Below are positions 1-64,000 of a stretch of DNA of 64,000 nt, in pieces (positions within the stretch are counted from its first letter, which is position 1; the number at the start of each line of letters is the position of its first letter). The position numbers were made by a program, and so were the translations under genes. The notes under the pieces were generated by a model. That model searched no databases and was not told the DNA's origin. It was given only the letters and a program-made list of their open reading frames with translations. The stretch is from Devosia sp. SL43 (GTDB taxonomy: Bacteria; Pseudomonadota; Alphaproteobacteria; Rhizobiales; Devosiaceae): NCBI RefSeq assembly GCF_021729885.1, contig NZ_CP063401.1:3712501-3776500 (forward strand). The letters run 5' to 3'.

Positions 1-314
1 TGTTCCTGCAGAACGAGCAGGAGCAATCGCGGTACAATTTCGAAGCCGCGGACACCGAAATGCTGTTCCGCCATTTCGCCGACGCGGAAAAGGAATGCCG
101 CGCCATCCTGGCCAAGGGTGCCCAGGCCAATCGCCATACCATGGCAATCCCGGCTTACGAGCAGGTGCTGCGCGCCGCGCACAACTTCAATCTGCTCGAC
201 GCCCGTGGCGTCATCTCGGTCACCGAGCGCCAGAGCTACATCCTGCGCATCCGCGAACTGGCCAAGAGTTGCGGCGAGGCCTGGTTGCAGACCGAAGGCG
301 GCGGTTCCGAATAA
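1..314 (+). CDS. glyQ: glycyl-tRNA synthetase alpha subunit, C-terminal part
   Basis: Only the last ~103 codons are inside the window; the gene enters from the left edge. The visible C-terminus carries the family's conserved block [19 protein letters not shown] followed by [18 protein letters not shown], which is diagnostic for the alpha (catalytic) subunit of the bacterial alpha2beta2 glycyl-tRNA synthetase. The protein charges tRNA-Gly in the cytoplasm together with GlyS. The matching beta subunit lies at 3366-5390, with three unrelated genes in between. Confidence 0.95.
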
Positions 315-359
315 ACGGCGTCTGTACTTCTGCAAATGTGATCATTGACGTCCTCACCA

Positions 360-373
360 CTAACAAAAGTTAG
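360..373. promoter_or_regulatory. small perfect inverted repeat after glyQ
   Basis: CTAAC-AAAA-GTTAG is a perfect 5-bp stem with a 4-nt centre, extended imperfectly by CCA/TGG on the outside. It lies between glyQ and the small gene at 437. There is no T-run, so it does not look like an intrinsic terminator; it may be an operator or an mRNA hairpin. The function is unknown. Confidence 0.3.
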
Positions 374-436
374 TTGTGGCTAGGGAAATCTACGGGTATC
401 TCTATGCAACCTGGGGACGCAGGAACACGATTGACT

Positions 437-655
437 ATGCATTCGGTGAGCACGCAAGAAATCCGCGATGATGTCATGCGGCTTCTCGAAGAGAAGTACG
501 GTCTCGACAATTTTGAGGCGCGCGAGATGCTTGGCATGATGTTCTGCCAGGCAGTTGTCGAAGATAGCCGGCTGGGTGAGATCGTCGAGCCCAATGTCTA
601 TATGCAGCGCTATAGCGACATCGTGCTGTCCAATATCTGGCTGCACCAGAACTGA
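437..655 (+). CDS. small hypothetical protein (72 aa)
   Basis: I do not recognise the family. The ORF is acidic and helical in character (EIRDDVMRLLEEKYGLDNFEAR), with no signal peptide or membrane segment, and is probably cytosolic. The start is uncertain: ATG 437 is given, but an in-frame TTG at 431 sits 6 nt after AGGAA, and an ATG at 404 would add 11 residues. It is followed by a 135-bp gap before lemA. The codon pattern is like the neighbouring genes, which supports a real gene. Confidence 0.6.
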   Translation: MHSVSTQEIRDDVMRLLEEKYGLDNFEAREMLGMMFCQAVVEDSRLGEIVEPNVYMQRYSDIVLSNIWLHQN

Positions 656-790
656 CGCTGCGCTCATCAGCCATATGTGCCCGCCAGTGCGTGCAAATAT
701 CCCCCTGAGCATCTCCAAAGCCAGATTGAAACGACTGCGCGGAGGTGCGAGTGTCCGCCGCATATAACTGCGCTTGAGGGAGCCTGTGTC

Positions 791-1351
791 ATGATCGGTT
801 GGATCATTCTTGGGGTGGTCGTACTGGCCGCCTTCTACGCCATCGCCATCTATAACGGCCTGGTGAAGAACCGGCAGATGGTGGAGGAGGGGTGGTCGGG
901 CATCGATGTGCAGCTCAAGCGCCGCACCGATCTCATTCCGAACCTGCTCGAAACGGTAAAAGGCTACATGTCGCACGAGCGCGAGACGCTCGAAGCGGTG
1001 ACCAATGCCCGCGCCGCCGCTACGGCCGCCTCCAACGGGACACCCGAGCAGCGCGCCGCTGCCGAGGGCCAGCTCTCGTCCGCCCTGGGCAAGCTTATCG
1101 CAGTCGCCGAGGCCTATCCCGACCTCAAGGCCAATACCACCTTCCTTGAATTCCAGGCGGCCCTGCAAACGGTCGAGGACGAAATCCAGATGTCGCGCCG
1201 CTACTACAACGGCGCCACGCGCAACCTCAACGTCATGGTCGAGTCCTTCCCGTCGAACCTTGTCGCCAACGGCTTCGGCTTCAAGAAGGCCGAATATTTC
1301 GAGCTGGAAAACGAAGCCGACCGCGCCGTCCCGACGGTCAAGTTCAACTAG
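791..1351 (+). CDS. lemA: LemA family membrane-anchored protein
   Basis: This 186-aa protein has one N-terminal membrane segment (residues ~3-22, IILGVVVLAAFYAIAIY). It is followed by the LemA signature region NGLVKNRQMVEEGWSGIDVQ and RRTDLIPNLLETVKGYMSHE, and then a long helical domain. LemA proteins have the N-terminus outside and a helical cytoplasmic domain, and their biochemical role is poorly known. ATG 791 places the membrane helix at the N-terminus; a longer in-frame start at 677 would add residues unlike the family. It lies 5 bp before the DUF2207 gene, a very common partner, so the two are probably co-transcribed. Confidence 0.92.
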   Translation: MIGWIILGVVVLAAFYAIAIYNGLVKNRQMVEEGWSGIDVQLKRRTDLIPNLLETVKGYMSHERETLEAVTNARAAATAASNGTPEQRAAAEGQLSSALGKLIAVAEAYPDLKANTTFLEFQAALQTVEDEIQMSRRYYNGATRNLNVMVESFPSNLVANGFGFKKAEYFELENEADRAVPTVKFN

Positions 1352-1356
1352 CCGCG

Positions 1357-3300
1357 ATGCGCGCACTATTCCAGCCGGTCGTCGCCCTGCTGATCGGGTT
1401 GCTCCTTGCGTTGCCTGTCATGGCGCGCGAGGAAATCCGTTCCTACGACAGCAACATTGTCATGGCGACCGATGGTTCGGTTTCAGTCACCGAAACCATC
1501 ACGGTCAATGCCGAGGGCAATGAGATCCGGCGTGGCATCTATCGCGACATACCGGTGGTGATGACCGGCAGCGATGGCGGCAAGGTCCGGCCGGACTTCG
1601 AGGTCACCGGCGTCACCCGTGACGGGGACCAGGAGATGTTCCGTGTCGAGCGCATGGGCAATTTCCAGCGCATCTGGATCGGCAACCCCGATTACTTCCT
1701 CGACCGCGGTGCCCACACCTACATCATCCGCTACACCATGAGCCGCATGGCGCGGTCCTTCGAGGACCACGACGAGCTCTATTGGAACGCCACAGGCAAC
1801 TACTGGATTTTCCCGATCCTGACCGCCCGCGCCACCGTCACACTGCCCGACGGCGCCGTGATCTCGCGACTGGCCGGCTATACCGGCCCGGTGGGCTCCA
1901 CCGAGCAGGCCGTACAGACCAAGCGTACATCCGACACGACGGCCAGCTTCCGCGCCAGCCGCGCCCTCGGCGCCGGCGAGGGTCTCACCATCGCGGTTGC
2001 CTTCAACAAGGGCGTCATCGTCTATCCAACCGGCCTTGCCGCCCTGATGGAGCGCCTGCTCGACCTGCGCGAACTGGCCCTGCCGCTCCTCGCCGCCCTG
2101 ATCGCCGTCGCCTACAATGCGGTGGCCTGGCTCCGCGTCGGCAAAGATCCAGACAAGGGTACGATCATCCCGCTGTTCAGCGCCCCCAAGGGCTTCTCGC
2201 CGCCGCTGGTGCACTACATCCACAAATGGGGCTTCAGCGATGTCGGTTGGAAGGCGCTGACCTCGGCCATCTTTGACCTGGGCGTCAAAGGCCTCGTCAC
2301 CATCGACAACAGCTCCGGTTCCCTCAACATCAAGACGACCAACAAGCAGCCAGACGAGCCGCTGTCGACGGCCGAGAACGTCATCTTCGGCTACCTGCAA
2401 TCCAAGCGCACCACCATTATCGGCAAGATCAACGGACCCGACCTGCAGAAGAAGCGCCAGGAATTCACCGACGCGATCGAGAAGGAAAACCGCTCGCTCT
2501 GGTTCAAGAACAATATCGGCTACTCGGTGATCGGCTTCCTGCTGGCCATCGCCTTGCTGGGCGGCATGGTGTTTTCGGGCGTCCTCGATATCGGCTGGCT
2601 GATCGGCTCGATCGTCATCGGCATCCTGCTGGCCATTTTCGTCGGCGCCCTGGCCAACGGCTTCAAGGGCAATATCTTCGGTAAGGTCATCGGCGCCATC
2701 TGGTTCACCGTCATCGCCTTCAACGTCTTCGGCTTCGCCCTCGAAAGCCTCACATCCCTGACCATCAACGTCGCCTCCATCGCGGCTATTTCCATCATCG
2801 GCATCACCATCGTCTTCGCCGTGCTGATGCGCGCCCCGACGCTGCAGGGCCGCAAGGTGATGGACCAGATCGATGGCCTCAAGCTCTATCTCGATACCGC
2901 CGAGAAGGACCGCATGAACATGGCCGGCGCCCCGGCCATGACCGTCAACCGCTTCGAGCGCCTCCTGCCGTATGCCATCGCCCTCGATGTCGAGAAGCCG
3001 TGGAGCGACCACTTCGAAGCCGAACTGGCCCGCGGAGCCGTCAGTGATCTGGCGGCCGGCAGCACCTATTCGCCAGGCTGGTACCACGGCAGCGGCGGCG
3101 GTATTGGCGGTGGCGCCGGCAACGCTGCCTCCAACATGAGCAACGCCGTCAGCGCCGCCGCAGCCAGCATGACGGCGGCCATGGTCGCGGCCCAGCCGGT
3201 CCAGGCCAGCTCGTCCGGCTTTTCAAGCGGCGGTGGCGGTGGTGGCGGCGGTGGATCGTCCGGCGGTGGTGGCGGTGGCGGCGGCGGCGGCGGCTGGTAA
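1357..3300 (+). CDS. DUF2207 family membrane protein with poly-glycine tail
   Basis: The 647-aa protein starts with a signal peptide (ALLIGLLLALPVMA). The extracytoplasmic DUF2207 domain spans ~25-210 and includes EIRRGIYRDIPV and YRYTM-like strands. A membrane helix follows at ~230-250, then a cytosolic stretch, then four hydrophobic helices between ~385 and ~490. The last ~35 residues are almost entirely Gly and Ser, ending in GGGGW, a tail type also seen in TPM-domain proteins. Function unknown; it is encoded with lemA in many bacteria, suggesting a shared envelope role. Confidence 0.88.
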   Translation: MRALFQPVVALLIGLLLALPVMAREEIRSYDSNIVMATDGSVSVTETITVNAEGNEIRRGIYRDIPVVMTGSDGGKVRPDFEVTGVTRDGDQEMFRVERMGNFQRIWIGNPDYFLDRGAHTYIIRYTMSRMARSFEDHDELYWNATGNYWIFPILTARATVTLPDGAVISRLAGYTGPVGSTEQAVQTKRTSDTTASFRASRALGAGEGLTIAVAFNKGVIVYPTGLAALMERLLDLRELALPLLAALIAVAYNAVAWLRVGKDPDKGTIIPLFSAPKGFSPPLVHYIHKWGFSDVGWKALTSAIFDLGVKGLVTIDNSSGSLNIKTTNKQPDEPLSTAENVIFGYLQSKRTTIIGKINGPDLQKKRQEFTDAIEKENRSLWFKNNIGYSVIGFLLAIALLGGMVFSGVLDIGWLIGSIVIGILLAIFVGALANGFKGNIFGKVIGAIWFTVIAFNVFGFALESLTSLTINVASIAAISIIGITIVFAVLMRAPTLQGRKVMDQIDGLKLYLDTAEKDRMNMAGAPAMTVNRFERLLPYAIALDVEKPWSDHFEAELARGAVSDLAAGSTYSPGWYHGSGGGIGGGAGNAASNMSNAVSAAAASMTAAMVAAQPVQASSSGFSSGGGGGGGGGSSGGGGGGGGGGGW

Positions 3301-3365
3301 TCGGCAATAGACATCGCCACCCACGCAAGCTAACAAACCGGCACTTGTAACGCCCGGTGTCACCC

Positions 3366-5390
3366 ATGCCCGAACTGCTGCTCGAACTCTTTTCCGAGGA
3401 AATCCCGGCCCGCTTCCAGCGCCGCGCCGCCGACGACCTCAAGAAGGCGGTCACCAATGCGCTGGTCGATGCGGGTCTCGTCTATGAGGGCGCAAAGGCC
3501 TTCGTGACCCCGCGCCGCCTGGCGTTGACTGTGACCGGCCTGCCGGCCCGCTCGCCCGATACGCGCGAAGAGAAAAAGGGTCCCAAGGTTGGCGCGCCGC
3601 AGCCAGCCATTGACGGCTTCCTGCGCTCGGCCGGATTGACCTCGCTCGATCAGGCCAAGATCGAATCCGACCCCAAGAAGGGCGACTTCTACGTCGCCCA
3701 CATCAACAAGCCGGGCGCCGATTCCGTCGCTTTGCTCTCGACCATCCTGCCGAAGATACTCACCGATTTTCCCTGGGCCAAGTCGATGCGCTGGGGCAGC
3801 GGCACTTTCAACTGGGTGCGTCCGCTGCGCGCCATCACCGCCACCTTCGGCGCCGAAAACGAAGAGCCGGTAGTGGTGCCCTTCGCCTCCAACGAACTGA
3901 CCTCCGGCCAGACCACCTTCGGCCACCGCTTCCTCGCCCCCGACGCGATCAAGGTCCGCCGCTTCGACGACTATTCGGCCGCGCTGGAGCGCGCCAAGGT
4001 CGTGCTCGATATCGACCGCCGCAAGGACATCATCAAGACCGATGCCGAGCAGCTCGCCTTCGCCCAGGGCCTGACGGTAATAACGGACGAAGGCCTGCTC
4101 GAAGAGGTCGCCGGCCTCGTCGAATGGCCGGTGGTCATGATGGGTACGTTCGATCCCGCCTTCCTCAAGCTCCCCGAGGAAGTCATCATCGCCACCATCC
4201 GCGCCAACCAGAAATGCTTCTGCCTGCGCGACGCGACCGGCAAGCTGGCGCCGAACTTCATCATCACTGCCAACACCGAAGCCAGTGATGGCGGTGCCGT
4301 GATCACCGCGGGCAACGAACGCGTCATTCGTGCGCGTTTGAGCGACGCGATGTTCTTCTATCAGGGCGACCTGGCTCTGCCGCTCGAGCATGGCCTGCCC
4401 AAGCTCGAAGACACAGTGTTCCACGCCAAGCTGGGCAGCCAGTTCGCCCGCGTCGAACGGCTGGTCAAGCTCGCCGCCGAAATCGCCCCCCAGGTCGGCG
4501 CCGACCCGGAACGCGCCAAGCGCGCCGCCATGCTGGCCAAGGCAGATCTCACCACCGGCATGGTCGGCGAGTTCCCCGAACTGCAGGGCCTGATGGGCCG
4601 CTACTACGCTACGGCGCAGGGCGAACCATCCGACATCGCGACCGCAATGGAGATGCACTACAAGCCACTCGGCCCCACCGACAAGGTGCCGACCGAACCG
4701 GTGTCGATCGCCGTCGCTCTGGCCGACAAGCTCGATCTGCTGACCGGGTTCTGGGCCATCGACGAAAAGCCCACTGGCTCGCGCGATCCCTTCGCGCTGC
4801 GTCGCGCGGCGCTGGGTGTGATCCGGATTATCTCCGAGAATGGCCTGCGCTTCCCGCTTAAGGTCGAGCCCGATCTCCTCGCCTTCTTCCACGACCGCCT
4901 GAAAGTCTCGCTCCGCGACGCCGGCGCCCGCCACGATCTTGTCGATGCCGTCATCTCCGCTGACAGCGACGACATCCTGCAGATCACCCAGCGCGCCGAA
5001 GCCCTCTCGGCCCTGTTGTCATCCTCCGACGGCCAGAACCTGCTCGCCGGCTACAAGCGCGCCGCCAACATCCTCGCCGCCGAGGAAAAGAAAGACGGCA
5101 AGGCCTATGCCGGCGCCGTCTCGCAGGATGCGCTGGTATTGCCCGAGGAAACCGCGCTTGCCTTCGCCGTCGATGCCGTCCATGCCGCTGTGGGCAATCA
5201 CGTCGCCAAGGACGACTACAAGGGCGCCATGGCCGAACTGGCCTCGCTCCGCGCCCCGGTCGACGCCTTTTTCACGGCGGTCCTTGTCAACGACGCCGAC
5301 CCGGCTATCCGCACCAACCGCCTGAACCTGCTGGCCCGCCTGCGCGACACCATGCACTTGGTGGCGGATTTCTCGAAGGTTGCTGGCTGA
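3366..5390 (+). CDS. glyS: glycyl-tRNA synthetase beta subunit
   Basis: The 674-aa protein begins [18 protein letters not shown], the family's conserved N-terminus, so ATG 3366 is preferred over an in-frame GTG at 3357. Conserved blocks include [20 protein letters not shown] and NQKCFCLRD. The C-terminal half has the HD-like metal-dependent fold region ([27 protein letters not shown]) and a C-terminal anticodon-binding DALR-like helix bundle. It partners GlyQ in charging tRNA-Gly. Length matches the family (~680-700 aa). Confidence 0.97.
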
Positions 5391-5412
5391 TCTCACAAGC
5401 CTCTCAGTGGTC

Positions 5413-5555
5413 CACCCTTCCCCTTGTGGGGAGGGAAGCGAGATAGGACTTAGCTACAGCTAAGTCCGTACATCGAGCAGGAAGGGGGTATCTCTCCGCG
5501 AGTCTGGTGCTCGTGACACCCCCACCCTGGATCCCTCCCCACAAGGGGAAGGGTG
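5413..5555. repeat. 143-bp nested palindromic intergenic element
   Basis: The outer arms 5413-5436 and 5532-5555 are a perfect 24-bp inverted repeat. Each arm is itself a hairpin, TCCCC-TTGT-GGGGA. Inside lies a second perfect 10-bp palindrome at 5446-5467 (GGACTTAGCT-AC-AGCTAAGTCC). No protein is encoded. The build resembles REP/MITE-like palindromic elements of alphaproteobacterial chromosomes. It follows glyS and may also end transcription. Confidence 0.75.
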
Positions 5556-5589
5556 TCGACTGGGCGATCCTGACGTCAGGGCCGTCCCC

Positions 5590-5928
5590 TTAACCCGTCG
5601 GCAACCCGCACAGCAGACTCCCCAGCGTCGTCGAAAACGTGAACGTCGCCTCGCCCCGCTCATCAGTCGTAAAACTGCCGGTGAGATCGATGTCCGCCAG
5701 CGGCCCGCTCAGCGCATTGACACTGTTGCCCGACGAGGCGATCTGGCCACTGCCGCCGATGGTGGCATCCGAGCTGAACGCATAGTCGCCCGCCACCTGC
5801 AGGGTCAGCACGCCGAACGACGCCCCATTCATATCCACGCACAGATAGACGCCCGGCGGCGGGAACTGTGCGAAGGCGTGCACTGTTGCGGCGAGGACGA
5901 TGGCTGCGGCGATGAGACTTTTCTGCAT
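5590..5928 (-). CDS. small secreted hypothetical protein (112 aa)
   Basis: Family not recognised. The N-terminus MQKSLIAAAIVLAATVHAFA is a clear Sec signal peptide, with probable cleavage before QFPPPG. The mature part is small, Gly/Ser/Thr-rich and apparently beta-stranded (GVLTLQVAGDYAFSSDATIG), with two cysteines that could form one disulfide. ATG 5928 is chosen because it puts the signal peptide at the N-terminus; a GTG 15 bp upstream is also in frame. It is divergent from the DUF808 gene. Confidence 0.65.
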   Translation of the reverse strand: MQKSLIAAAIVLAATVHAFAQFPPPGVYLCVDMNGASFGVLTLQVAGDYAFSSDATIGGSGQIASSGNSVNALSGPLADIDLTGSFTTDERGEATFTFSTTLGSLLCGLPTG

Positions 5929-5992
5929 AGCCGCATGTTGCACTCTTGCGGTGCCGATGCCAAATCACGGCAACGCAATTGAAGGAACGCAC

Positions 5993-6973
5993 ATGAGCGT
6001 CGGTCTACTTGCTCTGCTCGATGACGTCGCCGGCCTCGTCAAGGTCGCGGCCGCCTCGCTGGACGACATCGCCGGCCAGGCTGCCAAGGCGGGCGTCAAG
6101 GCCGCCGGCGCCGTGATCGACGACGCCGCTGTCACCCCCAACTACGTTCACGGCTTTACCGCCGATCGCGAGCTGCCCATCGTCGGCAAGATCGCCTGGG
6201 GCTCGATCAAGAACAAGCTGATTTTCCTGCTACCAGCGGCGCTGATCCTGTCCATCTTCGCCCCCTGGCTGATCACGCCACTGCTGATGATCGGCGGCGC
6301 CTATCTTTGCTACGAGGGTGCCGAGAAGGTCTTCCATGCCTTGGCCCCGCACGAGGCCGAGCATCACGAGGCTAGTCTCGAACCCGTGGCCATCGACGCC
6401 GTGTCGCTTGAAGAACGGAAGATCGCCGGTGCCATCAAGACCGATTTCATCCTCTCCGCCGAGATCATGACCATCATTCTGGCCGCTATCGAAGTGCCCG
6501 ATTTCTGGACCCGCGCCGCCATCCTCGCTGTGGCCGGCATCGGCATCACCATCGCCGTCTATGGCGCGGTGGCGCTGATCGTGAAGGCCGATGATTTCGG
6601 CCTCTGGACCGCCACCCACGCTCGTACCGGCGCCGCCCGTGCTTTCGGTCGCGGCATCGTCAAGTTCATGCCCGTCTTCATGCAGGTGCTGAGCCTGATC
6701 GGCACCGCCGCCATGACCTGGGTGGGCGGCAGCATCGTCGCGCACGGCCTCCACGAATTCGGCATCAACGGCCCCGAATACGTCATCGAGGCCGCCGCCC
6801 ACTGGGCCGAACACACCTTCTCAGCCATCGGCGCCTTCGCCGGCTGGTTCGCCACAGCCCTGGTGGATTTCGTCATCGGCCTGGCCTTGGGCGCGCTGTT
6901 GATCCCGGTGGCCGGCTACGTGATCGCGCCGGCCTGGAAGGCAATCAAGGGCATGTTGCCGAAGCGGGCTTAG
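5993..6973 (+). CDS. DUF808 family inner-membrane protein (YedI-like)
   Basis: The 326-aa protein starts MSVGLLALLDDVAGLVKVAA, the usual DUF808 opening, followed by the family's SLDDIAGQAAKAGVKAAGAV and DDAAVTPNYVHGF blocks. About six to seven hydrophobic helices follow (for example residues ~78-100, 160-178, 183-206, 240-262, 285-315). ATG 5993 has GAAGGA just upstream. The molecular function of this family is not known. It stands alone, with a palindromic repeat after it. Confidence 0.88.
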   Translation: MSVGLLALLDDVAGLVKVAAASLDDIAGQAAKAGVKAAGAVIDDAAVTPNYVHGFTADRELPIVGKIAWGSIKNKLIFLLPAALILSIFAPWLITPLLMIGGAYLCYEGAEKVFHALAPHEAEHHEASLEPVAIDAVSLEERKIAGAIKTDFILSAEIMTIILAAIEVPDFWTRAAILAVAGIGITIAVYGAVALIVKADDFGLWTATHARTGAARAFGRGIVKFMPVFMQVLSLIGTAAMTWVGGSIVAHGLHEFGINGPEYVIEAAAHWAEHTFSAIGAFAGWFATALVDFVIGLALGALLIPVAGYVIAPAWKAIKGMLPKRA

Positions 6974-6999
6974 GTCAGGGCAAAGCGCCTGCGACACCC

Positions 7000-7108
7000 A
7001 CCGTGTCATTCCGGGCGAAGGCCGGAATCCATCCTGAGATAGTTGGATCAGTGATGGACGCGGAAAGACCTCAGGATGGATCCCGGCCTTCGCCGGGATG
7101 ACACCGTG
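7000..7108. repeat. palindromic intergenic repeat between convergent genes
   Basis: The two arms are inverted copies of a ~38-bp unit. The left contains GTGTCATTCCGGGCGAAGG, and the right reads the same on the other strand with few mismatches (CGGCCTTCGCCGGGATGAC). This is the common alphaproteobacterial dispersed palindrome type. It lies between the 3' ends of the DUF808 gene (+) and the dihydroorotase gene (-), so it may act as a bidirectional transcription stop. Confidence 0.75.
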
Positions 7109-7137
7109 GATGGGCAATGAAGCGCCGGTTAAGGGGC

Positions 7138-8469
7138 TCAGGCCCCAGCCACCAACGCCTCAAGAAACCGGATCGGCTGCCCCTGCGACGGTGTCACCAG
7201 CTCGCCCTGCCACATCACCGTCTTGCCGCGAACGATCGTGCCGACCGGCCAACCGGTCACCGTCACCCCGTCATAGGGCGTCCAGCCGACCCGCGACTTC
7301 ACCCATTCATTGGTGATCGTCTCACGGCGCTTCAGGTCCACAATGGTGAAGTCGGCGTCATAGCCCACCGCGATCCGGCCCTTGCCGGCAATGCCGAACA
7401 GTCGGTTCGGGCCGTGACTGGTCATGTCGACGAACCGCGCGAGGCTCAGTTTTCCTGCATTCACGTGGTCGAGCATGGTGGGAACCAGCGTCTGCACGCC
7501 TGTCATGCCGGAATGGCTGGCAGGGTAGGGGTGGTCCTTCTCTTCGCGTGTATGCGGCGCATGGTCGGAGCCCAGAATATCGGCGACGCCATTGGCTACG
7601 CCCTTCCAGATGCCCTCGCGATGCGCCTTGTCGCGCACCGGCGGGTTCATCTGGACATAGGTGCCCAGGCGCGTATAGGCCGTCTCGTCCAGTGTCAGGT
7701 GGTGCGGCGTCACCTCGACGCTGGCCACGTCCTTGTGGTCGGCCAGGTAGATCATCTCGTCGGCCGTCGAAATATGCAGCACATGGATGCGCTTGCCAGT
7801 CTTGTGGGCTAGGCCCACCAACCGCTTGGTGCAATTGAGCGCCACTTCGGGCGAGCGCCACACCGGATGGCTCGACGGATCGCCCGCCACCCGCAGGTGC
7901 TTGCGCTCTTCGAGCATGTATTCGTCTTCCGAGTGGAACGCGGCTCGGCGCGAGATGGCGCGCAGGATGGCCTCGACGCCATCGTCATCGGCCACCAGCA
8001 GCGACCCGGTGGATGAGCCCATGAACACCTTGACGCCCGCGCATCCCGGAAGCTTTTCCAGCACGGGCAGTTCGGCGACATTCTCGTGCGTGCCGCCGAT
8101 ATAGAAGGCAAAGTCGCAATGCATGCGGTTGGTGGCGCGGGCGATCTTGTCCTCGAAGGTCTCGCGCGTCGTGGTCAGCGGATTGGTGTTGGGCATCTCG
8201 AACACGCCCGTGACGCCGCCCATGACCGCCGAGAGCGAACCTGATTCCAGATCTTCCTTATGCGTCAGTCCAGGCTCGCGGAAATGCACCTGCGTGTCGA
8301 TCACGCCGGGCAGGATATGCAGGCCCTTGCAGTCTACGATCTCGTCGGCGCTGTCGCCGACGCTGCCGATCGCAAAGATCCGCCCGCCGCGCACCGCAAT
8401 GTCCGCCAGCCCCTCGCCATCATGGTTGACCAGAGTGGCGTTCTTGAAAATCGTATCGTACTGCGCCAT
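7138..8469 (-). CDS. pyrC: dihydroorotase-type cyclic amidohydrolase
   Basis: This 443-aa amidohydrolase-superfamily protein fits class I dihydroorotases, which cyclise carbamoyl-aspartate in pyrimidine synthesis. Visible features are the N-terminal beta-sandwich strand, DTQVHFREPG, the substrate block FEMPNTNPLT, histidines in AAFHSEDE and IHVLHIST, and GSDHAPHTREEK. The first metal histidine of the usual HxH pair is Gln here (QVH). This may be a subfamily trait, but it leaves room for another cyclic amide substrate or a non-catalytic role. It is divergent from ygfZ with a 69-bp gap. Confidence 0.82.
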   Translation of the reverse strand: MAQYDTIFKNATLVNHDGEGLADIAVRGGRIFAIGSVGDSADEIVDCKGLHILPGVIDTQVHFREPGLTHKEDLESGSLSAVMGGVTGVFEMPNTNPLTTTRETFEDKIARATNRMHCDFAFYIGGTHENVAELPVLEKLPGCAGVKVFMGSSTGSLLVADDDGVEAILRAISRRAAFHSEDEYMLEERKHLRVAGDPSSHPVWRSPEVALNCTKRLVGLAHKTGKRIHVLHISTADEMIYLADHKDVASVEVTPHHLTLDETAYTRLGTYVQMNPPVRDKAHREGIWKGVANGVADILGSDHAPHTREEKDHPYPASHSGMTGVQTLVPTMLDHVNAGKLSLARFVDMTSHGPNRLFGIAGKGRIAVGYDADFTIVDLKRRETITNEWVKSRVGWTPYDGVTVTGWPVGTIVRGKTVMWQGELVTPSQGQPIRFLEALVAGA

Positions 8470-8538
8470 GTGTCTGGTCCTGCCCTGTCAAAGCCTTAGC
8501 CGGGTTTAGCGGAGGCAGCGTCCGAGAGGCAAGTGACC

Positions 8539-9360
8539 ATGACCATCCATCTGCGCGCCGACCGTGCCGTGTTCCGCTTTTCCGGTCCCGACGCGCACAA
8601 ACTACTCAACGATGTGGTGACCGGCCCGATCCCGGCAGAGAATAACAGTATGGCCGCCTGGTGGGCGCTGCTGTCCCCGCAAGGCAAAATCCTCGCCGAA
8701 GGCCTGGCGGGCTACGCCGAAGACGCGCTCTGGCTCGATGTCCATCAGACGGTGGCCGACGATTTCTTCAAGCGCATGAAAATGTACCGCCTGCGGGCAC
8801 AGGTGGTCATCGACGACCTGCGCGAGACGCACCGCGTCGGCTTTGCAACAGAGCAGACGGCTGGTCTCGTCCACGCCGACCCGCGCGGTCTGAGTGGCTG
8901 GAGGGCCATCGCTCCAATCGACGAGGCCACCAGTTGGGACGCCAGCGACACGGTCTATCGCCAGTCCCGCACCGCTAATGGCATCTCAGAGCAGGGCGCC
9001 GATTTTCCCGCCAACGACACCTTCGCCCACGATATAGGCCTCGACATCCTCGACGGCATCGACTTCGCCAAGGGCTGCTATGTCGGTCAGGAGGTCGTCA
9101 GCCGCATGAAGCACCGCGGCACCGCTCGCCGTCGCCCGGTGATTGTTTCGGGCATCGACGCGCCTGCAGGTTCACCCGTCGTGGCCGGCAGTCGAGAAGC
9201 CGGGACGATTGGAACCGTCGTCGATGGCAAGGCCGTTGCCATTCTCCGTCTCGACCGCATCACCGATCCGTCCATCGTCACCATCGACGGCAAACCTGTT
9301 GTCGTCTCGCTCCCCGCATGGGCGACTTACGCGTTCGGCGACAGCGTTCCCGAGGACTGA
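8539..9360 (+). CDS. ygfZ: folate-binding YgfZ-type protein for Fe-S cluster assembly
   Basis: The 273-aa protein has the GcvT-like fold and the YgfZ fingerprint KGCYVGQEVVSRMKHRG near residue ~180, with the conserved cysteine. YgfZ/IBA57 proteins use tetrahydrofolate to help build or repair certain Fe-S proteins in the cytoplasm. ATG 8539 is preferred because GAGAGG lies ~10 nt upstream; a GTG at 8533 is also in frame. Confidence 0.9.
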   Translation: MTIHLRADRAVFRFSGPDAHKLLNDVVTGPIPAENNSMAAWWALLSPQGKILAEGLAGYAEDALWLDVHQTVADDFFKRMKMYRLRAQVVIDDLRETHRVGFATEQTAGLVHADPRGLSGWRAIAPIDEATSWDASDTVYRQSRTANGISEQGADFPANDTFAHDIGLDILDGIDFAKGCYVGQEVVSRMKHRGTARRRPVIVSGIDAPAGSPVVAGSREAGTIGTVVDGKAVAILRLDRITDPSIVTIDGKPVVVSLPAWATYAFGDSVPED

Positions 9361-9420
9361 CCCGCGTCGGTCGAATCGGTTACGCTCACGGGTAACAGTC
9401 TGCTAGCATTTTGGGGCAAT

Positions 9421-10023
9421 ATGGCGCGTCTAAAGGACCGTGCGTGGCAACGCATGCTGTCGGGTCGACGGCTCGACATTCTCGATCCGTCGCCGCTCGA
9501 TGTCGAGCTCTCCGACATCGCCCACGGGCTGGCGCGCGTTGCCCGCTGGAACGGCCAGACCATTGGTGATTATCCCTTTTCCGTCGCGCAGCACTCCGTG
9601 CTGGTGCTCGAACTCTTCCGCACTCACACGCCGGATTGTACGCCGATGGCCCAGCTCCAGGCCCTGCTGCACGACGCCCCCGAATACGTGATGGGCGACA
9701 TCATCTCCCCCTTCAAAGCCGCCATGGGTGGCAACTACAAGGACGTTGAAAACCGATTATTGTCAGCGGTTTACCTGCGCTTCTCGCTGCCGGCCACCAT
9801 GGCCGCACCAACAGCCAAACTGGTCAAAAAAGCCGACCGCGAAGCCGCTTTCTTCGAGGCAGTCCACCTTGCCGGCTTCGAAGATTCCGAGGCCCGGAAA
9901 TTCTTCGGCGCACCCACCTTGCCGGCCTTCGACGTCGAGGCTTTCGACCGGCTGATCCGCCCCTGGCCGACCCGCGAGGCGCATGACCGGTTCGTCGCCG
10001 CCTTCGAGGCGATTTCCGTTTGA
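9421..10023 (+). CDS. HD-domain phosphohydrolase (YfbR-like 5'-nucleotidase)
   Basis: The 200-aa protein shows the HD metal ligands in order: H in YPFSVAQHSVLV (~60), HD in ALLHDAPEYVMGDI (~83-84), and a late D in KKADREAAF (~138). This layout matches YfbR/YfdR-like enzymes that dephosphorylate deoxynucleoside monophosphates. No membrane or regulatory domain is attached. The ATG directly follows a 60-bp gap after ygfZ, and both may be one transcript. The exact substrate cannot be told from sequence. Confidence 0.8.
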   Translation: MARLKDRAWQRMLSGRRLDILDPSPLDVELSDIAHGLARVARWNGQTIGDYPFSVAQHSVLVLELFRTHTPDCTPMAQLQALLHDAPEYVMGDIISPFKAAMGGNYKDVENRLLSAVYLRFSLPATMAAPTAKLVKKADREAAFFEAVHLAGFEDSEARKFFGAPTLPAFDVEAFDRLIRPWPTREAHDRFVAAFEAISV

Positions 10024-10147
10024 TATCAGCCGCTTGGCTTGTGGAAATTAACCCTAACAACCGATGAACTTTGCGCCCGCGCGGCGCTCATGGTTACTGC
10101 TTCGTTAAGGCCGACACGACCAGTCGCACCATTTCGGGACAGGAGCC

Positions 10148-10669
10148 ATGGACCTGCCAGATCGCCATATGTTGCTCGGGATGACCCTGGGCGCCCTCTG
10201 CGCAACCGTAATCGCCTTCACGGGGCCCGGCATGGTCGTCGAGACTTTCGCCGATGACCTGCTGGACCGCGTCGTGCCACAGGGCTTCGATCCGTCCAAG
10301 CTGGTGCGCTTCGAGGGCCGGAAGTATCTGGTCGAGAGCGAGGACTGGGTCTCGACCGAGCCGCTATCGACGGCGGTGGTCAAGAAGGTCGAGGCCGGCA
10401 AGGTGTCCTACGTCACCATCACCACGACCGAGACCGGGACCTACTCGACCGACGCGATGTTCTCCGACCACGTCCAGTACCCGGGCATCGCGGTCGATGA
10501 AGTGCCGCGCTACCCGCACAACCGCTTCTCCTACTGGAGCGGCGGCAATTGGTACGGCTTCACCACCGGCGGCGCCAACTCGTTCTTCCACTACCGCAGC
10601 GGCAACACGCGCGTCAGCACGTATGGCGACACCACCTGTGTGTCGGGCCGCAACTTCACCGTCTGCTAG
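10148..10669 (+). CDS. hypothetical exported protein (173 aa)
   Basis: Family not recognised. One hydrophobic segment near the N-terminus (LLGMTLGALCATVIAFTG) may be a signal anchor. The rest is rich in Tyr, Thr, Ser and Gly, with WSGGNWYGFTTGG, and has two cysteines near the C-terminus (TTCVSGRNFTVC). ATG 10148 has ACAGGAG just upstream. Its stop shares four bases (CTAG) with the stop of the convergent cell wall hydrolase gene. Confidence 0.7.
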   Translation: MDLPDRHMLLGMTLGALCATVIAFTGPGMVVETFADDLLDRVVPQGFDPSKLVRFEGRKYLVESEDWVSTEPLSTAVVKKVEAGKVSYVTITTTETGTYSTDAMFSDHVQYPGIAVDEVPRYPHNRFSYWSGGNWYGFTTGGANSFFHYRSGNTRVSTYGDTTCVSGRNFTVC

Positions 10670-11712
10670 CCAAACAGCCAGCCACTCTTGAACTTGTAGA
10701 AGACGTGCAGCCCGATCTGGGTAACCTTGGTCATACGGGGCGCCCAGGCCGGTCGGACATAGGTGGCGTGGTAGTGCGTCGCGTTGGCCACCTCGGTGAG
10801 GTAGAGTTCGCCAGCAGCGAAGCGCCGGGCAATGTCCTGCGCCTGGGCCCAGGACTTGCTGTCGTTGATGGTTTCCGGGATGCCGTCGCAGGCAAAGGAG
10901 AACTGGCAGGAATTGCGCCGGTTCTGGTTCTGGAACACCACGCCACAGATGGTGTCGGGATAGCGACGATCCTTGACGCGGTTCTGCACCACCTGGGCCA
11001 CGGCCACCTGGCCACGATAGCTTTCGCCGCGCGCTTCGAAATAGATCGCCGTGGCGAGGCACCAGAGCTCCTTGTCGTCCGCGGCAATCACGGGACCGGG
11101 CGAGAAGCCGCCGGTGACTGGGGCCGTCGCCCGGGCGTAGGCGAGTTGTTCGGACGCCAGCACGGGCATGGGGGTGGTCGATTGGGGCGCGATGCCGGCG
11201 ATTGCGTCGAGTGCTGCTGCGGTCGACGGACTGATCGAAGCAACCGACATACGCGGGCCGATTTCGACATCGCCCGTTGCGGGCGGATTGATGTCGGCCA
11301 GCCGCGACTGGCCCAGATCGGTTGGGTCTGCCGGGCCGGCACGCAAGGCCGCAAGCCGCACGCGGACTTCTTCGAAGCTGCGCGAAATGGCCAGTACGTC
11401 GACCTGCGGGCGAACGCGGTCGCCCTTTTCGGCGCGGTTCGGACCGGTAAAGCTGGCGGTGTCGAAGAGATGGTCGACCGATCCGGTAATCACAGGGTCA
11501 ACGCCGGTATAGGACAGGCTTGCCGTGACGATGTCGACATTGGCGGGCAGGGCCGCTTCCAGGTCCGAGGCCGGGCCGTGGGCGCCGCCTGTGAGGCTCG
11601 TATATGTCAGGGCACAAAAAATCCCGACGACCAGAAACCTGGTGAAGGGATGTGTCCGTCGAACCGCTCTAGCCGGGTGCGATTGCACCACCGGCCGGTG
11701 GGAAGAGACCAT
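10666..11712 (-). CDS. SleB-type cell wall hydrolase
   Basis: The 348-aa protein has a short hydrophobic N-terminal helix (FLVVGIFCALTYTSLTG) and a long low-complexity linker. The C-terminal Hydrolase_2 (SleB) domain runs from ~215 to 345: LATAIYFEARGESYRGQVAV with the catalytic Glu, AQVVQNRVKDRRYP, and HYHATYVRPAW. Such enzymes are lytic transglycosylase-like peptidoglycan hydrolases acting in the periplasm. A cell wall hydrolase beside a PPDK-family gene is a known order in rhizobia. It ends in a 4-bp overlap with the convergent gene. Confidence 0.9.
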   Translation of the reverse strand: MVSSHRPVVQSHPARAVRRTHPFTRFLVVGIFCALTYTSLTGGAHGPASDLEAALPANVDIVTASLSYTGVDPVITGSVDHLFDTASFTGPNRAEKGDRVRPQVDVLAISRSFEEVRVRLAALRAGPADPTDLGQSRLADINPPATGDVEIGPRMSVASISPSTAAALDAIAGIAPQSTTPMPVLASEQLAYARATAPVTGGFSPGPVIAADDKELWCLATAIYFEARGESYRGQVAVAQVVQNRVKDRRYPDTICGVVFQNQNRRNSCQFSFACDGIPETINDSKSWAQAQDIARRFAAGELYLTEVANATHYHATYVRPAWAPRMTKVTQIGLHVFYKFKSGWLFG

Positions 11713-11896
11713 ATACGCTACTCAACACTACGCAACAAAACTACTGATCGGCAAAAGTGACGCTAAAATGCCGACATTCGTAATGATGTCTGATTAGGGT
11801 TAGCAGGCGGTAAATGGCTTTTGCGGCGCAGCAATGGGTTAACCATGGCCGCGGCCCGGCAGGAGTGTGACTGGCGGATTTGTGATCGGGCGCCGG

Positions 11897-12460
11897 CTAG
11901 TTCCCGCAGGCAGCGCGCACCGGCGCGACTTCGGCCATGAAAGCATCGACCCGGAAGCGCACCGAGAGCGAGCGCGAGTTAACCGGGGTTACGCGCACCG
12001 TGAGGTTGGTGGCGCCTTCCAGGCCCTGCAGAAACGCGGCCGCGCCGTCGGCTTCGCTCATGATAATCGCCGTGTTCTCTGCGTTTACCAGCAGCGTCCG
12101 GCTGCGCGCGGCCTGCAGGTCGTATTGCAACGTAATGCCGGCATCGCGGCCGAGGGCCGACATGGTGTTGCCGGCAAAGCCAAAGGCGATGGACAATCTG
12201 TCGTCCTCGCACATCACCGTCATCGTGGCCGGCGCCCGGCCACTCGGGCGTGCCGGGATCAACTGCTCGGATTCAAGCATAGCCACTGCAGGAAGGTCTG
12301 AAGACGCTGCCGGCCGGAACAGACCATCGTAGCAAGCCAGGCGTTGGTCATTTGCAGCAATGGCTGCACACTGAGCCCCATCCTGGGCAAAGGCGATCGG
12401 CGCAGGAGCAAAAAACATCGGCAACAGCGCTAGTACCGGCAGAAATTTCACGTCGGTCAC
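11897..12460 (-). CDS. VasI-like periplasmic protein
   Basis: The 187-aa protein has a signal peptide (LPVLALLPMFFAPAPIAFA) and then CAAIAANDQRLACYDGLF, the motif of the VasI family first described with type VI secretion. No other type VI gene is in the window. Stand-alone VasI-like proteins are frequent in Alphaproteobacteria, so a secretion role is not implied. The start codon is a GTG at 12460, with a second in-frame GTG at 12451 directly before KFLPVL. Confidence 0.65.
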   Translation of the reverse strand: MTDVKFLPVLALLPMFFAPAPIAFAQDGAQCAAIAANDQRLACYDGLFRPAASSDLPAVAMLESEQLIPARPSGRAPATMTVMCEDDRLSIAFGFAGNTMSALGRDAGITLQYDLQAARSRTLLVNAENTAIIMSEADGAAAFLQGLEGATNLTVRVTPVNSRSLSVRFRVDAFMAEVAPVRAACGN

Positions 12461-12526
12461 GTCCCATCCCTTGTCGCCGACCCTGTCGGCTTCGCCCCCT
12501 TCATATGGGGATCGTCAGGCCACTAT

Positions 12527-14839
12527 TTAAGCAGAAGCCTGCGCCAGCGTCAGCCGGGCTACCGGGACACGATAAGGCGAGCAGCTGACATAGTCGACGC
12601 CCAGGCCCGCAAAGAACTTCAGCGAGGCCGGATCACCGGCATGTTCACCGCAAATGCCGATCTTGAGGCGCGGATTTGCCGCACGCCCGCGCTCGATAGC
12701 AATGGCGATCAACTCGCCCACGCCCTTCTCGTCGATGGTGACGAAGGGGTCACGCTCATAGACGCCCTTGCGCTGATAGGCAGCCAGGAAGGTCGGTGCA
12801 TCGTCGCGGGAAATGCCGAACGTGGTCTGGGTCAGGTCGTTGGTGCCGAACGAGAAGAAGTCGACCATCTGTGCGATATCGCCGGCCCGGAGACACGCGC
12901 GGGGCAGTTCGATCATCGTGCCGAATGAGAAGCGCGCGCGCTCGGTGCGCAACAGCCCGGAATTGGCGGCGATGGTGTTGACGCGCTCGCGCACGAAAGC
13001 CACTTCGCTGGCTGTCGAGACGAACGGCACCATCACTTCCACGGCAACCGGTTCGTTCTGCGTCTCGCTGGCCGCGCGCACGCCGGCCATGATGGCCTGC
13101 ATCTGCATCGAGAGGATTTCCGGATAGGTTATGGCGAGGCGGACACCGCGATGACCCAGCATCGGGTTGACCTCGGCGATCCGCTCCAGCCGCAGACGCA
13201 AGGCGCGGACGGCCAAGCCAAGGGACTCGGCGGTCTCCTCGATATCCTCGTCCGTACGCGGCAGGAATTCGTGCAGTGGCGGATCGAACAGACGCACCGT
13301 GACCGGCAGGCCCTTCATTGCCGAGAACAGCGCTGAATAATCGCCGGTCTGGAAATCGACGAGGCCGTTGATGGCGCGGCTGCGATCCTCCTCATCCTCG
13401 CTGAGGATCATGCGGCGCAGGGCCACCATGCGCTCGGGCGAAAAGAACATGTGCTCGGAACGCGCCAGGCCGATGCCTTCGGCGCCGAAGCTGAGCGCTG
13501 TCATTGCCGATTCGACCGTCTCGACATTGGTGCGCACGGCGATGCTGCGGGTGGCGTCAGACCAACCGAGCAGGGTGCCGATCGCGCCGCCGATATGCGG
13601 CTGAGCCAGGGGCAGGGTACCGGCATAGACCGAGCCGTCACTGCCATCGATGGTCAGGCGATCCCCGGTGCGGAACTCGCGCTCGCCGATGCGGCAGACC
13701 ATTTCGCCGGTATCGACCGACAGCGTGCGCACTCCGGCAACGCAGGGTTTACCGGTGATGCGGGCGATCACGCCGGCATGGCTGGACATGCCGCCACGGG
13801 CGGTCAGGATGCCGGTGGCGGCCCGCATGCCTTCGATATCGGCCGGGCCGGTTTCGTTGACGACGAGGATGCAGTGCTTGCCCCGCGCCCGCAGCCGGGC
13901 CGCATCTTCGGGATTGAACACGATCGCGCCGCTGGCGGCGCCAGGTGACACGCCAAGCCCGGTAGCGATTGGGGTCGCGACTTCGGTGGAGTTAAGACGG
14001 GGGTGCAGCAACTGGGCCAAACGCGTCGGATCGATGCGGCTGACGGCATTTTGCGCCGACCACACCTTGCGGTTGACGCGATCCACGGCGGCCTCGAGGT
14101 CGGCGGCCGCCGACACCTGCGAGGGACGTGCGGAGAGAAACACCACCTCGCCGCGCTTGATGGCAACGGTGCAGCACATGTGCCGGCCGGCCTTGGCATC
14201 GACCAGCGCCACCAGCGCATCCACCGACTCGGGCAGTTTTGGCAAAGGTGCGCCATCGACAGGCGCCGGGCCAATTGCTCCGGTCGTCGCATTGCGCGTC
14301 AGGAACTGCTCGACTTCGCCGGCGGCGGTAGCCTGCACCAGAACGATCTGCTTGCCGCGATCCTCGTCGGGCCGACCGGTCCAGCCCTGGCCAAAACCAT
14401 AGCTGTCGAAAGCATTCTTGATCGCCTTGGCCAGTGGTCGCGTCGGATCGACTGAATCCTCGGCGTTGGCGGGGGCCGCGATGGCCAGCTTGGCCGGCAT
14501 CAGCCCGCCATTGTGGCTTGCCGCCGATGTGCGCACGACCAGGATCGGCGGCTTGCCGTCCTTGTCGACCAGCTTGAACAGGCAGGCGACCCAATGGGTA
14601 CGCAACCGCACGTCGCGCTTGGCGCGCTCAGCCTGCAGCGCCTCCCATGCGGAGCGCGTCAATGCGATAGTTGGAACGGTTGGAAAACCGGCCTCGGCAA
14701 CGCGGAAAATCCAGCGTGCCTTGCCGCTCAGCAGCTTGAGCTGGCTGGCGGACAGGTTCGCCTTCCCCATGGCCGGGGCAATCGCGAACATTTCCTGCGC
14801 CAAACTCACTGCTAAGTCCTTGCCATATTGAGGGCTCAT
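12527..14839 (-). CDS. shortened pyruvate phosphate dikinase-like PEP-utilising protein
   Basis: The 770-aa protein matches PPDK in its central and C-terminal parts. The phosphohistidine loop GGMSSHAGVIARITGKPC is present. So are the PEP/pyruvate barrel blocks RSEHMFF, FSFGTNDLTQTT and GICGEHAGDP, with the catalytic Cys. The N-terminal ATP-grasp part is much altered: only PILVVRTSAASHNGG recalls the PPDK nucleotide site, and the usual GGKGANLAEM opening and NAQGEDVVAG loop are missing. Full PPDK is ~880-890 aa. It may be a paralogue with a changed phosphoryl donor or a regulatory role. ATG 14839 is preferred over an upstream start at 14869. Confidence 0.75.
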   Translation of the reverse strand: MSPQYGKDLAVSLAQEMFAIAPAMGKANLSASQLKLLSGKARWIFRVAEAGFPTVPTIALTRSAWEALQAERAKRDVRLRTHWVACLFKLVDKDGKPPILVVRTSAASHNGGLMPAKLAIAAPANAEDSVDPTRPLAKAIKNAFDSYGFGQGWTGRPDEDRGKQIVLVQATAAGEVEQFLTRNATTGAIGPAPVDGAPLPKLPESVDALVALVDAKAGRHMCCTVAIKRGEVVFLSARPSQVSAAADLEAAVDRVNRKVWSAQNAVSRIDPTRLAQLLHPRLNSTEVATPIATGLGVSPGAASGAIVFNPEDAARLRARGKHCILVVNETGPADIEGMRAATGILTARGGMSSHAGVIARITGKPCVAGVRTLSVDTGEMVCRIGEREFRTGDRLTIDGSDGSVYAGTLPLAQPHIGGAIGTLLGWSDATRSIAVRTNVETVESAMTALSFGAEGIGLARSEHMFFSPERMVALRRMILSEDEEDRSRAINGLVDFQTGDYSALFSAMKGLPVTVRLFDPPLHEFLPRTDEDIEETAESLGLAVRALRLRLERIAEVNPMLGHRGVRLAITYPEILSMQMQAIMAGVRAASETQNEPVAVEVMVPFVSTASEVAFVRERVNTIAANSGLLRTERARFSFGTMIELPRACLRAGDIAQMVDFFSFGTNDLTQTTFGISRDDAPTFLAAYQRKGVYERDPFVTIDEKGVGELIAIAIERGRAANPRLKIGICGEHAGDPASLKFFAGLGVDYVSCSPYRVPVARLTLAQASA

Positions 14840-14907
14840 ATTGCCTATGAGCCTATGCGACCGCAACAAGACTTGACTTGCCCGAGCGTCGAAAGCATCT
14901 GACTGTT

Positions 14908-15879
14908 ATGGAAAAGCGGCCACATCTAGACATTCTGCTGTGCGCCCCCCGCGGATTTTGCGCCGGGGTCGATCGGGCGATCCAGATCGTCGAGCTTGCG
15001 CTCGAGAAATATGGCGCGCCCGTCTATGTGCGCCATGCCATTGTGCACAACAAATATGTGGTCGATGGCCTGCGCGACAAAGGCGCAGTGTTTGTCGAGG
15101 AACTGAGCGAAGTTCCGGAAACGGATGCGCCGGTGGTGTTCTCGGCCCATGGCGTGCCGAAGTCGGTTCCCGCGGACGCGCGTAGCCGCAACATGTTCTT
15201 CCTGGATGCGACCTGCCCGCTTGTGAGCAAGGTGCATGTCGAGGCGCAGCGCCATTTTGCCGAAGGTCACGAAATCGTGCTGATCGGCCACAAGGGCCAT
15301 CCCGAAGTCGTGGGCACGATGGGGCAGTTGCCGGCTGGCGCCATTACGCTGGTCGAGACCGTGGCCGACGCCATGGTGTTCGAGCCGCGCGATCCGCAGA
15401 CGCTGGCCTTCGTCACCCAGACCACCCTCTCGGTCGATGATACCCGTGAAATCGTCGCAGCGCTGAAGTCCCGTTTCCCTGCTATCAACGGCCCGCACAA
15501 GGAAGACATCTGCTACGCCACCACCAACCGGCAGGAGGCCATCAAGGCCGTCGCACCCGAGGTCGACGCGATGATCGTGGTGGGTTCGCCCAACTCGTCC
15601 AATTCCCTGCGGCTGGTTGAAGTCGCGGAGCGCGCCGGCTGCAAGGTTGCCATGCTGGTCGACCGGGCATCCGAGATTGATTGGGCCCGCTTCGAGGGCA
15701 TTAAGTCGCTGGGCGTCTCGGCTGGCGCGTCGGCCCCAGAAAAACTGGTGGACGAGGTGATCGAAGCCTTCGCCCAGCGCTACGACATCAAGGTCGAGGC
15801 GCGGGTGACCGCCAGGGAAAACATCGCCTTCAATATCCCCCGCGAACTCCGCACCATCGAAGCCGCCGTTGGGAAATGA
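14908..15879 (+). CDS. ispH: 4-hydroxy-3-methylbut-2-enyl diphosphate reductase
   Basis: The 323-aa protein is IspH, the last enzyme of the MEP isoprenoid pathway, making IPP and DMAPP with a 4Fe-4S cluster. The three cluster cysteines are seen in [26 protein letters not shown] and [31 protein letters not shown] and TQTTLSVDD are also present. ATG 14908 is chosen over a TTG at 14878. The gene is divergent from the PPDK-like gene. In many Rhizobiales thrB follows ispH; here rnhA follows directly. Confidence 0.97.
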
Positions 15880-15949
15880 GCGACTTATCCACGGGCCTCA
15901 GCACCGCCGATAAGCTTGGCATCAACCAAACCTGCGCCAAGAGTCTGCC

Positions 15950-16423
15950 ATGATCGATACCGTCACCATACACACCGATGGCGCCTGCTCGGGTAACCCC
16001 GGGCCCGGCGGCTGGGGGGCTATCCTCGAATACGGCGGGCACACCAAGGAGCTCAAGGGCGGCGAGGCGCTGACTACCAACAACAAGATGGAGCTGACGG
16101 CCGCCATCGAGGCACTCAATGCGCTCAAGCGGCCGTGCACGGTGGAAATCCATACTGACAGCCAATACGTCAAGAACGGCGTGCAGAGCTGGATGCATGG
16201 CTGGAAGAAGAATGGCTGGAAAACCGCCGACAAGAAGCCGGTGAAAAATCTCGAACTGTGGCAGGCACTGGACGAGGCGACAAAGCGCCATTCCATCGAG
16301 TGGAAATGGGTCAAGGGCCATGCCGGGCATGAGCTGAACGAGCGCGCTGATCAGCTGGCGAACGAAGGCATGGCGCCGTTCAAGCCGAAGCGGCGAGATG
16401 ACCGGCTGATGCCGCCTGTTTAG
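15950..16423 (+). CDS. rnhA: ribonuclease HI
   Basis: The 157-aa protein has the full RNase HI set: [16 protein letters not shown] (first Asp), the [11 protein letters not shown] Glu, the TDSQYVKNG Asp and [13 protein letters not shown] (His and last Asp). It cleaves RNA in RNA-DNA hybrids such as R-loops and Okazaki primers. It follows ispH by 70 bp. Its stop codon touches a palindromic repeat. Confidence 0.97.
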
Positions 16424-16484
16424 TGCCACGCCCTCGTGGTTCGAGGGTCGCAAGAGCTCCCGCCTCACCATGAGGGCGTGGCAC
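16423..16484. repeat. GTGCCACGCCCTC palindromic repeat, single copy
   Basis: The ends GTGCCACGCCCTC (16423-16435) and GAGGGCGTGGCAC (16472-16484) form a perfect 13-bp inverted repeat around a conserved core containing CGTGGTTCGAGG and CCTCACCATGAGG. The same unit occurs at 19074-19207 and 24995-25123. It fills the gap between the convergent rnhA and 16489 genes and even shares one base with the rnhA stop codon, so it probably serves as their terminator. Confidence 0.85.
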
Positions 16485-16488
16485 GACC

Positions 16489-17040
16489 TCAGTCCCCGGC
16501 GACAAACGCCTGCCACTCGCCGTCCTTGCCGATATAGACCCGCCAATAGTACCAGGCCTGCAACTCGACCAGCTCGGTGAGCTGATCAGCGGTCAGGATG
16601 CGATAGGCGTCGAGTTTTTGCGCGGATGTCAGGTTTGTCAGATCGGGTAGAACCGCCAGGTAGGGCCAGACATAGCTCGGACTATCGCTGGTCGTATCGA
16701 ACACCGCATAAGGCGCGTTGAGCAGATCGAGCAGGATGGCGAGGTTCTCGATGCCCTGACCGTCGGCCGAGTAGGTCTTGAGGTAGTCCACCGCATCATC
16801 GGGTCCGCCATAGCTGACGGTCGGCGGATTGGCCTGTGCCTCGACGATCGGCCGCAAGGCCTCGATATCGCCGGTAAGCGCCGCATCGATCAGCTGCTGG
16901 CGCTTCTGCGCAACCGCCTTGGGCAGCAGGCTCAGGTCATTGCTGACGGTGAACTCGGGATAGATCATCTCTTCTGCATCCTGCGCGGCGACAGGCACGA
17001 TCAGCAGCAGGGCGACGAGAGCAGTGGCAAGCAGGCGCAT
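16489..17040 (-). CDS. exported hypothetical protein (183 aa)
   Basis: Family not recognised with certainty. It has a clear signal peptide (LLATALVALLLIVPVAAQ) and a helical mature domain. That domain contains KRQQLIDAALTGDIEALRPI, an ankyrin-like or damage-type helical start, and a C-terminal block TELVELQAWYYWRVYIGKDG. Similar periplasmic proteins occur in Hyphomicrobiales without known function. It has AGGAGG-type sequence (from TCCTCCT on the + strand) just before its ATG. Confidence 0.7.
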   Translation of the reverse strand: MRLLATALVALLLIVPVAAQDAEEMIYPEFTVSNDLSLLPKAVAQKRQQLIDAALTGDIEALRPIVEAQANPPTVSYGGPDDAVDYLKTYSADGQGIENLAILLDLLNAPYAVFDTTSDSPSYVWPYLAVLPDLTNLTSAQKLDAYRILTADQLTELVELQAWYYWRVYIGKDGEWQAFVAGD

Positions 17041-17092
17041 GGGTGATCCTCCTGATAGGAGCGATCATGCCGATTGGCCGGGCTCTGGCAAG

Positions 17093-17353
17093 CTATTGCA
17101 GGATGCGATCGAGATTGTATTCGCCCGAGCGGATGCGGTCAGGCAGCATCGCGATCAAGTCAGCTGTAGCCTCGTCGCCATGCATTTTGACGAAGGTCGC
17201 CAGCGCCGCAAATAGCGAAGCATGCGCAAGCGACGCGCTCTGCACGCCATCGTCTTCGGCATAATTCCAGGCCTCGGCAAGATACTCGAGCGCCAACTGC
17301 CGTTCGCCCTGCTCATGGTCGAAAGCGCCTGTGCCCGAGGCCGACGAAAACAT
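17093..17353 (-). CDS. small hypothetical helical protein (86 aa)
   Basis: No family recognised. The chain is acidic and helical, with no cysteine, signal peptide or membrane helix, and probably cytosolic. It carries ERQLALEYLAEAWNYAEDDG and ASLFAALATFVKMHGDEATA. ATG 17353 is a plausible start; an in-frame ATG at 17371 adds six residues. Coding character is good throughout. It lies between the exported 16489 gene and the TIGR02301 gene on the same strand but with gaps of 52 and 135 bp. Confidence 0.6.
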   Translation of the reverse strand: MFSSASGTGAFDHEQGERQLALEYLAEAWNYAEDDGVQSASLAHASLFAALATFVKMHGDEATADLIAMLPDRIRSGEYNLDRILQ

Positions 17354-17488
17354 GGATCTGCTCGATGTCATGGCGTTCGGGTTAGCATGCGAAACCCGGT
17401 AGGGCGCGCAGGAAGTAACCCGAAGGTTAACGGGACGTGCGCGATTGTACGCAGTGCTCTGATGTGTAGGGCACGCCTCGAAGGTCGC

Positions 17489-17869
17489 CTATTCGGCAAA
17501 CCGCGTATGGATGTCGCGCGCGGTGCGTTCGGCCTCAACCAGAAGCCGTGTCAGCGCTTCCCGGGCCGCCGGCGTGCAGGCGCGATGGAAGCGCGAATAG
17601 GCGGTGTAGCCGCTATTGAAGGCGCCCGCGAGGCGCTGGCGACGATCCTCGTCCGGTTCGTCCAGGGCGATCAGATCGGCCATCTGCGCCCGCCAGTCCT
17701 CGGTGCCGGCGCTGCACAGCGGCTGCAGGAAATAGAGGCTGCCCATGATCTCGGCCAGCCGCTCCATCTGCCGCTGATAGGGCGGGTCGATGGCAAAGGC
17801 CGGGAACGTGCTCAGCACAAGAAAGAGGGCAATGGCAGGGAGACGAACGCGCTTCATGAGCTTTGCCAT
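17489..17869 (-). CDS. TIGR02301 family exported protein
   Basis: The 126-aa protein starts with a signal peptide (LPAIALFLVLSTFPAFA). It then has the TIGR02301 pattern: YQRQMERLAEIMGSLYFLQPLC, WRAQMADLIALDEPDEDRR and AFNSGYTAYSRFHRACT, with two conserved cysteines. This family is largely confined to Alphaproteobacteria and has no known function. It follows the NUDIX gene after a 1-nt gap, so the two are translationally coupled. An internal start at 17857 (MKRVRL) is possible. Confidence 0.85.
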   Translation of the reverse strand: MAKLMKRVRLPAIALFLVLSTFPAFAIDPPYQRQMERLAEIMGSLYFLQPLCSAGTEDWRAQMADLIALDEPDEDRRQRLAGAFNSGYTAYSRFHRACTPAAREALTRLLVEAERTARDIHTRFAE

Positions 17870-17870
17870 A

Positions 17871-18272
17871 TCACTCTTGCGCCAGAACTGCGAAGGCCCT
17901 CGCCAGCACATCATCAAGCCTGCTGGTGGTCCGGAACGAAATCAGCGCCACCGGATCAACCCACTTGTGGTCTGCAATCTCGTCTGAGGGACGGATTTGC
18001 CCGGAGAAGTCGCGCGTCGCGAAAACGGCGAGGCGGAACGTACCGTCGCGACCCAGGGCCTGGACGAGCACGGGCTGCGGATTGCGGACGGCGAGGCCAA
18101 GCTCTTCCTGCACCTCGCGAATGGCGCATTGCTCGATGGTCTCATCGGGCTCCATACGGCCGCCGGGCAGGGTCCATAGATGCTGGTAGGGCGCGAAGGC
18201 GCGTTTGATCAGCAGCACCTTGCCATCGCGTACGATGGCGACGCTGGCAGCGTTGGGCAGGTCTTCGGTCAC
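17871..18272 (-). CDS. NUDIX hydrolase
   Basis: The 133-aa protein carries a full Nudix box, G-G-R-M-E-P-D-E followed by REVQEELGL (residues ~41-64 from the chosen start). The box binds Mg2+ for cleaving nucleoside diphosphates linked to another group X. The substrate is not predictable. The GTG start at 18272 is chosen because the upstream ATG at 18341 lies over the start of the divergent SRAP gene and adds residues without family likeness. It is coupled to the TIGR02301 gene. Confidence 0.85.
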   Translation of the reverse strand: MTEDLPNAASVAIVRDGKVLLIKRAFAPYQHLWTLPGGRMEPDETIEQCAIREVQEELGLAVRNPQPVLVQALGRDGTFRLAVFATRDFSGQIRPSDEIADHKWVDPVALISFRTTSRLDDVLARAFAVLAQE

Positions 18273-18339
18273 AGGGCGTCCAATTTGCGATTCGCAGCTC
18301 CAGAGACTACCTGTGTTTGACTGATTCCGGAGGCCGAAC

Positions 18340-19065
18340 ATGTGCGGACGCTATGCCTCGACATTGCCGCCCGAGATGATGGTCGAGCTGTTCAAGCTGA
18401 TGAAGTCGCTCGACATCATCCCGCGCTACAATATCGCGCCAACGCAGCCGATTGCCGCCATTTGGGAAGCGCACGGCCGGCGCGAAGCGCATTTTGCGCG
18501 CTGGGGCCTGGTGCCCGGGTGGGTCAAGGATCCACGCGAGTTTCCGCTGCTAATCAACGCCCGGGTCGAGACCATGGCAGAGAAGCCGGCCTTTCGCGAC
18601 GCGCTCAAGCATGGCCGCTGCATCATCCCGGCCAGTGGCTATTACGAGTGGCACACCAATCCCGACAAGACCAAGCAGCCCTATTACATTACCATGGAGG
18701 ATGGGCGCCCCATGGCGCTGGCCGGACTCTATGCGACCTGGATGGGACCGAACGGGGAGGAGATCGACAGCGTCGCGACCATTACCGTCGCCGCCAATGC
18801 GCAGCTGTCGGAAGTACACGATCGCATGCCGGCCATCCTGCGCGGCAACGAGATCGACGATTGGCTCAATGTGCGCGACGTGCGGGCCCGTGAGGCCCAC
18901 CAACTGGCGCTGCCGCTGGAAGATGGAGCGCTGAAATTCCACCCGGTCTCGACGCGGGTCAATTCGGCCCGCGACGACGATCCAGGGTTGATCGAGCCGG
19001 TGACGGTGGAAAGGCCCGAGCCCGTGCGCAAGAAGGCTGCAGGCGGGCAACTGGATTTGTTCTGA
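18340..19065 (+). CDS. SOS response-associated peptidase (SRAP/HMCES family)
   Basis: The 241-aa protein begins MCGRY. Cys2 becomes the N-terminal nucleophile that forms a thiazolidine link with abasic sites in single-stranded DNA, protecting them. Other family residues are seen: INARVET (Asn), PASGYYEWH (Glu) and VHDRMPAIL (His). Length matches YedK-like proteins. It is divergent from the NUDIX gene and convergent with the hemerythrin gene, separated from it by a double palindromic repeat. Confidence 0.94.
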   Translation: MCGRYASTLPPEMMVELFKLMKSLDIIPRYNIAPTQPIAAIWEAHGRREAHFARWGLVPGWVKDPREFPLLINARVETMAEKPAFRDALKHGRCIIPASGYYEWHTNPDKTKQPYYITMEDGRPMALAGLYATWMGPNGEEIDSVATITVAANAQLSEVHDRMPAILRGNEIDDWLNVRDVRAREAHQLALPLEDGALKFHPVSTRVNSARDDDPGLIEPVTVERPEPVRKKAAGGQLDLF

Positions 19066-19073
19066 GGGGCATC

Positions 19074-19207
19074 GTGCCACGCCCTCGTGGTTCGAGGCGC
19101 TGAAGAAGCGCACCTCACCATGAGGGCTGATGAGATATCGAGCTTACAGTAGCCCTCATGGTGAGGTGCGAGCCCTTCGCGAGCCTCGAACCACGAGGGC
19201 GTGGCAC
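19074..19207. repeat. GTGCCACGCCCTC palindromic repeat, two inverted copies
   Basis: Two copies of the repeat seen at 16423-16484 stand head to head. The outer arms start GTGCCACGCCCTCGTGGTTC (19074 on) and end with its complement at 19207, and the inner ends carry CCTCACCATGAGGGCT and its inverse. It fills the gap between the convergent SRAP and hemerythrin genes, and ends at the base before the hemerythrin stop codon. A bidirectional terminator role is likely. Confidence 0.85.
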
Positions 19208-19768
19208 TTAGCCCCCCAGCTCGAAATAGCCCAGCGCGTCACCCATCGCCTCTTCCTCCCAGCCGAGGTGGGAGAGCAGCACGCGTTCCAATGCGTGATA
19301 GACCGCCTTGGCATCCTCGAACCGCGCTTCGGTCGGCTCTGCCGCGAGTGCGTTGAGCGCATCGACGAGACGCTCGAGCAGCTCGTGGACCACCACATGC
19401 TCGGCCCCCAGTCGATCGGCGATCGCCTTGAAGCCCTCCCCCTGCAGCGCCAAGGCCGGGAAGATCGCATAGTCCTCGATGGAGTGGTGCGTGTTGACGA
19501 TCTGGCAGTGCCGTCCGCAGAGATTGCCGAAGCGTCGATAGTTGGCGACCATCGCCAGGTTGTCGGTTTCAGCGGTAATTTCGGCGCGGCTGACGCCGCC
19601 TGCATTGGCGCGGTCGATCAGCTTGCCCAGCGTCACCATGTTGTGACGCAGGTGATCATGCACCATGCGCAGGTGCTGGCCTGGCTCGCGTTGAGCCTCG
19701 GTCAGGCCCTCGAGCTTCTGCAGCGGCGGACGTGTGGCGTCGTCAAGAAATGAAATGTTGAGCAGCAT
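19208..19768 (-). CDS. hemerythrin HHE-domain protein
   Basis: The 186-aa protein has a four-helix HHE arrangement with spaced histidines: LRMVHDHLRHNM, CQIVNTHHSIEDYAIFPAL, AEHVVVHELLERL and LLSHLGWEEEAMGDAL. These could bind a di-iron centre. Stand-alone HHE proteins are linked to oxygen or iron handling. No signal peptide or partner domain is attached. It is convergent with SRAP and shares strand with the FAD oxidoreductase upstream. Confidence 0.83.
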   Translation of the reverse strand: MLLNISFLDDATRPPLQKLEGLTEAQREPGQHLRMVHDHLRHNMVTLGKLIDRANAGGVSRAEITAETDNLAMVANYRRFGNLCGRHCQIVNTHHSIEDYAIFPALALQGEGFKAIADRLGAEHVVVHELLERLVDALNALAAEPTEARFEDAKAVYHALERVLLSHLGWEEEAMGDALGYFELGG

Positions 19769-19840
19769 AGGCCGTAGATGGGCCAGCGGGCCGGGAGGCG
19801 CAAGACGGCACCAAAAGGTGGTCGAGGGGCTTCCCGAGAA

Positions 19841-21256
19841 CTATCCCAGCATCTTGCCCGGGTTGAGGATCCCCTTCGGGTCTAGCGCCGTCTTGATGGC
19901 GCGCATCATGTCGAGCGCCACGGGGTCCTTCACCTGGCGCAGCAATTCGCGCTTGAGCTGGCCGATGCCGTGCTCTGCAGACACCGACCCGCCCAGTCGC
20001 AGCACGATCTCGTAGATAGCTTCATGCATCTGTTCGTCATGTGCAGCCATGAAGGCCTTGGCGTCGGCGCCAACCGGCTGGCTGAAGTTAAAGTGGATGT
20101 TGCCATCGCCCATATGGCCGAACGGCACCGCGCGGATCCCGGGAACGAGGCGTTCGGCAGCGACCGTCCCTTCGGCAATCAATTGCGGCACGGCGGCAAT
20201 CGGAACCGATACGTCGTGTTTGATCGACGCGCCTTCCTTGGATTGCACTTCGCTCATCTGCTCGCGGAAGGCCCACATGCGGGTACGGTCGCCGAGCGAC
20301 TCGGCAAACACGGCATTGTCGATCAGCCCCTCGGCAAAGGCCGCCTCGATGGCTGCCTGCAAGGAGCCGGGCACGCCGCCTTTCATGCGCGAAACTTCGA
20401 TCAGCGCATACCATGGCGACGGGCCTGCGGTGGGGTCCCGGTCCAGCATGCCCTGGCGCAACTGCATCTCCAGGCCGAGGTGAGGGATGATCTCGAAGGC
20501 GTTGAGGCGGGACCCGGTTCGCTCGCGCAGCAGTTGGAACAGCGTCAGCGCTGCCTCAGGGCCGGCAATGTTGACGATTGTGGTCTCATAGTCTTCCGGC
20601 TTGGGGAAGATCTTGAGCGTGGCTGCGGTGATGATGCCCAGCGTGCCTTCGGCGCCGACCAGGAGGTCTTTCAGGTCGTAGCCGGTATTGTCCTTCTTCA
20701 GCGAATTGAGCCCGCGATAGAGCCTGCCATCCGCCATCACAGCCTCGACGCCCATGGTCAGCTCCCGGGCGTTGCCGAATGCCAGCACGTTTACGCCGCC
20801 AGCATTGGACGACAGCAGGCCGCCGATCCGCGCCGAGCCCTGCGAACCCAGCCACAACGGGAAGATCGTGCCCTCGGCCTCGGCCGCTTTGTGAGCGTTT
20901 TCGAGGATCACCCCGGCTTCGGCAGTCATGGTGCCGGCCGCGACGTCCACCGAGCGGATACGATCCAGCTTGGCGAGGCTGACGACGACCTCGTCACCAC
21001 GCAGCGGCACCTGTGCCCCTACCAACCCGGTATTGCCGCCCTGCGGAATGATGCCGATGCCGGTGTCATTGGCCCAGCGCACGATCGACTGTACCTCTTC
21101 GACCGAGCCGGGCAAGGCGATTGCCGCTGCGCCCATATGGAAGCGCTTGCGCGGCTCGTTGAGGTAGTTGCCCATCTTTCCCGGCTCGCCGATGACGGCA
21201 TTGGCCCCGATCAGGCTGCTGAGCTGGGCGACGACATCGGCGGCGGAAAGGGGCAT
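19841..21256 (-). CDS. FAD-linked D-2-hydroxyacid dehydrogenase (GlcD/DLD type)
   Basis: The 471-aa protein has the PCMH-type FAD domain (IIPQGGNTGLVGAQ, GGLLSSNAGGVNVLAFGN, KDNTGYDLKDLLVGAEGTLG). A C-terminal FAD_oxidase_C domain ends VSAEHGIGQLKRE and LDPKGILNPGKML. The family oxidises D-lactate, D-2-hydroxyglutarate or glycolate and passes electrons to quinone or cytochrome. Substrate not determined; D-2-hydroxyglutarate is a fair guess. ATG 21256 gives the usual N-terminus; an upstream start at 21319 adds 21 atypical residues. Confidence 0.87.
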   Translation of the reverse strand: MPLSAADVVAQLSSLIGANAVIGEPGKMGNYLNEPRKRFHMGAAAIALPGSVEEVQSIVRWANDTGIGIIPQGGNTGLVGAQVPLRGDEVVVSLAKLDRIRSVDVAAGTMTAEAGVILENAHKAAEAEGTIFPLWLGSQGSARIGGLLSSNAGGVNVLAFGNARELTMGVEAVMADGRLYRGLNSLKKDNTGYDLKDLLVGAEGTLGIITAATLKIFPKPEDYETTIVNIAGPEAALTLFQLLRERTGSRLNAFEIIPHLGLEMQLRQGMLDRDPTAGPSPWYALIEVSRMKGGVPGSLQAAIEAAFAEGLIDNAVFAESLGDRTRMWAFREQMSEVQSKEGASIKHDVSVPIAAVPQLIAEGTVAAERLVPGIRAVPFGHMGDGNIHFNFSQPVGADAKAFMAAHDEQMHEAIYEIVLRLGGSVSAEHGIGQLKRELLRQVKDPVALDMMRAIKTALDPKGILNPGKMLG

Positions 21257-21457
21257 GGAGAACCGGCATAGTTTGGTCGGCGAGCCAACAACAATGGCCA
21301 CTCCGTCGCCGGCAGGCAAGCGCCTGTCTCCAACTATCTGCTAGGCAATCTCGCCAGTGGCGCAGGCAGGGGAATCTACTATGGTGCCCTCAGCTTCTTT
21401 GAAGCGGCTTGCCTTCTTTCGATAGGACGCGTCGGCTCAGCGACGCGGGAATGAATC

Positions 21458-22075
21458 ATGACAGCCCTGGTTTGGCCGGAAATCTACTTCATCCGGCATG
21501 GTGAAACGCCCTGGAATGCCGAACGCCGCTATCAGGGGCGCAAGGACATTCCGCTCAACGATAAGGGCCGCGGCCAGGCCAACCAGAATGGCAAAACGCT
21601 CGCGGCGCTGTTCGAGGCGCGCGGGCTCGATCCCAATGCCTTCGAATGGCACGCATCGCCTCTTGGTCGTACGCGTGAAACCATGGAGCGCGTCCGTGCG
21701 GGCTTTTCGACGCACCTGCCGGAGGTTCAGTACGACGTGCGCCTGATGGAAATTTCCTTCGGCGTACTCGAAGGCGAGCTGTTCGAGCAATTGCCAGCCA
21801 ACATGGCCATCGCCCCGGGTTCCCGCACCGAGGACTATTGGGACTATCGCCCCCAAGACGGCGAGAATTATCGCGATGTGGAAGCTCGGCTCGGCGAATT
21901 TTCGGCAGTGCTCAAGGGACCGTCAGTGGTGGTTGCGCATGGCGGTATCGCCCGCACTTTGCGTGTGCTGATCGAACATGCGCCGATCGTCGAAGTGATC
22001 AACTGGGCTCCGCCGCAAGACGCGGTCATGCACTTCACGCCTGGCAAAATGGAGCTGCTTCGCGCCGCGGTATGA
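21458..22075 (+). CDS. histidine phosphatase family protein
   Basis: The 205-aa protein has the phosphoglycerate mutase-like signature IYFIRHGETPWNAERRYQG, with the catalytic RHG near residue 12. The second histidine is in VVVAHGGIARTLRV. Such proteins are usually phosphatases of small phosphorylated compounds. The gene precedes aroC by 52 bp on the same strand, so they may be co-transcribed. The substrate is unknown. Confidence 0.85.
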   Translation: MTALVWPEIYFIRHGETPWNAERRYQGRKDIPLNDKGRGQANQNGKTLAALFEARGLDPNAFEWHASPLGRTRETMERVRAGFSTHLPEVQYDVRLMEISFGVLEGELFEQLPANMAIAPGSRTEDYWDYRPQDGENYRDVEARLGEFSAVLKGPSVVVAHGGIARTLRVLIEHAPIVEVINWAPPQDAVMHFTPGKMELLRAAV

Positions 22076-22127
22076 TTGACCTGCGTCACCGTGGCTCCTA
22101 GAAAGCCGCCAACCACGGGGCCGCGCC

Positions 22128-23243
22128 ATGTCTTTCAATACGTTCGGGCATCTCTTCCGCTTCACCACCTGGGGTGAAAGCCACGGACCGGCGCTCGGCG
22201 TGGTGGTGGACGGCTGCCCGCCCGGTCTGATCCTGACGCCCGAAATCATTCAGCGCGACCTCGATCGCCGCAAGCCGGGCCAGTCGAAATACACCACGCA
22301 GCGGCGCGAAGAGGATGCGGTGAAAATCCTCTCCGGCGTGTTCGAGGATGAGCGCACCGACGGCCCGCGCACGACGGGTACCCCCATCTCGCTGCTGATC
22401 GAAAACACCGACCAGCGCTCCAAAGACTATGCTGAGATCCGCGACAAATACCGTCCGGGCCACGCCGACTATACCTATGACCAGAAATATGGCGTCCGCG
22501 ACTATCGCGGCGGTGGCCGCACCTCGGCGCGCGAAACTGCGGCGCGCGTGGCGGCAGGCGCAGTGGCGCGGCAGGTCCTGGCCGGCATCACCATCCGCGC
22601 CAGCCTCGTGCAGGTCGGGCCGCACAAGATCGACTACGCCAATTTCGACTGGGACCAAGTCGACCAGAACCCGTTCTTCTGCGCCGACGCCAAGGCGGCC
22701 GAATTCTGGGCCGACTATCTCGACGGCATCCGCAAGGACGGCAATTCGGTCGGCGCCGTGATCGAAGTGGTTGCCGAGAACGTCCCGGCCGGCTGGGGCG
22801 CGCCGATCTACGGCAAGCTGAGCGCCGATCTCGCCTCGGCGATGATGAGCATCAACGCGGTGAAAGCGGTTGAAATTGGTGCCGGCTTTGAGGCCGCCAG
22901 TCTCACCGGCATCGACAATGCCGACCAGATGCGGGCAGGGGAGGGCAAGCCCTACTTCCTCTCCAACCACGCAGGCGGCATCCTGGGCGGCATCTCCAAC
23001 GGCGACCCCATCGTCTGCCGCTTCGCGGTGAAGCCAACATCGTCGATCATCACCCCGCGCCAGACCGTCACCACGACCAATGAAGACACGGACATCATCA
23101 CCAAGGGCCGCCACGACCCGTGTGTGGGGATCCGTGCCGTGCCGGTGGGCGAGGCGATGATGGCGCTGGTGCTGGCCGATCACGCGCTGCGTCATCGTGG
23201 GCAGACGGGTCGTGACGGTGCAGTGGGCTTCGAGCGGAACTAG
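22128..23243 (+). CDS. aroC: chorismate synthase
   Basis: The 371-aa protein starts [20 protein letters not shown], the conserved N-terminus, and has [36 protein letters not shown] and the C-terminal [18 protein letters not shown]. It converts EPSP to chorismate with reduced FMN, the last common step of aromatic amino acid synthesis. This biosynthetic gene is distinct from the catabolic quinate/shikimate locus at 35.7-42.9 kb. Confidence 0.98.
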
Positions 23244-23257
23244 GCGTCCGCCGCGGC

Positions 23258-23557
23258 TCAGCGCTTGCGGACGAACTCGGTCCGCAGCACGAGGCCCTTG
23301 ATGGCGTCGTGCCGACAGTCGATCTCTTCGGGATTGTCGGTGAGGCGGATAGACTTGATCACCGTGCCTTGCTTGAGCGTCTGACCGGCGCCCTTCACCT
23401 TGAGATCCTTGATCAGCACAACCTGGTCGCCATCGGCGAGGACAGTGCCGGCGGCATCCACGACCACCAGCGCCGCTTCGGGCGTTGCAGCTACCAGCTC
23501 GGACGCCGGGCGCCATTCGCCCGTTGCCTCGTCGTAAATATAGACGTCGTCGGTCAT
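23258..23557 (-). CDS. PhnA/YjdM C-terminal domain protein lacking the zinc ribbon
   Basis: The 99-aa protein has the YjdM (PhnA) C-terminal domain: DAAGTVLADGDQVVLIKDL, KVKGAGQTLKQGTVIKSIRL and a final LRTEFVRKR. E. coli YjdM begins with a CxxC zinc ribbon; here that part is replaced by MTDDVYIYDEATGEWRPASE with no cysteines. It is not part of phosphonate breakdown, despite the old name. ATG 23557 gives a compact protein; the longer reading frame upstream has poor coding character. Confidence 0.78.
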   Translation of the reverse strand: MTDDVYIYDEATGEWRPASELVAATPEAALVVVDAAGTVLADGDQVVLIKDLKVKGAGQTLKQGTVIKSIRLTDNPEEIDCRHDAIKGLVLRTEFVRKR

Positions 23558-23642
23558 GAGGGTCCGGGGGTTATGTCGTGTCGAGCGCGAAGCTCGTGTT
23601 AGTCTGTCTGCACCAGGAACACAAATGCGGGCCGCGGACTGG

Positions 23643-24383
23643 TCAAGGCGTGCGGCGGAACACCAGCACCGTCTCGACATTCCCGTCACCGCCCGAAATT
23701 GGCGACGTCACGGACTGCAGGTGCGCAAAGCCCTGGGCTGCCATGAAGGCTATGACCTCTGCCCGCGCCGTCTCGATTGCGTCCTCGTCGGTCACGATGC
23801 CCCCCTTGCCGACATTGCGGCGGCCCACTTCAAACTGCGGCTTGAACAGGATCACCGCATCGGCGTTAGGCGTGCACAGCGCCAGCGGCGCCTCGAGCAC
23901 CTTGGTCACCGAGACGAAGCTCACATCGGACACCAGCAGATCGATCGGCTCGGGGATCATCTCGGCCGTCAGGTCGCGGGCATTGACGCCTTCCATGCTC
24001 ACCACGCGGTCGCTGCCCTTCAGTCTTTGATGCAACTGGTCGTGGCCGACATCGACGGCATAGATGCGCCGCGCGCCGCGCTCCATCAGCGCCTGCGTGA
24101 AGCCACCCGTCGAGGCACCGACATCGATGCAGGTCTTGCCGTTGGGGTCGATATTGCCCGCCTCAAGGCCGGCGACCAGCTTGAGTGCGGCCCGCGAAAC
24201 ATAATTCGCCGCAGGGTCGTCGAGGGCGACCTTATCGTCCCGTCCCACCATCTGGTTCTGCTTTACGGCGGTGACGCCGTTGATTGTGACCGTGCCGCGC
24301 AGGATCGCATCGCGCGCTCGCGCCCGGCTGGGCGCCAACCCGCGCTGCTCCAGCGCCAGATCGAGGCGGATGCGTTCGCTCAT
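23643..24383 (-). CDS. tlyA: TlyA family rRNA (cytidine-2'-O)-methyltransferase
   Basis: The 246-aa protein combines an N-terminal S4 RNA-binding domain (RLDLALEQRGLAPSRARARD, VTINGVT) with an FtsJ-type methyltransferase (CIDVGASTGGFTQALMERGA, the SAM site; DLLVSDVSFVS). TlyA proteins 2'-O-methylate 16S and/or 23S rRNA; older notes call them hemolysin A. Its start overlaps the stop of the SCO gene by 4 bp, showing translational coupling. Confidence 0.94.
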   Translation of the reverse strand: MSERIRLDLALEQRGLAPSRARARDAILRGTVTINGVTAVKQNQMVGRDDKVALDDPAANYVSRAALKLVAGLEAGNIDPNGKTCIDVGASTGGFTQALMERGARRIYAVDVGHDQLHQRLKGSDRVVSMEGVNARDLTAEMIPEPIDLLVSDVSFVSVTKVLEAPLALCTPNADAVILFKPQFEVGRRNVGKGGIVTDEDAIETARAEVIAFMAAQGFAHLQSVTSPISGGDGNVETVLVFRRTP

Positions 24384-24985
24384 CCTTCGACCAGGCGCTT
24401 GACCTTGGCGATGGCGGTTTCGGTGGCTTCCTCATAGGCAACAGTGCCTTCGAACGAGCCATCCGCGCCAATGAGGAAGGTCAGCGCGGTGTGATCGACC
24501 AGGTAGTATGGGTCATCGGCAGCAAAGCCCTCGGCGCGCTCGCCAAGCACGCCAAACGCCGCCTTGACGGCTGTCGTCTGGGCCTCGTCACCGACCAGCC
24601 CGATGATCGAGGGGTCAAAGCCTTCGACATAGCCCTTGACCGTCTCAAGCGTGTCGCGCGCCGGGTCGACAGTGACGAAAATGATACGGAGCTGTTCGGG
24701 CGTCAGCCCAAGCTGCTGCCGCCAGGCGGTCGTCTCGGCCAGCGTCGTCGGGCACACGTCGGGGCAAAAGGTATAGCCAAAGAAGATCAGGCTCGGCGTG
24801 CCCTTGAGACTATCCTGCGTGAAGCTGCCGCCCTGGGTGGAGGCCAGTTCGAAACTCTGCCCAGTGAGGCCGAGTGGCTTTTGAGGTGGGGCAAAATATA
24901 GCATCGCCGTTGCGCCAATAGCGACGACGGCGACCAGCAGCCAGAGCACGATACGAAAATTGCGGAGAGATTTGTTGGTGGTCAT
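24380..24985 (-). CDS. SCO1/SenC family copper chaperone
   Basis: The 201-aa protein has one N-terminal membrane helix (IVLWLLVAVVAIGATAMLYF) and a periplasmic thioredoxin-like domain. The copper-binding CxxxC is in FGYTFCPDVCPTTLAE and the distal His is in YLVDHTALTFLI. SCO proteins help insert copper into the CuA site of cytochrome c oxidase. ATG 24985 is right, because further upstream the frame runs into a repeat. In many Rhizobiales dxs lies between xseB and tlyA; here this gene and a repeat do. Confidence 0.92.
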   Translation of the reverse strand: MTTNKSLRNFRIVLWLLVAVVAIGATAMLYFAPPQKPLGLTGQSFELASTQGGSFTQDSLKGTPSLIFFGYTFCPDVCPTTLAETTAWRQQLGLTPEQLRIIFVTVDPARDTLETVKGYVEGFDPSIIGLVGDEAQTTAVKAAFGVLGERAEGFAADDPYYLVDHTALTFLIGADGSFEGTVAYEEATETAIAKVKRLVEG

Positions 24986-24994
24986 GTCGCCTCG

Positions 24995-25123
24995 GTGGCA
25001 CGCCCTCGTGGTTCGAGGCTCGCGAAGTGCTCGCACCTCACCATGAGGGCTACTGATACATGGCGTTCCCAGCCCTCATGGTGAGGCGGGAGCGCAGCGA
25101 CCCTCGAACCACGAGGGCGTGGC
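24995..25123. repeat. GTGCCACGCCCTC palindromic repeat, two inverted copies
   Basis: Two inverted copies of the same unit as at 16423 and 19074 stand here. The left end reads GTGGCACGCCCTCGTGGTTC and the right end its inverse, CGAACCACGAGGGCGTGGC, with CCTCACCATGAGGGCT and its mirror inside. It separates xseB from the SCO gene. Unlike the other two loci, the flanking genes here run in the same direction. Confidence 0.85.
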
Positions 25124-25128
25124 GAATG

Positions 25129-25371
25129 TCAGGCGTCCAGCGGTTCGGTGCCCGTCGCCTTGCCATCGCGATTGAGTGTGATCTTTTCGATGCGGGCCTC
25201 GGCCGTGCGCAGCAGCGTCTCGCAATGCGCTTTCAACGCCTCGCCGCGCTCATAAATCGCAATCGATTCTGCCAACGGAGCCCGACCCGATTCCAGCTTG
25301 CCGACAATCTCTTCGAGCTGTGCGAGGGCCGCCTCAAAGCTCAGTGTCTTGACGTCGTCATTGTCGGCCAT
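25129..25371 (-). CDS. xseB: exodeoxyribonuclease VII small subunit
   Basis: The 80-aa protein matches Xse[20 protein letters not shown], then [21 protein letters not shown], forming the coiled-coil that joins XseA to make the single-strand DNA exonuclease. The length is normal. It follows the deacetylase gene by 10 bp, a pairing common in Rhizobiales. Confidence 0.95.
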
Positions 25372-25381
25372 GGGCGAATTC

Positions 25382-26329
25382 CTATGCGTCCAGGCGCCCG
25401 GTGGCGCCGTCCATCAGCATGGCGACATGGTGCGAAACACCGCCCGCCAGACCCTTGAGGTCATAACCACCTTCGAGCAGCGAGACAATGCGGTTGCCGC
25501 AGGTCCGCTCGGCCGCATCCATCAACTTTCCCGTGAGCCAGCCATAGTCGTCAGACTGCCAGTTGAGCTGCGCCAGCGGGTCGCGCTCATGCGCGTCAAA
25601 CCCCGCCGAGATGAGGATCAGGTCCGGCGAAAAGTCGAGCAGAGCCGGGATGATCCGCGTCACATAGGCGTCGCGCATGCGCTCGCCATCGGTGTTGGGA
25701 TCGAGCGGCGTATTGGCAATATTGCCGACGCCGGTCTCGGTCGCCTTGCCGGTGCCGGGATAGAGCGGCATCTGATGGCTTGAGGCGTAGAAGACGGTCG
25801 GATCGTCCTTGAAGATGTCCTGCGTGCCATTGCCGTGATGCACGTCGAAATCGACGATGGCGATGCGTTCGGCGCCATATTTTCGCTGTGCTTCGCGAGC
25901 CACGATCGCCACCGTGTTGATCAGGCAAAAGCCCATCGGCGTGGCGATTTCGGCATGGTGACCCGGTGGCCGGATAGCGCAGAAGGCATTGTCGACTTCG
26001 CCCAACAGGACCGCGTCGAGCGCCGAAAGCGCCCCACCCAGGCCGGTTGCGGCGGCCGACAGCGAATCGGCGGAGATGAAGGTGTCGCTATCGACCTGCC
26101 CGATGCCCTCTGCCGGCCGGGCATCACGAAGCCGCGCCAGATAGCGCGAGTCGTGGACCAACTCGGCCAGCGTGAGATCGCCCGTTGTTGCGCTGCGGCG
26201 CAGCAGTTTGTCGAAACGGGAGCGGCCGAGCGCGTCTTCCACGGCGCGGATACGGTCGGCCCGCTCGGGATGGCCCTGCGGCGTCACGTGATCGGCAAAA
26301 TTCGGTTGGCTGACGAGCAGCGTGGTCAC
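25382..26329 (-). CDS. histone deacetylase family protein (acetylpolyamine amidohydrolase-like)
   Basis: The 315-aa protein has the zinc deacetylase fold motifs: [19 protein letters not shown] (catalytic His pair), [18 protein letters not shown] (zinc Asp and His), [13 protein letters not shown] (zinc Asp) and LEGGYDL. Bacterial members remove acetyl groups from polyamines, acetoin-pathway enzymes or other small substrates. The target is not known. It lies upstream of xseB in one transcript and is divergent from the Sua5 gene. Confidence 0.92.
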
Positions 26330-26401
26330 GCGGGGTCATGTCTCCGGGGCAATCGACCGCTTCGTCTTGACGCGCCGGGGTCCGGTTGTCAAACAACGGC
26401 C

Positions 26402-27343
26402 ATGACAATGACAGTTCCCCAGCCGATTTCGGTGGAAGACGCCGCCGCGCTGCTCCGCGCCGGCAAGCTCTGCGCCTTTCCCACCGAAACGGTCTATGGG
26501 CTGGGCGCCGACGCGACCGACCCCGATGCGGTGCTGGCCATCTACGAGACCAAGGGCCGGCCCCGCTTCAATCCACTCATCAACCATTGCTCGGACCTGG
26601 CAATGGCCGAAGCCCTCGCGGAATTTTCACCCCTGGCCCGGCGCCTCGCCGCGCTGTGGCCGGCCGGGCTGACCCTCGTGCTGCCGGCTCTTCCGGGCAA
26701 CGGGCTGGCCGATGTGGCGACAGCTGGCCTCGACACAGTCGCCATCCGCATTCCGGATCATCCGTTGGCGCTGCAGCTGATCGCTGCGGTCGGCAGGCCG
26801 CTCGCTGCACCATCGGCCAATCCGTCCGGACGGCTCTCGCCGACCACCGCCGAGCAGGTGCGGCGAGGTTTTGGTGGTCGCGTGCCGGTGCTCGATGGCG
26901 GGCCGTGCCGCGCCGGTGTGGAATCCACTATCATCCGCGTCGAAGGCGACCGGCTGGTACAACTGCGGGCGGGGGCCATCGCCCGGCGCGAGATAGCACG
27001 CGCCGTCGGTGTGCCGGTCGAACTGGCCGAGAAGGATGCCGCCATTTCCGCGCCGGGGATGCTGGTAAGCCATTACGCGCCCAATGCCCTGCTGCGGCTC
27101 AACGCCGAGCCACGTGACGGCGAAGCTTACCTGGCGTTCGGCCCTGCGCCGGCGTTTGATGGCGTCAGCCGGAACCTGTCGGCCAATGCCGACCTGCACG
27201 AAGCCGCACGGAACCTGTTCTCCATGCTGCACGAGCTGGACGCATTAGGGGTAGGGACGATCGCCGTGGCGCCGATCCCGGATACCGGGCTCGGCGAGGC
27301 CATCAACGATCGTCTTGAACGTGCGGCGGCGCCGAGGCCTTAA
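26402..27343 (+). CDS. threonylcarbamoyl-AMP synthase (Sua5/YrdC type)
   Basis: The 313-aa protein has the YrdC domain (GKLCAFPTETVYGLGADATD, KGRPRFNPLINH, LAAPSANPSGRLSPT, ESTIIRVEG). It also has the extra C-terminal Sua5 domain (APGMLVSHYAPNALLRL). It makes threonylcarbamoyl-AMP for the t6A37 modification of ANN-decoding tRNAs. ATG 26402 is the start; the open frame continues upstream to 25835 only as antisense of the deacetylase gene. Its stop overlaps the convergent J-protein stop by 4 bp. Confidence 0.95.
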   Translation: MTMTVPQPISVEDAAALLRAGKLCAFPTETVYGLGADATDPDAVLAIYETKGRPRFNPLINHCSDLAMAEALAEFSPLARRLAALWPAGLTLVLPALPGNGLADVATAGLDTVAIRIPDHPLALQLIAAVGRPLAAPSANPSGRLSPTTAEQVRRGFGGRVPVLDGGPCRAGVESTIIRVEGDRLVQLRAGAIARREIARAVGVPVELAEKDAAISAPGMLVSHYAPNALLRLNAEPRDGEAYLAFGPAPAFDGVSRNLSANADLHEAARNLFSMLHELDALGVGTIAVAPIPDTGLGEAINDRLERAAAPRP

Positions 27344-28299
27344 TTGTCTCGGACCTTGTAGGGCTTCTGATCCCGCATGAATCGCGCCAGCGCTTCGAGA
27401 TCGGGGTCGCCACCGGGCGGCAGCACGACCTTGAGATTGGCGTAGAGGTCGCCATCGCCATAGAGGCCCTTGCCCTTAAGGCGCAGCGCCTTGGCGGTGT
27501 CGATGCCGGGCGGCAGGTTGAGTTCCACCGAGCCGTCGAGCGTCGGCACCCGTACCTTGGCGCCAAGTACCGCCTCGTAGAGGGTAATCGGCACATCAGT
27601 GCGCAGGTCGGCGCCATCGCGGCGGAACTGCTTGGATTTCTCGAAGCGCACCGTGACCAATGCATCCCCAGGCTCGCCCAGGCCGGGCGACCCCTGGCCC
27701 TTGAGCCGGATCTGCTGGCCTTCCTCGACCTTTTCCGGGAGCTTGACCGACAGCACCTTGCCCGTCGGCATGCGCACCGAGATCGACGCAGACTTGTGGG
27801 CATCCTCCAGCGACACGGTGGCGTTGACCACGATGTCCTCGCCCTTCATCGATCGGCCCGCTCCGGGCCCCGGGCCACCAGCTGCTGCACCGGCAAACGG
27901 ATCCCATTGCGGACCACGTGCGCCAGCGCCAGCTCCGCCGCGCGCCTGGCCGCCAAAGCCGTTCATGAACTCCTTGAGGATGTCCTCGGCTGAAAAACCG
28001 CCCTGCGCCGTGCGTCCACCGCGCTGCCCGCCACCCATGCCGCCCGGATTGAAGCCGGCAAATTTTGGATTGCCGTCGGCATCGATCTCACCGCGATCAA
28101 ATTGCGCCCGCTTGCTCACGTCGTTCAGCAGGTCATAGGCATTGGTCGCCTCGGCAAACTTGCCGTGCGAGGAGGGATCATCCGGGTTCTGGTCGGGGTG
28201 ATACTTCTTGGCCAGCTTGCGATAGGCGGACTTGATGTCCTTTTCGCTTGCCGATCGTGGCACCCCAAGCACGGTATAGGGATCGCGCATTTGGTCCAT
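27340..28299 (-). CDS. DnaJ/CbpA-type co-chaperone
   Basis: The 319-aa protein has an N-terminal J-domain (DPYTVLGVPRSASEKDIKSAY, then KKYHPDQNPDD with the HPD motif). A Gly-rich linker (~85-140) and the two C-terminal substrate-binding beta-domains follow (KGEDIVVNATVSLEDA, QQIRLKGQGSPGLGEPGDAL). It lacks the CxxCxGxG zinc fingers of DnaJ, so it is CbpA-like. It would stimulate DnaK. Its stop codon overlaps that of the Sua5 gene (TTAA). Confidence 0.92.
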   Translation of the reverse strand: MDQMRDPYTVLGVPRSASEKDIKSAYRKLAKKYHPDQNPDDPSSHGKFAEATNAYDLLNDVSKRAQFDRGEIDADGNPKFAGFNPGGMGGGQRGGRTAQGGFSAEDILKEFMNGFGGQARGGAGAGARGPQWDPFAGAAAGGPGPGAGRSMKGEDIVVNATVSLEDAHKSASISVRMPTGKVLSVKLPEKVEEGQQIRLKGQGSPGLGEPGDALVTVRFEKSKQFRRDGADLRTDVPITLYEAVLGAKVRVPTLDGSVELNLPPGIDTAKALRLKGKGLYGDGDLYANLKVVLPPGGDPDLEALARFMRDQKPYKVRDN

Positions 28300-28397
28300 T
28301 CAATGAGTCGGGCGTTGATATGCCCCGGTTTCCTGTCCTATATGGCGACCACCCCCCGCATTGTCCAGTTATGCGCGACGAAGGGATAATATCCACG

Positions 28398-29027
28398 ATG
28401 CTCCAGACCCTGACCGAGCGCCTGTTCGACGACAGCGATCGCACTGACCTCGACCCCTTTGCCGTGTTCGAAGAATGGTTCGCTCTGGCGCAAGAGGCCG
28501 AGCCGAACGATCCCCACGCCCTGGCCCTGGCCACGGTGGACGATCAAGGCATGCCAGACGTCCGCATGGTGCTGCTCAATGCCCGCGACGCCAGGGGCTT
28601 CTGCTTCTTCACCAATTTCGAGAGCGACAAGGGCACGCAGCTGCATACCCACCCCAAGGCCGGGATGCTGATGCATTGGAAGTCGCTGCGCCGGCAGGTG
28701 CGGGTACGTGGGGCGGTCGAGGTCGTATCGACTGAGGAAGCCGATGCCTATTTCGCCAGCCGGCCCCGTGGCAGTCAGATCGCGTCATCGGCCTCCGAAC
28801 AGTCCCGCCCCCTGCTCAGCCGCGAGGCCCTGCTGACCCGCGTGGCGGACCTGACGGCCGAAACCGGTGACGCCCCTGTCGTGCGTCCCGCGCATTGGTC
28901 CGGCTTCCGTATCGTGCCATCGAGTATCGAGTTCTGGAAGGACGGCGAGTTCCGCTTGCACGACCGGGTGCGCTTCACGCGCGAGGCGCCCGATCAACCC
29001 TGGGCCAGCACCAGGCTCTATCCCTGA
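28398..29027 (+). CDS. pdxH: pyridoxamine 5'-phosphate oxidase
   Basis: The 209-aa protein has the FMN and PLP contacts of PdxH: MPDVRMVLLNARDARGFCFF, FTNFESDKGTQL, VRVRGAVEVVS and the C-terminal WKDGEFRLHDRVRFTRE, WASTRLYP. It oxidises PNP or PMP to pyridoxal phosphate. ATG 28398 fits the family's length; the frame is open further upstream over the intergenic space. It is divergent from the J-protein gene. Confidence 0.96.
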   Translation: MLQTLTERLFDDSDRTDLDPFAVFEEWFALAQEAEPNDPHALALATVDDQGMPDVRMVLLNARDARGFCFFTNFESDKGTQLHTHPKAGMLMHWKSLRRQVRVRGAVEVVSTEEADAYFASRPRGSQIASSASEQSRPLLSREALLTRVADLTAETGDAPVVRPAHWSGFRIVPSSIEFWKDGEFRLHDRVRFTREAPDQPWASTRLYP

Positions 29028-29100
29028 GAAATTGATTTTACTTCGCCTTCCCAATCCACGGTGCCTCGCATAAAACCTTGGTGGGGCTTGGGGATCGGGC

Positions 29101-30315
29101 ATGGTCTTTGGTGCTGAGACGGAGCAGCCGGTTTCGGTGGTTTTCACTGGAACGCGGAAAGAGCTTGGTGGGATGCTGTTGCGCGGTTACGCGCTGCTGA
29201 TCCCTACGATTGGTCTTTATCGATTTTGGCTTACGACCTGGAAGCGTCGCTTCTACTGGTCGCACACCGCCATCGATGGCGACTCCCTCGAATATACCGG
29301 CAATGCCGTGCAGCTGCTGATGGGCTTCCTGATGGCCCTGGCCATCTTCATTCCGCTCTATGGCCTGTTTTTCTATCTCTCGACCCAGTCGACTGACGCC
29401 GTGCTTGCCGGCTATGGCGGCGCCGCCGTCATGCTCTGGTTCCTGGTGGGTTACGCCATCTACCGCGCCCGCGATTTCCGGCTGTCGCGTACGTTGTGGC
29501 GGGGTATCCGCTTCGATCAGGCCGGCAGCGCCTGGGCCTATGCCTTGCGCCGGTTCGGCTGGACGGTGCTGATGGGCATCACGCTGGGGCTGGTCTACCC
29601 CTTCATGGCAGTCAATCTCTGGCGCTATCGTTACACCCATAGCTGGTTTGGCGATCGCCAGTTCAGCTTCACCGGCAGTTGGAAGAGCCTGGCGGCGCCG
29701 TATTACGTCTGCTGGTTGCTGAGCGCCGTCATTGGCGGTGTGACGCTGGGTATGGCCTCCTCGTCCGGCGGGATATCCGCCTCGGGACAAATCAACGAGA
29801 TCGGCTACTTCGTCTTCGCCTGCGGGGCGTTGCCGATTGGACTGCTGGTCCTCTTCTACCAGTCGCGCGAGTGGACGCGCATGTGGTCTGCTGTTCGGCT
29901 CGGGCAGGCGGCCCTCACCATCAAGATCAGGTTCCGCGATCTGGTCGGTCAGTATGCGCTCTTCTCGTTGGCGCTGGGCGGGGTCTATCTGGCCCTAGCC
30001 ATTGGCGGGTTTATTGTGCTGGGCTTGTCGGCCAGCGGCGCCTTCGCCGATGGTAGCTTCGATCCTGCGGTCTTCTTCCAGTATCTCCGCAGCAGCTTTG
30101 TCGTGCTGGTGCTGGTCGTGTTTGGCTACCTGCTGATCCTGGGCGCCTTCGCCATGATGAGCGAGCTGTTCCTGGGGCTCGGCTTCTGGAAGCTGGTGGC
30201 CAAGGGCGCTACCATTTCCGGTGCGACATCGCTGCGCACAGTGCATGCCCGCGGCGAGGATATCGCCCTTGGCGGTGAAGGTCTGGCCGATGCGCTCAAT
30301 GTAGGGGCCTACTGA
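29101..30315 (+). CDS. DUF898 (YjgN-like) membrane protein
   Basis: The 404-aa protein has the DUF898 layout: FTGTRKELGGMLLRGYALL, RFWLTTWKRRFYWSHTAIDG, a repeated domain with RYTHSWFGDRQFSFTGSW, and about eight to ten membrane helices. The function is unknown. It overlaps the M48 peptidase gene by one base (TGATG), an arrangement seen in other Proteobacteria that suggests a joint membrane proteostasis or surface role. Confidence 0.88.
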   Translation: MVFGAETEQPVSVVFTGTRKELGGMLLRGYALLIPTIGLYRFWLTTWKRRFYWSHTAIDGDSLEYTGNAVQLLMGFLMALAIFIPLYGLFFYLSTQSTDAVLAGYGGAAVMLWFLVGYAIYRARDFRLSRTLWRGIRFDQAGSAWAYALRRFGWTVLMGITLGLVYPFMAVNLWRYRYTHSWFGDRQFSFTGSWKSLAAPYYVCWLLSAVIGGVTLGMASSSGGISASGQINEIGYFVFACGALPIGLLVLFYQSREWTRMWSAVRLGQAALTIKIRFRDLVGQYALFSLALGGVYLALAIGGFIVLGLSASGAFADGSFDPAVFFQYLRSSFVVLVLVVFGYLLILGAFAMMSELFLGLGFWKLVAKGATISGATSLRTVHARGEDIALGGEGLADALNVGAY

Positions 30316-31502
30316 TGTCAATTGCGGGCCGATACTACAATGGTGCCGTTGCCGAAGTCTGGCCCGTCGGGCTGGACTACGAAGCTCTCGACAATGTCGG
30401 CACGCTGGTGATCCGCAATGCGCAGACTCAGGTCGAGTTGGCCCGTTGGTCGGCGGCCGATCTCTTCGCCGTGCATGGTCGCGCCGACGAATTGCGCATC
30501 GGCGCAAGTTCGCAGCCATCAGGCGCGCGCGTCGTTGTCGCAGGCGCTGAGGAGATCGCTCGCATCCACGCCACCATCCCCGCTCTGGGCGAGAAGCATC
30601 GGCTCGATAGGTGGGTCCAGGTCCGCATTGCCGCCACCGCGACGGTCGCTCTCGCAGCGGTGATCGTGGCTTACCTTTTCGGTGTACCCATCATCGCCAA
30701 TCGCGTTGTCGGCCTGCTGCCGCCGGCATGGGAAAAGAACCTCGGCGACACCGCCGCCGCACAAATGGAAGCCAGCCTCGCCGAAGGCACCGACTTCCGG
30801 GTCTGCGATACAAATCCCAACAGCCTCGCCAACAAGGCCATCGCCCGCTTTGGCGCGCAGGCGCTGGAGGGCTCCGGTTCGCCCTTCACGCTCGACATCA
30901 AGGTCGTCAAATCCGACATCCCGAACGCCTTCGCACTGCCAGGCGGCAAGGTCTATTTCTTCTCGGCCCTACTAGATCGAGCCGAGCGGCAGGACGAGTT
31001 TGCCGGCGTGCTGGCCCACGAAGTCGGTCACGTCGCCTATCATCACGGCATGGAGCAGCTGATCTCTACCGCCGGCACCGGCGCACTGATCGGCTTCATC
31101 CTGGGCGACATGACGGGTTTCTCCGTGGCAGCCAGCCTTGGCGCGACCATCATCGACACCAGCTTCTCGCGCGATGCCGAGCGCCAGGCCGATGATTTCG
31201 CAGCGCAAGTCGCACAGCGGCTCGGCTTCAAGCCGGCAGGTGTTGCCGACCTATTGCTGCGCGTGGGCGAAGACGATGACTTCTCGCGCGCACTGGCCTT
31301 GTTCAGCACGCATCCGCTGACCGAAGATCGTAAGCTTGCATTGGAGGCGCTGACGGTCGCCAACACGGCCGAGGTGGCACTGCCCTTCACCGATGCCGAG
31401 TGGCAGGCCATCAGGACCATGTGCGGTGGCAGCGAAGCGCCGCCGGAGGTCAATCCGGACGAGCCGGGTCCCCGCCAAGGCGGCAAGACCAAGAACAAAT
31501 AG
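30315..31502 (+). CDS. M48 family metallopeptidase
   Basis: The 395-aa protein has an N-terminal domain (~1-90) and one membrane helix at ~107-127 (ATVALAAVIVAYLFGVPII). The peptidase domain follows, with VLAHEVGHVAYHHGMEQL (HExxH zinc motif) and SFSRDAERQADDFA (third ligand Glu). NAFALPGGKVYFFSALL is typical of M48/BepA-like enzymes. It is translationally coupled to the DUF898 gene and probably degrades or handles envelope proteins. Confidence 0.92.
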   Translation: MSIAGRYYNGAVAEVWPVGLDYEALDNVGTLVIRNAQTQVELARWSAADLFAVHGRADELRIGASSQPSGARVVVAGAEEIARIHATIPALGEKHRLDRWVQVRIAATATVALAAVIVAYLFGVPIIANRVVGLLPPAWEKNLGDTAAAQMEASLAEGTDFRVCDTNPNSLANKAIARFGAQALEGSGSPFTLDIKVVKSDIPNAFALPGGKVYFFSALLDRAERQDEFAGVLAHEVGHVAYHHGMEQLISTAGTGALIGFILGDMTGFSVAASLGATIIDTSFSRDAERQADDFAAQVAQRLGFKPAGVADLLLRVGEDDDFSRALALFSTHPLTEDRKLALEALTVANTAEVALPFTDAEWQAIRTMCGGSEAPPEVNPDEPGPRQGGKTKNK

Positions 31503-31591
31503 TTTTCCAATGGTCTCGAAGGCCGGAATGTTCAAATTCGCGCAACACCTTGGCGCTATACAGGTCACTCGGGTTCTTTGACGGCGGCACC

Positions 31592-32437
31592 TTGCGCATA
31601 CTGATCCGGACATCGAAATGGTCCATCTGGGCGCGCCGGCTGGGCAGCGTCGCGGGTCCGCTCGTCATCATTTCCGTTGCCCTCCATCGCTTTCGCTTGA
31701 TCACGAGCGACTTGTTCCTGGTCGCCGCCGCAGCAGCTTGCATCGTGGCGCTGGCGGCGCTGCTGGTGTCGCTGATCGCGCTGGCTCGCCTGTGGCAGAC
31801 GGGCGATCAGGGTTGGTCGCGCGCTTTGACAGGTCTTGTCTTCGGCCTGCTCTGCCTTGCGCCCTTCGCCTGGTATGGCAACCTCGCCATGCGCTACCCC
31901 GCTGTCACGGACATCGCCACGATCGATCGCGGTCTGATGCCGCTCGTCTTCGAGCCGGGCACCGCCGCGATGCCGCCGCCCAAGCTGCTGACGACAGCTG
32001 AAATGGCTGCGGTGTTTCCTAATGTCGAAACCCGCACCTATCCACTCGGGCAGACGCAGACCTTTGCCCTGGTGCAGGCGCTGGTCGCCGACAATGGCTG
32101 GGATATTCGGCTATTGCGCGAACCGACCGATACTTTTGGTCCAGCCCAGATCAACGCCCAGATCATGACCATTCCCGGCTGGCGCGAAGAGGCGGTGGTG
32201 CGGGTGACCGGCACGGCCACGACCTCGACGGTCGATATGCGTTCCGCTTCGCTCAATGCCATCCACGATTTCGGCGCCAACGGCCTTCGCATCGAGGATT
32301 TCCTGTCGGCGCTGGACGACGCGGTGACCACGCTGCTGCGGGACAATCCCAACGCCAACCAACCCGTAGAGGTTGAACCGGAAGACGAGGCTGGTGAGGA
32401 CGAGACAGCAGCCGACGGTGAAGCAGAGGCCACCTGA
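31592..32437 (+). CDS. DUF1499 domain membrane protein
   Basis: The 281-aa protein has three hydrophobic helices in the first ~100 residues (GSVAGPLVIISVALH, LFLVAAAAACIVALAALLVS, GLVFGLLCLAPFAW). A periplasmic DUF1499 domain (FGPAQINAQIMTIPG, VDMRSASLNAIHDFGANGLR) and an acidic tail rich in E and D follow. Function unknown. The start is uncertain: no ATG fits, and TTG 31592 (RILIRTSKWSIWARRLG) gives the usual N-terminus. Confidence 0.75.
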   Translation: MRILIRTSKWSIWARRLGSVAGPLVIISVALHRFRLITSDLFLVAAAAACIVALAALLVSLIALARLWQTGDQGWSRALTGLVFGLLCLAPFAWYGNLAMRYPAVTDIATIDRGLMPLVFEPGTAAMPPPKLLTTAEMAAVFPNVETRTYPLGQTQTFALVQALVADNGWDIRLLREPTDTFGPAQINAQIMTIPGWREEAVVRVTGTATTSTVDMRSASLNAIHDFGANGLRIEDFLSALDDAVTTLLRDNPNANQPVEVEPEDEAGEDETAADGEAEAT

Positions 32438-32439
32438 GC

Positions 32440-33342
32440 TCAGCGCGGCGCGATTCTCGTGCCGAACACGCCACGCGATACGCTCAGCCGCCCCAGCATC
32501 TCCAGATACTCGACATGCGCCATGATCGTCATGCGCGCCGCCAGCCGGACCGGCAGAGGCTGCGTCGGATAAATCCGGTCGACTATCTGCGGGACGTTGC
32601 GGGCTCCTTCCTGCACCGCCGCGATCACCTGTCCGTTCCGCATCTCGCGGTGCGCCCGCAGCGCCGCAGCATATCCCGGGCCGTCTGCGATTGGCCCGCC
32701 ATGGGCAGGCACATAGCTGGCGTGGGGCAGGGCGATAACCTTGTCGAGTGACGCGAAATAGTCGGCCATTGAGCCATCGGGCACGGCGATCAGCGTCGAG
32801 TTCCAGCCCATCACGTGATCGCCGCTGAACAGGATATCGCCGAATCCAAAAGCAAGGTGGTTCGCGCAATGGCCGGGTGTCGCGTGCACGGATAATCTGA
32901 CATCGCCCGCCTCAATGATCTCTCCATCGACCAGTGTCCGGTCTGGCACCAGATCCCAATCGCAGGAGCTGCGTATCGGATTGCGCTCGAATCGCCGCAA
33001 CGGCCGCGACAGTCGGTGCGGCCCGCCAAACCATAGCGGGGCGCCAAGCTGCCTGGCCAACTGCGCGGCCGATGCGCTGTGATCGCGGTGGGTATGCGTC
33101 AGGATGATGGCATCCACCCTGCGCCCCGCAATGGCCCGCTCCAGTGCGGCCAGATGTGCGGGATCGTCCGGCCCCGGATCGACCACGACAAGCCGCTCGT
33201 GGCCCAGCAGAAAACTGTTGGTGCCGGTGAAGGTGTAGGCGCCTGCATTGGGTGCGGTGACGCGCAGTAATCCTGGCGCCACCGGCACCGCCATGCCCGT
33301 CTTTGGGTCGAATTGCGTATTGAAGACGAGGGGCGCGGCCAT
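32440..33342 (-). CDS. MBL-fold metallo-hydrolase (LACTB2-like)
   Basis: The 300-aa protein has the binuclear zinc motif LTHTHRDHSASAAQLA (HxHxDH), the later ligands in HATPGHCANHLAFGF and FSGDHVMGW, and a C-terminal winged-helix-like part (AHREMRNGQVIAAVQEGA). Members include LACTB2-like nucleases and thioesterase/lactonase-type enzymes; the substrate is not clear. ATG 33342 is preferred to a GTG at 33351. It is convergent with the DUF1499 gene with a 2-bp gap. Confidence 0.88.
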   Translation of the reverse strand: MAAPLVFNTQFDPKTGMAVPVAPGLLRVTAPNAGAYTFTGTNSFLLGHERLVVVDPGPDDPAHLAALERAIAGRRVDAIILTHTHRDHSASAAQLARQLGAPLWFGGPHRLSRPLRRFERNPIRSSCDWDLVPDRTLVDGEIIEAGDVRLSVHATPGHCANHLAFGFGDILFSGDHVMGWNSTLIAVPDGSMADYFASLDKVIALPHASYVPAHGGPIADGPGYAAALRAHREMRNGQVIAAVQEGARNVPQIVDRIYPTQPLPVRLAARMTIMAHVEYLEMLGRLSVSRGVFGTRIAPR

Positions 33343-33439
33343 TGCACTCACGGGGACGGCGGAATAAGACGTTTGTGACGCGAACTGATGCGTGTCCCGG
33401 GAGGGGATGCCGGTTCGCCTTTAGCATGGAAGGTATGAA

Positions 33440-34054
33440 ATGGCCGTCACTTTGACCACGCCCAACACGCTGCTGGGCCTCTACCAGCCCAAGGGCGACG
33501 CTGCCAAGCTGGCGTCCAATCTCGCAACGGTCGTGCTTGGCACGCTGCTCATCACCATCTGCGCCAAGATCAACGTGCCGGTCTGGCCGGTTCCGGTGAC
33601 ACTGCAGGGCTTTGCCATCGCTGCCCTGTCTGCTGCCTTCGGCATGCGCATCGGCGTTGCCACCGTGGCGCTCTATCTCGTTGAAGGCGCCTTCGGCCTT
33701 CCCGTGTTCGCCGGCGCTTCTGCAGGTATCCCCTATCTGATGGGCCCGACGGGCGGCTTTCTCTTCGGCTTCCTGGTGATGGCCGCCATCATCGGCTTCG
33801 CCGCCGATCGTGGTGCCTCCGGCAAGCCGCTGACCCTGTTCATCGCCATGGTCGTCGCCGACGCCGTGCTGCTCGTCCTGGGCTTTGCCTGGCTGATGGC
33901 TCTGGCTGGCAATGCCGGCTGGATCGACCAGAACGATGTTGTCGGCTCCGCTTTCCGCGGCGCCATCCAGCCCTTCGTGGTCTGGGACATCCTCAAGATG
34001 GCTTTGGCCGCGCTGACCGTTACCGGCGCCTGGAACCTCCTCTCCAAGCGCTGA
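33440..34054 (+). CDS. bioY: biotin transporter BioY (ECF S component)
   Basis: The 204-aa protein has six hydrophobic helices and the BioY blocks NVPVWPVPVTLQGFAIAAL, AGIPYLMGPTGGFLFGFL and the C-terminal FVVWDILKMALAAL. It is the substrate-binding membrane part of a biotin uptake system. No BioM or BioN gene is adjacent, so it either works alone or with energising units encoded elsewhere. Biotin supply matters for the biotin carboxylase at 47.9-51.5 kb. GGAAGG lies 8 nt before the ATG. Confidence 0.95.
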   Translation: MAVTLTTPNTLLGLYQPKGDAAKLASNLATVVLGTLLITICAKINVPVWPVPVTLQGFAIAALSAAFGMRIGVATVALYLVEGAFGLPVFAGASAGIPYLMGPTGGFLFGFLVMAAIIGFAADRGASGKPLTLFIAMVVADAVLLVLGFAWLMALAGNAGWIDQNDVVGSAFRGAIQPFVVWDILKMALAALTVTGAWNLLSKR

Positions 34055-34073
34055 GCCGCTTCAATCCTTCAAG

Positions 34074-34106
34074 AGGGCCGGCCCAGGTGGCCGGCCTTCG
34101 CTTTTT
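34074..34106 (+). terminator. intrinsic terminator after bioY
   Basis: GGCCGGCC (34076-34083), a 5-nt loop, GGCCGGCC (34089-34096) and then TTCGC and a T5 run form a strong GC hairpin, 20 bp after the bioY stop codon. It lies 13 bp before the next gene on the same strand. Confidence 0.85.
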
Positions 34107-34118
34107 CCGCGAGACACT

Positions 34119-34814
34119 ATGCCGGTAACCCCATGGACCCTGCTTGATACGGCCACCGTGCCAGGCGGGGAGGGCGACCTCCGCCTGATGCGCCGCGGCA
34201 GCGAATTCTCCATCATGGCTGGCTCGACCTCTCTGATGAACAGCCGGATGAGCGGTTCCGAGGAGGCCCTGGCCAACCTGTCCTGGGATCGGATCAAGGG
34301 CCGTGCCCGACCCCACATGCTGATCGGCGGCCTCGGCATGGGCTTTACGCTTCGCGCCGCCCTGGCGGTGCTGCCGCCAGATGCCCGGATCACGGTCGCC
34401 GAACTGGTGCCCGCCGTCGTCGCCTGGGCCCGCGGACCTATGGCCGAGGTGTTCGGCACTTGCCTCTCCGACCCGCGCGTCACCATTCGAGAGGGCGATG
34501 TCGGGGCGTTGCTCAATGGCGAAAAGCTCTATGACGCCATCCTGCTCGATGTCGACAATGGTCCCGAGGGCCTGACCCGCGACGCCAATGACAAGCTCTA
34601 CACCGTCGCTGGTCTCCGCCGCACGTTGCGCGCCATGCGGGATAGAGGCGTGCTTGCAGTATGGTCGTCCCACACCAGCGCCCCCTTCACCAAGCGGTTG
34701 GTCAGCGCCGGCTTCGCTGTTGAGGAAGCTAAGGTCCGTGCCCGTGGCACCAGTGGCGGCGAACGCCATCACATCTGGCTGGCGACCCAGGCCAGACCCG
34801 CGTCCCGCGCCTAG
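34119..34814 (+). CDS. spermidine synthase-like SAM-dependent methyltransferase-fold protein
   Basis: The 231-aa protein has a Rossmann methyltransferase-type nucleotide site (HMLIGGLGMGFTLRAAL, ITVAELVPAVVAWAR, REGDVGALL) and the block YDAILLDVDNGPEGLT found in spermidine synthase-like proteins. It lacks the full polyamine-binding N-terminal domain, so true spermidine synthase activity is doubtful. The substrate is unknown. Its stop shares CTAG with the stop of the convergent cupin gene. Confidence 0.78.
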   Translation: MPVTPWTLLDTATVPGGEGDLRLMRRGSEFSIMAGSTSLMNSRMSGSEEALANLSWDRIKGRARPHMLIGGLGMGFTLRAALAVLPPDARITVAELVPAVVAWARGPMAEVFGTCLSDPRVTIREGDVGALLNGEKLYDAILLDVDNGPEGLTRDANDKLYTVAGLRRTLRAMRDRGVLAVWSSHTSAPFTKRLVSAGFAVEEAKVRARGTSGGERHHIWLATQARPASRA

Positions 34815-35182
34815 ATCAGCACGACGCTTTCCTGCTCGTTCGGGTCGGTCCGTGCGATGATGGCGCGGGCGATCCTGTCGGTCGGATTGAACGGCTGGTG
34901 CGGCACGCCTGCGGGAATGTAGACGTAGTCGCCCTCATGCACCTCGTCGGTGAATTCCAGATTTGGGCCGTGATGGAACGACGTCGATCCCTCGAGCTGG
35001 AAAATCGCCGTCTCATGCGCCTCGTGATAGTGCGGCTTGGCTTTCGCGCCGGGCGGAATGACCAGCAGGTGCATGCAGATGCCCGACGATCCGGCGGTTT
35101 CCGCCGACACGCCCGAGAAATAATTGAGCCCCTGCTTGCCATGAAACGCGGCTCCGCCACGGATCACCTTGCATTCCTTCAT
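34811..35182 (-). CDS. cupin domain protein
   Basis: The 123-aa protein is a single conserved beta-barrel cupin. Motif 1 is PGAKAKPHYHEAHETAIFQ, with metal ligands H, H and E, and motif 2 is GDYVYIPAGVPHQPFN. It may be an isomerase, dioxygenase or sugar-binding protein; the substrate cannot be told. ATG 35182 has a GAGGCG-like site upstream. The 4-bp CTAG overlap with the methyltransferase-like gene leaves no room for separate terminators. Confidence 0.82.
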   Translation of the reverse strand: MKECKVIRGGAAFHGKQGLNYFSGVSAETAGSSGICMHLLVIPPGAKAKPHYHEAHETAIFQLEGSTSFHHGPNLEFTDEVHEGDYVYIPAGVPHQPFNPTDRIARAIIARTDPNEQESVVLI

Positions 35183-35254
35183 CTGCGCCTCCCCTGCAAT
35201 GTCGTGACTATCGCAGATGTCGGGACGGCCCAAAAGCCGCAAGCACCTGGACAA

Positions 35255-35285
35255 CAAAAACCCCAGCCTCTTGCGAGACCGGGGT
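35255..35285 (-). terminator. intrinsic terminator after tRNA-Pro
   Basis: On the minus strand an 11-bp stem (ACCCCGGTCTC pairing with GAGGCTGGGGT, two wobble pairs) closed by a GCAA tetraloop is followed by TTTT. It begins 5 nt past the 3' end of tRNA-Pro and separates it from the cupin gene. Confidence 0.88.
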
Positions 35286-35289
35286 TGAT

Positions 35290-35366
35290 TGGTCGGAGTA
35301 GAGTGATTCGAACACTCGACCCCCTGCTCCCGAAGCAGGTGCGCTACCAGGCTGCGCTATACTCCG
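35290..35366 (-). tRNA. tRNA-Pro (anticodon CGG)
   Basis: The 77-nt sequence including the encoded CCA folds as a cloverleaf. The acceptor CGGAGTA pairs with TACTCCG, the anticodon stem CCTGC/GCAGG encloses the loop TTCGGGA (anticodon CGG), and the T-arm is GAGTGTTCGAATCACTC. It decodes CCG proline codons, which are frequent in this GC-rich genome. Confidence 0.96.
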
Positions 35367-35547
35367 TCAGGTGCCGCGATACGGGATTTGATATGGATTA
35401 GACGACCCGTAAGGCCGTCGTCGCCAATCGCGATGGGGCGGGTTATAGCCGCGCTTGCTTGCGTGTTCAAGCGCTTCGGCGCGGGTTTTTCCGCGCGGTT
35501 TCACTGTGTTGCGAAGCGCAGGCAAACCGTGTAGGAACCGCCGCGAT

Positions 35548-35622
35548 TGGGGTGTCGCCAAGTGGTAAGGCACCGGTTTTTGGTACCGGCATTCCTAGGT
35601 TCGAATCCTAGCACCCCAGCCA
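35548..35622 (+). tRNA. tRNA-Gln (anticodon TTG)
   Basis: The 75-nt sequence including the encoded CCA folds as a cloverleaf. The acceptor TGGGGTG pairs with CACCCCA, the anticodon stem CCGGT/ACCGG encloses the loop TTTTGGT (anticodon TTG), and the T-arm is CTAGGTTCGAATCCTAG. It is transcribed away from tRNA-Pro, 181 bp apart. No integrase or attachment-site repeat is seen next to it. Confidence 0.96.
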
Positions 35623-35707
35623 GCGTCTAGCACCATTGTCCTGCAGCGGGCGAAACAGGCGGGCGCCGCTCCGGTCAAGGGCAGCCCAGTCCAACTTTCG
35701 CGCTGCG

Positions 35708-37600
35708 TTACTGTCGCGGAATTATCGCCGGCGACAGAGACCGTTTCTGCGCGGCGATGCGGAAGGGGGCGTTGATCGCGCCATAGCCGAGATACCCTGC
35801 GGATCGCTGGACCACCTCGAAGAAGAAGCCCTCTCCGACATTGGTCGAATAAAGCTGGAAGAACGCGCCTTCCGCGTCACGGTCGAAGAGGATGTTGGCA
35901 TCACGCATCCGCTTGAGCATTGCCGGGTCAAGACCCAGGCGCGCCTCCAGGTCGTCGTAGTAATTGGGCGAAATCTCGAGGGTCTTCATGCCGTTCCGGT
36001 GCAGTGCGTCGGCGGTCGCGAAGATGTCCTCGGAGGCAAAGGCCAGGTGCTGGATGCTTGAGCCGAAGGTTTCGGCTATGAAGCGGCCGGCCAGCGTACG
36101 ATGGCTCTCAGCGCCGTTAAGCGTCAGTCTAAGCGTCCCCTCGGTATTCTCGATCACCTGGCTGCGGATGAGGCCGGAGGGGTCAACCACATCGACCATC
36201 GGGCTCTTCTCGGTCAGAAAGATCGACCGATAGAACAGGATCCAGGTCAGCATCTCCTCATAGTTCATGGTTTGCGCGACGTGATCGATATGCCGCAGGC
36301 CGGCATCGGTAGGCGCCTGCGGATCGTCCACGGCGTCGAACTCGATGTCCCAGACTTGGCCGAGCGGGCTCTTCATATCGAGGAAATAGATCACCCCACC
36401 GCCAATGCCGCGAATAGCCGGGATGCTGAGCTGACCGGAGCCCACACGCTGGCTGAACATTTGAGCGCCCAGCGCCAAGGCCCGCTTTGCCGTTGCTTCG
36501 GCGTCATCCACCATCAGCCCCAAAGCATATGCCGAGGTTCCATGCGTCAGATAGGCCGAGTGGGCGAGCCCCTCGCGGTCCGTGTTGACGACGATGTTGA
36601 TGTCGCCCTGGCTGAAGCGCTCGACAGCCTTGTCGCGGTGTCGTCCGGTGAGGCGAAAACCCAACTGCCGCAGGTGGCCGGCCAATGCCGTGGCTTCGGT
36701 CTCGTCGGCGGCAAATTCGATGAAAGCGACGCCCTGCACATCCACGCGCGGCGGTAGCTCTGGTATCTGCATGGCAATGTCCGGTTCGCTCGTGCGCACC
36801 TGATCCATCAGGTAGATCAGCGACCGGTGTCCGTCGGCGGCTATCGTGCGCGGCGAACCGGAGCGGAACTGATCGTTGAAGATTTCGAGCGAAACCGGCC
36901 CGTCATAACCGGTTGCGGCAACGGCCCGCATGAAGTCGGTGACAGCAAGGTCGCCCTCGCCCGGCATGTTCCGGAAATGCCGGCTCCAGTACAGCAGATC
37001 CATGTCGATCTTGGGTGCATCGGCGAGCTGCACGATGAAGATCTTGTCGCCCGGTATGGCGCGGATCGAGTTCGGATCGATGCCGCGCGACAGCGTGTGG
37101 AAGCTGTCGAGGATAATGCCGATATGGGATTGGTCGGCCCGACGCACAATCTCCCAGGCATCGCGATGGTCGCTGACATGGCGGCCCCAGGCCAGCGCCT
37201 CATAACCAACGCGAAGCCCGCGCTTGGCGGCGCGTTCGCCCAATTCCCGCAAGTCCGATGCCGCCCGGTCGATACCGCCCAGTGCCAGCGGTGACACGCT
37301 GGAGCAGACCAGCATGAGATCGGTCCCGAGCTCACCCATCAGGTCGAACTTCCGCTCTGCCCGCTCAAAGGCCTGGCTTCGCTGAGGTTCAGGCAGTCCC
37401 TCGAAATCCCGGAACGGCTGAAACAGGGTGATGGTCAAGCCGAGGTCGGCCACCATGCGCACCACATCACGCGGCGAACGGTCATAGGCGAGAAAGTCAT
37501 TCTCGAAAATCTCGACGCCATCGAAGCCGGCAGCCGCAATCGCCTCCAGCTTCTCCCGCAAATCGCCGCTGATCGACACCGTGGCTATCGAAGTCTTCAA
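35708..37600 (-). CDS. quiC: 3-dehydroshikimate dehydratase (QuiC-type, fused to HPPD-like domain)
   Basis: The 630-aa protein has two domains. Residues ~1-280 are a TIM-barrel of the xylose-isomerase type with metal ligands in GYEALAWG, IILDSFHTL, IVQLADAPK and VSLEIFND; this converts 3-dehydroshikimate to protocatechuate. Residues ~290-630 are a VOC/4-hydroxyphenylpyruvate dioxygenase-like domain that keeps a 2-His-1-Glu set (GLRHIDHVAQ, SSIQHLAFA, FFEVVQRSA). The size matches Pseudomonas QuiC/Corynebacterium QsuB. It is the leftmost gene of the quinate/shikimate locus and has its own candidate operator. Confidence 0.92.
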   Translation of the reverse strand: MKTSIATVSISGDLREKLEAIAAAGFDGVEIFENDFLAYDRSPRDVVRMVADLGLTITLFQPFRDFEGLPEPQRSQAFERAERKFDLMGELGTDLMLVCSSVSPLALGGIDRAASDLRELGERAAKRGLRVGYEALAWGRHVSDHRDAWEIVRRADQSHIGIILDSFHTLSRGIDPNSIRAIPGDKIFIVQLADAPKIDMDLLYWSRHFRNMPGEGDLAVTDFMRAVAATGYDGPVSLEIFNDQFRSGSPRTIAADGHRSLIYLMDQVRTSEPDIAMQIPELPPRVDVQGVAFIEFAADETEATALAGHLRQLGFRLTGRHRDKAVERFSQGDINIVVNTDREGLAHSAYLTHGTSAYALGLMVDDAEATAKRALALGAQMFSQRVGSGQLSIPAIRGIGGGVIYFLDMKSPLGQVWDIEFDAVDDPQAPTDAGLRHIDHVAQTMNYEEMLTWILFYRSIFLTEKSPMVDVVDPSGLIRSQVIENTEGTLRLTLNGAESHRTLAGRFIAETFGSSIQHLAFASEDIFATADALHRNGMKTLEISPNYYDDLEARLGLDPAMLKRMRDANILFDRDAEGAFFQLYSTNVGEGFFFEVVQRSAGYLGYGAINAPFRIAAQKRSLSPAIIPRQ

Positions 37601-37626
37601 GTCCGCTCCTCCACCTCGGGGATAGA

Positions 37627-37644
37627 GTACGAACTAGTTAGTAC
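37627..37644. promoter_or_regulatory. candidate TetR operator, site A (before quiC)
   Basis: GTACGAACTAGTTAGTAC is palindromic except at one base pair (G/A at positions 5 and 14). It ends 27 bp upstream of the quiC start codon. Related 18-mers stand at 38398-38415 and 39472-39489, before the other two units of this locus. It overlaps the expected promoter, so repression is likely. Confidence 0.75.
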
Positions 37645-37679
37645 ATTTGCAAGTCGAGCAACTGCGTGTGTTTGCCGGC

Positions 37680-38366
37680 CTAAAGTTCGCTCAGCCGATC
37701 AGCCCGCAACACAAACCGCACCACCATGTCCACCGTCTGCCGGCGCAGCGATTCCTGATAGGACGGGCTGCCCACATCCTTCCCGAAGATTTTGGAGAAA
37801 GTGGCCCGGTTGGACACGTTGAAGAAGCAGAGTGCGCTGACCTGCCAATGGATTTCCAGCGGATCAAGTCCGGCGCGGAACAGGCCCTCGGCGAGCCCCT
37901 TGGCATAGATCGACTCGATATTGCCGATCGCGGTGACGTTCAGGTCGCGGATCACGCTGGAGCGTTCGAGAAATTCGGCGTGGTGGATGTTTTCGATCAT
38001 CACCATGCGGATGAATTCTTCATGCCGGTGGTGGTGATCGAAGGTGAATTCCACCAGCCGCTTGAGCGCGTCGAGTGGGGACAGGCCCTCGATATCGAGC
38101 TTGGCCTCGCCCTCTCGCACCTGCCGATAGGCGTTTTCGAGGGCGCTGACATAGAGGCCCTCCTTACTGCCGAAGTAGTAATAAATCATCCGCTTGGACG
38201 AGCGGGTCTTGGCGGCAATTTCGTCGATGCGGGCACCCGAGAGGCCATTGAGGGCAAACTCCTGCGCCGCCACCTCGATGATGTTCTGCCGCGTGCCTTC
38301 GGGATCCTGCGTCCGCGCGCCCACGTCCTTGGGTTTCAGGCTGGATGTTGAAACTGGAGCCCGCAT
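37680..38366 (-). CDS. TetR/AcrR family regulator of the quinate/shikimate locus
   Basis: The 228-aa protein has an N-terminal helix-turn-helix (TRQNIIEVAAQEFALNGLSG, RIDEIAAKTRSSKRMIYYYF) at ~22-70. A helical ligand domain follows, with FDHHHRHEEFIRMVMIEN, which has several His and could bind an acid ligand or metal. ATG 38366 gives a normal length; the frame upstream is non-coding. It lies between quiC and the dehydrogenase gene, with a palindrome 32 bp upstream of its own start, suggesting autorepression. The ligand is probably quinate, shikimate or a pathway product (inference). Confidence 0.88.
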   Translation of the reverse strand: MRAPVSTSSLKPKDVGARTQDPEGTRQNIIEVAAQEFALNGLSGARIDEIAAKTRSSKRMIYYYFGSKEGLYVSALENAYRQVREGEAKLDIEGLSPLDALKRLVEFTFDHHHRHEEFIRMVMIENIHHAEFLERSSVIRDLNVTAIGNIESIYAKGLAEGLFRAGLDPLEIHWQVSALCFFNVSNRATFSKIFGKDVGSPSYQESLRRQTVDMVVRFVLRADRLSEL

Positions 38367-38397
38367 GCAGTCGTCGCCTTCCTGACGGCAATTGACT

Positions 38398-38415
38398 AAA
38401 CTAACCAGTTCGTAC
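38398..38415. promoter_or_regulatory. candidate TetR operator, site B (before tetR and aroE-like gene)
   Basis: AAACTAACCAGTTCGTAC matches the 18-bp pattern GTACKAACTAGTTMGTAC at 15 of 18 positions. It lies in the divergent space between the regulator (start 38366) and the dehydrogenase (start 38525), so one site could control both. Confidence 0.65.
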
Positions 38416-38524
38416 ATTTTGCCACAAAATCGTCTTGCAGCATTTATCGGGTGTCGCAAGAGAAAGACAAGGCCGCCACCGCGTTTCACACCGGCAGGGG
38501 GTAGGGGGAGACTGGACTTTGCCC

Positions 38525-39430
38525 ATGGCCAGCAATCAGCCGGCACCGCCGCTGCGCAGCCTGGTTTTGCAGGATCGGCTGCCGCTGGACGGCGCCATCA
38601 CCATTGGTCTTGTCGGTCGCGGCATAGGCGCTTCGCTTTCGCCGCTGATGCATGAGCGCGAAGGCCAGCGGCAGGGTCTGGATTATCGCTACCACCTGAT
38701 CGATTTTGACCGCCTGGGCCTCGACGATGCGCATCTGCCTCTCGTCTTGGACGACGCGCGGCAATTGGGCTTTTCAGGCCTCAACGTGACCTATCCATTC
38801 AAGCAGGCCATCCTGCCGCTGCTCGATAGCCTGGCGCCCGACGCAGCCGCCATTGGTGCCGTCAATACCGTCGTGCTGGGCGACCGTAACATCGGTCACA
38901 ACACCGACTGCTGGGGCTTCGCCGAAAGCTTTCGTCAGGGCCTGCCCGGCGCGGCCCGCGACCTCGTGCTGCAACTGGGCTCAGGCGGTGCTGGCGCTGC
39001 CGTGGCGCAGGCGCTGCTGCAATGCGGCGTCGGCAAGTTGGCCATCTACGACACCGAGCTCGGCAAGGCGCGCGTCCTCGCAGAGCGCCTGCGCGACCAG
39101 CTCGGGGCCGACGCCGCCGCAGTCGACGATCCGGCGGCGGCCGCGGCGATGGCCGATGGCATCGTCAACACCACGCCCGTTGGCATGACCAAGATGCCTG
39201 GCCTGCCGGTTGATGGGGCGCTGATCGAGCAACGCCACTGGATCGCCGATGTGGTCTATTTCCCACTCGAGACCGAGCTCATTCGGGTGGCCCGGAGCCG
39301 CGGATGCCGCGTCCTGCCGGGTGGCGGCATGGCGGTCTACCAGGCAGTCCGTGCCTTTGAACTGTTTGCCAGCATCAAGCCCGATGCCGCCGCCATGGCC
39401 GAAGTGTTCCGCACGGCCGTCGCTGGCTAA
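38525..39430 (+). CDS. shikimate/quinate dehydrogenase (AroE family, catabolic paralogue)
   Basis: The 301-aa protein has the AroE substrate motifs GIGASLSPLMHEREG, SGLNVTYPFKQ (catalytic Lys and nearby Asp in HNTDCWGF) and GAVNTVV. The nucleotide site is LQLGSGGAGAAVAQAL. Placement beside quiC, a TRAP importer and a dehydroquinase points to quinate/shikimate oxidation rather than synthesis, as for QuiB/YdiB-type enzymes. Cofactor choice is not certain; after the Rossmann strand the sequence AIYDTELGK has Asp, favouring NAD+. ATG 38525 fits the family. Confidence 0.88.
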   Translation: MASNQPAPPLRSLVLQDRLPLDGAITIGLVGRGIGASLSPLMHEREGQRQGLDYRYHLIDFDRLGLDDAHLPLVLDDARQLGFSGLNVTYPFKQAILPLLDSLAPDAAAIGAVNTVVLGDRNIGHNTDCWGFAESFRQGLPGAARDLVLQLGSGGAGAAVAQALLQCGVGKLAIYDTELGKARVLAERLRDQLGADAAAVDDPAAAAAMADGIVNTTPVGMTKMPGLPVDGALIEQRHWIADVVYFPLETELIRVARSRGCRVLPGGGMAVYQAVRAFELFASIKPDAAAMAEVFRTAVAG

Positions 39431-39471
39431 ATCCGGCCCACCCAATCGCGGTCGCCAGTGCCCATTGACTT

Positions 39472-39489
39472 GAACGAACTATTTCGTAC
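39472..39489. promoter_or_regulatory. candidate TetR operator, site C (before TRAP operon)
   Basis: GAACGAACTATTTCGTAC matches the 18-bp pattern at 16 of 18 positions and, like site A, is followed by ATT. It lies 85 bp upstream of the dctP start. It should make the transporter operon part of the same regulon. Confidence 0.7.
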
Positions 39490-39573
39490 ATTGTGCCGCA
39501 AGGACGAAAAACAATGGCTTTAGCCGTGTCGTCCGATGAGGACAGGCCTGCTAGGCAGGCACCAATTGGGAGG

Positions 39574-40560
39574 ATGACGATGACTTTTGCATTGACGCGC
39601 CGCGCGCTGCTGGTGGGTGGGCTGCTGCTCTCTGCCGCCTTGCCCGCCCTGGCGCAGGACAAGCCGGTGCTGCGCTTCTCGGCCGTGTTCTCGGAGCAAG
39701 ACATCCGCGCCGAGATGGTCGGCCTGCTGTCGTCGCAGGTGGCCGAGATCGCTACCGTCGAGCCATACTATGGCGGCAACCTGTTCAAGCAGGGCACGGA
39801 GCTGGTCGCGCTGCAGCGCGGTAACCTCGAAATGGGCAACATTGCCCCGCAGGACATTTCCAACCAGATCCCGGCCTGGTCGGTGCTGACCTCGGCCTAT
39901 CTGTTCCGTGACGCCGCCCACCTGCGCACCTTCTTTGACAGCGAAGTCGGCGCCGAGTTCAAGGCCATGGCCGAAGAACAACTCGGCATCCACATTCTGG
40001 GGCCGACCTATTTCGGTGCCCGCCAGGTTGGTCTGCGCGGGGACAAGGAAATCAAAGTTCCGGCCGATCTCGCCGGCGTCAAGCTGCGCATGCCCGGTGG
40101 CGACGCCTGGCAGTTCCTCGGCACGGCGCTGGGCGCCAACCCGACGCCGATGGCCTATGCCGAGGTCTATACGGGCCTGCAGACGGGCGCCATCGACGGT
40201 CAGGACAATCCGCTGCCCAATGTCGAAAACATGAAGTTCTACGAAGTGATGGACCAGATCGTCCTCACCTCGCATCTGGTTGGCTATGACCTCCTCGTCA
40301 TCAGCAAGCCGGCCTGGGACGCCATGACGCCCGAGCAGCAGACGGCCTTCGAAGCTGCGGCAACCGTGGCCATCGACTTCAGCCAGGAAGCCCACCTCGC
40401 CCGCGAGGCCGAGCTGGTCGAGCGCTTCAAGAGCGTTGGCCTCAACATCTATGAGCCCGATGTGGATGCCTTCCGCACCCACGCTCAGCAGATGTACCTC
40501 GACTCCGACCTGGCCAAGGACTGGCCGGCAGGTGTGGTCGATCGCATCAACGCTCTGTAG
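39574..40560 (+). CDS. TRAP transporter substrate-binding protein (DctP family)
   Basis: The 328-aa protein has a signal peptide (RRALLVGGLLLSAALPALA, cleaved before QDKPVLRF) and the DctP fold motifs GPTYFGARQVGLRG, GVKLRMPGGDAWQFLGTALG, AEVYTGLQTGAIDGQDNPL. The Arg in KLRMPG is the usual carboxylate contact. The genomic setting points to quinate, shikimate or a related hydroxy acid as ligand. ATG 39574 follows GGGAGGATG; an in-frame ATG lies 6 nt later. Membrane subunits follow. Confidence 0.93.
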   Translation: MTMTFALTRRALLVGGLLLSAALPALAQDKPVLRFSAVFSEQDIRAEMVGLLSSQVAEIATVEPYYGGNLFKQGTELVALQRGNLEMGNIAPQDISNQIPAWSVLTSAYLFRDAAHLRTFFDSEVGAEFKAMAEEQLGIHILGPTYFGARQVGLRGDKEIKVPADLAGVKLRMPGGDAWQFLGTALGANPTPMAYAEVYTGLQTGAIDGQDNPLPNVENMKFYEVMDQIVLTSHLVGYDLLVISKPAWDAMTPEQQTAFEAAATVAIDFSQEAHLAREAELVERFKSVGLNIYEPDVDAFRTHAQQMYLDSDLAKDWPAGVVDRINAL

Positions 40561-40633
40561 CCTCTTCCCAATGGAAGGTGTCGCCGGTTCCCCGGCGCCG
40601 CCATCCATTGGACCTCCTTCTCGGAGACAGGTG

Positions 40634-41152
40634 ATGAATTCCCGACTTGCCGGCTTCGGCGCGTGGCTCCATGCCCGCGCTGAAAATGTTCTCGCAGCCA
40701 TGCTCGCCGTGATGTTCACGGTCTTCATCCTGCAGATTTTCTTCCGCTATGGCGTCAATCTGCCCATTGGCTGGACGCATGAGATCAGCGTCATCATGTG
40801 GCTGTGGATGGTGCTGTTTGGCACGGCATTCGTGGTGCGCGACAGCGAGGAAATCCGCTTTGACATCCTCTATGCCGCGGTCAGCGATCGCTGGAGGCGG
40901 GTGATGGTGGTCATCTCGGCCGTCGCGCTGATCCTGTTCTTCTCCATCTCTCTGCCGGCCGTAATCGACTACGTGATGTTCATGAAAGTCGAGAAGACCG
41001 CCTATCTCAAGATCCGGTTTGACTGGCTCTATTCCATCTATGCCATCTTCGCGGTGGCCACGATCGTCCGCCAGTTCTGGCTTGGCTATCAGGCCATCTG
41101 GGGCAAGGGCAGCGCGGACTTCGATCCGACCAAGGCGAGTTCCGGCGTATGA
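40634..41152 (+). CDS. TRAP transporter small permease (DctQ family)
   Basis: The 172-aa protein has four membrane helices (AAMLAVMFTVFILQIFF, ISVIMWLWMVLFGTAFVV, VVISAVALILFFSISLPAV, YSIYAIFAVATIV) and the family motif RYGVNLPIGWTHEISV. It couples the binding protein to the large permease. Its stop overlaps the dctM start by 4 bp. GAGACAGGTG precedes the ATG. Confidence 0.92.
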   Translation: MNSRLAGFGAWLHARAENVLAAMLAVMFTVFILQIFFRYGVNLPIGWTHEISVIMWLWMVLFGTAFVVRDSEEIRFDILYAAVSDRWRRVMVVISAVALILFFSISLPAVIDYVMFMKVEKTAYLKIRFDWLYSIYAIFAVATIVRQFWLGYQAIWGKGSADFDPTKASSGV

Positions 41153-42456
41153 TGCTTTCCACCGCTTTCACGCTGGCGCTGGGCCTGATCATCGTGCTGT
41201 CGGTGTTCGGCCTGCCCATGGGCCTGTCGATGATCTGTGCCTCGGTGCTGTACCTGTTGATGCGCGGTCAGGACATGGGCATCGTCGCCGAGCAATTCCT
41301 CAACGGCATGTACTCCAACTACATCATGCTGGCTGTGCCGCTCTTCATCCTTGCCGCCGAGATCATGAATTCGGGCACCCTGTCGGAGCGCCTGCTCAAG
41401 TGGTGCGACGCCGTAGTCGGTCGCTTCCGAGGTGGCCTCGCCCAGGTCAATATCCTGCAATCCATCGTTTTTGCCGGCATGAGCGGTTCGGCCGTCGCCG
41501 ATGCGGCCGGCTCGGGCAAGATGATGCAGCACATGATGACGCAGGACAACAAATACACGCCCAGCTTCGCCGCTGCGCTGACTGCCGTCACCGCGGTCAT
41601 CGGCCCGATCATTCCGCCCTCCATCCCGATGGTGCTCTATGCGCTGATCGCCGACACCTCGATTGGTTACCTGTTCCTCGGCGGCGTCATTCCCGGCCTG
41701 CTGATGGCCGGTGTCATGATGGTGCAGGTGGGCTTCATCGCCCGGGCACGCAATTTTCCGGTCGAGAAGCCGGTGCCACTGCGCGAATTGCCGAAGATGA
41801 CCTGGCATGCGCTGCCGGTGCTCTTCATGCCTGTCGTGCTGATGTATGGCATCTATGGCGGCATCACCACGCCGACCGAAGCCGCCGCAGTCGCCGCCTT
41901 CTACGCGCTGGTCGTCTCTGTCGTCATCTATCGCAGCGTGCGCTGGCCCGACCTTTACGCGGCGCTTCTCACCAGCGCCAAGACCACGGCCTCCATTGGC
42001 ATGCTGATCGCCGGGGCACTGGTGTTCAACTACGTGGTCACCATCGAGAACATCCCCAGCAGTCTCAGCGTCCTGTTGCTGTCCTGGGACCTCAACCCGA
42101 TCACTTTCCTGATCGCCGTCAACATCCTGCTGCTGGTGCTCGGCTGCCTGCTCGAAGGCACGACTATCCTTCTGGTCATCGTCCCGGTGCTGATCCCTAC
42201 AGCACAGGCGCTCGGTATCGATCCGGTACATTTCGGCGTGGTCGTGGTGGTCAACATCATGCTGGGCCTCGTCACCCCGCCCTATGGCATGCTGCTCTTC
42301 ATCATGACCCGCATCTCCGGCGCGCCGATGAAGGCCATCGTCGGCGACGTGATGCCGTTCCTGTTCGGCCTGATCCTGGCCTTGATGATCTTCACCTTTG
42401 TGCCAGACACAGTGCTGTGGCTGCCGAAAATGTTTGGCTACGGAGCAGGGCTATGA
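41149..42456 (+). CDS. TRAP transporter large permease (DctM family)
   Basis: The 435-aa protein has about 12 membrane helices and the DctM blocks VPLFILAAEIMNSG, FAGMSGSAVADAAGSGKM, VIGPIIPPSIPMVLYAL and GLVTPPYGMLLFIM. It is the Na+-driven channel part of the importer. It overlaps dctQ and the following aroQ by 4 bp each, so the operon is dctP-dctQ-dctM-aroQ. Confidence 0.95.
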   Translation: MMLSTAFTLALGLIIVLSVFGLPMGLSMICASVLYLLMRGQDMGIVAEQFLNGMYSNYIMLAVPLFILAAEIMNSGTLSERLLKWCDAVVGRFRGGLAQVNILQSIVFAGMSGSAVADAAGSGKMMQHMMTQDNKYTPSFAAALTAVTAVIGPIIPPSIPMVLYALIADTSIGYLFLGGVIPGLLMAGVMMVQVGFIARARNFPVEKPVPLRELPKMTWHALPVLFMPVVLMYGIYGGITTPTEAAAVAAFYALVVSVVIYRSVRWPDLYAALLTSAKTTASIGMLIAGALVFNYVVTIENIPSSLSVLLLSWDLNPITFLIAVNILLLVLGCLLEGTTILLVIVPVLIPTAQALGIDPVHFGVVVVVNIMLGLVTPPYGMLLFIMTRISGAPMKAIVGDVMPFLFGLILALMIFTFVPDTVLWLPKMFGYGAGL

Positions 42457-42887
42457 AGCCGATCTACGTTCTGAACGGCCCCAACCTGAACCGCCTTGGC
42501 AAGCGCGAGCCGGCCATCTATGGCACGACAACGCTGGCCGAAGTCGAGCAGTTCTGCCGCGATTCGGCCGGCGATCGGCCGGTGGTATTCCACCAGACCA
42601 ACAGCGAGGAAGCGCTCATCAATTGGGTGCATGAAGCGATCGACGAGGGTGCCGGGATCATCATCAATCCTGCCGCCTTCACCTTCACGTCGCTGGCGCT
42701 GCTGGATGCGCTCAAGATGTTCGAGGGCCCGGTGATCGAGTTCCACATTTCCAACATCCACAAGCGCGAGCCGATCTATCATCGCTCTTACGTGTCGATG
42801 CGGGCCGATGCGGTGATGGCCGGGCTCGGCGCCGGCGGCTATGCCACGGCCGTCCGAGCGATGCTCGATATGATCGCCGCCCGCTAG
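42453..42887 (+). CDS. aroQ: type II 3-dehydroquinate dehydratase
   Basis: The 144-aa protein is AroQ: VLNGPNLNRLGKREPAIYG (active-site Tyr and Arg), FHQTNSEEALINWVHEA, INPAAFTFTSLALLDAL, EFHISNIHKREPIYHRSYVS. It converts 3-dehydroquinate to 3-dehydroshikimate. Being the last gene of the TRAP operon, coupled to dctM by ATGA, it is likely the catabolic copy feeding QuiC. Length is normal for type II enzymes. Confidence 0.96.
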   Translation: MKPIYVLNGPNLNRLGKREPAIYGTTTLAEVEQFCRDSAGDRPVVFHQTNSEEALINWVHEAIDEGAGIIINPAAFTFTSLALLDALKMFEGPVIEFHISNIHKREPIYHRSYVSMRADAVMAGLGAGGYATAVRAMLDMIAAR

Positions 42888-42965
42888 GCAACGGTCGGCG
42901 CCCAAACCTTGGGTCTGGTGGCGGCCTGAGTGACCACCACCAATTATCTTTCAGTCGGTCGAGTT

Positions 42966-45755
42966 CTAGAAATGCACCGACTTGGAATCGATCGAGGGCG
43001 TAACCGGCGGCGCGAACTTGGTCAGATCGATCCCCTGGACGGCGGCCTTGTATTCCTCAGCGCTGGGCGTCCGGCCAAGAATGGCCGACAGCACCACGAC
43101 AGGGGTCGAAGCCAGAAGCGACTCGCCCTTCTTTTCGGCGGTGTCCTCAACGACGCGACCCTGAAACAGCCGGGTTGAGGTTGCGAGAACTGTGTCGCCC
43201 TTTTCCGCCTTCTCCTGATTGCCCATGCACAGGTTGCAGCCCGGACGCTCGAGATAGAGGATATTCTCGTATTCGGTGCGGTTGGCCGTCTTGGGCTTAA
43301 GGTCATCGAATTCGAAGCCCGAATAGCGCTGCAGGATTTCCCAATCCCCTTCGGCCTTCAGCTCGTCGATGATGTTGTACGTGGGAGCCGCAACAACCAA
43401 AGGCGCCTTGAACTCGACCTTGCCTTCGGCCTTCTCGATGTTCTTGAGCATCTGGGCGACGATCTTCATGTCGCCCTTATGCACCATGCAGGAGCCCACG
43501 AAGCCCAGATCAACCTTCTTGGTGCCGCCGTAATAGGAGACGGGACGGATGGTGTCGTGGGTGTAGCGACGCGAGACGTCCGAATTGTTCACATCGGGAT
43601 CGGCGATCATCGGCTCGTCGATCACGTCCAGATCGACCACAACCTCGGCGAAGTATTTCGCATTGGCGTCGGGGGCCAGTGCCGGCTTCTCGCCAGAGCG
43701 AATCTCGGCGATGCGCTGATCTGCCTTGGCGATCAGGCCCTTGAGCGTCTGTGCGGGATTGTCCATGCCCTTGTCGATCATGATCTGGATGCGCGACTTG
43801 GCGATTTCCAGCGACTCGATCAGCGTCTCGTCCTGCGAGATGCAGATCGAGGCCTTGGCCTTCATCTCGGCGGTCCAGTCGGTGAAGGTGAAGGCCTGAT
43901 CGGCCAGCAGCGTACCCAGATGCACTTCGATGATGCGGCCCTGGAACACGTTGTCACCATGCTGCTTGAGCATCTGGGCCTGCGTCGCATGCACCACGTC
44001 GCGGAAGTCCATATGCGATTGCATCTGGCCCTTGAACGTCACCTTGACCGATTGCGGGATTGGCATGGTTGCCTCGCCCGTCGCCAGAGCCAGCGCCACG
44101 GTGCCGGAGTCGGCGCCGAAGGCCACGCCCTTGGACATGCGGGTATGGCTGTCGCCACCGATAATGATGGCCCAATCATCCACGGTGATGTCGTTGAGCA
44201 CCTTGTGGATCACGTCGGTCATCGCATGGTAGTTTCCAAGCGGATCGCGGGCCGTGATGACGCCGAAATTGTTCATGAAGGCCATGAGCTTGGGAATATT
44301 GGCCTGGGCCTTCTTGTCCCACACCGATGCGGTGTGGCAGCCCGATTGATAGGCGCCATCGACCAGCGGCGAGATGACGGTGGCCGCCATCGCCTCGAGC
44401 TCCTGCGCCGTCATCAGGCCGGTCGTATCCTGTGAACCGACGATGTTCACCGTGACGCGAACGTCCGAGCCGGCATGCAGCACCTTGCCCGGCGTCACGC
44501 CGACGGCATTGCGGTTGAAGATCTTCTCGACCGCCGTCAGGCCCTGGCCTTCGACAGTGATTTCCTTGTTCGGCGCGAAGACTGGAGTGGCTTCCACGCC
44601 CAGCGTCTGCGCCGCAAAAGTTTGCAGCTTCTTGCCGAAGACAATGGCATAGGAACTGCCCGCCTTCATGAATTCGGTCTTCTGCGGGGTGAACGCCGAA
44701 GCAATATCCACCAGATCCTTGCCATCAGCGTCGCGCAGCGTCTTGGTCTTGGCGTCGATCTTGAGCACGGTGCCGGTCTCGACAGAATATTTCTGCTCGA
44801 GGATCGGATTGCCTTCATTGTTGAGGATCGGCTTGCCGTCTTCGCCGAGCTTCTTGACCCAGTTCTTGAGGTTGAGGCCGATACCGCCGGTCACGTCGAC
44901 CGTGGTCGCGAAAATCGGCGAGATGCCGTTGGTGCCCGCAACGATGGGAGCATAGTTGACGAAGGGCACATAGGGGCTGGCTGGCTTGCCGGTCCACAGC
45001 GCCACATTGTTGACGCCCGACATGCGCGACGAGCCCACGCCCATCGTGCCCTTTTCGGCGATCATCATCACCCGCTTGTCGGGATGCTGCTTTTGCAGTG
45101 CCTGGATTTCCTTCTGCGCTTCGGGCGTGATCATGCACTGGCCGTGCAGCTCGCGGTCCGAGCGCGAATGCGCCTGGTTGCCAGGCGACAGAAGGTCCGT
45201 CGAAATATCGCCTTCGGCGGCGACATAGGTCACGACCTTGATCTCGTCCTCGACATCGGGAAGCTTGGTGAAGAACTCGGCCTTGGCGTAGCTTTCGAGC
45301 ACGCCCTTGGCGACGGAATTGCCGGCCTTGTAGGCATCGCGCAGCCGGAACATGTCAGCGTCATAGAGGAAGACCTGGGTCTTGAGCACCTCACCGGCCT
45401 GTTCGGCGATCGCAGCGTTATCGCCAAGCGCGACATCGAGCAGCACGACAATCGATGGACCGCCCTTCATATGCGACAGCAGTTCAAGCGCAAAACTTGG
45501 CGTGATTTCGGGGACGATCGCTTCGCCAAGGATGATTTCCTTGAGGAAAGCAGCCTTGACGCCCGCCGCGCTCGTGGTGCCGGGCAGCGTGTTGTAGATG
45601 AAGAATGTGAGAGCATCGGCGCGGTGCTCGCTGTCCGTATCCCTGATCAGCGCGATGATTTCACCAGTCAGGCCACCGGCATCGATCGGCTTGGGTGCGA
45701 GCCCCTGTGCTTTTCTGCTTTCGATTTCGGCCAGGTAATCGGAGTAGAGGGTCAT
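42966..45755 (-). CDS. acnB: aconitate hydratase B (AcnB, also 2-methylisocitrate dehydratase)
   Basis: The 929-aa protein has the AcnB-specific order: an N-terminal HEAT-like domain (YSDYLAEIESRKAQGLAPKP), a swivel domain, then the catalytic domains with IIGGDSHTRMSKGVAFGADS, GSCMVHKGDMKI and LERPGCNLCMGNQ. The last two supply the Fe-S cysteines. It interconverts citrate and isocitrate in the TCA cycle. E. coli AcnB is 865 aa; the extra length includes an insertion near KILKI-like residues (EGNPILEQKYSVETGTVLKI). Most Rhizobiales rely on AcnA, so this type is uncommon here. The start at 45755 gives the AcnB N-terminus. Confidence 0.94.
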   Translation of the reverse strand: MTLYSDYLAEIESRKAQGLAPKPIDAGGLTGEIIALIRDTDSEHRADALTFFIYNTLPGTTSAAGVKAAFLKEIILGEAIVPEITPSFALELLSHMKGGPSIVVLLDVALGDNAAIAEQAGEVLKTQVFLYDADMFRLRDAYKAGNSVAKGVLESYAKAEFFTKLPDVEDEIKVVTYVAAEGDISTDLLSPGNQAHSRSDRELHGQCMITPEAQKEIQALQKQHPDKRVMMIAEKGTMGVGSSRMSGVNNVALWTGKPASPYVPFVNYAPIVAGTNGISPIFATTVDVTGGIGLNLKNWVKKLGEDGKPILNNEGNPILEQKYSVETGTVLKIDAKTKTLRDADGKDLVDIASAFTPQKTEFMKAGSSYAIVFGKKLQTFAAQTLGVEATPVFAPNKEITVEGQGLTAVEKIFNRNAVGVTPGKVLHAGSDVRVTVNIVGSQDTTGLMTAQELEAMAATVISPLVDGAYQSGCHTASVWDKKAQANIPKLMAFMNNFGVITARDPLGNYHAMTDVIHKVLNDITVDDWAIIIGGDSHTRMSKGVAFGADSGTVALALATGEATMPIPQSVKVTFKGQMQSHMDFRDVVHATQAQMLKQHGDNVFQGRIIEVHLGTLLADQAFTFTDWTAEMKAKASICISQDETLIESLEIAKSRIQIMIDKGMDNPAQTLKGLIAKADQRIAEIRSGEKPALAPDANAKYFAEVVVDLDVIDEPMIADPDVNNSDVSRRYTHDTIRPVSYYGGTKKVDLGFVGSCMVHKGDMKIVAQMLKNIEKAEGKVEFKAPLVVAAPTYNIIDELKAEGDWEILQRYSGFEFDDLKPKTANRTEYENILYLERPGCNLCMGNQEKAEKGDTVLATSTRLFQGRVVEDTAEKKGESLLASTPVVVLSAILGRTPSAEEYKAAVQGIDLTKFAPPVTPSIDSKSVHF

Positions 45756-46124
45756 CGCAATCTCAACTTGGTGTGGGCGTGGAGCCATGGCAGCGCCAGC
45801 GGATGGGCAGGTCGTAGGCTCGCGATCATGGGGATGCGGGCGCGTCGTTCCGGGGCAACGTAGCGCATTCCAAGAGAAAAAATACTTTCGATTCAGCAAG
45901 GGGCGGTCGAACAATAGCATGCCCAACCCCGTTTGACCGGAGCGGTGGCTGCCAAGGGTTCAAGCCCTCCGCCTACTGCCGGCGTTTGGCCCCTGTTGCG
46001 AGCTGACGGCGCGGCCTACCGGATCTGGTTGCCGCCCAGTCTGCCCACCGTTTCAAGGCGGGCCTGAAGTCCTTGAACGAGCAGTTGCACGTATGCCTTG
46101 AGCCATTCTTGCATGATGAAATTC
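45756..46124. other. 369-bp intergenic region between acnB and allophanate hydrolase
   Basis: No convincing gene, RNA or repeat is seen. It holds the acnB promoter area (an AT-rich stretch at 45876-45900, the richest local segment) and the 3' flank of the guanidine operon. A 32-codon minus-strand frame at 46016-46114 is too short to support. No strong terminator hairpin was seen for the guanidine operon. Confidence 0.5.
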
Positions 46125-47933
46125 TCAGGCGTTGCGGGAGCTGAGATAGGCACGCCAGCCGCCAAAGCCGGTAATGTCCTCGGCGCCGGCAAGTGCGTGG
46201 GATTCGCACAGAAAGCCTGAGACCGCCGTGCCGTCGTCCAGGGCCACCTTGCCGATACCCAGCGGCGATGGAATGCGGGCGACGAACTGCCCGAAGGCAG
46301 CCGGCGGCAGCTCCCAGACTTCGACGGCAATTCCGGGTCCGGCATAGCCCGGTTCGCGAATAAGGCCCGGCTTGGGCGGCGTCGTGTTGGGCAGGGCAAA
46401 GAGCCTGTAGTCATTGGCCGTGCTGCATGTCTTGAGCAGCCTCCCGCCCGGACCGGTCAGTTCCTTGTTCAGCGGCATGCCAGTAAGGTGCGCGCCGACC
46501 ACGACAATCTGCACCATCTCGCTCGCGGCGGCGGGCACTGTACTTGCCGCCGGCAAGGCTGCTGCCTTGTCGCGACCCATACCGCGCGCCGCCTTGCGAT
46601 GGAGCGCATCTGCCAATGGCGCCAGCGCATCATCGGTAAAGGCCGGGGCGACGAGTGTGACGCCAGCCGGCAGGTGATCCTGGCCGTCGAAGCCGCCGGG
46701 GATAGCGATGGCGGCGCAGTCGAGCAGGTTCGCAAAATTGGTGTAGCGGCCGAAATGCGAGTTGAGCCGGATAGGGTCGGCCTGCATGGCTTCCACGGTG
46801 TAGGTGGTGGGCGAGGTCGGCAGCAGCAGCACGTCGGCCTTGGCCCAGGTGGCTTCAGTCTTACGGCGCAGTTCTTCCAGCCGGTACCTGCCCTTAAAGG
46901 CCTCGACCGCCGTCTTGCCCTTGGCGCCCGCAATGATGGTACGCACCGTCGGATCGAAGTCGGCTTCGTTGCTGGCAAAGAAATCTTCCACGGCGGCCAG
47001 GCGTTCGGCGACCCAAGGGCCGTCGTAGAGCAGGGCTGCCGCTTCGCGGAACGGGGCATAGTCGAAGGGAACCACCGTTGCGCCAAGGGCGCGGATGTTG
47101 TCGATGGCGGCGTCATAGAGCCGTTCGACCTCGGCATTGCCGAAGAATTCGCGTTCGGCGCCATAGAGCACACCAACGCGCAGCCCCGATGTCGGCAACG
47201 ACGCCCATTTGGCTTTGCGCGAGAACGGATCAGCCGCATCGAAGCCCTCCGCCACCCTACGGGCGGCCACGCCATCGCCCACCGTGGCGGCGAAAATGGT
47301 AACGCAATCAACGCTCTTGCAGGCCGGCACAACGCCAGTATTGGGCAGCAGTCCCGGCGTCGGCTTGATGCCGACCAGGTTGTTGAACATGGCGGGTACA
47401 CGACCGGAGCCAGCGGTGTCAGTGCCGAGCGAGAAACTGGCGAAGCCGGCGGCGACGGAAACTGCAGAGCCGGAGCTAGAGCCGCCTGAGACATAGGCCG
47501 GATCGAACACCGAACGGGGCGCGCCATAGGGCGAGCGGGTGCCGTTGAGGCCGGTGGCAAACTGGTCGAGATTGGTCTTGCCGATGACGATACCGCCGGC
47601 TGCCTTGAGGCGCGCGACGACGGTCGCGTCGGCGGCCGGATCATAGGCGAAGGCAGGGCAGGCGGCGGTGGTGGGCAGTCCCGCCACGTCGATATTGTCC
47701 TTTACTGCGAACGGGATACCCCAGAGCGGCAGGCTGTTGGGCTCGGGGTGTTGCTCCATCAGCGCATCGGCGGTGGCGAGCAGGGCGGCGTCGCTGGTGG
47801 GGGTGATGAACACGGCCTTGTCCGGCCAGGCGGCGCGGCGTTCGATGACCGCTTCCATCACGTCGCGGGGGGTGACGCTGTGATCGGCATAGAGTGCCCG
47901 GAGCGTTGCGAGATCGAGGATGGTGGGCAGCAT
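46125..47933 (-). CDS. atzF: allophanate hydrolase
   Basis: The 602-aa protein has an amidase-signature domain (~1-450) with the Ser-cisSer-Lys set: Lys in FAVKDNIDVAGLP, GGSSSGSAVSVAAG and GTDTAGSGRVPAMFNNLVG. The C-terminal AtzF-type domain is QIVVVGAHLTGMPLNKEL and GIAVEVWELPPAAFG. Allophanate is split to ammonia and CO2. Size matches AtzF (~605 aa). It overlaps the carboxylase stop by one base, as the last gene of the guanidine operon. It could also serve biuret breakdown from the operon at 56.3 kb. Confidence 0.95.
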   Translation of the reverse strand: MLPTILDLATLRALYADHSVTPRDVMEAVIERRAAWPDKAVFITPTSDAALLATADALMEQHPEPNSLPLWGIPFAVKDNIDVAGLPTTAACPAFAYDPAADATVVARLKAAGGIVIGKTNLDQFATGLNGTRSPYGAPRSVFDPAYVSGGSSSGSAVSVAAGFASFSLGTDTAGSGRVPAMFNNLVGIKPTPGLLPNTGVVPACKSVDCVTIFAATVGDGVAARRVAEGFDAADPFSRKAKWASLPTSGLRVGVLYGAEREFFGNAEVERLYDAAIDNIRALGATVVPFDYAPFREAAALLYDGPWVAERLAAVEDFFASNEADFDPTVRTIIAGAKGKTAVEAFKGRYRLEELRRKTEATWAKADVLLLPTSPTTYTVEAMQADPIRLNSHFGRYTNFANLLDCAAIAIPGGFDGQDHLPAGVTLVAPAFTDDALAPLADALHRKAARGMGRDKAAALPAASTVPAAASEMVQIVVVGAHLTGMPLNKELTGPGGRLLKTCSTANDYRLFALPNTTPPKPGLIREPGYAGPGIAVEVWELPPAAFGQFVARIPSPLGIGKVALDDGTAVSGFLCESHALAGAEDITGFGGWRAYLSSRNA

Positions 47934-50900
47934 CAGATTTCCTCCAGCACGACGACAACATCGCCGGTCTTGACGTTTTTACCAGGTCCGGCAAGGACTT
48001 GACGGACCTTGCCAGCAGCTTGTGCGGTGATGGTGATTTCCATCTTCATGGATTCGATGATGGCGACGGCTTCGCCTTCGGCCACAGTGGCTCCATCCTC
48101 GACCAGAATCTTCCAGATGTTGCCGGGAACGCCGGTGGGTACGCCAAAGCATCCCACGGGGATATCGCCTTCGATGGCGCTGTTGCCGGCGTCGTCGGCG
48201 ATGAAGCTGTCAAGGCCTTCGGCCTTCCAGCGATTGCGCTCGGCGTCGAACGCAGCCTGCTGGTTGGTCTTGAAGGCGGCGATACTTGGGGCATTGGCCG
48301 CCAACTCCCGGGCGTAGTCGGCGTAGGAGAATTGTGTCTCCTCAATGCGCAATGGGTAGGCGCCGTGCGGGAAGGCGGCACGGGCTTCGGTGAGCTCGTC
48401 ATGACTGACAGGGAAGAACCGGATCTGGTCGAAGAAGTTCAGCAGCCACGGCTTGCCCGGCGTGAATTCCGGCGTGGACCGCCACGTATTCCAGACCTGG
48501 ATGGTGCGGCCGAAAAGCTGATATCCGCCAGGGCCTTCCATGCCATAGACACACATATAGGCGCCCCCGATCCCCACCGCATTTTCCGGCGTCCAGGTGC
48601 GGGCCGGATTGTATTTGGTGGTCACCAGCCGATGGCGCGGATCGACCGGCGTCGCCACGGGCGCGCCGAGATAGACGTCGCCCAGGCCGAGCACCAGATA
48701 GCTCGCGTCGAAGATCGTCCGCTTCACATCTTCGATGCTGGAGAGGCCGTTGATGCGGCGGATGAACTCGATATTGTCGGGGCACCACGGCGCGTTGGGG
48801 CGCACCAGTTCCTGATATTTTCGCATGGCCAGCTGGATGTCAGGGTCGTTCCACGACAGTGGCAAATGCACGATGCGGCTGGGGACAACGACGTCCTCGG
48901 CGGCGGGGAGAGATTTTTCTATCTCCGCCAGCAGACCGAGCAGGCGGGTGCGCGACAGCGTGGTGCCATCGTAGTGGATCTGCAGCGAACGGATGCCGGG
49001 AGTCAGGTCGATCGGCGCAAGCATGCTGGAGGTCTTGGTCAGCGCCTCCATTAACAGGTGGACACGCAGCCGCAACGCGATGTCCAGCGACATGTCGCCA
49101 TACTCGACGAGCAGGTTGTCGTCGCCTTGACGGCGATAAACGACAGGCACCGGACCATCGTCGGATCGCGCCAGGATCGCTGAGCCGGTTTCAAGATTCG
49201 GACGGTGGATGGCAGGTCCGGCGATGGGATCGTCGGGGCGGGCGACCGGATGGAAGCGGATGGTGTCGCCGGGTTTGAACTGGCCCATCTTCCAAAGCTC
49301 ATCGCGGGCGATCACCGCCGGGCAGACGAAACCGCCCAAACTCGGGCCATCCGGGCCGAGGATGATCGGCATGTCGCCGGTGAAGTCGATGGCGCCGATG
49401 GCGTAGGCATTGTCGTGGAGGTTGGACGGGTGAAGCCCGGCTTCGCCGCCATCCGTGCGGGCCCATTGGGGGGCGGGGCCGATCAGGCGGACGCCGGTGC
49501 GGGCGCTGTTGAAATGGACTTCGTAGTCGGTGGCGAAGAGGGTCTCGATATCGCCATCCTGGAAGAAGTCTGGCGCCCCGTGGGGGCCGTAGAGCACGCC
49601 GACATCCCAGTGGCGGGTGAGGGGCGCGGGGTCGGTGGCGGGTTGGACGGTCTTCTGCGCCGAACGGGCGAGATGCAGCACTTGCCCAGCTTTGACCGTG
49701 CCGGTGGCATGGCCACCGAACTGGCCGAGGCCAAAGGTGGCGCGGGAGCCCAGGACAACCGGGGCGGCAAAGCCGCCGGAGACGGCGAGGTAGCTGCGCT
49801 GGCCGGGGCCGTCGACGGCGCCGATGGCAAGGGTCTGACCGGCAGTCACGCTGATAGGCGTGTTATGCGCGACCGGGGTGCCATCAAGCTTCATCGGCAT
49901 CGCCGCGCCCGACAGGGCGATGGTCACCGGGGCGTGGAAGCGCAGGGTCGGACCGGCGACGGTCAGTTCCAGCGCAGCGGTGACGTCGGCATTGCCCACC
50001 AGCCGGTTGGCGTGGCGAAAGCTGTAGTCATCCATCGGCCCACTGGGCGGCACGCCGACATGCCAGAGGCCCAGGCGACCTGGGAGTTCCTGGATGCTCG
50101 ATTGCGCCCCGGGGGCGATGACTTCCACCACATCGGGGATGAAGAGGAAGTCCTTCAGTGCCGTGGTGGCCACCTTACCGCTGGCGAGGAGGTCCGAGCC
50201 GGCGATGGCACGGAGATAGGCGAGGTTGGTCTCGATGCCCGCCACCGATGTCGCCTTCAGCGCAGCCCGCAGATTGGCGATGGCCGTCGGGCGGTCGATG
50301 CCGGCGACGATAATCTTGGCCAGCATCGGATCGTAATAGGACGTTACCTCGGTGCCAGTCTCAATCCAGCCATCGACGCGGACATGGTCCGGGAATTTGA
50401 CTTCGGTCAGGAGGCCAGCGCTCGGTCTGAAGTTGGCATGCGGGATTTCGGCATAGAGCCGGACTTCGATGGCGGCGCCATGCGGGGTGAGCGGACCGGC
50501 CTTGGCGATTGGGTCTTCCCCGGCGGCCTGGCGGATCATCCACTCGACGAGATCGATGTTGAACACTGCCTCGGTGACGGGGTGCTCGACCTGCAGGCGG
50601 GTGTTTACCTCGAGGAAGTAGAAGTCCTCGCGGACGGGGTCGTAGATGAACTCCACGGTGCCGGCCGACGCGTATTTGACAGCCGAGCCGAGATCGGTGG
50701 CCGCCTTGTGCAGGCGGGTGCGGACCGCGTCGGAGAGGCCGGGTGCAGGGGTTTCCTCCACGACCTTCTGGTTGCGGCGCTGCAGCGAGCAGTCGCGTTC
50801 GCCAAGGGCGATAACCTTGCCTTTGCCGTCGCCGAAGATCTGCACTTCGACATGGCGGGCGTCGGAGACGAAGCGCTCGATATAGACGCGGGCATCGCCG

Positions 50901-51472
50901 AAACTTGATGTCGCCGTGCGCTGCACGCTGTCGAAGGCGGCCGATAGTGCCGCGGCGTCGGCGCAGAGCTGCATGCCGATGCCGCCGCCACCAGCCGTGC
51001 TCTTGAGCATGACGGGATACCCGACAGTCTCGGCAGCAGCGAGGGCTTCCTCGGCGCTATTGAGCAGGTTGGTGCCGGGCAGTAGCGGCACGCCGCTGGA
51101 TTTGGCCAGTTCGCGGGCAGTGTGCTTGAGGCCGAAGGCTTCGATATTTGCGGGTGTCGGGCCGATGAAGGTGATGCCGGCTTCGGCAAGGCGCTGGGCG
51201 AAGCCGATATTCTCGCTGAGGAAGCCATAGCCGGGATGGACGGCCTGGGCGCCGGTCGCCTTGCAGGCGGCGATGACTGCGTCGACATTGAGGTAGGACT
51301 CGGTCGCCGGGGCAGGGCCGAGCCGCACGGCTTCGTCGGCCAGCGAGACTGCCTTGGTGAAGCGATCGGCGTCGGAATAGACGGCGACGCTGGCGATGCC
51401 CATGCGACGCAGGGTCTTGATGATACGCACGGCGATTTCGCCGCGATTGGCGATGAGGACTTTGCTGAACAT
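47933..51472 (-). CDS. biotin-dependent guanidine carboxylase (urea carboxylase family)
   Basis: The 1179-aa protein has a biotin carboxylase/ATP-grasp part (~1-450; KVLIANRGEIAVRIIKTL, STAGGGGIGMQLC, FLEVNTRLQVEHPVTE). A carboxyltransferase part of the KipA/KipI type (~470-1080; GPMDDYSFRHANRLVGN, GPDGPSLGGFVCPAV, YGMEGPGGYQLFGRTIQVW) and a C-terminal biotinyl domain with AIIESMKMEI (Lys ~1143) follow. The family is usually named urea carboxylase. The guanidine-I riboswitch and the two associated proteins show that guanidine is the likely substrate, giving carboxyguanidine. Kinetic proof would need the protein. Confidence 0.92.
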   Translation of the reverse strand: MFSKVLIANRGEIAVRIIKTLRRMGIASVAVYSDADRFTKAVSLADEAVRLGPAPATESYLNVDAVIAACKATGAQAVHPGYGFLSENIGFAQRLAEAGITFIGPTPANIEAFGLKHTARELAKSSGVPLLPGTNLLNSAEEALAAAETVGYPVMLKSTAGGGGIGMQLCADAAALSAAFDSVQRTATSSFGDARVYIERFVSDARHVEVQIFGDGKGKVIALGERDCSLQRRNQKVVEETPAPGLSDAVRTRLHKAATDLGSAVKYASAGTVEFIYDPVREDFYFLEVNTRLQVEHPVTEAVFNIDLVEWMIRQAAGEDPIAKAGPLTPHGAAIEVRLYAEIPHANFRPSAGLLTEVKFPDHVRVDGWIETGTEVTSYYDPMLAKIIVAGIDRPTAIANLRAALKATSVAGIETNLAYLRAIAGSDLLASGKVATTALKDFLFIPDVVEVIAPGAQSSIQELPGRLGLWHVGVPPSGPMDDYSFRHANRLVGNADVTAALELTVAGPTLRFHAPVTIALSGAAMPMKLDGTPVAHNTPISVTAGQTLAIGAVDGPGQRSYLAVSGGFAAPVVLGSRATFGLGQFGGHATGTVKAGQVLHLARSAQKTVQPATDPAPLTRHWDVGVLYGPHGAPDFFQDGDIETLFATDYEVHFNSARTGVRLIGPAPQWARTDGGEAGLHPSNLHDNAYAIGAIDFTGDMPIILGPDGPSLGGFVCPAVIARDELWKMGQFKPGDTIRFHPVARPDDPIAGPAIHRPNLETGSAILARSDDGPVPVVYRRQGDDNLLVEYGDMSLDIALRLRVHLLMEALTKTSSMLAPIDLTPGIRSLQIHYDGTTLSRTRLLGLLAEIEKSLPAAEDVVVPSRIVHLPLSWNDPDIQLAMRKYQELVRPNAPWCPDNIEFIRRINGLSSIEDVKRTIFDASYLVLGLGDVYLGAPVATPVDPRHRLVTTKYNPARTWTPENAVGIGGAYMCVYGMEGPGGYQLFGRTIQVWNTWRSTPEFTPGKPWLLNFFDQIRFFPVSHDELTEARAAFPHGAYPLRIEETQFSYADYARELAANAPSIAAFKTNQQAAFDAERNRWKAEGLDSFIADDAGNSAIEGDIPVGCFGVPTGVPGNIWKILVEDGATVAEGEAVAIIESMKMEITITAQAAGKVRQVLAGPGKNVKTGDVVVVLEEI

Positions 51473-51476
51473 CGGC

Positions 51477-52067
51477 TCAGTCCGAAATCACGACGCGGAT
51501 CGGCGTCGGGTTGAAGCCGTTGCAGGGATTGTTGACCTGCGGGCAGTTGGAGATGACGCAGAGGACGTCCATTTCGGCGACCATTTCGACGTGGTCGCCG
51601 GGGGCGGAGAGGCCGTCGACGATGGTCATCTGACCGGAGGGTTCGATCGGCACATTCATGAAGAAGTTGATGTTGGGGACGATGTCGCGCTTGGACATGC
51701 CGTGCTTGGTGACTTCGAGCACGAAGTTGTCCCGGCAGGCGTGCAGGTACTTGGTGTCGTGGCCGAAACGGACCGTGTTGCTCTCGCACGAGCAGGCGCC
51801 GGCGGATGTGTCATGCCGGCCGCAGCTATCGGCGGTAACTGTCAGCATCACATTGCCTTCGTTGCTGACGATTTTGGTGCCGAGCCCGACATAGGCATTG
51901 CCGTTGACCCGCAACGTGTCCTGGCCGGAATAACGTTCGGAGTAGTCGTCGGCCTTGTAGAACAGCGTGTCGATGGCCTGCTGGCCCTCGCTGTCGATGA
52001 TGCGGATGGTCTGGCCCTTGCGGACGATGCCGGACCAGGGCTTTTCGGCGGGGATGAAGTGTTCCAT
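51477..52067 (-). CDS. carboxyguanidine deiminase subunit, UAAP2 type (DUF1989)
   Basis: The 196-aa protein is the second urea-carboxylase-associated protein: HFIPAEKPWSGIVRKGQTI, DIVPNINFFMNVPIEPSG, AEMDVLCVISNCPQVNNPC and FNPTPIRVVISD. Cysteines at ASAGACSCE-like and SNCPQ positions may bind metal. In characterised guanidine operons the UAAP1/UAAP2 pair (CgdA/CgdB) deiminates carboxyguanidine to allophanate. It lies 4 bp before the carboxylase and 12 bp after the UAAP1 gene. Confidence 0.9.
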   Translation of the reverse strand: MEHFIPAEKPWSGIVRKGQTIRIIDSEGQQAIDTLFYKADDYSERYSGQDTLRVNGNAYVGLGTKIVSNEGNVMLTVTADSCGRHDTSAGACSCESNTVRFGHDTKYLHACRDNFVLEVTKHGMSKRDIVPNINFFMNVPIEPSGQMTIVDGLSAPGDHVEMVAEMDVLCVISNCPQVNNPCNGFNPTPIRVVISD

Positions 52068-52079
52068 TTTCGTCTCCCC

Positions 52080-52880
52080 TCAAGCCAGCTGCATGGCGTT
52101 GTTCTCGAAACCGCGAACGGCTTCGGCTGTGGCGGTGCGGCACAGATCGTCGGCCGCGATAGACGTTCGGAAGCGGGTCACGGTGACGGGCTGCGGTGCG
52201 TAGGTGGGGCTCGGATCGAGCGGATGCGGGCAGTTGGAGAAGGCGACGATGAGGTCCATCTCGGCGCGCAGCTCGACATTGTCGCCGGCAACCCGGAGAT
52301 CGTCGCGCCAGATGAAGTTGCCGTCGGCATCGACCCGGACGGGGGCGAAGAGGGTCAGCGCCGAGGGGATGTCGCGGCGGTCGAGGCCGAGCTTGGTGGC
52401 GACGAGGATGAAATTGTCGCGCGTATTCCTGAAGTCGCCGGAATATTTGGCGGCGTTCGACGCAACGGTGGAACCGCCGACCAGAGCATCATGCGCGGTG
52501 GATGCGGCTTCGGTGACCGAGAACAGCACGCGGCCCATATCGGTGAACAGTACCCGGCCCTTGGCGATGGCGGTGGTCCACTGCACTTTGACGGTATCGG
52601 GCAGGTTGAGGCGCTCGCTCGTATCGGTTGCAGACCAGGCGATCAGCGACACGGCGGATGGACCATCGTCCTGCGCGATGCGAATGGTGTCACCGGCCTT
52701 GAGGCTGGTCGACCAATACCAGCCACCGGGGATGGTCTCGACATGGACCGGATCAGCGATGTGCGCAGCGGGGACTGTACTCGGGCCGGGCAGGGCCTTG
52801 GGCGCATTCTGCAATCCCTTGCGCTGGTGTTCCTCGTAGCGCGCGCGATCGGCGGCGATCTGTTCGGGGGTACGGCTCAT
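52080..52880 (-). CDS. carboxyguanidine deiminase subunit, UAAP1 type (DUF1989)
   Basis: The 266-aa protein is the first urea-carboxylase-associated protein: VETIPGGWYWSTSLKAGDTI, IPSALTLFAPVRVDADGNF, AEMDLIVAFSNCPHPLDP and a C-terminal AVRGFENNAMQLA. It shares the DUF1989 fold with its neighbour and should form the heteromeric carboxyguanidine deiminase with it, releasing ammonia. Its start overlaps the end of the ATPase gene by 4 bp. Confidence 0.9.
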   Translation of the reverse strand: MSRTPEQIAADRARYEEHQRKGLQNAPKALPGPSTVPAAHIADPVHVETIPGGWYWSTSLKAGDTIRIAQDDGPSAVSLIAWSATDTSERLNLPDTVKVQWTTAIAKGRVLFTDMGRVLFSVTEAASTAHDALVGGSTVASNAAKYSGDFRNTRDNFILVATKLGLDRRDIPSALTLFAPVRVDADGNFIWRDDLRVAGDNVELRAEMDLIVAFSNCPHPLDPSPTYAPQPVTVTRFRTSIAADDLCRTATAEAVRGFENNAMQLA

Positions 52881-53701
52881 GGCAAAGAATCTCCTTGTGG
52901 CGCCGGGTCGTCCTGGCTGAGGCCCAAGGGAATGACCGGGTCGTCCCGGTCGGGGGCAAAAATGGAAGGCTCACCGGCAATGCGCGGCGGCCAGATATCG
53001 ATGTCGCGGCTGAGCAGCGCTCCATAGCGCTCGCGCTCCTCCGGCCGGTCGCGCGGGCGCTCGAAGGCGATGACGCGGGTGCCGAGGGTAAAGGCTTCGC
53101 GCATGTCGTGGGTGACCATGACCACGGTCAGTTCGGTCTCGTGCCACAGGCGCTTCATCAGCACGTGGATTTCGGCGCGGATGCCCGGATCGAGCGCCCC
53201 GAACGGCTCGTCGAGCAGCAGCACCTTCGGCTTCATGATCAGCGCCTGGGCGAGGGCCAGACGCTGCTGCATGCCGCCGGAGAGCTGGGCGGGGTATTTG
53301 GTCTCGGACCCCGCGAGGCCGACCTCGGCGATGAGTTGCATGGCCTCATCGACCGCATTGCGGCGGGCGGCGCCGAATAGCCGCGCGGCGACGGGGCTCT
53401 TGAACTCCTTGCCGAGCAGCACATTGCCCAGGACGGTCAAATGCGGGAACACCGAATAGCGCTGGAACACCACGCCGCGATCAGGGCCCGGCTCGGCGAT
53501 GAGCGGCACGCCATCCATGGTGATGGTGCCCTGCGTCGGCGCTTCTTCGCCCAGCAGCATCTTGAGGAAGGTGGTCTTGCCGCAGCCGGAGGGGCCGACC
53601 AGGGCCACGAAGGCACGTGAGGCAATGGTCAGGCTGATTTTCTCGAGGACGATCTGGTCGCCGTACTCTTTCCAGACCTTGTCGAAGACGATGGTGCTCA
53701 T
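52877..53701 (-). CDS. ABC transporter ATP-binding protein (guanidine importer)
   Basis: The 274-aa protein has Walker A GPSGCGKTTFLKML, signature LSGGMQQRLALAQAL, Walker B KVLLLDEPFGALD and switch TVVMVTHDMREA. It belongs to the nitrate/taurine (NrtD/SsuB-like) group. It overlaps both neighbours (1 bp with the permease, 4 bp with UAAP1), so the transporter and enzymes are made together. The substrate guanidine is inferred from the riboswitch. Confidence 0.93.
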   Translation of the reverse strand: MSTIVFDKVWKEYGDQIVLEKISLTIASRAFVALVGPSGCGKTTFLKMLLGEEAPTQGTITMDGVPLIAEPGPDRGVVFQRYSVFPHLTVLGNVLLGKEFKSPVAARLFGAARRNAVDEAMQLIAEVGLAGSETKYPAQLSGGMQQRLALAQALIMKPKVLLLDEPFGALDPGIRAEIHVLMKRLWHETELTVVMVTHDMREAFTLGTRVIAFERPRDRPEERERYGALLSRDIDIWPPRIAGEPSIFAPDRDDPVIPLGLSQDDPAPQGDSLP

Positions 53702-54516
53702 CAGCGCGCCCCCAGATTGGACCAGGGGAAGACCGAGATGCGCAGGCGATCGAGGGCGAAGTTCGTCAGCACGGCGAGCAGCGTGATCCAGGCCACATAG
53801 GGGAAGATCACGTCCATCGACAGGTAACGGCGGACGAGGAAGATGCGGTAGCCGAGGCCGCTATCGGCTGAAATGGCCTCGGCGGCGATGAGGAACAGCC
53901 ACGCGGGGCCCAGTTGCAGCCGCAGGCAGGTGATGAGGCGCGGCAGGATTTGTGGCAGCACCACGCGCAAAGCAATCTGCCAGGAGGAGCCGCCCAGCGT
54001 TTCCGCCTTGGTGATCTGCTCCTTGGGCAGTTCGATGACGCGCAAAGCCAGGTCGCGGATCATCGCGGGGGCGACACCGATGACGATGAGGGTGATCTTG
54101 GCGGTCTCGCCGAGGCCGAGCACGATGAAGAGGATGGGCAGCAGCGCCAGCGGCGGCACCATGGAGATGGTGGCGATGAACGGCGCCAGCAGCGCGCGGA
54201 CGTAGGGCAGCATGCCTACCACCATGCCGAAGACGAGGGCGATTAGGGTGGAAATGCCGAGCGCGGAGAACAGGCGGGCCGCGCTGGCGCCGGTGTCAGA
54301 CCACAGGATGTATTCGCCGGTGCGCTGGTCGGGGATGAAGGCCATGCGGTTGACGGCATCGACCATGCTCTGCAGCGCCGGCAGCAGCTTGTCGCTGGGG
54401 TTTTCCGCCAGCCGCGCCGCCGAGCCGACGCCATAGGCGATGACCAGCAGCACGAACGGGGCGAGCATCAGGGCCGTGGTGACGGCCGGAGATGGTTTGG
54501 TGTTGATCCAGCGCAT
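53701..54516 (-). CDS. ABC transporter permease (guanidine importer)
   Basis: The 271-aa protein has six membrane helices and the binding-protein-dependent permease motif, here EQITKAETLGGSSWQIALRV followed by VVLPQILPRLI, which contacts the ATPase. It is of the taurine/nitrate permease type. It lies between the binding protein and the ATPase genes. Confidence 0.92.
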   Translation of the reverse strand: MRWINTKPSPAVTTALMLAPFVLLVIAYGVGSAARLAENPSDKLLPALQSMVDAVNRMAFIPDQRTGEYILWSDTGASAARLFSALGISTLIALVFGMVVGMLPYVRALLAPFIATISMVPPLALLPILFIVLGLGETAKITLIVIGVAPAMIRDLALRVIELPKEQITKAETLGGSSWQIALRVVLPQILPRLITCLRLQLGPAWLFLIAAEAISADSGLGYRIFLVRRYLSMDVIFPYVAWITLLAVLTNFALDRLRISVFPWSNLGAR

Positions 54517-54566
54517 GGATGGAGCTCCGCGAACGGGGCCGGCGGCGAGCCGCCGGCCAGTGGGCG

Positions 54567-55640
54567 TTACAGAGCGCCGTCGGCGGCCAGCTGCATGTAT
54601 TCCGCGGTAAACCGCAGCTTCACGTTGGCGCTGTCGCCCAGCACCGTGCCGTCGGGCAGTTCGATGCCGATGATATCGGCCGAAGGCGCGCCGGAACCGA
54701 GCAGGCCCTTGTCGAAGAGGAAGGTGCGGACCTTGTCCATGGTGGTGCTGAGGTCTGGCGAGGTGGTGAAGGCCACCGCTTCCGCCGGGGTCGGGAACAG
54801 CTTGGTAGCGGCGAGCTGGGCTTCGAAGCCGGCCTGGTCGGTGCCGGAGGCGACGCCCATGGCTTCGCGGGCCGCAGCGCCTTCTGGCGTATCGGATGTC
54901 ATGACGGCCATCGTGTCATACCAGATGCCGGCCAGCGCCTTGCCGAAGTCCGGATTGGCTTCGAGCACTTCGGTATTGGCCACCATCATATCGATGATTT
55001 CGCCGGGGATCTGAGCGCTGTCGAAGGCCTTGGTGGCGTCGGGGAGAGCCAGGATTTCCGAGACCATCGGGTTCCAGGTGACCATGGCGGTGACGTCGGC
55101 GGTCTGGAACGCGCCGACCATATCGGGGTCGGAGGTGTTGATCACGTTGACGTCGCGCTCGGTCATGCCGACGCTTTCGAGCGCCCGTGCCAGCAGGTAG
55201 TGGCTGACGGAGAATTCGACGAGGTTGACGTTCTGCCCCTTGATCGAGGCCAGATCGCCCGCGCCCTTGAGGATCACGGCGTCATTGCCGGCCGAGAAAT
55301 CGCCGATGATGACGGCGGTGGTGTCGACGCCACCGGCGGCGGGGATGGAGAGGCCATCCATGTTGGTCAGCGTCACCGCGTCATAGGCGCCGGCGGTGTA
55401 TTGGTTCATCGACTCGACGTAGTCGTTGAACTGGGTGACCTCGATGGTGATGCCATACTGGTCGGCCCACTTCTTAACGATGCCAGCGTCGGCGGCATAG
55501 CCCCAGGGCATCCAGCCGACATAGATGGACCAGGCCACCTTGAAGTCGGTCTTGGCCTGCGCCAAAGCGAGACTTGAGGTGCCCGTGGCCAACGCCAGCG
55601 ACATGGCGGTGAGTGCTGCGAATTTGGTCAGAAACGTCAT
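54567..55640 (-). CDS. ABC transporter substrate-binding protein (guanidine importer)
   Basis: The 357-aa protein has a signal peptide (KFAALTAMSLALATGTSSLALA, with cleavage near AQA-KTD) and a TauA/SsuA/NrtA-like fold: VGWMPWGYAADAGIVKKWAD, VTQFNDYVESMNQYTAGAYD, NLVEFSVSHYLLARAL and VTAMVTWNPMVSEI. It is the first gene of the operon, 26 bp after the riboswitch terminator's T-run. AAAGGGGAA precedes the ATG at 55640. A Trp- and Asp-rich binding region would suit a planar cation, but that is inference. Confidence 0.9.
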   Translation of the reverse strand: MTFLTKFAALTAMSLALATGTSSLALAQAKTDFKVAWSIYVGWMPWGYAADAGIVKKWADQYGITIEVTQFNDYVESMNQYTAGAYDAVTLTNMDGLSIPAAGGVDTTAVIIGDFSAGNDAVILKGAGDLASIKGQNVNLVEFSVSHYLLARALESVGMTERDVNVINTSDPDMVGAFQTADVTAMVTWNPMVSEILALPDATKAFDSAQIPGEIIDMMVANTEVLEANPDFGKALAGIWYDTMAVMTSDTPEGAAAREAMGVASGTDQAGFEAQLAATKLFPTPAEAVAFTTSPDLSTTMDKVRTFLFDKGLLGSGAPSADIIGIELPDGTVLGDSANVKLRFTAEYMQLAADGAL

Positions 55641-55665
55641 CTCAATTCCCCTTTGCGTCATTCAC

Positions 55666-55703
55666 AAAAAGGGATTGGGCAGAAACCATCGCGCCAATCC
55701 CTT
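55666..55703 (-). terminator. riboswitch-controlled intrinsic terminator
   Basis: On the minus strand AAGGGATTGG, an 18-nt spacer region and CCAATCCCTT with three more T bases form a 10-bp hairpin plus T-run directly downstream of the guanidine-I aptamer and upstream of the SBP gene. Guanidine binding would be expected to prevent its formation, so the switch works by transcription attenuation. Confidence 0.85.
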
Positions 55704-55707
55704 GGCT

Positions 55708-55820
55708 ATCGAGGTCTCCCGGGCTTTTGTCCCGCCGTGCGTCCGGCCGGATGTCTCCCGCCCGGTGGTAGCTCTCGGACCAGACGCGCCACGCGGCGCC
55801 GGAACCCTAGCCCCTTACTC
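55708..55820 (-). promoter_or_regulatory. guanidine-I riboswitch (ykkC RNA, subtype 1)
   Basis: Read on the minus strand, the RNA carries the three most conserved ykkC blocks in order: GGGGCTAGGGTTCCGG, then TCTGGTCCGAGAGC, then GGCGGGACAAAAGCCCGGG with AGAC following. GC-rich helices join them, as in the known aptamer. The ligand is free guanidinium. It lies 68 bp before the SBP start codon, is followed by a terminator, and is preceded within a few bases by a sigma-54 promoter. This is the main evidence that the operon handles guanidine. Confidence 0.96.
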
Positions 55821-55831
55821 GGCCTTTACAG

Positions 55832-55847
55832 AGCAAATCACGTGCCA
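55832..55847 (-). promoter_or_regulatory. sigma-54 promoter of the guanidine operon
   Basis: The minus strand reads TGGCACGTGATTTGCT, an exact fit to the -24/-12 consensus TGGCACG-N4-TTGCW, with GG and GC separated by 10 bases. Transcription should start ~12 nt past the GC, near 55821, which is the 5' edge of the guanidine-I aptamer. This agreement between two independent signals makes the call strong. It implies RpoN plus an enhancer-binding activator such as NtrC. Confidence 0.85.
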
Positions 55848-56255
55848 ATTGGGATCGCTTTTAAAATCAACGAGTTAGGTTGATATCGGCAAATTTGGCA
55901 TGCGCAATTTGTGGGCGCGCTACTGAGTCACTGATGATTTTTTAGGCGAACCTGCGAATCTGCTTGCGTCGCTCGCTCCGGACAAAACCGCTGCAAACCG
56001 GCGTTTTAGGGCGAGTATTGACGTCCCTTGAGAGCGAATGACACTCGAAACAGTGGATTGAGGTGAGCTGGGAGCGACCGTCGACGATCGTTGTATGCAA
56101 TCCATGACTGATTGCCTAACTAAAGTGCATATTGGCAATGGTGGTGCAGATTTTGAGCAAGCCTGCTCGGTTCATTTGAATCCAGCCCAACCCGGTCTGT
56201 TGTTAACAGTTTGTTATCAAAGGACATTTCCGCAGACCCTTCCGCCGCCTCACAC
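55848..56255. other. control region between the two divergent nitrogen operons
   Basis: The ~408 bp between the two sigma-54 promoters hold no convincing gene and are less GC-rich than the surroundings. It has room for upstream activator sites for both sides. Visible candidates are an inverted repeat at 56097-56115 and TGGTGCA (56142-56148), equal to one half of the NtrC consensus, ~108 bp upstream of the rightward promoter. Confidence 0.5.
56097..56115. promoter_or_regulatory. inverted repeat, possible activator or repressor site
   Basis: GCAATC-N7-GATTGC is a perfect 6-bp dyad with 19 bp overall. It stands ~140 bp upstream of the rightward sigma-54 promoter and ~250 bp upstream of the leftward one, normal distances for enhancer sites. 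The factor is unknown. Confidence 0.4.
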
Positions 56256-56271
56256 TGGCATGTGCCTTGCA
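56256..56271 (+). promoter_or_regulatory. sigma-54 promoter of the BMP-transporter/amidohydrolase operon
   Basis: TGGCATGTGCCTTGCA fits the -24/-12 pattern TGGCAYG-N4-TTGCW, with GG (56257-56258) and GC (56269-56270) 10 bases apart. The start of transcription should be near 56282, giving a ~45-nt leader before the ATG at 56327. Together with the leftward promoter it puts both operons under RpoN. Confidence 0.8.
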
Positions 56272-56326
56272 TCGTATTTCCCGACGCCGCCAGGAAGGCG
56301 CGTTTCTCGGTGCAGGGAGCTCGTCA

Positions 56327-57430
56327 ATGTCGCTTATCAATCTTTCCCGCCGCTCAGTGCTGAAGGCCGGCGCCGCCGGCCTGGCCGCTGCGGCGCTACC
56401 CATGGGCCTGGCCCGGGCGCAATCCCCCATCGTGCTGGGCGCCGTCTATGTCGGCCCGCGCGATGACTTCGGCTGGAACCAGGCACATGCCACAGCCATG
56501 GAAATTCTCAAGACCGTGCCCGGCGTGACCGTCATCGAGGAAGAGAACGTTCCAGAGACCGATGCCGTCAGCCAGTCGATGGAATCGATGATCAACCTCG
56601 ATGGGGCCAACCTGATCCTGGCCACCTCCTTCGGTTACTACAGCCCGTTCGTCGTCGAACTGGCCAAGAAATATCCCGATGTGCAGTTCCGCCATGCGGC
56701 GCCGCTGTGGAAGGAAGGCGACCCGACCAATGCGGGCTCCTATTTCTGCTACCTCAACCAGGGTCACTATGTGGACGGCGTCGCCGCCGGTCTTTCGAGC
56801 CCGACCGGCAAGCTCGGCTTCGTTGCCGCCAAGCCGATCCCGTCGGTGCTGTCCAACATCAACTCGTTCCTGCTCGGCGCCAAGAAGACCAACCCGAACG
56901 CGACGGTCCAGGTGATCTTCACCGGCGAGTGGTCGATGCCAGTCCGCGAGGCCGAAGCCACCAATGCGCTGATCGATGCCGGTTGCGACGTCATCACTTG
57001 CCATGTCGATGGTCCCAAGGTGGTGGTGGAAACGGCCGAAGGTCGCGGCGTCAAGACTTGCGGGCATAATGCCAGCCAGGCGCCGCTCGCCCCGAACGGC
57101 TTCATCACTGGCGCCGAATACAAGTGGTCGACCATCTACGCCATGTATGCCGACCTCCTCGCCAAGGGTGAGCCGCTGCCGAACTTCGTGGCCGGCGGCT
57201 ATCACAATGACATGCTGCAGAACACGCCCTATGGCGCGGGCGCCACGCCCGAAGCCATCACGGCGGCCGATGCGGCGATTGCCGACCTCAAGGCGGGCAA
57301 GCCGATCTATGTCGGCCCGCTCAAGGACAATGCCGGCAATGTCGTCATCGAAGGCGAGATGGACAACTATGATCCGGTGCTCGACGGCATGAACTACCTG
57401 CTCGAAGGCGTGGTCGGGTCCATTACCTGA
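56327..57430 (+). CDS. BMP family ABC transporter substrate-binding protein
   Basis: The 367-aa protein has a Tat-like signal (SRRSVLKAGAAGLAAAALPM, cleaved after ARA). The basic-membrane-protein fold of nucleoside/purine-type importers follows: GAVYVGPRDDFGWNQAHA, ILATSFGYYSPFVVELAKKY, GHYVDGVAAGLSS and ITGAEYKWSTIYAMYADLL. A twin-arginine pair suggests export in folded form. The ligand is unknown. The operon context suggests a small amide, biuret-like compound or nucleobase. GGGAGC precedes the ATG. Confidence 0.92.
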   Translation: MSLINLSRRSVLKAGAAGLAAAALPMGLARAQSPIVLGAVYVGPRDDFGWNQAHATAMEILKTVPGVTVIEEENVPETDAVSQSMESMINLDGANLILATSFGYYSPFVVELAKKYPDVQFRHAAPLWKEGDPTNAGSYFCYLNQGHYVDGVAAGLSSPTGKLGFVAAKPIPSVLSNINSFLLGAKKTNPNATVQVIFTGEWSMPVREAEATNALIDAGCDVITCHVDGPKVVVETAEGRGVKTCGHNASQAPLAPNGFITGAEYKWSTIYAMYADLLAKGEPLPNFVAGGYHNDMLQNTPYGAGATPEAITAADAAIADLKAGKPIYVGPLKDNAGNVVIEGEMDNYDPVLDGMNYLLEGVVGSIT

Positions 57431-57451
57431 TCGAAGTCTGGCGCAAGCTGG

Positions 57452-57560
57452 CCCCCACCTAACCTCCCCCTGAAGGGGGAGGGACAGATCGGGGCCAGCC
57501 AGGAATCGCGCCACGTCAACCGAACGGTTCCTCCCCCTTCAGGGGGAGGCTAGGTGGGGG
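57452..57560. repeat. 109-bp palindromic element inside the operon
   Basis: The arms CCCCCACCTAACCTCCCCCT (57452-57471) and its inverse at 57541-57560 match at 19 of 20 positions. Each arm continues into its own hairpin, CCTCCCCCT-GA-AGGGGGAGG type. The build is like the 5413-5555 element but the sequence differs. It fills the gap between the binding-protein gene and the first permease gene and may reduce read-through, giving more binding protein than permease. Confidence 0.8.
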
Positions 57561-57575
57561 TTACGGAGCAAGCCC

Positions 57576-58685
57576 ATGAGCGCAGAAACAGCCGGACCGA
57601 TTCCAACCTCCCGCACGCCCAACGTGCGCACCCTCAAGCTGGCCGAGGCGGTGTTCGTGCCGGTCTTGGCGCTGGTCGCTTCCTTCCTGATCTTCTCGCT
57701 GTTTCTTCTCATCATCGGCAAATCGCCGATCGATTTCTTTTCGCTGGTCTGGACCGGCGGCTTCGGCTCAAGCTTCTCTCTCCAGCAGAGCATGCAGCGC
57801 GCCGCGCCGCTCATTCTCACGGCCCTGGCCTTTGCCATTCCCGCCCGTATCGGCCTGACCATGATTGGCGCCGAGGGGGCGCTGGTGCTGGGTGGCTTTG
57901 CGGCGGCGGCCGTCGCCATTCCGCTGGTGACTGGCGGATCGCCGGTCTGGATGGCGTGGCTGTTCATGGCCCTCGCGGCGATGGCGGTGGGTGGCGTCTG
58001 GATCGGCCTTGCCGGTTGGCTGCGCCACTATCGCGGCGTCAACGAGACCATCTCGTCGCTGCTGCTGAGCTATATCGCCATCGCCATCATGAACTTCTTC
58101 GTCGAGGGGGCGCTGCGCGACCCTGCCTCGGCCAACAAGCCATCGACGATGCCGATCGGCGATGCCTATCGCGTCGGCGCCATTCCGGGCACCGACGTGC
58201 ATTGGGGCTTCGCTGCGGGCGTGGTGCTGGCCATCATCCTCTTCATCCTGATGTCGCGCACCACCTTTGGGTTTGCCGCGCGCATGACTGGCGGCAATGT
58301 CCGTGCTGCCAAGGCGCAGGGACTGCCGGTGGGTTTCCTGATGGTCAGCTGCTGCGCCATCGCCGGCTGCTGCGCCGGGCTCGCCGGCTTCTTCGAAGTG
58401 GCCGCCATCCACGGCCAGGCCAATGCGTCGCTGGTTGCCGGCTACGGTTTCACCGGCATCCTTGTCGCCTTCCTCTCCCGCCATAATCCGCTGACCATCG
58501 TGCCGGTCGCCATCATCTTCGGCGCCATCGCGGCGGCAGGTGGCTTGATCCAGCGCCGCATGGGTATGCCGGACGCTACGGTTCTGGTGCTGCAGGGCAT
58601 CATCTTCGTGGTGCTGCTGGCCAGCGACACACTCTATGGCCGCATCAAGTTCTTCCAGCCCGAAGCTCGTGGAGACCGCACCTGA
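57576..58685 (+). CDS. ABC transporter permease (BMP type, first subunit)
   Basis: The 369-aa protein has about nine to ten membrane helices and is of the sugar/nucleoside permease group (BPD_transp_2): GLTMIGAEGALVLGGFAAAA, GGVWIGLAGWLRHYRGVNET, ISSLLLSYIAIAIMNFF and GFTGILVAFLSRHNPL. It overlaps the second permease by one base. It pairs with that subunit and the double ATPase at 61348. Confidence 0.92.
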   Translation: MSAETAGPIPTSRTPNVRTLKLAEAVFVPVLALVASFLIFSLFLLIIGKSPIDFFSLVWTGGFGSSFSLQQSMQRAAPLILTALAFAIPARIGLTMIGAEGALVLGGFAAAAVAIPLVTGGSPVWMAWLFMALAAMAVGGVWIGLAGWLRHYRGVNETISSLLLSYIAIAIMNFFVEGALRDPASANKPSTMPIGDAYRVGAIPGTDVHWGFAAGVVLAIILFILMSRTTFGFAARMTGGNVRAAKAQGLPVGFLMVSCCAIAGCCAGLAGFFEVAAIHGQANASLVAGYGFTGILVAFLSRHNPLTIVPVAIIFGAIAAAGGLIQRRMGMPDATVLVLQGIIFVVLLASDTLYGRIKFFQPEARGDRT

Positions 58686-59602
58686 TGGAAAGCGCCTTCC
58701 TCACCGTCCTCATCGCCATGCTGGGCGGCGCCATCCGCGTCTCGACCCCGTTTATGTTCGTCGCCTTGGGCGAATGCCTCACCGAGAAATCCGGCCGCAT
58801 CAATCTGGGGCTCGAGGGCAATCTGGTGCTGGGCGCCATGGTCGCCTATGCCATCAGCTTCCACACCGGCAACCCCTGGATCGGCGTACTCGCTGCCGGT
58901 GGCTCCGGCCTGATCCTGGGCGCGCTGCACGGCTATATCTGCAAGCTGCCCAAGGTGAACGACATCGCCGTCGGCATCGCCATCATGAGCTTTGGCACCG
59001 GCGTCGCCTTCTTCTTCGGCAAGCCTTATATCCAGCCTTCGGCGCCACGGCTCGACGCCATTCACCTCGGCGACTGGACCGGCAATCCGGCGTTGGCGCA
59101 GGCGCTGCAGGTCAACCCGCTGTGGTTCGTCGGCATTATCCTCGCCTTCGCCATGAGCTGGGCCTTTGCTAATACCCGCTGGGGCCTGATCGTCCGCATG
59201 ACTGGCGACAGCGCCGCCTCGGCCAAGGCCATGGGCGTTTCGGTCGACTGGGTCCGCTTCCTCGCCACCGCAGCAGGCGGCTTCCTCGCCGGTATCGGCG
59301 GAGCCTTCCTGTCGCTCTACTATCCCGGTTCGTGGAACCAGGGGCTGAGCTCGGGGCAGGGCCTAATGGCCGTGGCTCTGGTGATCTTCGCCCGCTGGGA
59401 CCCGGTGCGCTGCATCTGGGCGGCCTTGCTGTTCGGCGCGGCCGGTGCCATCGGGCCATCGCTGCAGTCGGTGGGCATTTCGCAGGGCTACTACTTCTTC
59501 AATGCCGCCCCCTACATCCTCACGCTCTTCATCATGATCGCCTCGGCTCGGAGCAAAGGCGCAGCACGAGAAGTGCCGGGCGAACTCTCGATCACCAAAT
59601 AG
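58685..59602 (+). CDS. ABC transporter permease (BMP type, second subunit)
   Basis: The 305-aa protein has about eight to nine membrane helices and the family blocks GRINLGLEGNLVLGAMVAYA, VNDIAVGIAIMSFGTGVAFF and GGFLAGIGGAFLSLYYPGSW. It matches the YufQ/NupQ-like second permease of BMP systems. It starts on the last base of the first permease gene and is followed by the amidase after 10 bp. Confidence 0.92.
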   Translation: MESAFLTVLIAMLGGAIRVSTPFMFVALGECLTEKSGRINLGLEGNLVLGAMVAYAISFHTGNPWIGVLAAGGSGLILGALHGYICKLPKVNDIAVGIAIMSFGTGVAFFFGKPYIQPSAPRLDAIHLGDWTGNPALAQALQVNPLWFVGIILAFAMSWAFANTRWGLIVRMTGDSAASAKAMGVSVDWVRFLATAAGGFLAGIGGAFLSLYYPGSWNQGLSSGQGLMAVALVIFARWDPVRCIWAALLFGAAGAIGPSLQSVGISQGYYFFNAAPYILTLFIMIASARSKGAAREVPGELSITK

Positions 59603-59612
59603 GAGCGCTGCC

Positions 59613-60629
59613 ATGTCGGGCCTGGGCGGATTGAACAAATCGGACAATGGCGTGGTCATCGGCCTGGTGCAGCTCAAGCTGCCTGTGGTCAAGACGCAGA
59701 TGGACCTGGCGCTGCAAACCGCGCGCATCGTCGAATTGGTCGGCAAGGCGCGGCGCAACCTGGGCACCATGGACCTGGTGGTCTTCCCCGAATACGCGCT
59801 GCATGGCCTGTCGATGGATACCAATCCGGCCATCATGTGCACCATGGACGGGCCGGAAGTCGCCGCCTTCAAGCGTGCCTGCAAGGACAACAATATCTGG
59901 GGCTGCTTCTCCATCATGGAGGCCAATCCCGGCGGCAATCCCTACAATGTCGGTATCATCATCGACAATTTCGGCCAGGTGCAGCTCTACTATCGCAAGC
60001 TCCATCCCTGGGTGCCGGTCGAGCCGTGGGAGCCCGGCGATCTTGGTATTCCGGTGATCTGGGGACCCAAGGGCTGCCGGCTCAGCCTCATCATCTGCCA
60101 CGATGGCATGTTCCCCGAAATGGCGCGCGAGGCGGCCTATAAGGGCGCAGAGATTATGCTGCGCACCGCCGGCTATACCGCGCCGATCCGCGAAGCCTGG
60201 CGCTTCACCAACCAGTCCAATTCGTTCTGCAACCTCATGGTCACCGCCAATGTTTGCATGTGCGGATCGGATGGCACCTTCGACTCCATGGGCGAGGCCA
60301 TGATCGTCAATTTCGACGGGTCCATCATCGCCGAGGGCGTCACCGGGCGCGCCGACGAGATCATCACCGCCGAGGTGCGGCCGGATCTGGTGCGCGAAGC
60401 GCGGGCCAATTGGGGTGTCGAGAACAATATCTACCAGCTCGGCCACCGCGGCTTCACCGCCGTCGATGGCGGCGCGCAGGACGCGCCCTATTCCTACATG
60501 CACGACCTGGTCAACGGCCGCTATCGTCTGCCGTGGGAAGACACGATCAGGGTCAAGGACGGCACCCCGTCCGGATTTGCCAAACCACAACGCCGCTTTG
60601 GCGAGAAGTTCTCGGAGGCCGCCGAATGA
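59613..60629 (+). CDS. amiF: formamidase (AmiF-type nitrilase-superfamily amidase)
   Basis: The 338-aa protein resembles AmiF along its length. It has the nitrilase triad: Glu60 in [10 protein letters not shown], Lys129 in YYRKLHPW and Cys162 in [34 protein letters not shown] and the [12 protein letters not shown] tail are also AmiF-like. Known enzymes split formamide to formate and ammonia. In this setting it might act on another formyl amide such as an N-formyl carbamoyl compound (inference). It is coupled to the next gene by ATGA. Confidence 0.88.
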
Positions 60630-61351
60630 CCCTGGTAGATGAACGCATCAACGACGCCATGGTGCCCGGCGGTTCGACCATTGCAAGCGCCGATCCCTAT
60701 CCCTGGCCGTTCGACGGCAATTGGGGGCCGCACAATACCGCCCTCATCGTCATCGACATGCAGGTCGATTTCTGCGCGCCCGGCGGCTATGTCGACAGCA
60801 TGGGCTATGACATTGGCCTGACCCGCGCACCGATCGGGCCGATCCAGGCGGTGCTGTCAGGCATGCGGGCCAAGGGCTACACCATCATCCACACCCGCGA
60901 GGGCCATAAGCCCGACCTTTCGGACCTTCCCGCCAACAAGCGGTGGCGCAGCCAACGCATCGGCGCCGGCATCGGCGACCAGGGGCCCTGCGGGCGCATC
61001 CTGGTGCGCGGCGAACCGGGCTGGGAAATTATCCCCGAACTGCAGCCTTTGGCTGGCGAGCAGATCATCGACAAGCCCGGCAAGGGCACCTTCATCGCGA
61101 CCGATTTCGAACTGGTGCTGCGCATGAAGAATATCCGCAACCTGATCTTCACCGGCGTCACCACCGATGTCTGCGTCCACACCACCATGCGCGACGCCAA
61201 TGACCGCGGCTATGAATGCCTGCTGCTGGAGGATTGCTGCGCCGCCACCAAGGTGGAGAACCACCTGGCCGCCATCGATATGATCAAGATGCAGGGCGGC
61301 GTGTTCGGGGCGGTGAGCAACTCTACGGACCTCTTGGCGGTGTTGCCATGA
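60626..61351 (+). CDS. biuH: biuret hydrolase-like cysteine hydrolase (isochorismatase-like family)
   Basis: The 241-aa protein has the Asp-Lys-Cys triad of isochorismatase-like hydrolases: Asp44 in [11 protein letters not shown], Lys150 in [10 protein letters not shown] and Cys183 in [17 protein letters not shown]. Its sequence is close, as far as I recall it, to Rhizobium biuret hydrolase BiuH, including [10 protein letters not shown] near the N-terminus, [18 protein letters not shown] and [13 protein letters not shown]. BiuH turns biuret into allophanate and ammonia, and allophanate hydrolase is encoded in the divergent operon. Triuret or guanylurea are other possible substrates. Overlaps of 4 bp exist at both ends. 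Confidence 0.85.
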
Positions 61352-62886
61352 ACGCGGCAGCACCCATCCTCTCGGCCGGCCGCGCGCCATCGCTCAAGGC
61401 CGTCGGCATGACCAAGATATTCGGGCCGCTGGTGGCGCTCGACGACGTCACCATCGACGTCCCGGCCGGTTCCTTCCATGCGCTGCTCGGCGAGAACGGC
61501 GCCGGCAAGTCGACGCTGGTCAAATCCATTATGGGCTTCTATTCGGCCGACAAGGGGCAGGTGCTGCTCGATGGCAAGGAAGTCGCCATCCGCTCGCCCA
61601 AGGACGCGCGCGCCAATGGCATCGGCATGGTCTATCAGCAATTCACCCTGGTGCCTTGCCTGACGGCGGCGGAAAACCTCGTGATCTCCCGCGCCGATGC
61701 GCCATCGGTCATCGATTGGCGCAAGGAGAAGAAGGCGCTTGCCGAGTTCATGGAGCAGATGCCCTTCAAGGTACCGCTCGATGCGCAGGTGTCGTCGCTC
61801 TCAGCGGGCGAGAAGCAGAAGCTGGAAATTCTCAAGCTGCTCTACCTCGACCAGCGCTTCATGATCCTGGATGAGCCCACCTCGGTGCTAACCCCCGGCG
61901 AAGCCGACGAGATGCTGGGCCTGCTCGGCGAAATGGCGGGCCGCAAAGAAATTACCGTGCTGATGATCAGCCACAAGTTCCGCGAGGTGAAAGCCTTCTG
62001 CGACGGCTTCACGGTGCTGCGGCGCGGAAGGTTCACCGGCTCGGGCGATGCCCAATCGGCGACCATTGCCGAGATGAGCCAGATGATGATCGGCGACACC
62101 GAGGTGCGCGAGCGCGCCACGCGGCGGGTCCACAACGAAAGCCGCGAAGTGCTCGAGCTGGCGGGCCTGTTTGCCGAAGACAGCGATGGCGGCAATGCCA
62201 TCGAGGCGGTCAATCTCAAGGTGCATGCCGGCGAGATCGTCGGCATTGCCGGCGTGTCGGGCAATGGGCAATCGGCCCTGGTTGAAACCCTCGCCGGGCA
62301 GCGGCCTTTGAGCGACGGCGCGATCCGTATCCACGGCCAGAACTTCTTTCCCAAGCGCCATGCCTTCGACAAGTTCAAGGTCTTCGGCCTGCCCGAGGAA
62401 CCGCTCAAGAATGCGACCGTGCCCAAGATGAGCGTAGCCGAGAACATCGCATTCCGCGCCTTCGACAAGCCGCCCGTCGCCTCGTTCGGCTGGTGGATGT
62501 CGCCCGGCCCGATGCGCAAGAAGGCCGAGGACCTGATCGCCCGCTACCGGGTCAAGACCACCTCACCCGACGCGCCGATCGAGACGCTGTCGGGCGGCAA
62601 CGTGCAGCGTGCCGTGCTGGCGCGGGAGCTTAGTGGTGATGTCGACGTGCTGATCGTCGCCAATCCCTGCTTCGGGCTGGATTTCGCTTCGGTGTCGGAA
62701 ATCCGCAGCCAGATCATGGAACAGCGCAATCGCGGCGCTGCGGTGCTGCTGGTGAGCGAGGACCTCGACGAGATCCTGGAGCTGGCCGACAGGGTTGCGG
62801 TGATGAGCGGCGGCACGATCACCTATGTCAGCAAGATCGAGGATACCGACCGGAACACGATCGGCCAGCATATGGCGGGGCATTGA
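61348..62886 (+). CDS. ABC transporter ATP-binding protein, two ATPase domains (BMP type)
   Basis: The 512-aa protein has two ABC domains, as in sugar/nucleoside systems. The first has [36 protein letters not shown] and [15 protein letters not shown]. The second has [16 protein letters not shown] (degenerate Walker A), [17 protein letters not shown] and [13 protein letters not shown], with Asn instead of Asp-Glu at Walker B. So only the first site looks fully catalytic, which is normal for this group. It lies between two hydrolase genes, not next to the permeases, and overlaps both neighbours. Confidence 0.93.
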
Positions 62887-63566
62887 TGATCCCGGTCCCC
62901 GCTCGCCCCTATCCGTTCCAGCTCGACCCCGCCCATACCGCGCTTGTTGTCATCGACATGCAGCGCGATTTCATCGAGCCGGGTGGCTTCGGCGCCAGCC
63001 TCGGCAACAATGTCGCGCTGCTCGAAGCCATTGTCCCGACCACAGCGGCGCTCATCGCCTTGTTTCGCCGCCAGGGCTGGCTCGTCATCCATACGCGCGA
63101 AGCGCACAAGCCCGATCTTTCCGATTGTCCGCCCGCCAAGATCGCTCGCGGCAAGCCCGGCATGCGCATCGGCGAGACCGGCGCCATGGGTCGCATCCTG
63201 ATCGCGGGTGAGCCCGGCAACCAGATCGTCGATGCGCTGGCGCCCGTCGATGGCGAGATCGTCATCGATAAGCCGGGCAAGGGCATGTTCTGGGCCACCG
63301 GCATCCATGAGCGACTGCACGGGCTCGGCATCACCCATCTGGTCTTTGCCGGCGTCACCACTGAGGTCTGCGTACAGACCTCCATGCGCGAAGCCAACGA
63401 CCGCGGCTATGAGTGCCTTCTGGTGGAAGACGCCACCGAAAGTTATTTCCCGGCCTTCAAGGTCGCGACCATCGAGATGATCGCGGCGCAGGGTGGCATT
63501 GTCGGCTGGGTGACGCCGCTGGCCGAACTTGAAGGCGCCGTGCAACTGGAGGCCGCCCATGTCTGA
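62886..63566 (+). CDS. second isochorismatase-like cysteine hydrolase
   Basis: The 226-aa protein is a paralogue of the biuret-hydrolase-like gene 1.5 kb upstream. The triad is Asp24 in [15 protein letters not shown], Lys129 in [14 protein letters not shown] and Cys162 in [17 protein letters not shown]. It shares [14 protein letters not shown] with the first copy but has a different lid region ([20 protein letters not shown]) and a shorter N-terminus, so the substrate should differ. Known relatives act on ureidoacrylate, biuret, triuret and guanylurea. It starts on the last base of the ATPase gene. Confidence 0.85.
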
Positions 63567-64000
63567 ACAGGGCCGCTGGGCCGGGCGCAATCCGGCCAAG
63601 GACATCATCCGCCACGAGATCTGGGCGGCCCTCGAGGATGCCGACGTCAGTGTCGGCCCGGCCTGGAGCATGATCCCCAATTTCGTTGGCGCCGACGTCG
63701 CCGCCTGGCACCTGACGCAGACCGACGCCTGGAAAACGGCCAGGACCGTCAAAACCAATCCCGACCATGCCCAGACGCCCATCCGCATCCGCGCGCTGTA
63801 CGAGGGCAAGACGGTCTATACGCCGGTGCCTTACCTGACCAAAGATTTCCCCTATCTCCGGCTCGATCCCGAGGCGCTCAAGGCCAGGGAGATCTCGTTC
63901 GAACTCGCCGCCACGCCGCAAGGCTTCATGGAGCACGGCGAGCGGCTCGAATTCGAGGCAGTGGCGCCGCTCGATTTCTGCGTTGTCGGCTCTGTCGCGG
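63559..64000 (+). CDS. 5-formyltetrahydrofolate cyclo-ligase family protein, N-terminal part
   Basis: The gene runs off the right edge after ~147 codons. The visible part ([61 protein letters not shown]) matches the MTHFSD-like branch of the 5-formyl-THF cyclo-ligase family, often found near BMP-type importers. The ATG at 63559 overlaps the preceding gene by 8 bp. A one-carbon link would suit the formamidase in the same operon, but the substrate of this branch is not known to me. Confidence 0.75.

Follow-up and report, generated by a model that had tools for sequence, protein, structure and literature searches.

The guanidine operon and its leader

The window, meaning the whole 64,000-nt stretch of the Devosia sp. 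SL43 genome analysed here, contains a minus-strand operon whose first gene encodes a substrate-binding protein and which continues with genes for an ABC permease and ATPase, the two DUF1989 proteins UAAP1 and UAAP2, a urea carboxylase family protein and an allophanate hydrolase (Table 1). The carboxylase is read as acting on guanidine, not urea, because of the riboswitches at this locus and the operons described in the consulted parts of PMC12186494 and PMC12508155. A Guanidine-I aptamer lies in the leader, and a second riboswitch of the Guanidine-II class lies within the operon, at the end of the ATPase gene and directly 5' of the UAAP1 gene. Promoter motif, aptamer, terminator and operon, together with the conservation described below, are established by the sequence.

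Table 1. Features of the guanidine operon and its leader, in window coordinates.
Feature	Position	Strand	Basis or remark
Candidate NtrC palindrome CGCCCACAAATTGCGCA	55917-55901	minus	9/10 match to TGCNCA-N5-TGNGCA; -24 element 53 nt downstream
Sigma-54 -24/-12 element TGGCACGTGATTTGCT	55847-55832	minus	12/12 to TGGCACGN4TTGCW, GG and GC exact
Predicted +1	55821	minus	12 nt past the -12 C (55833), by counting
Guanidine-I riboswitch aptamer (RF00442; predicted guanidine binding)	55821-55714	minus	Rfam, 71.6 bits against a cut-off of 63
Putative antiterminator hairpin GCCAA-GGGA-UUGGC	55706-55693	minus	Inferred; 5' arm common with the terminator
Intrinsic terminator, stem and U run	55703-55666	minus	Fold -18.9 kcal/mol, z -3.7
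Substrate-binding protein (TIGR03427), first gene of the operon	54567-55640	minus	
ABC permease	53701-54516	minus	
ABC ATPase	52877-53701	minus	
Guanidine-II riboswitch (RF01068), internal	52903-52952	minus	34.7 bits against a cut-off of 32
DUF1989 protein UAAP1 (TIGR03425)	52080-52880	minus	
DUF1989 protein UAAP2 (TIGR03424)	51477-52067	minus	
Urea carboxylase family protein (TIGR02712)	47933-51472	minus	Guanidine carboxylase by context
Allophanate hydrolase (TIGR02713)	46125-47933	minus	

A divergent operon encodes a Bmp-family binding protein and a CN_hydrolase, with putative permease-like ORFs between them. A sigma-54-like element, TGGCATGTGCCTTGCA, lies at 56256-56271 on the plus strand, 55 nt 5' of its likely ATG at 56327, and 8/10 matches to the palindrome of Table 1 occur nearby at 56113-56129 and 56143-56159. 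The intergenic region between the two operons may be a common nitrogen-control hub.

Promoter element and predicted start

An earlier note on this DNA had described a perfect -24/-12 element, a predicted start at about 55821 at the aptamer edge and a strong terminator, and the coordinates of all three stand. The element agrees at every position with TGGCACGN4TTGCW, the sigma-54 consensus as quoted in the consulted part of PMC2573895; its exact string TGGCACGNNNNTTGCW occurs once in the 64-kb window, with a mean of 0.01 in 100 shuffled windows. The Rfam Guanidine-I match opens at this predicted +1. The terminator ends in five U, and 0 of 200 shuffles fold as well; it is absent from the list of a simple terminator scan, probably because its loop exceeds the limit of 8 in that scan.

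Genome-wide, the looser pattern TGGCNCGN4TTGCW has 18 matches and its reversed form has 6. Of these 18, 17 overlap with ORFs of at least 100 aa on either strand, so the motif alone proves little. The case for a promoter is carried by the motif's place and its conservation. RpoN is encoded in this genome (PF04552, E 9.4e-67). Elsewhere in the same genome (C1:1279402-1279417), an exact TGGCACGTCCTTTGCA stands 41 nt 5' of a gene judged by eye to be UrtA-like, which is consistent with a sigma-54 nitrogen regulon.

Conservation upstream of Guanidine-I riboswitches

RF00442 was searched in 101 genomes (the Devosia genome and its relatives) and in 397 phylum-wide genomes, two sets that overlap, and the 200 nt upstream of all 107 matches were scored, a motif being counted at 10/12 or more with GG and GC exact. 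This search for -24/-12 motifs 5' of other ykkC RNAs, proposed in the earlier note, found the element at 83 of the 99 leaders above the Rfam cut-off, where about 1.5 are expected from dinucleotide shuffles. By relatedness, the element is present in 1/1 leader of the genome itself, 22/22 of the same genus, 11/15 of the same order, 1/8 of the same class and 48/53 of the rest of the phylum, and element-bearing leaders occur in 22 of the 27 families. Since the sampled leaders are related, these counts overstate independence: a single family (f81) supplies 27 of the 99 leaders and 27 of the 83 bearing the element.

Four motif controls, namely two displaced windows, the reversed motif and the opposite strand, scored 0/107 each across the full set of leaders. 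TPP riboswitch leaders carry the element in 1 of 30 cases (30 loci out of more matches, from 46 RpoN-bearing genomes of the same set), so sigma-54 elements are not general to riboswitch leaders. Guanidine-II leaders carry it in 0 of 30 (30 of 51 matches, from a different draw of 199 genomes chosen regardless of RpoN), so it is not a feature of every guanidine riboswitch; Guanidine-III gave one match, below the cut-off, among the 199 genomes. Among the Guanidine-II control leaders, some are followed by ORFs of about 104-107 aa, which would match SMR exporters in size, and others by carboxylase or UAAP genes. The genes downstream of most Guanidine-I leaders are related to the transporter or UAAP genes of the window operon. 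Five genus-level leaders precede ORFs of 479-496 aa, of which the four tested are family-5 solute-binding proteins.

Sixteen of the 99 leaders lack the motif at threshold, and 11 of these are in RpoN-bearing genomes: two are narrow misses at 9/12 (L022, L104) and the others clear misses (L045, L076, L090, L097, L098, L106, L112, L118, L121). L098 and L112 precede an arginase-family gene and an amino-acid permease, not an operon-type transporter; the arginase-family gene of this pair is possibly a guanidinase. Eight of the 107 matches scored below the Rfam cut-off and were treated separately; one of them has the motif, and seven precede no relative of the operon genes, but mostly ORFs of about 285-300 aa. 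We assume that these seven resemble ykkC subtype 2 RNAs.

A second sample, which has some genomes in common with the first, was picked by the transporter protein only, blind to riboswitch and promoter: an alignment of 15 transporter proteins was used to scan genomes and gave 576 relatives, the best 80 of which were taken as named loci. The aptamer was recognized by pattern in 67 of the 80, with the element present in 55 and absent in 12. Eleven of the remaining 13 were run through Rfam, which detected Guanidine-I in 10 (two just below the cut-off); seven of these 10 leaders have the motif, 11-14 nt from the aptamer. At a locus on a Sinorhizobium fredii GR64 plasmid (L267), the aptamer start string lies 5' of the transporter gene, and the 200 nt upstream contain no -24/-12 core. 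Together the two samples support the view that the arrangement is common in Proteobacteria and is not an oddity of the Devosia genome.

Aptamer, terminator and switch

In the lowest-energy fold of the whole leader, GGCUA (55812-55808) pairs with UAGCC (55708-55704) beside the terminator. This fold is weak (z -1.6, 11 of 200 shuffles as good), as is that of the aptamer alone (z -0.57); mutual exclusion of aptamer and terminator is a prediction of folding. UAGCC overlaps the hairpin GCCAA-GGGA-UUGGC, formation of which would block the terminator; we regard this hairpin, with low confidence, as a putative antiterminator. Its exact string is found in 22 of the 99 leaders: that of the window, 17/22 of the genus, 3/6 of family f23 and 1/6 of family f51, and none elsewhere. 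In its place L045 has GCCAG-GAA-CUGGC, a paired change. The impression from leaders of other classes (L052, L053, L061 and similar ones) is that often a GGAGG site is preceded by CTCCTG-like strings and a U run is missing. From this impression, many of them may be under translational control.

Candidate activator site

A palindrome, TGCNCA-N5-TGNGCA, was derived by aligning ten leaders from the genus of the window, and the leader studied here has a candidate site of this type. A TGCACC-N5-GGTGCA site had been sought in the window, where the best match reaches only 9/12, and the alphaproteobacterial palindrome was taken instead. In the first sample, with the motif-deriving leaders included, 17 of 36 alphaproteobacterial promoters score 9-10 of 10, compared with 0/36 controls. 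Among 49 named alphaproteobacterial promoters, a set that excludes five gamma loci, two Devosia loci, 11 leaders below 9/12 and the 13 loci without aptamer pattern, 28 reach at least 9/10 and 21 do not, compared with 0/147 control windows. A spacer of 5 accounts for these 28 promoters, whereas every other spacer from 0 to 11 gives 6 or fewer, and permuted palindromes give a mean of 0.3 and a largest value of 4. Distances from the palindrome to the -24 element in the 28 promoters are 42, 51, 62-63, 71-73, 80-85 and 97 nt, which by eye lie near steps of 10.5 bp, as for sites on one helix face. At gene RL_RS27275 of Rhizobium johnstonii 3841, the element scores 12/12 and a 9/10 palindrome is found at 72 nt upstream.

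P-II genes provide a comparison, with 28 gene loci from 14 genomes. The sigma-54 motif (at least 10/12) precedes 14/14 first copies and 0/14 second copies, and seven of these 14 promoters have the palindrome at 9-10 of 10, 86 or 106-107 nt away. One of the seven is the P-II leader of the Devosia genome itself (TGCACAAATCTTGTGCA, 10/10 at 107 nt). All seven are in the window's genus, in which two more reach 8 and two reach 7; three Rhizobiaceae P-II loci score 7 or less. As it recurs at seven of the 14 P-II sigma-54 promoters, the palindrome points to NtrC. Outside the Alphaproteobacteria, the NtrC-type site TGCACY-N5-RGTGCA is found at 10/12 or more upstream of 25/49 promoters (control 1/49) and GCAC-N7-GTGC in 10/49 (control 0); the respective counts at alphaproteobacterial promoters are 1/36 and 0/36.

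Apparent loss of the element together with RpoN and the NtrC loop

All 76 genomes in which RF00442 has matches were searched for Sigma54_DBD, which scored above cut-off in 69. The motif is present in 83/94 above-cut-off leaders from genomes with RpoN compared with 0/5 from genomes without it, a thin contrast as all five leaders belong to one family, f51. The sixth leader of this family, in a genome with two divergent RpoN copies (G425), also has no motif. NtrC was checked in 12 regions, of which two (L279, L280) are NtrX-like, leaving six of eight f51 genomes informative. The NtrC candidates of these six (L273-L278) have no GAFTGA, whereas GAFTGA is present in 4/4 comparison genomes (two of f1, one each of f23 and f48); the f48 genome (G132) lacks the motif at threshold though its NtrC carries GAFTGA. 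Families f51 and f23 are probably Rhodobacteraceae and Rhizobiaceae, respectively. The named loci L184, L187, L188, L194, L197 and L218, which we take to be Rhodobacteraceae, some of them by title, have the motif in 0/6. These observations recall the deletion spanning GAFTGA in NtrC of Rhodobacterales and the function of Rhodobacter capsulatus NtrC with sigma-70, both reported in the consulted part of PMC10274813. From the f51 losses, it therefore appears that riboswitch and transporter are kept when the promoter type disappears along with the machinery it needs.

These data bear on which activator and which sigma factor serve the leader. The Devosia genome encodes an NtrC (TIGR01818, 672.5 bits) with GAFTGA (L269), and NtrC is the likely activator, judging from the sites upstream. 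Use of sigma-54 with another enhancer-binding protein, so that the first input would not simply be nitrogen status, is unlikely but deserves the most weight among the alternatives: the NtrC model has 51 matches in this genome, only one of them above the cut-off, so other activators exist, and 21/49 named alphaproteobacterial promoters are without the palindrome at 9/10. Against this stand the same palindrome at half of the P-II sigma-54 promoters, that of the own genome among them, the NtrC-type sites at 25/49 promoters of other classes, and the loss of the f51 promoter alongside GAFTGA.

NtrC with sigma-54 is also preferred over a housekeeping sigma-70 promoter as the chief source of the transcript, with the -24/-12 element as a minor or conditional start. 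In f51 and the named Rhodobacteraceae the riboswitch persists in leaders lacking the element, which indicates that the switch can use another promoter; the 11 leaders without motif in RpoN genomes also count for this reading. In the window, however, a simple scan found no sigma-70-like site in 54000-57500 (weak evidence, with 0.7 expected by chance). All 35 motif-bearing alphaproteobacterial leaders (the window's own, 22 of the genus, 11 of the order and one of the class) have CTAGGG 10-13 nt downstream of the predicted +1, a narrow spacing consistent with the -12 element fixing the start. A sigma-70 origin is thus highly improbable, a weak sigma-70 promoter further upstream being possible. 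From the same spacing, the alphaproteobacterial RNA is predicted to start at the aptamer edge. In the 48 leaders of other classes the predicted +1 lies 25-84 nt before CTAGGG, and because of this variability the motif is not part of the aptamer. That the match is no promoter at all is scarcely credible: the motif adjoins a conserved RNA to which it could owe its conservation, but the variable spacing in other classes speaks against this, a chance string is ruled out by the mean of 0.01 per shuffled window and the zero-scoring displaced, backward and opposite-strand controls, and the TPP, Guanidine-II and named-locus counts also contradict both. The earlier note's reading of the element as sigma-54-dependent is therefore supported by conservation across families, the controls, co-occurrence with rpoN and a palindrome common to several P-II leaders.

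Proposed mechanism

Very probably, the leader integrates two inputs, a sigma-54/NtrC start and a guanidine-gated terminator. Under nitrogen limitation, phosphorylated NtrC, the activator that we infer, would bind the palindrome upstream and open sigma-54 RNA polymerase at the -24/-12 element, and RNA would start at about 55821, directly at the aptamer. In the absence of guanidine, GGCUA in the 5' strand of P1 would pair with UAGCC, allowing the terminator to form and stop transcription. When guanidine is present, the aptamer would form, and ligand-bound P1 would release UAGCC for the GCCAA-GGGA-UUGGC antiterminator, so that polymerase would read into the operon for guanidine uptake and carboxylation. 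AND logic is predicted from the layout of promoter, aptamer and terminator, and the sequence supports such a putative gate well. The genes for using guanidine as a nitrogen source thus appear to require both nitrogen shortage and guanidine, here and in the majority of the switch-bearing relatives examined.

More generally, it is probable that Proteobacteria by default control guanidine assimilation through a sigma-54/NtrC start followed by guanidine-dependent attenuation, with the 5' end locked to the aptamer edge in Alphaproteobacteria and with loss of RpoN or the NtrC loop dropping the promoter while the riboswitch stays. If true, this ties a conserved and widespread riboswitch class to an enhancer-dependent promoter. 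In physiological terms, guanidine would then serve these bacteria as a nitrogen source under shortage of better ones, and not be chiefly a toxin for export. The leader would be a ready natural AND gate, and family f51, probably Rhodobacteraceae, a natural experiment on a riboswitch changing promoters.

Comparison with known systems

The earlier note knew of no described RpoN-driven guanidine riboswitch, and none was found in the titles and abstract starts searched, mostly outside the subscription literature, where no paper joins RpoN to this riboswitch. Term searches gave zero occurrences of sigma, NtrC and RpoN in the review PMC12186494, of sigma54, RpoN, NtrC and promoter in PMC11410670, of NtrC and RpoN in PMC12508155, and of ykkC in PMC2573895, PMC2245857 and PMC2864759.

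COG3665 is presumably the DUF1989/UAAP family of the window operon. In the closest prior statement, consulted in part, a predicted Pseudomonadota sigma-54 regulon includes 102 COG3665 'urea carboxylase' genes, sigma-54 regulated in the alpha, beta and gamma classes (PMC12316311). As guanidine is absent from the main text of that paper and the sole occurrence of riboswitch is in its reference list, the dual leader appears to have gone unnoticed there. A suggestive experiment is that on rpoN mutants of Bradyrhizobium DOA9, in which atzF, which may or may not belong to a guanidine operon, and other urea genes are strongly down (PMC13207237, consulted in part). RpoN-dependent transporters are named in P. 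phymatum, guanidine not being among them in the consulted part of PMC5979394. In the V. boliviensis proteome, the operon is up on guanidine compared with ammonium (PMC12508155, in the part consulted), a result compatible with either a single input or two. Two inputs may be mixed in guanidine-ammonium comparisons of this kind.

The window operon resembles known Guanidine-I (ykkC) carboxylase operons in its RF00442 aptamer and downstream transporter, UAAP1/2, carboxylase and allophanate hydrolase genes. Like the V. boliviensis operon as described in the consulted part of PMC12508155, it has a Guanidine-II switch inside, and Guanidine-II also lies 5' of carboxylase or UAAP genes in other genomes. 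It differs from the known ykkC carboxylase operons in its conserved predicted RpoN/NtrC promoter, none being named for them in the literature searched. The promoter in turn resembles the NtrC/sigma-54 promoters of nitrogen-scavenging genes (P-II genes and urtA), with a -24/-12 element at nitrogen genes; the UrtA-like gene of the same genome has an exact element and an 8/10 palindrome. Unlike the P-II and urtA promoters, this one is predicted to feed into a ligand-dependent attenuator within its own leader. Both halves of this control are known, whereas the literature searched appears to contain no description of their conserved coupling.
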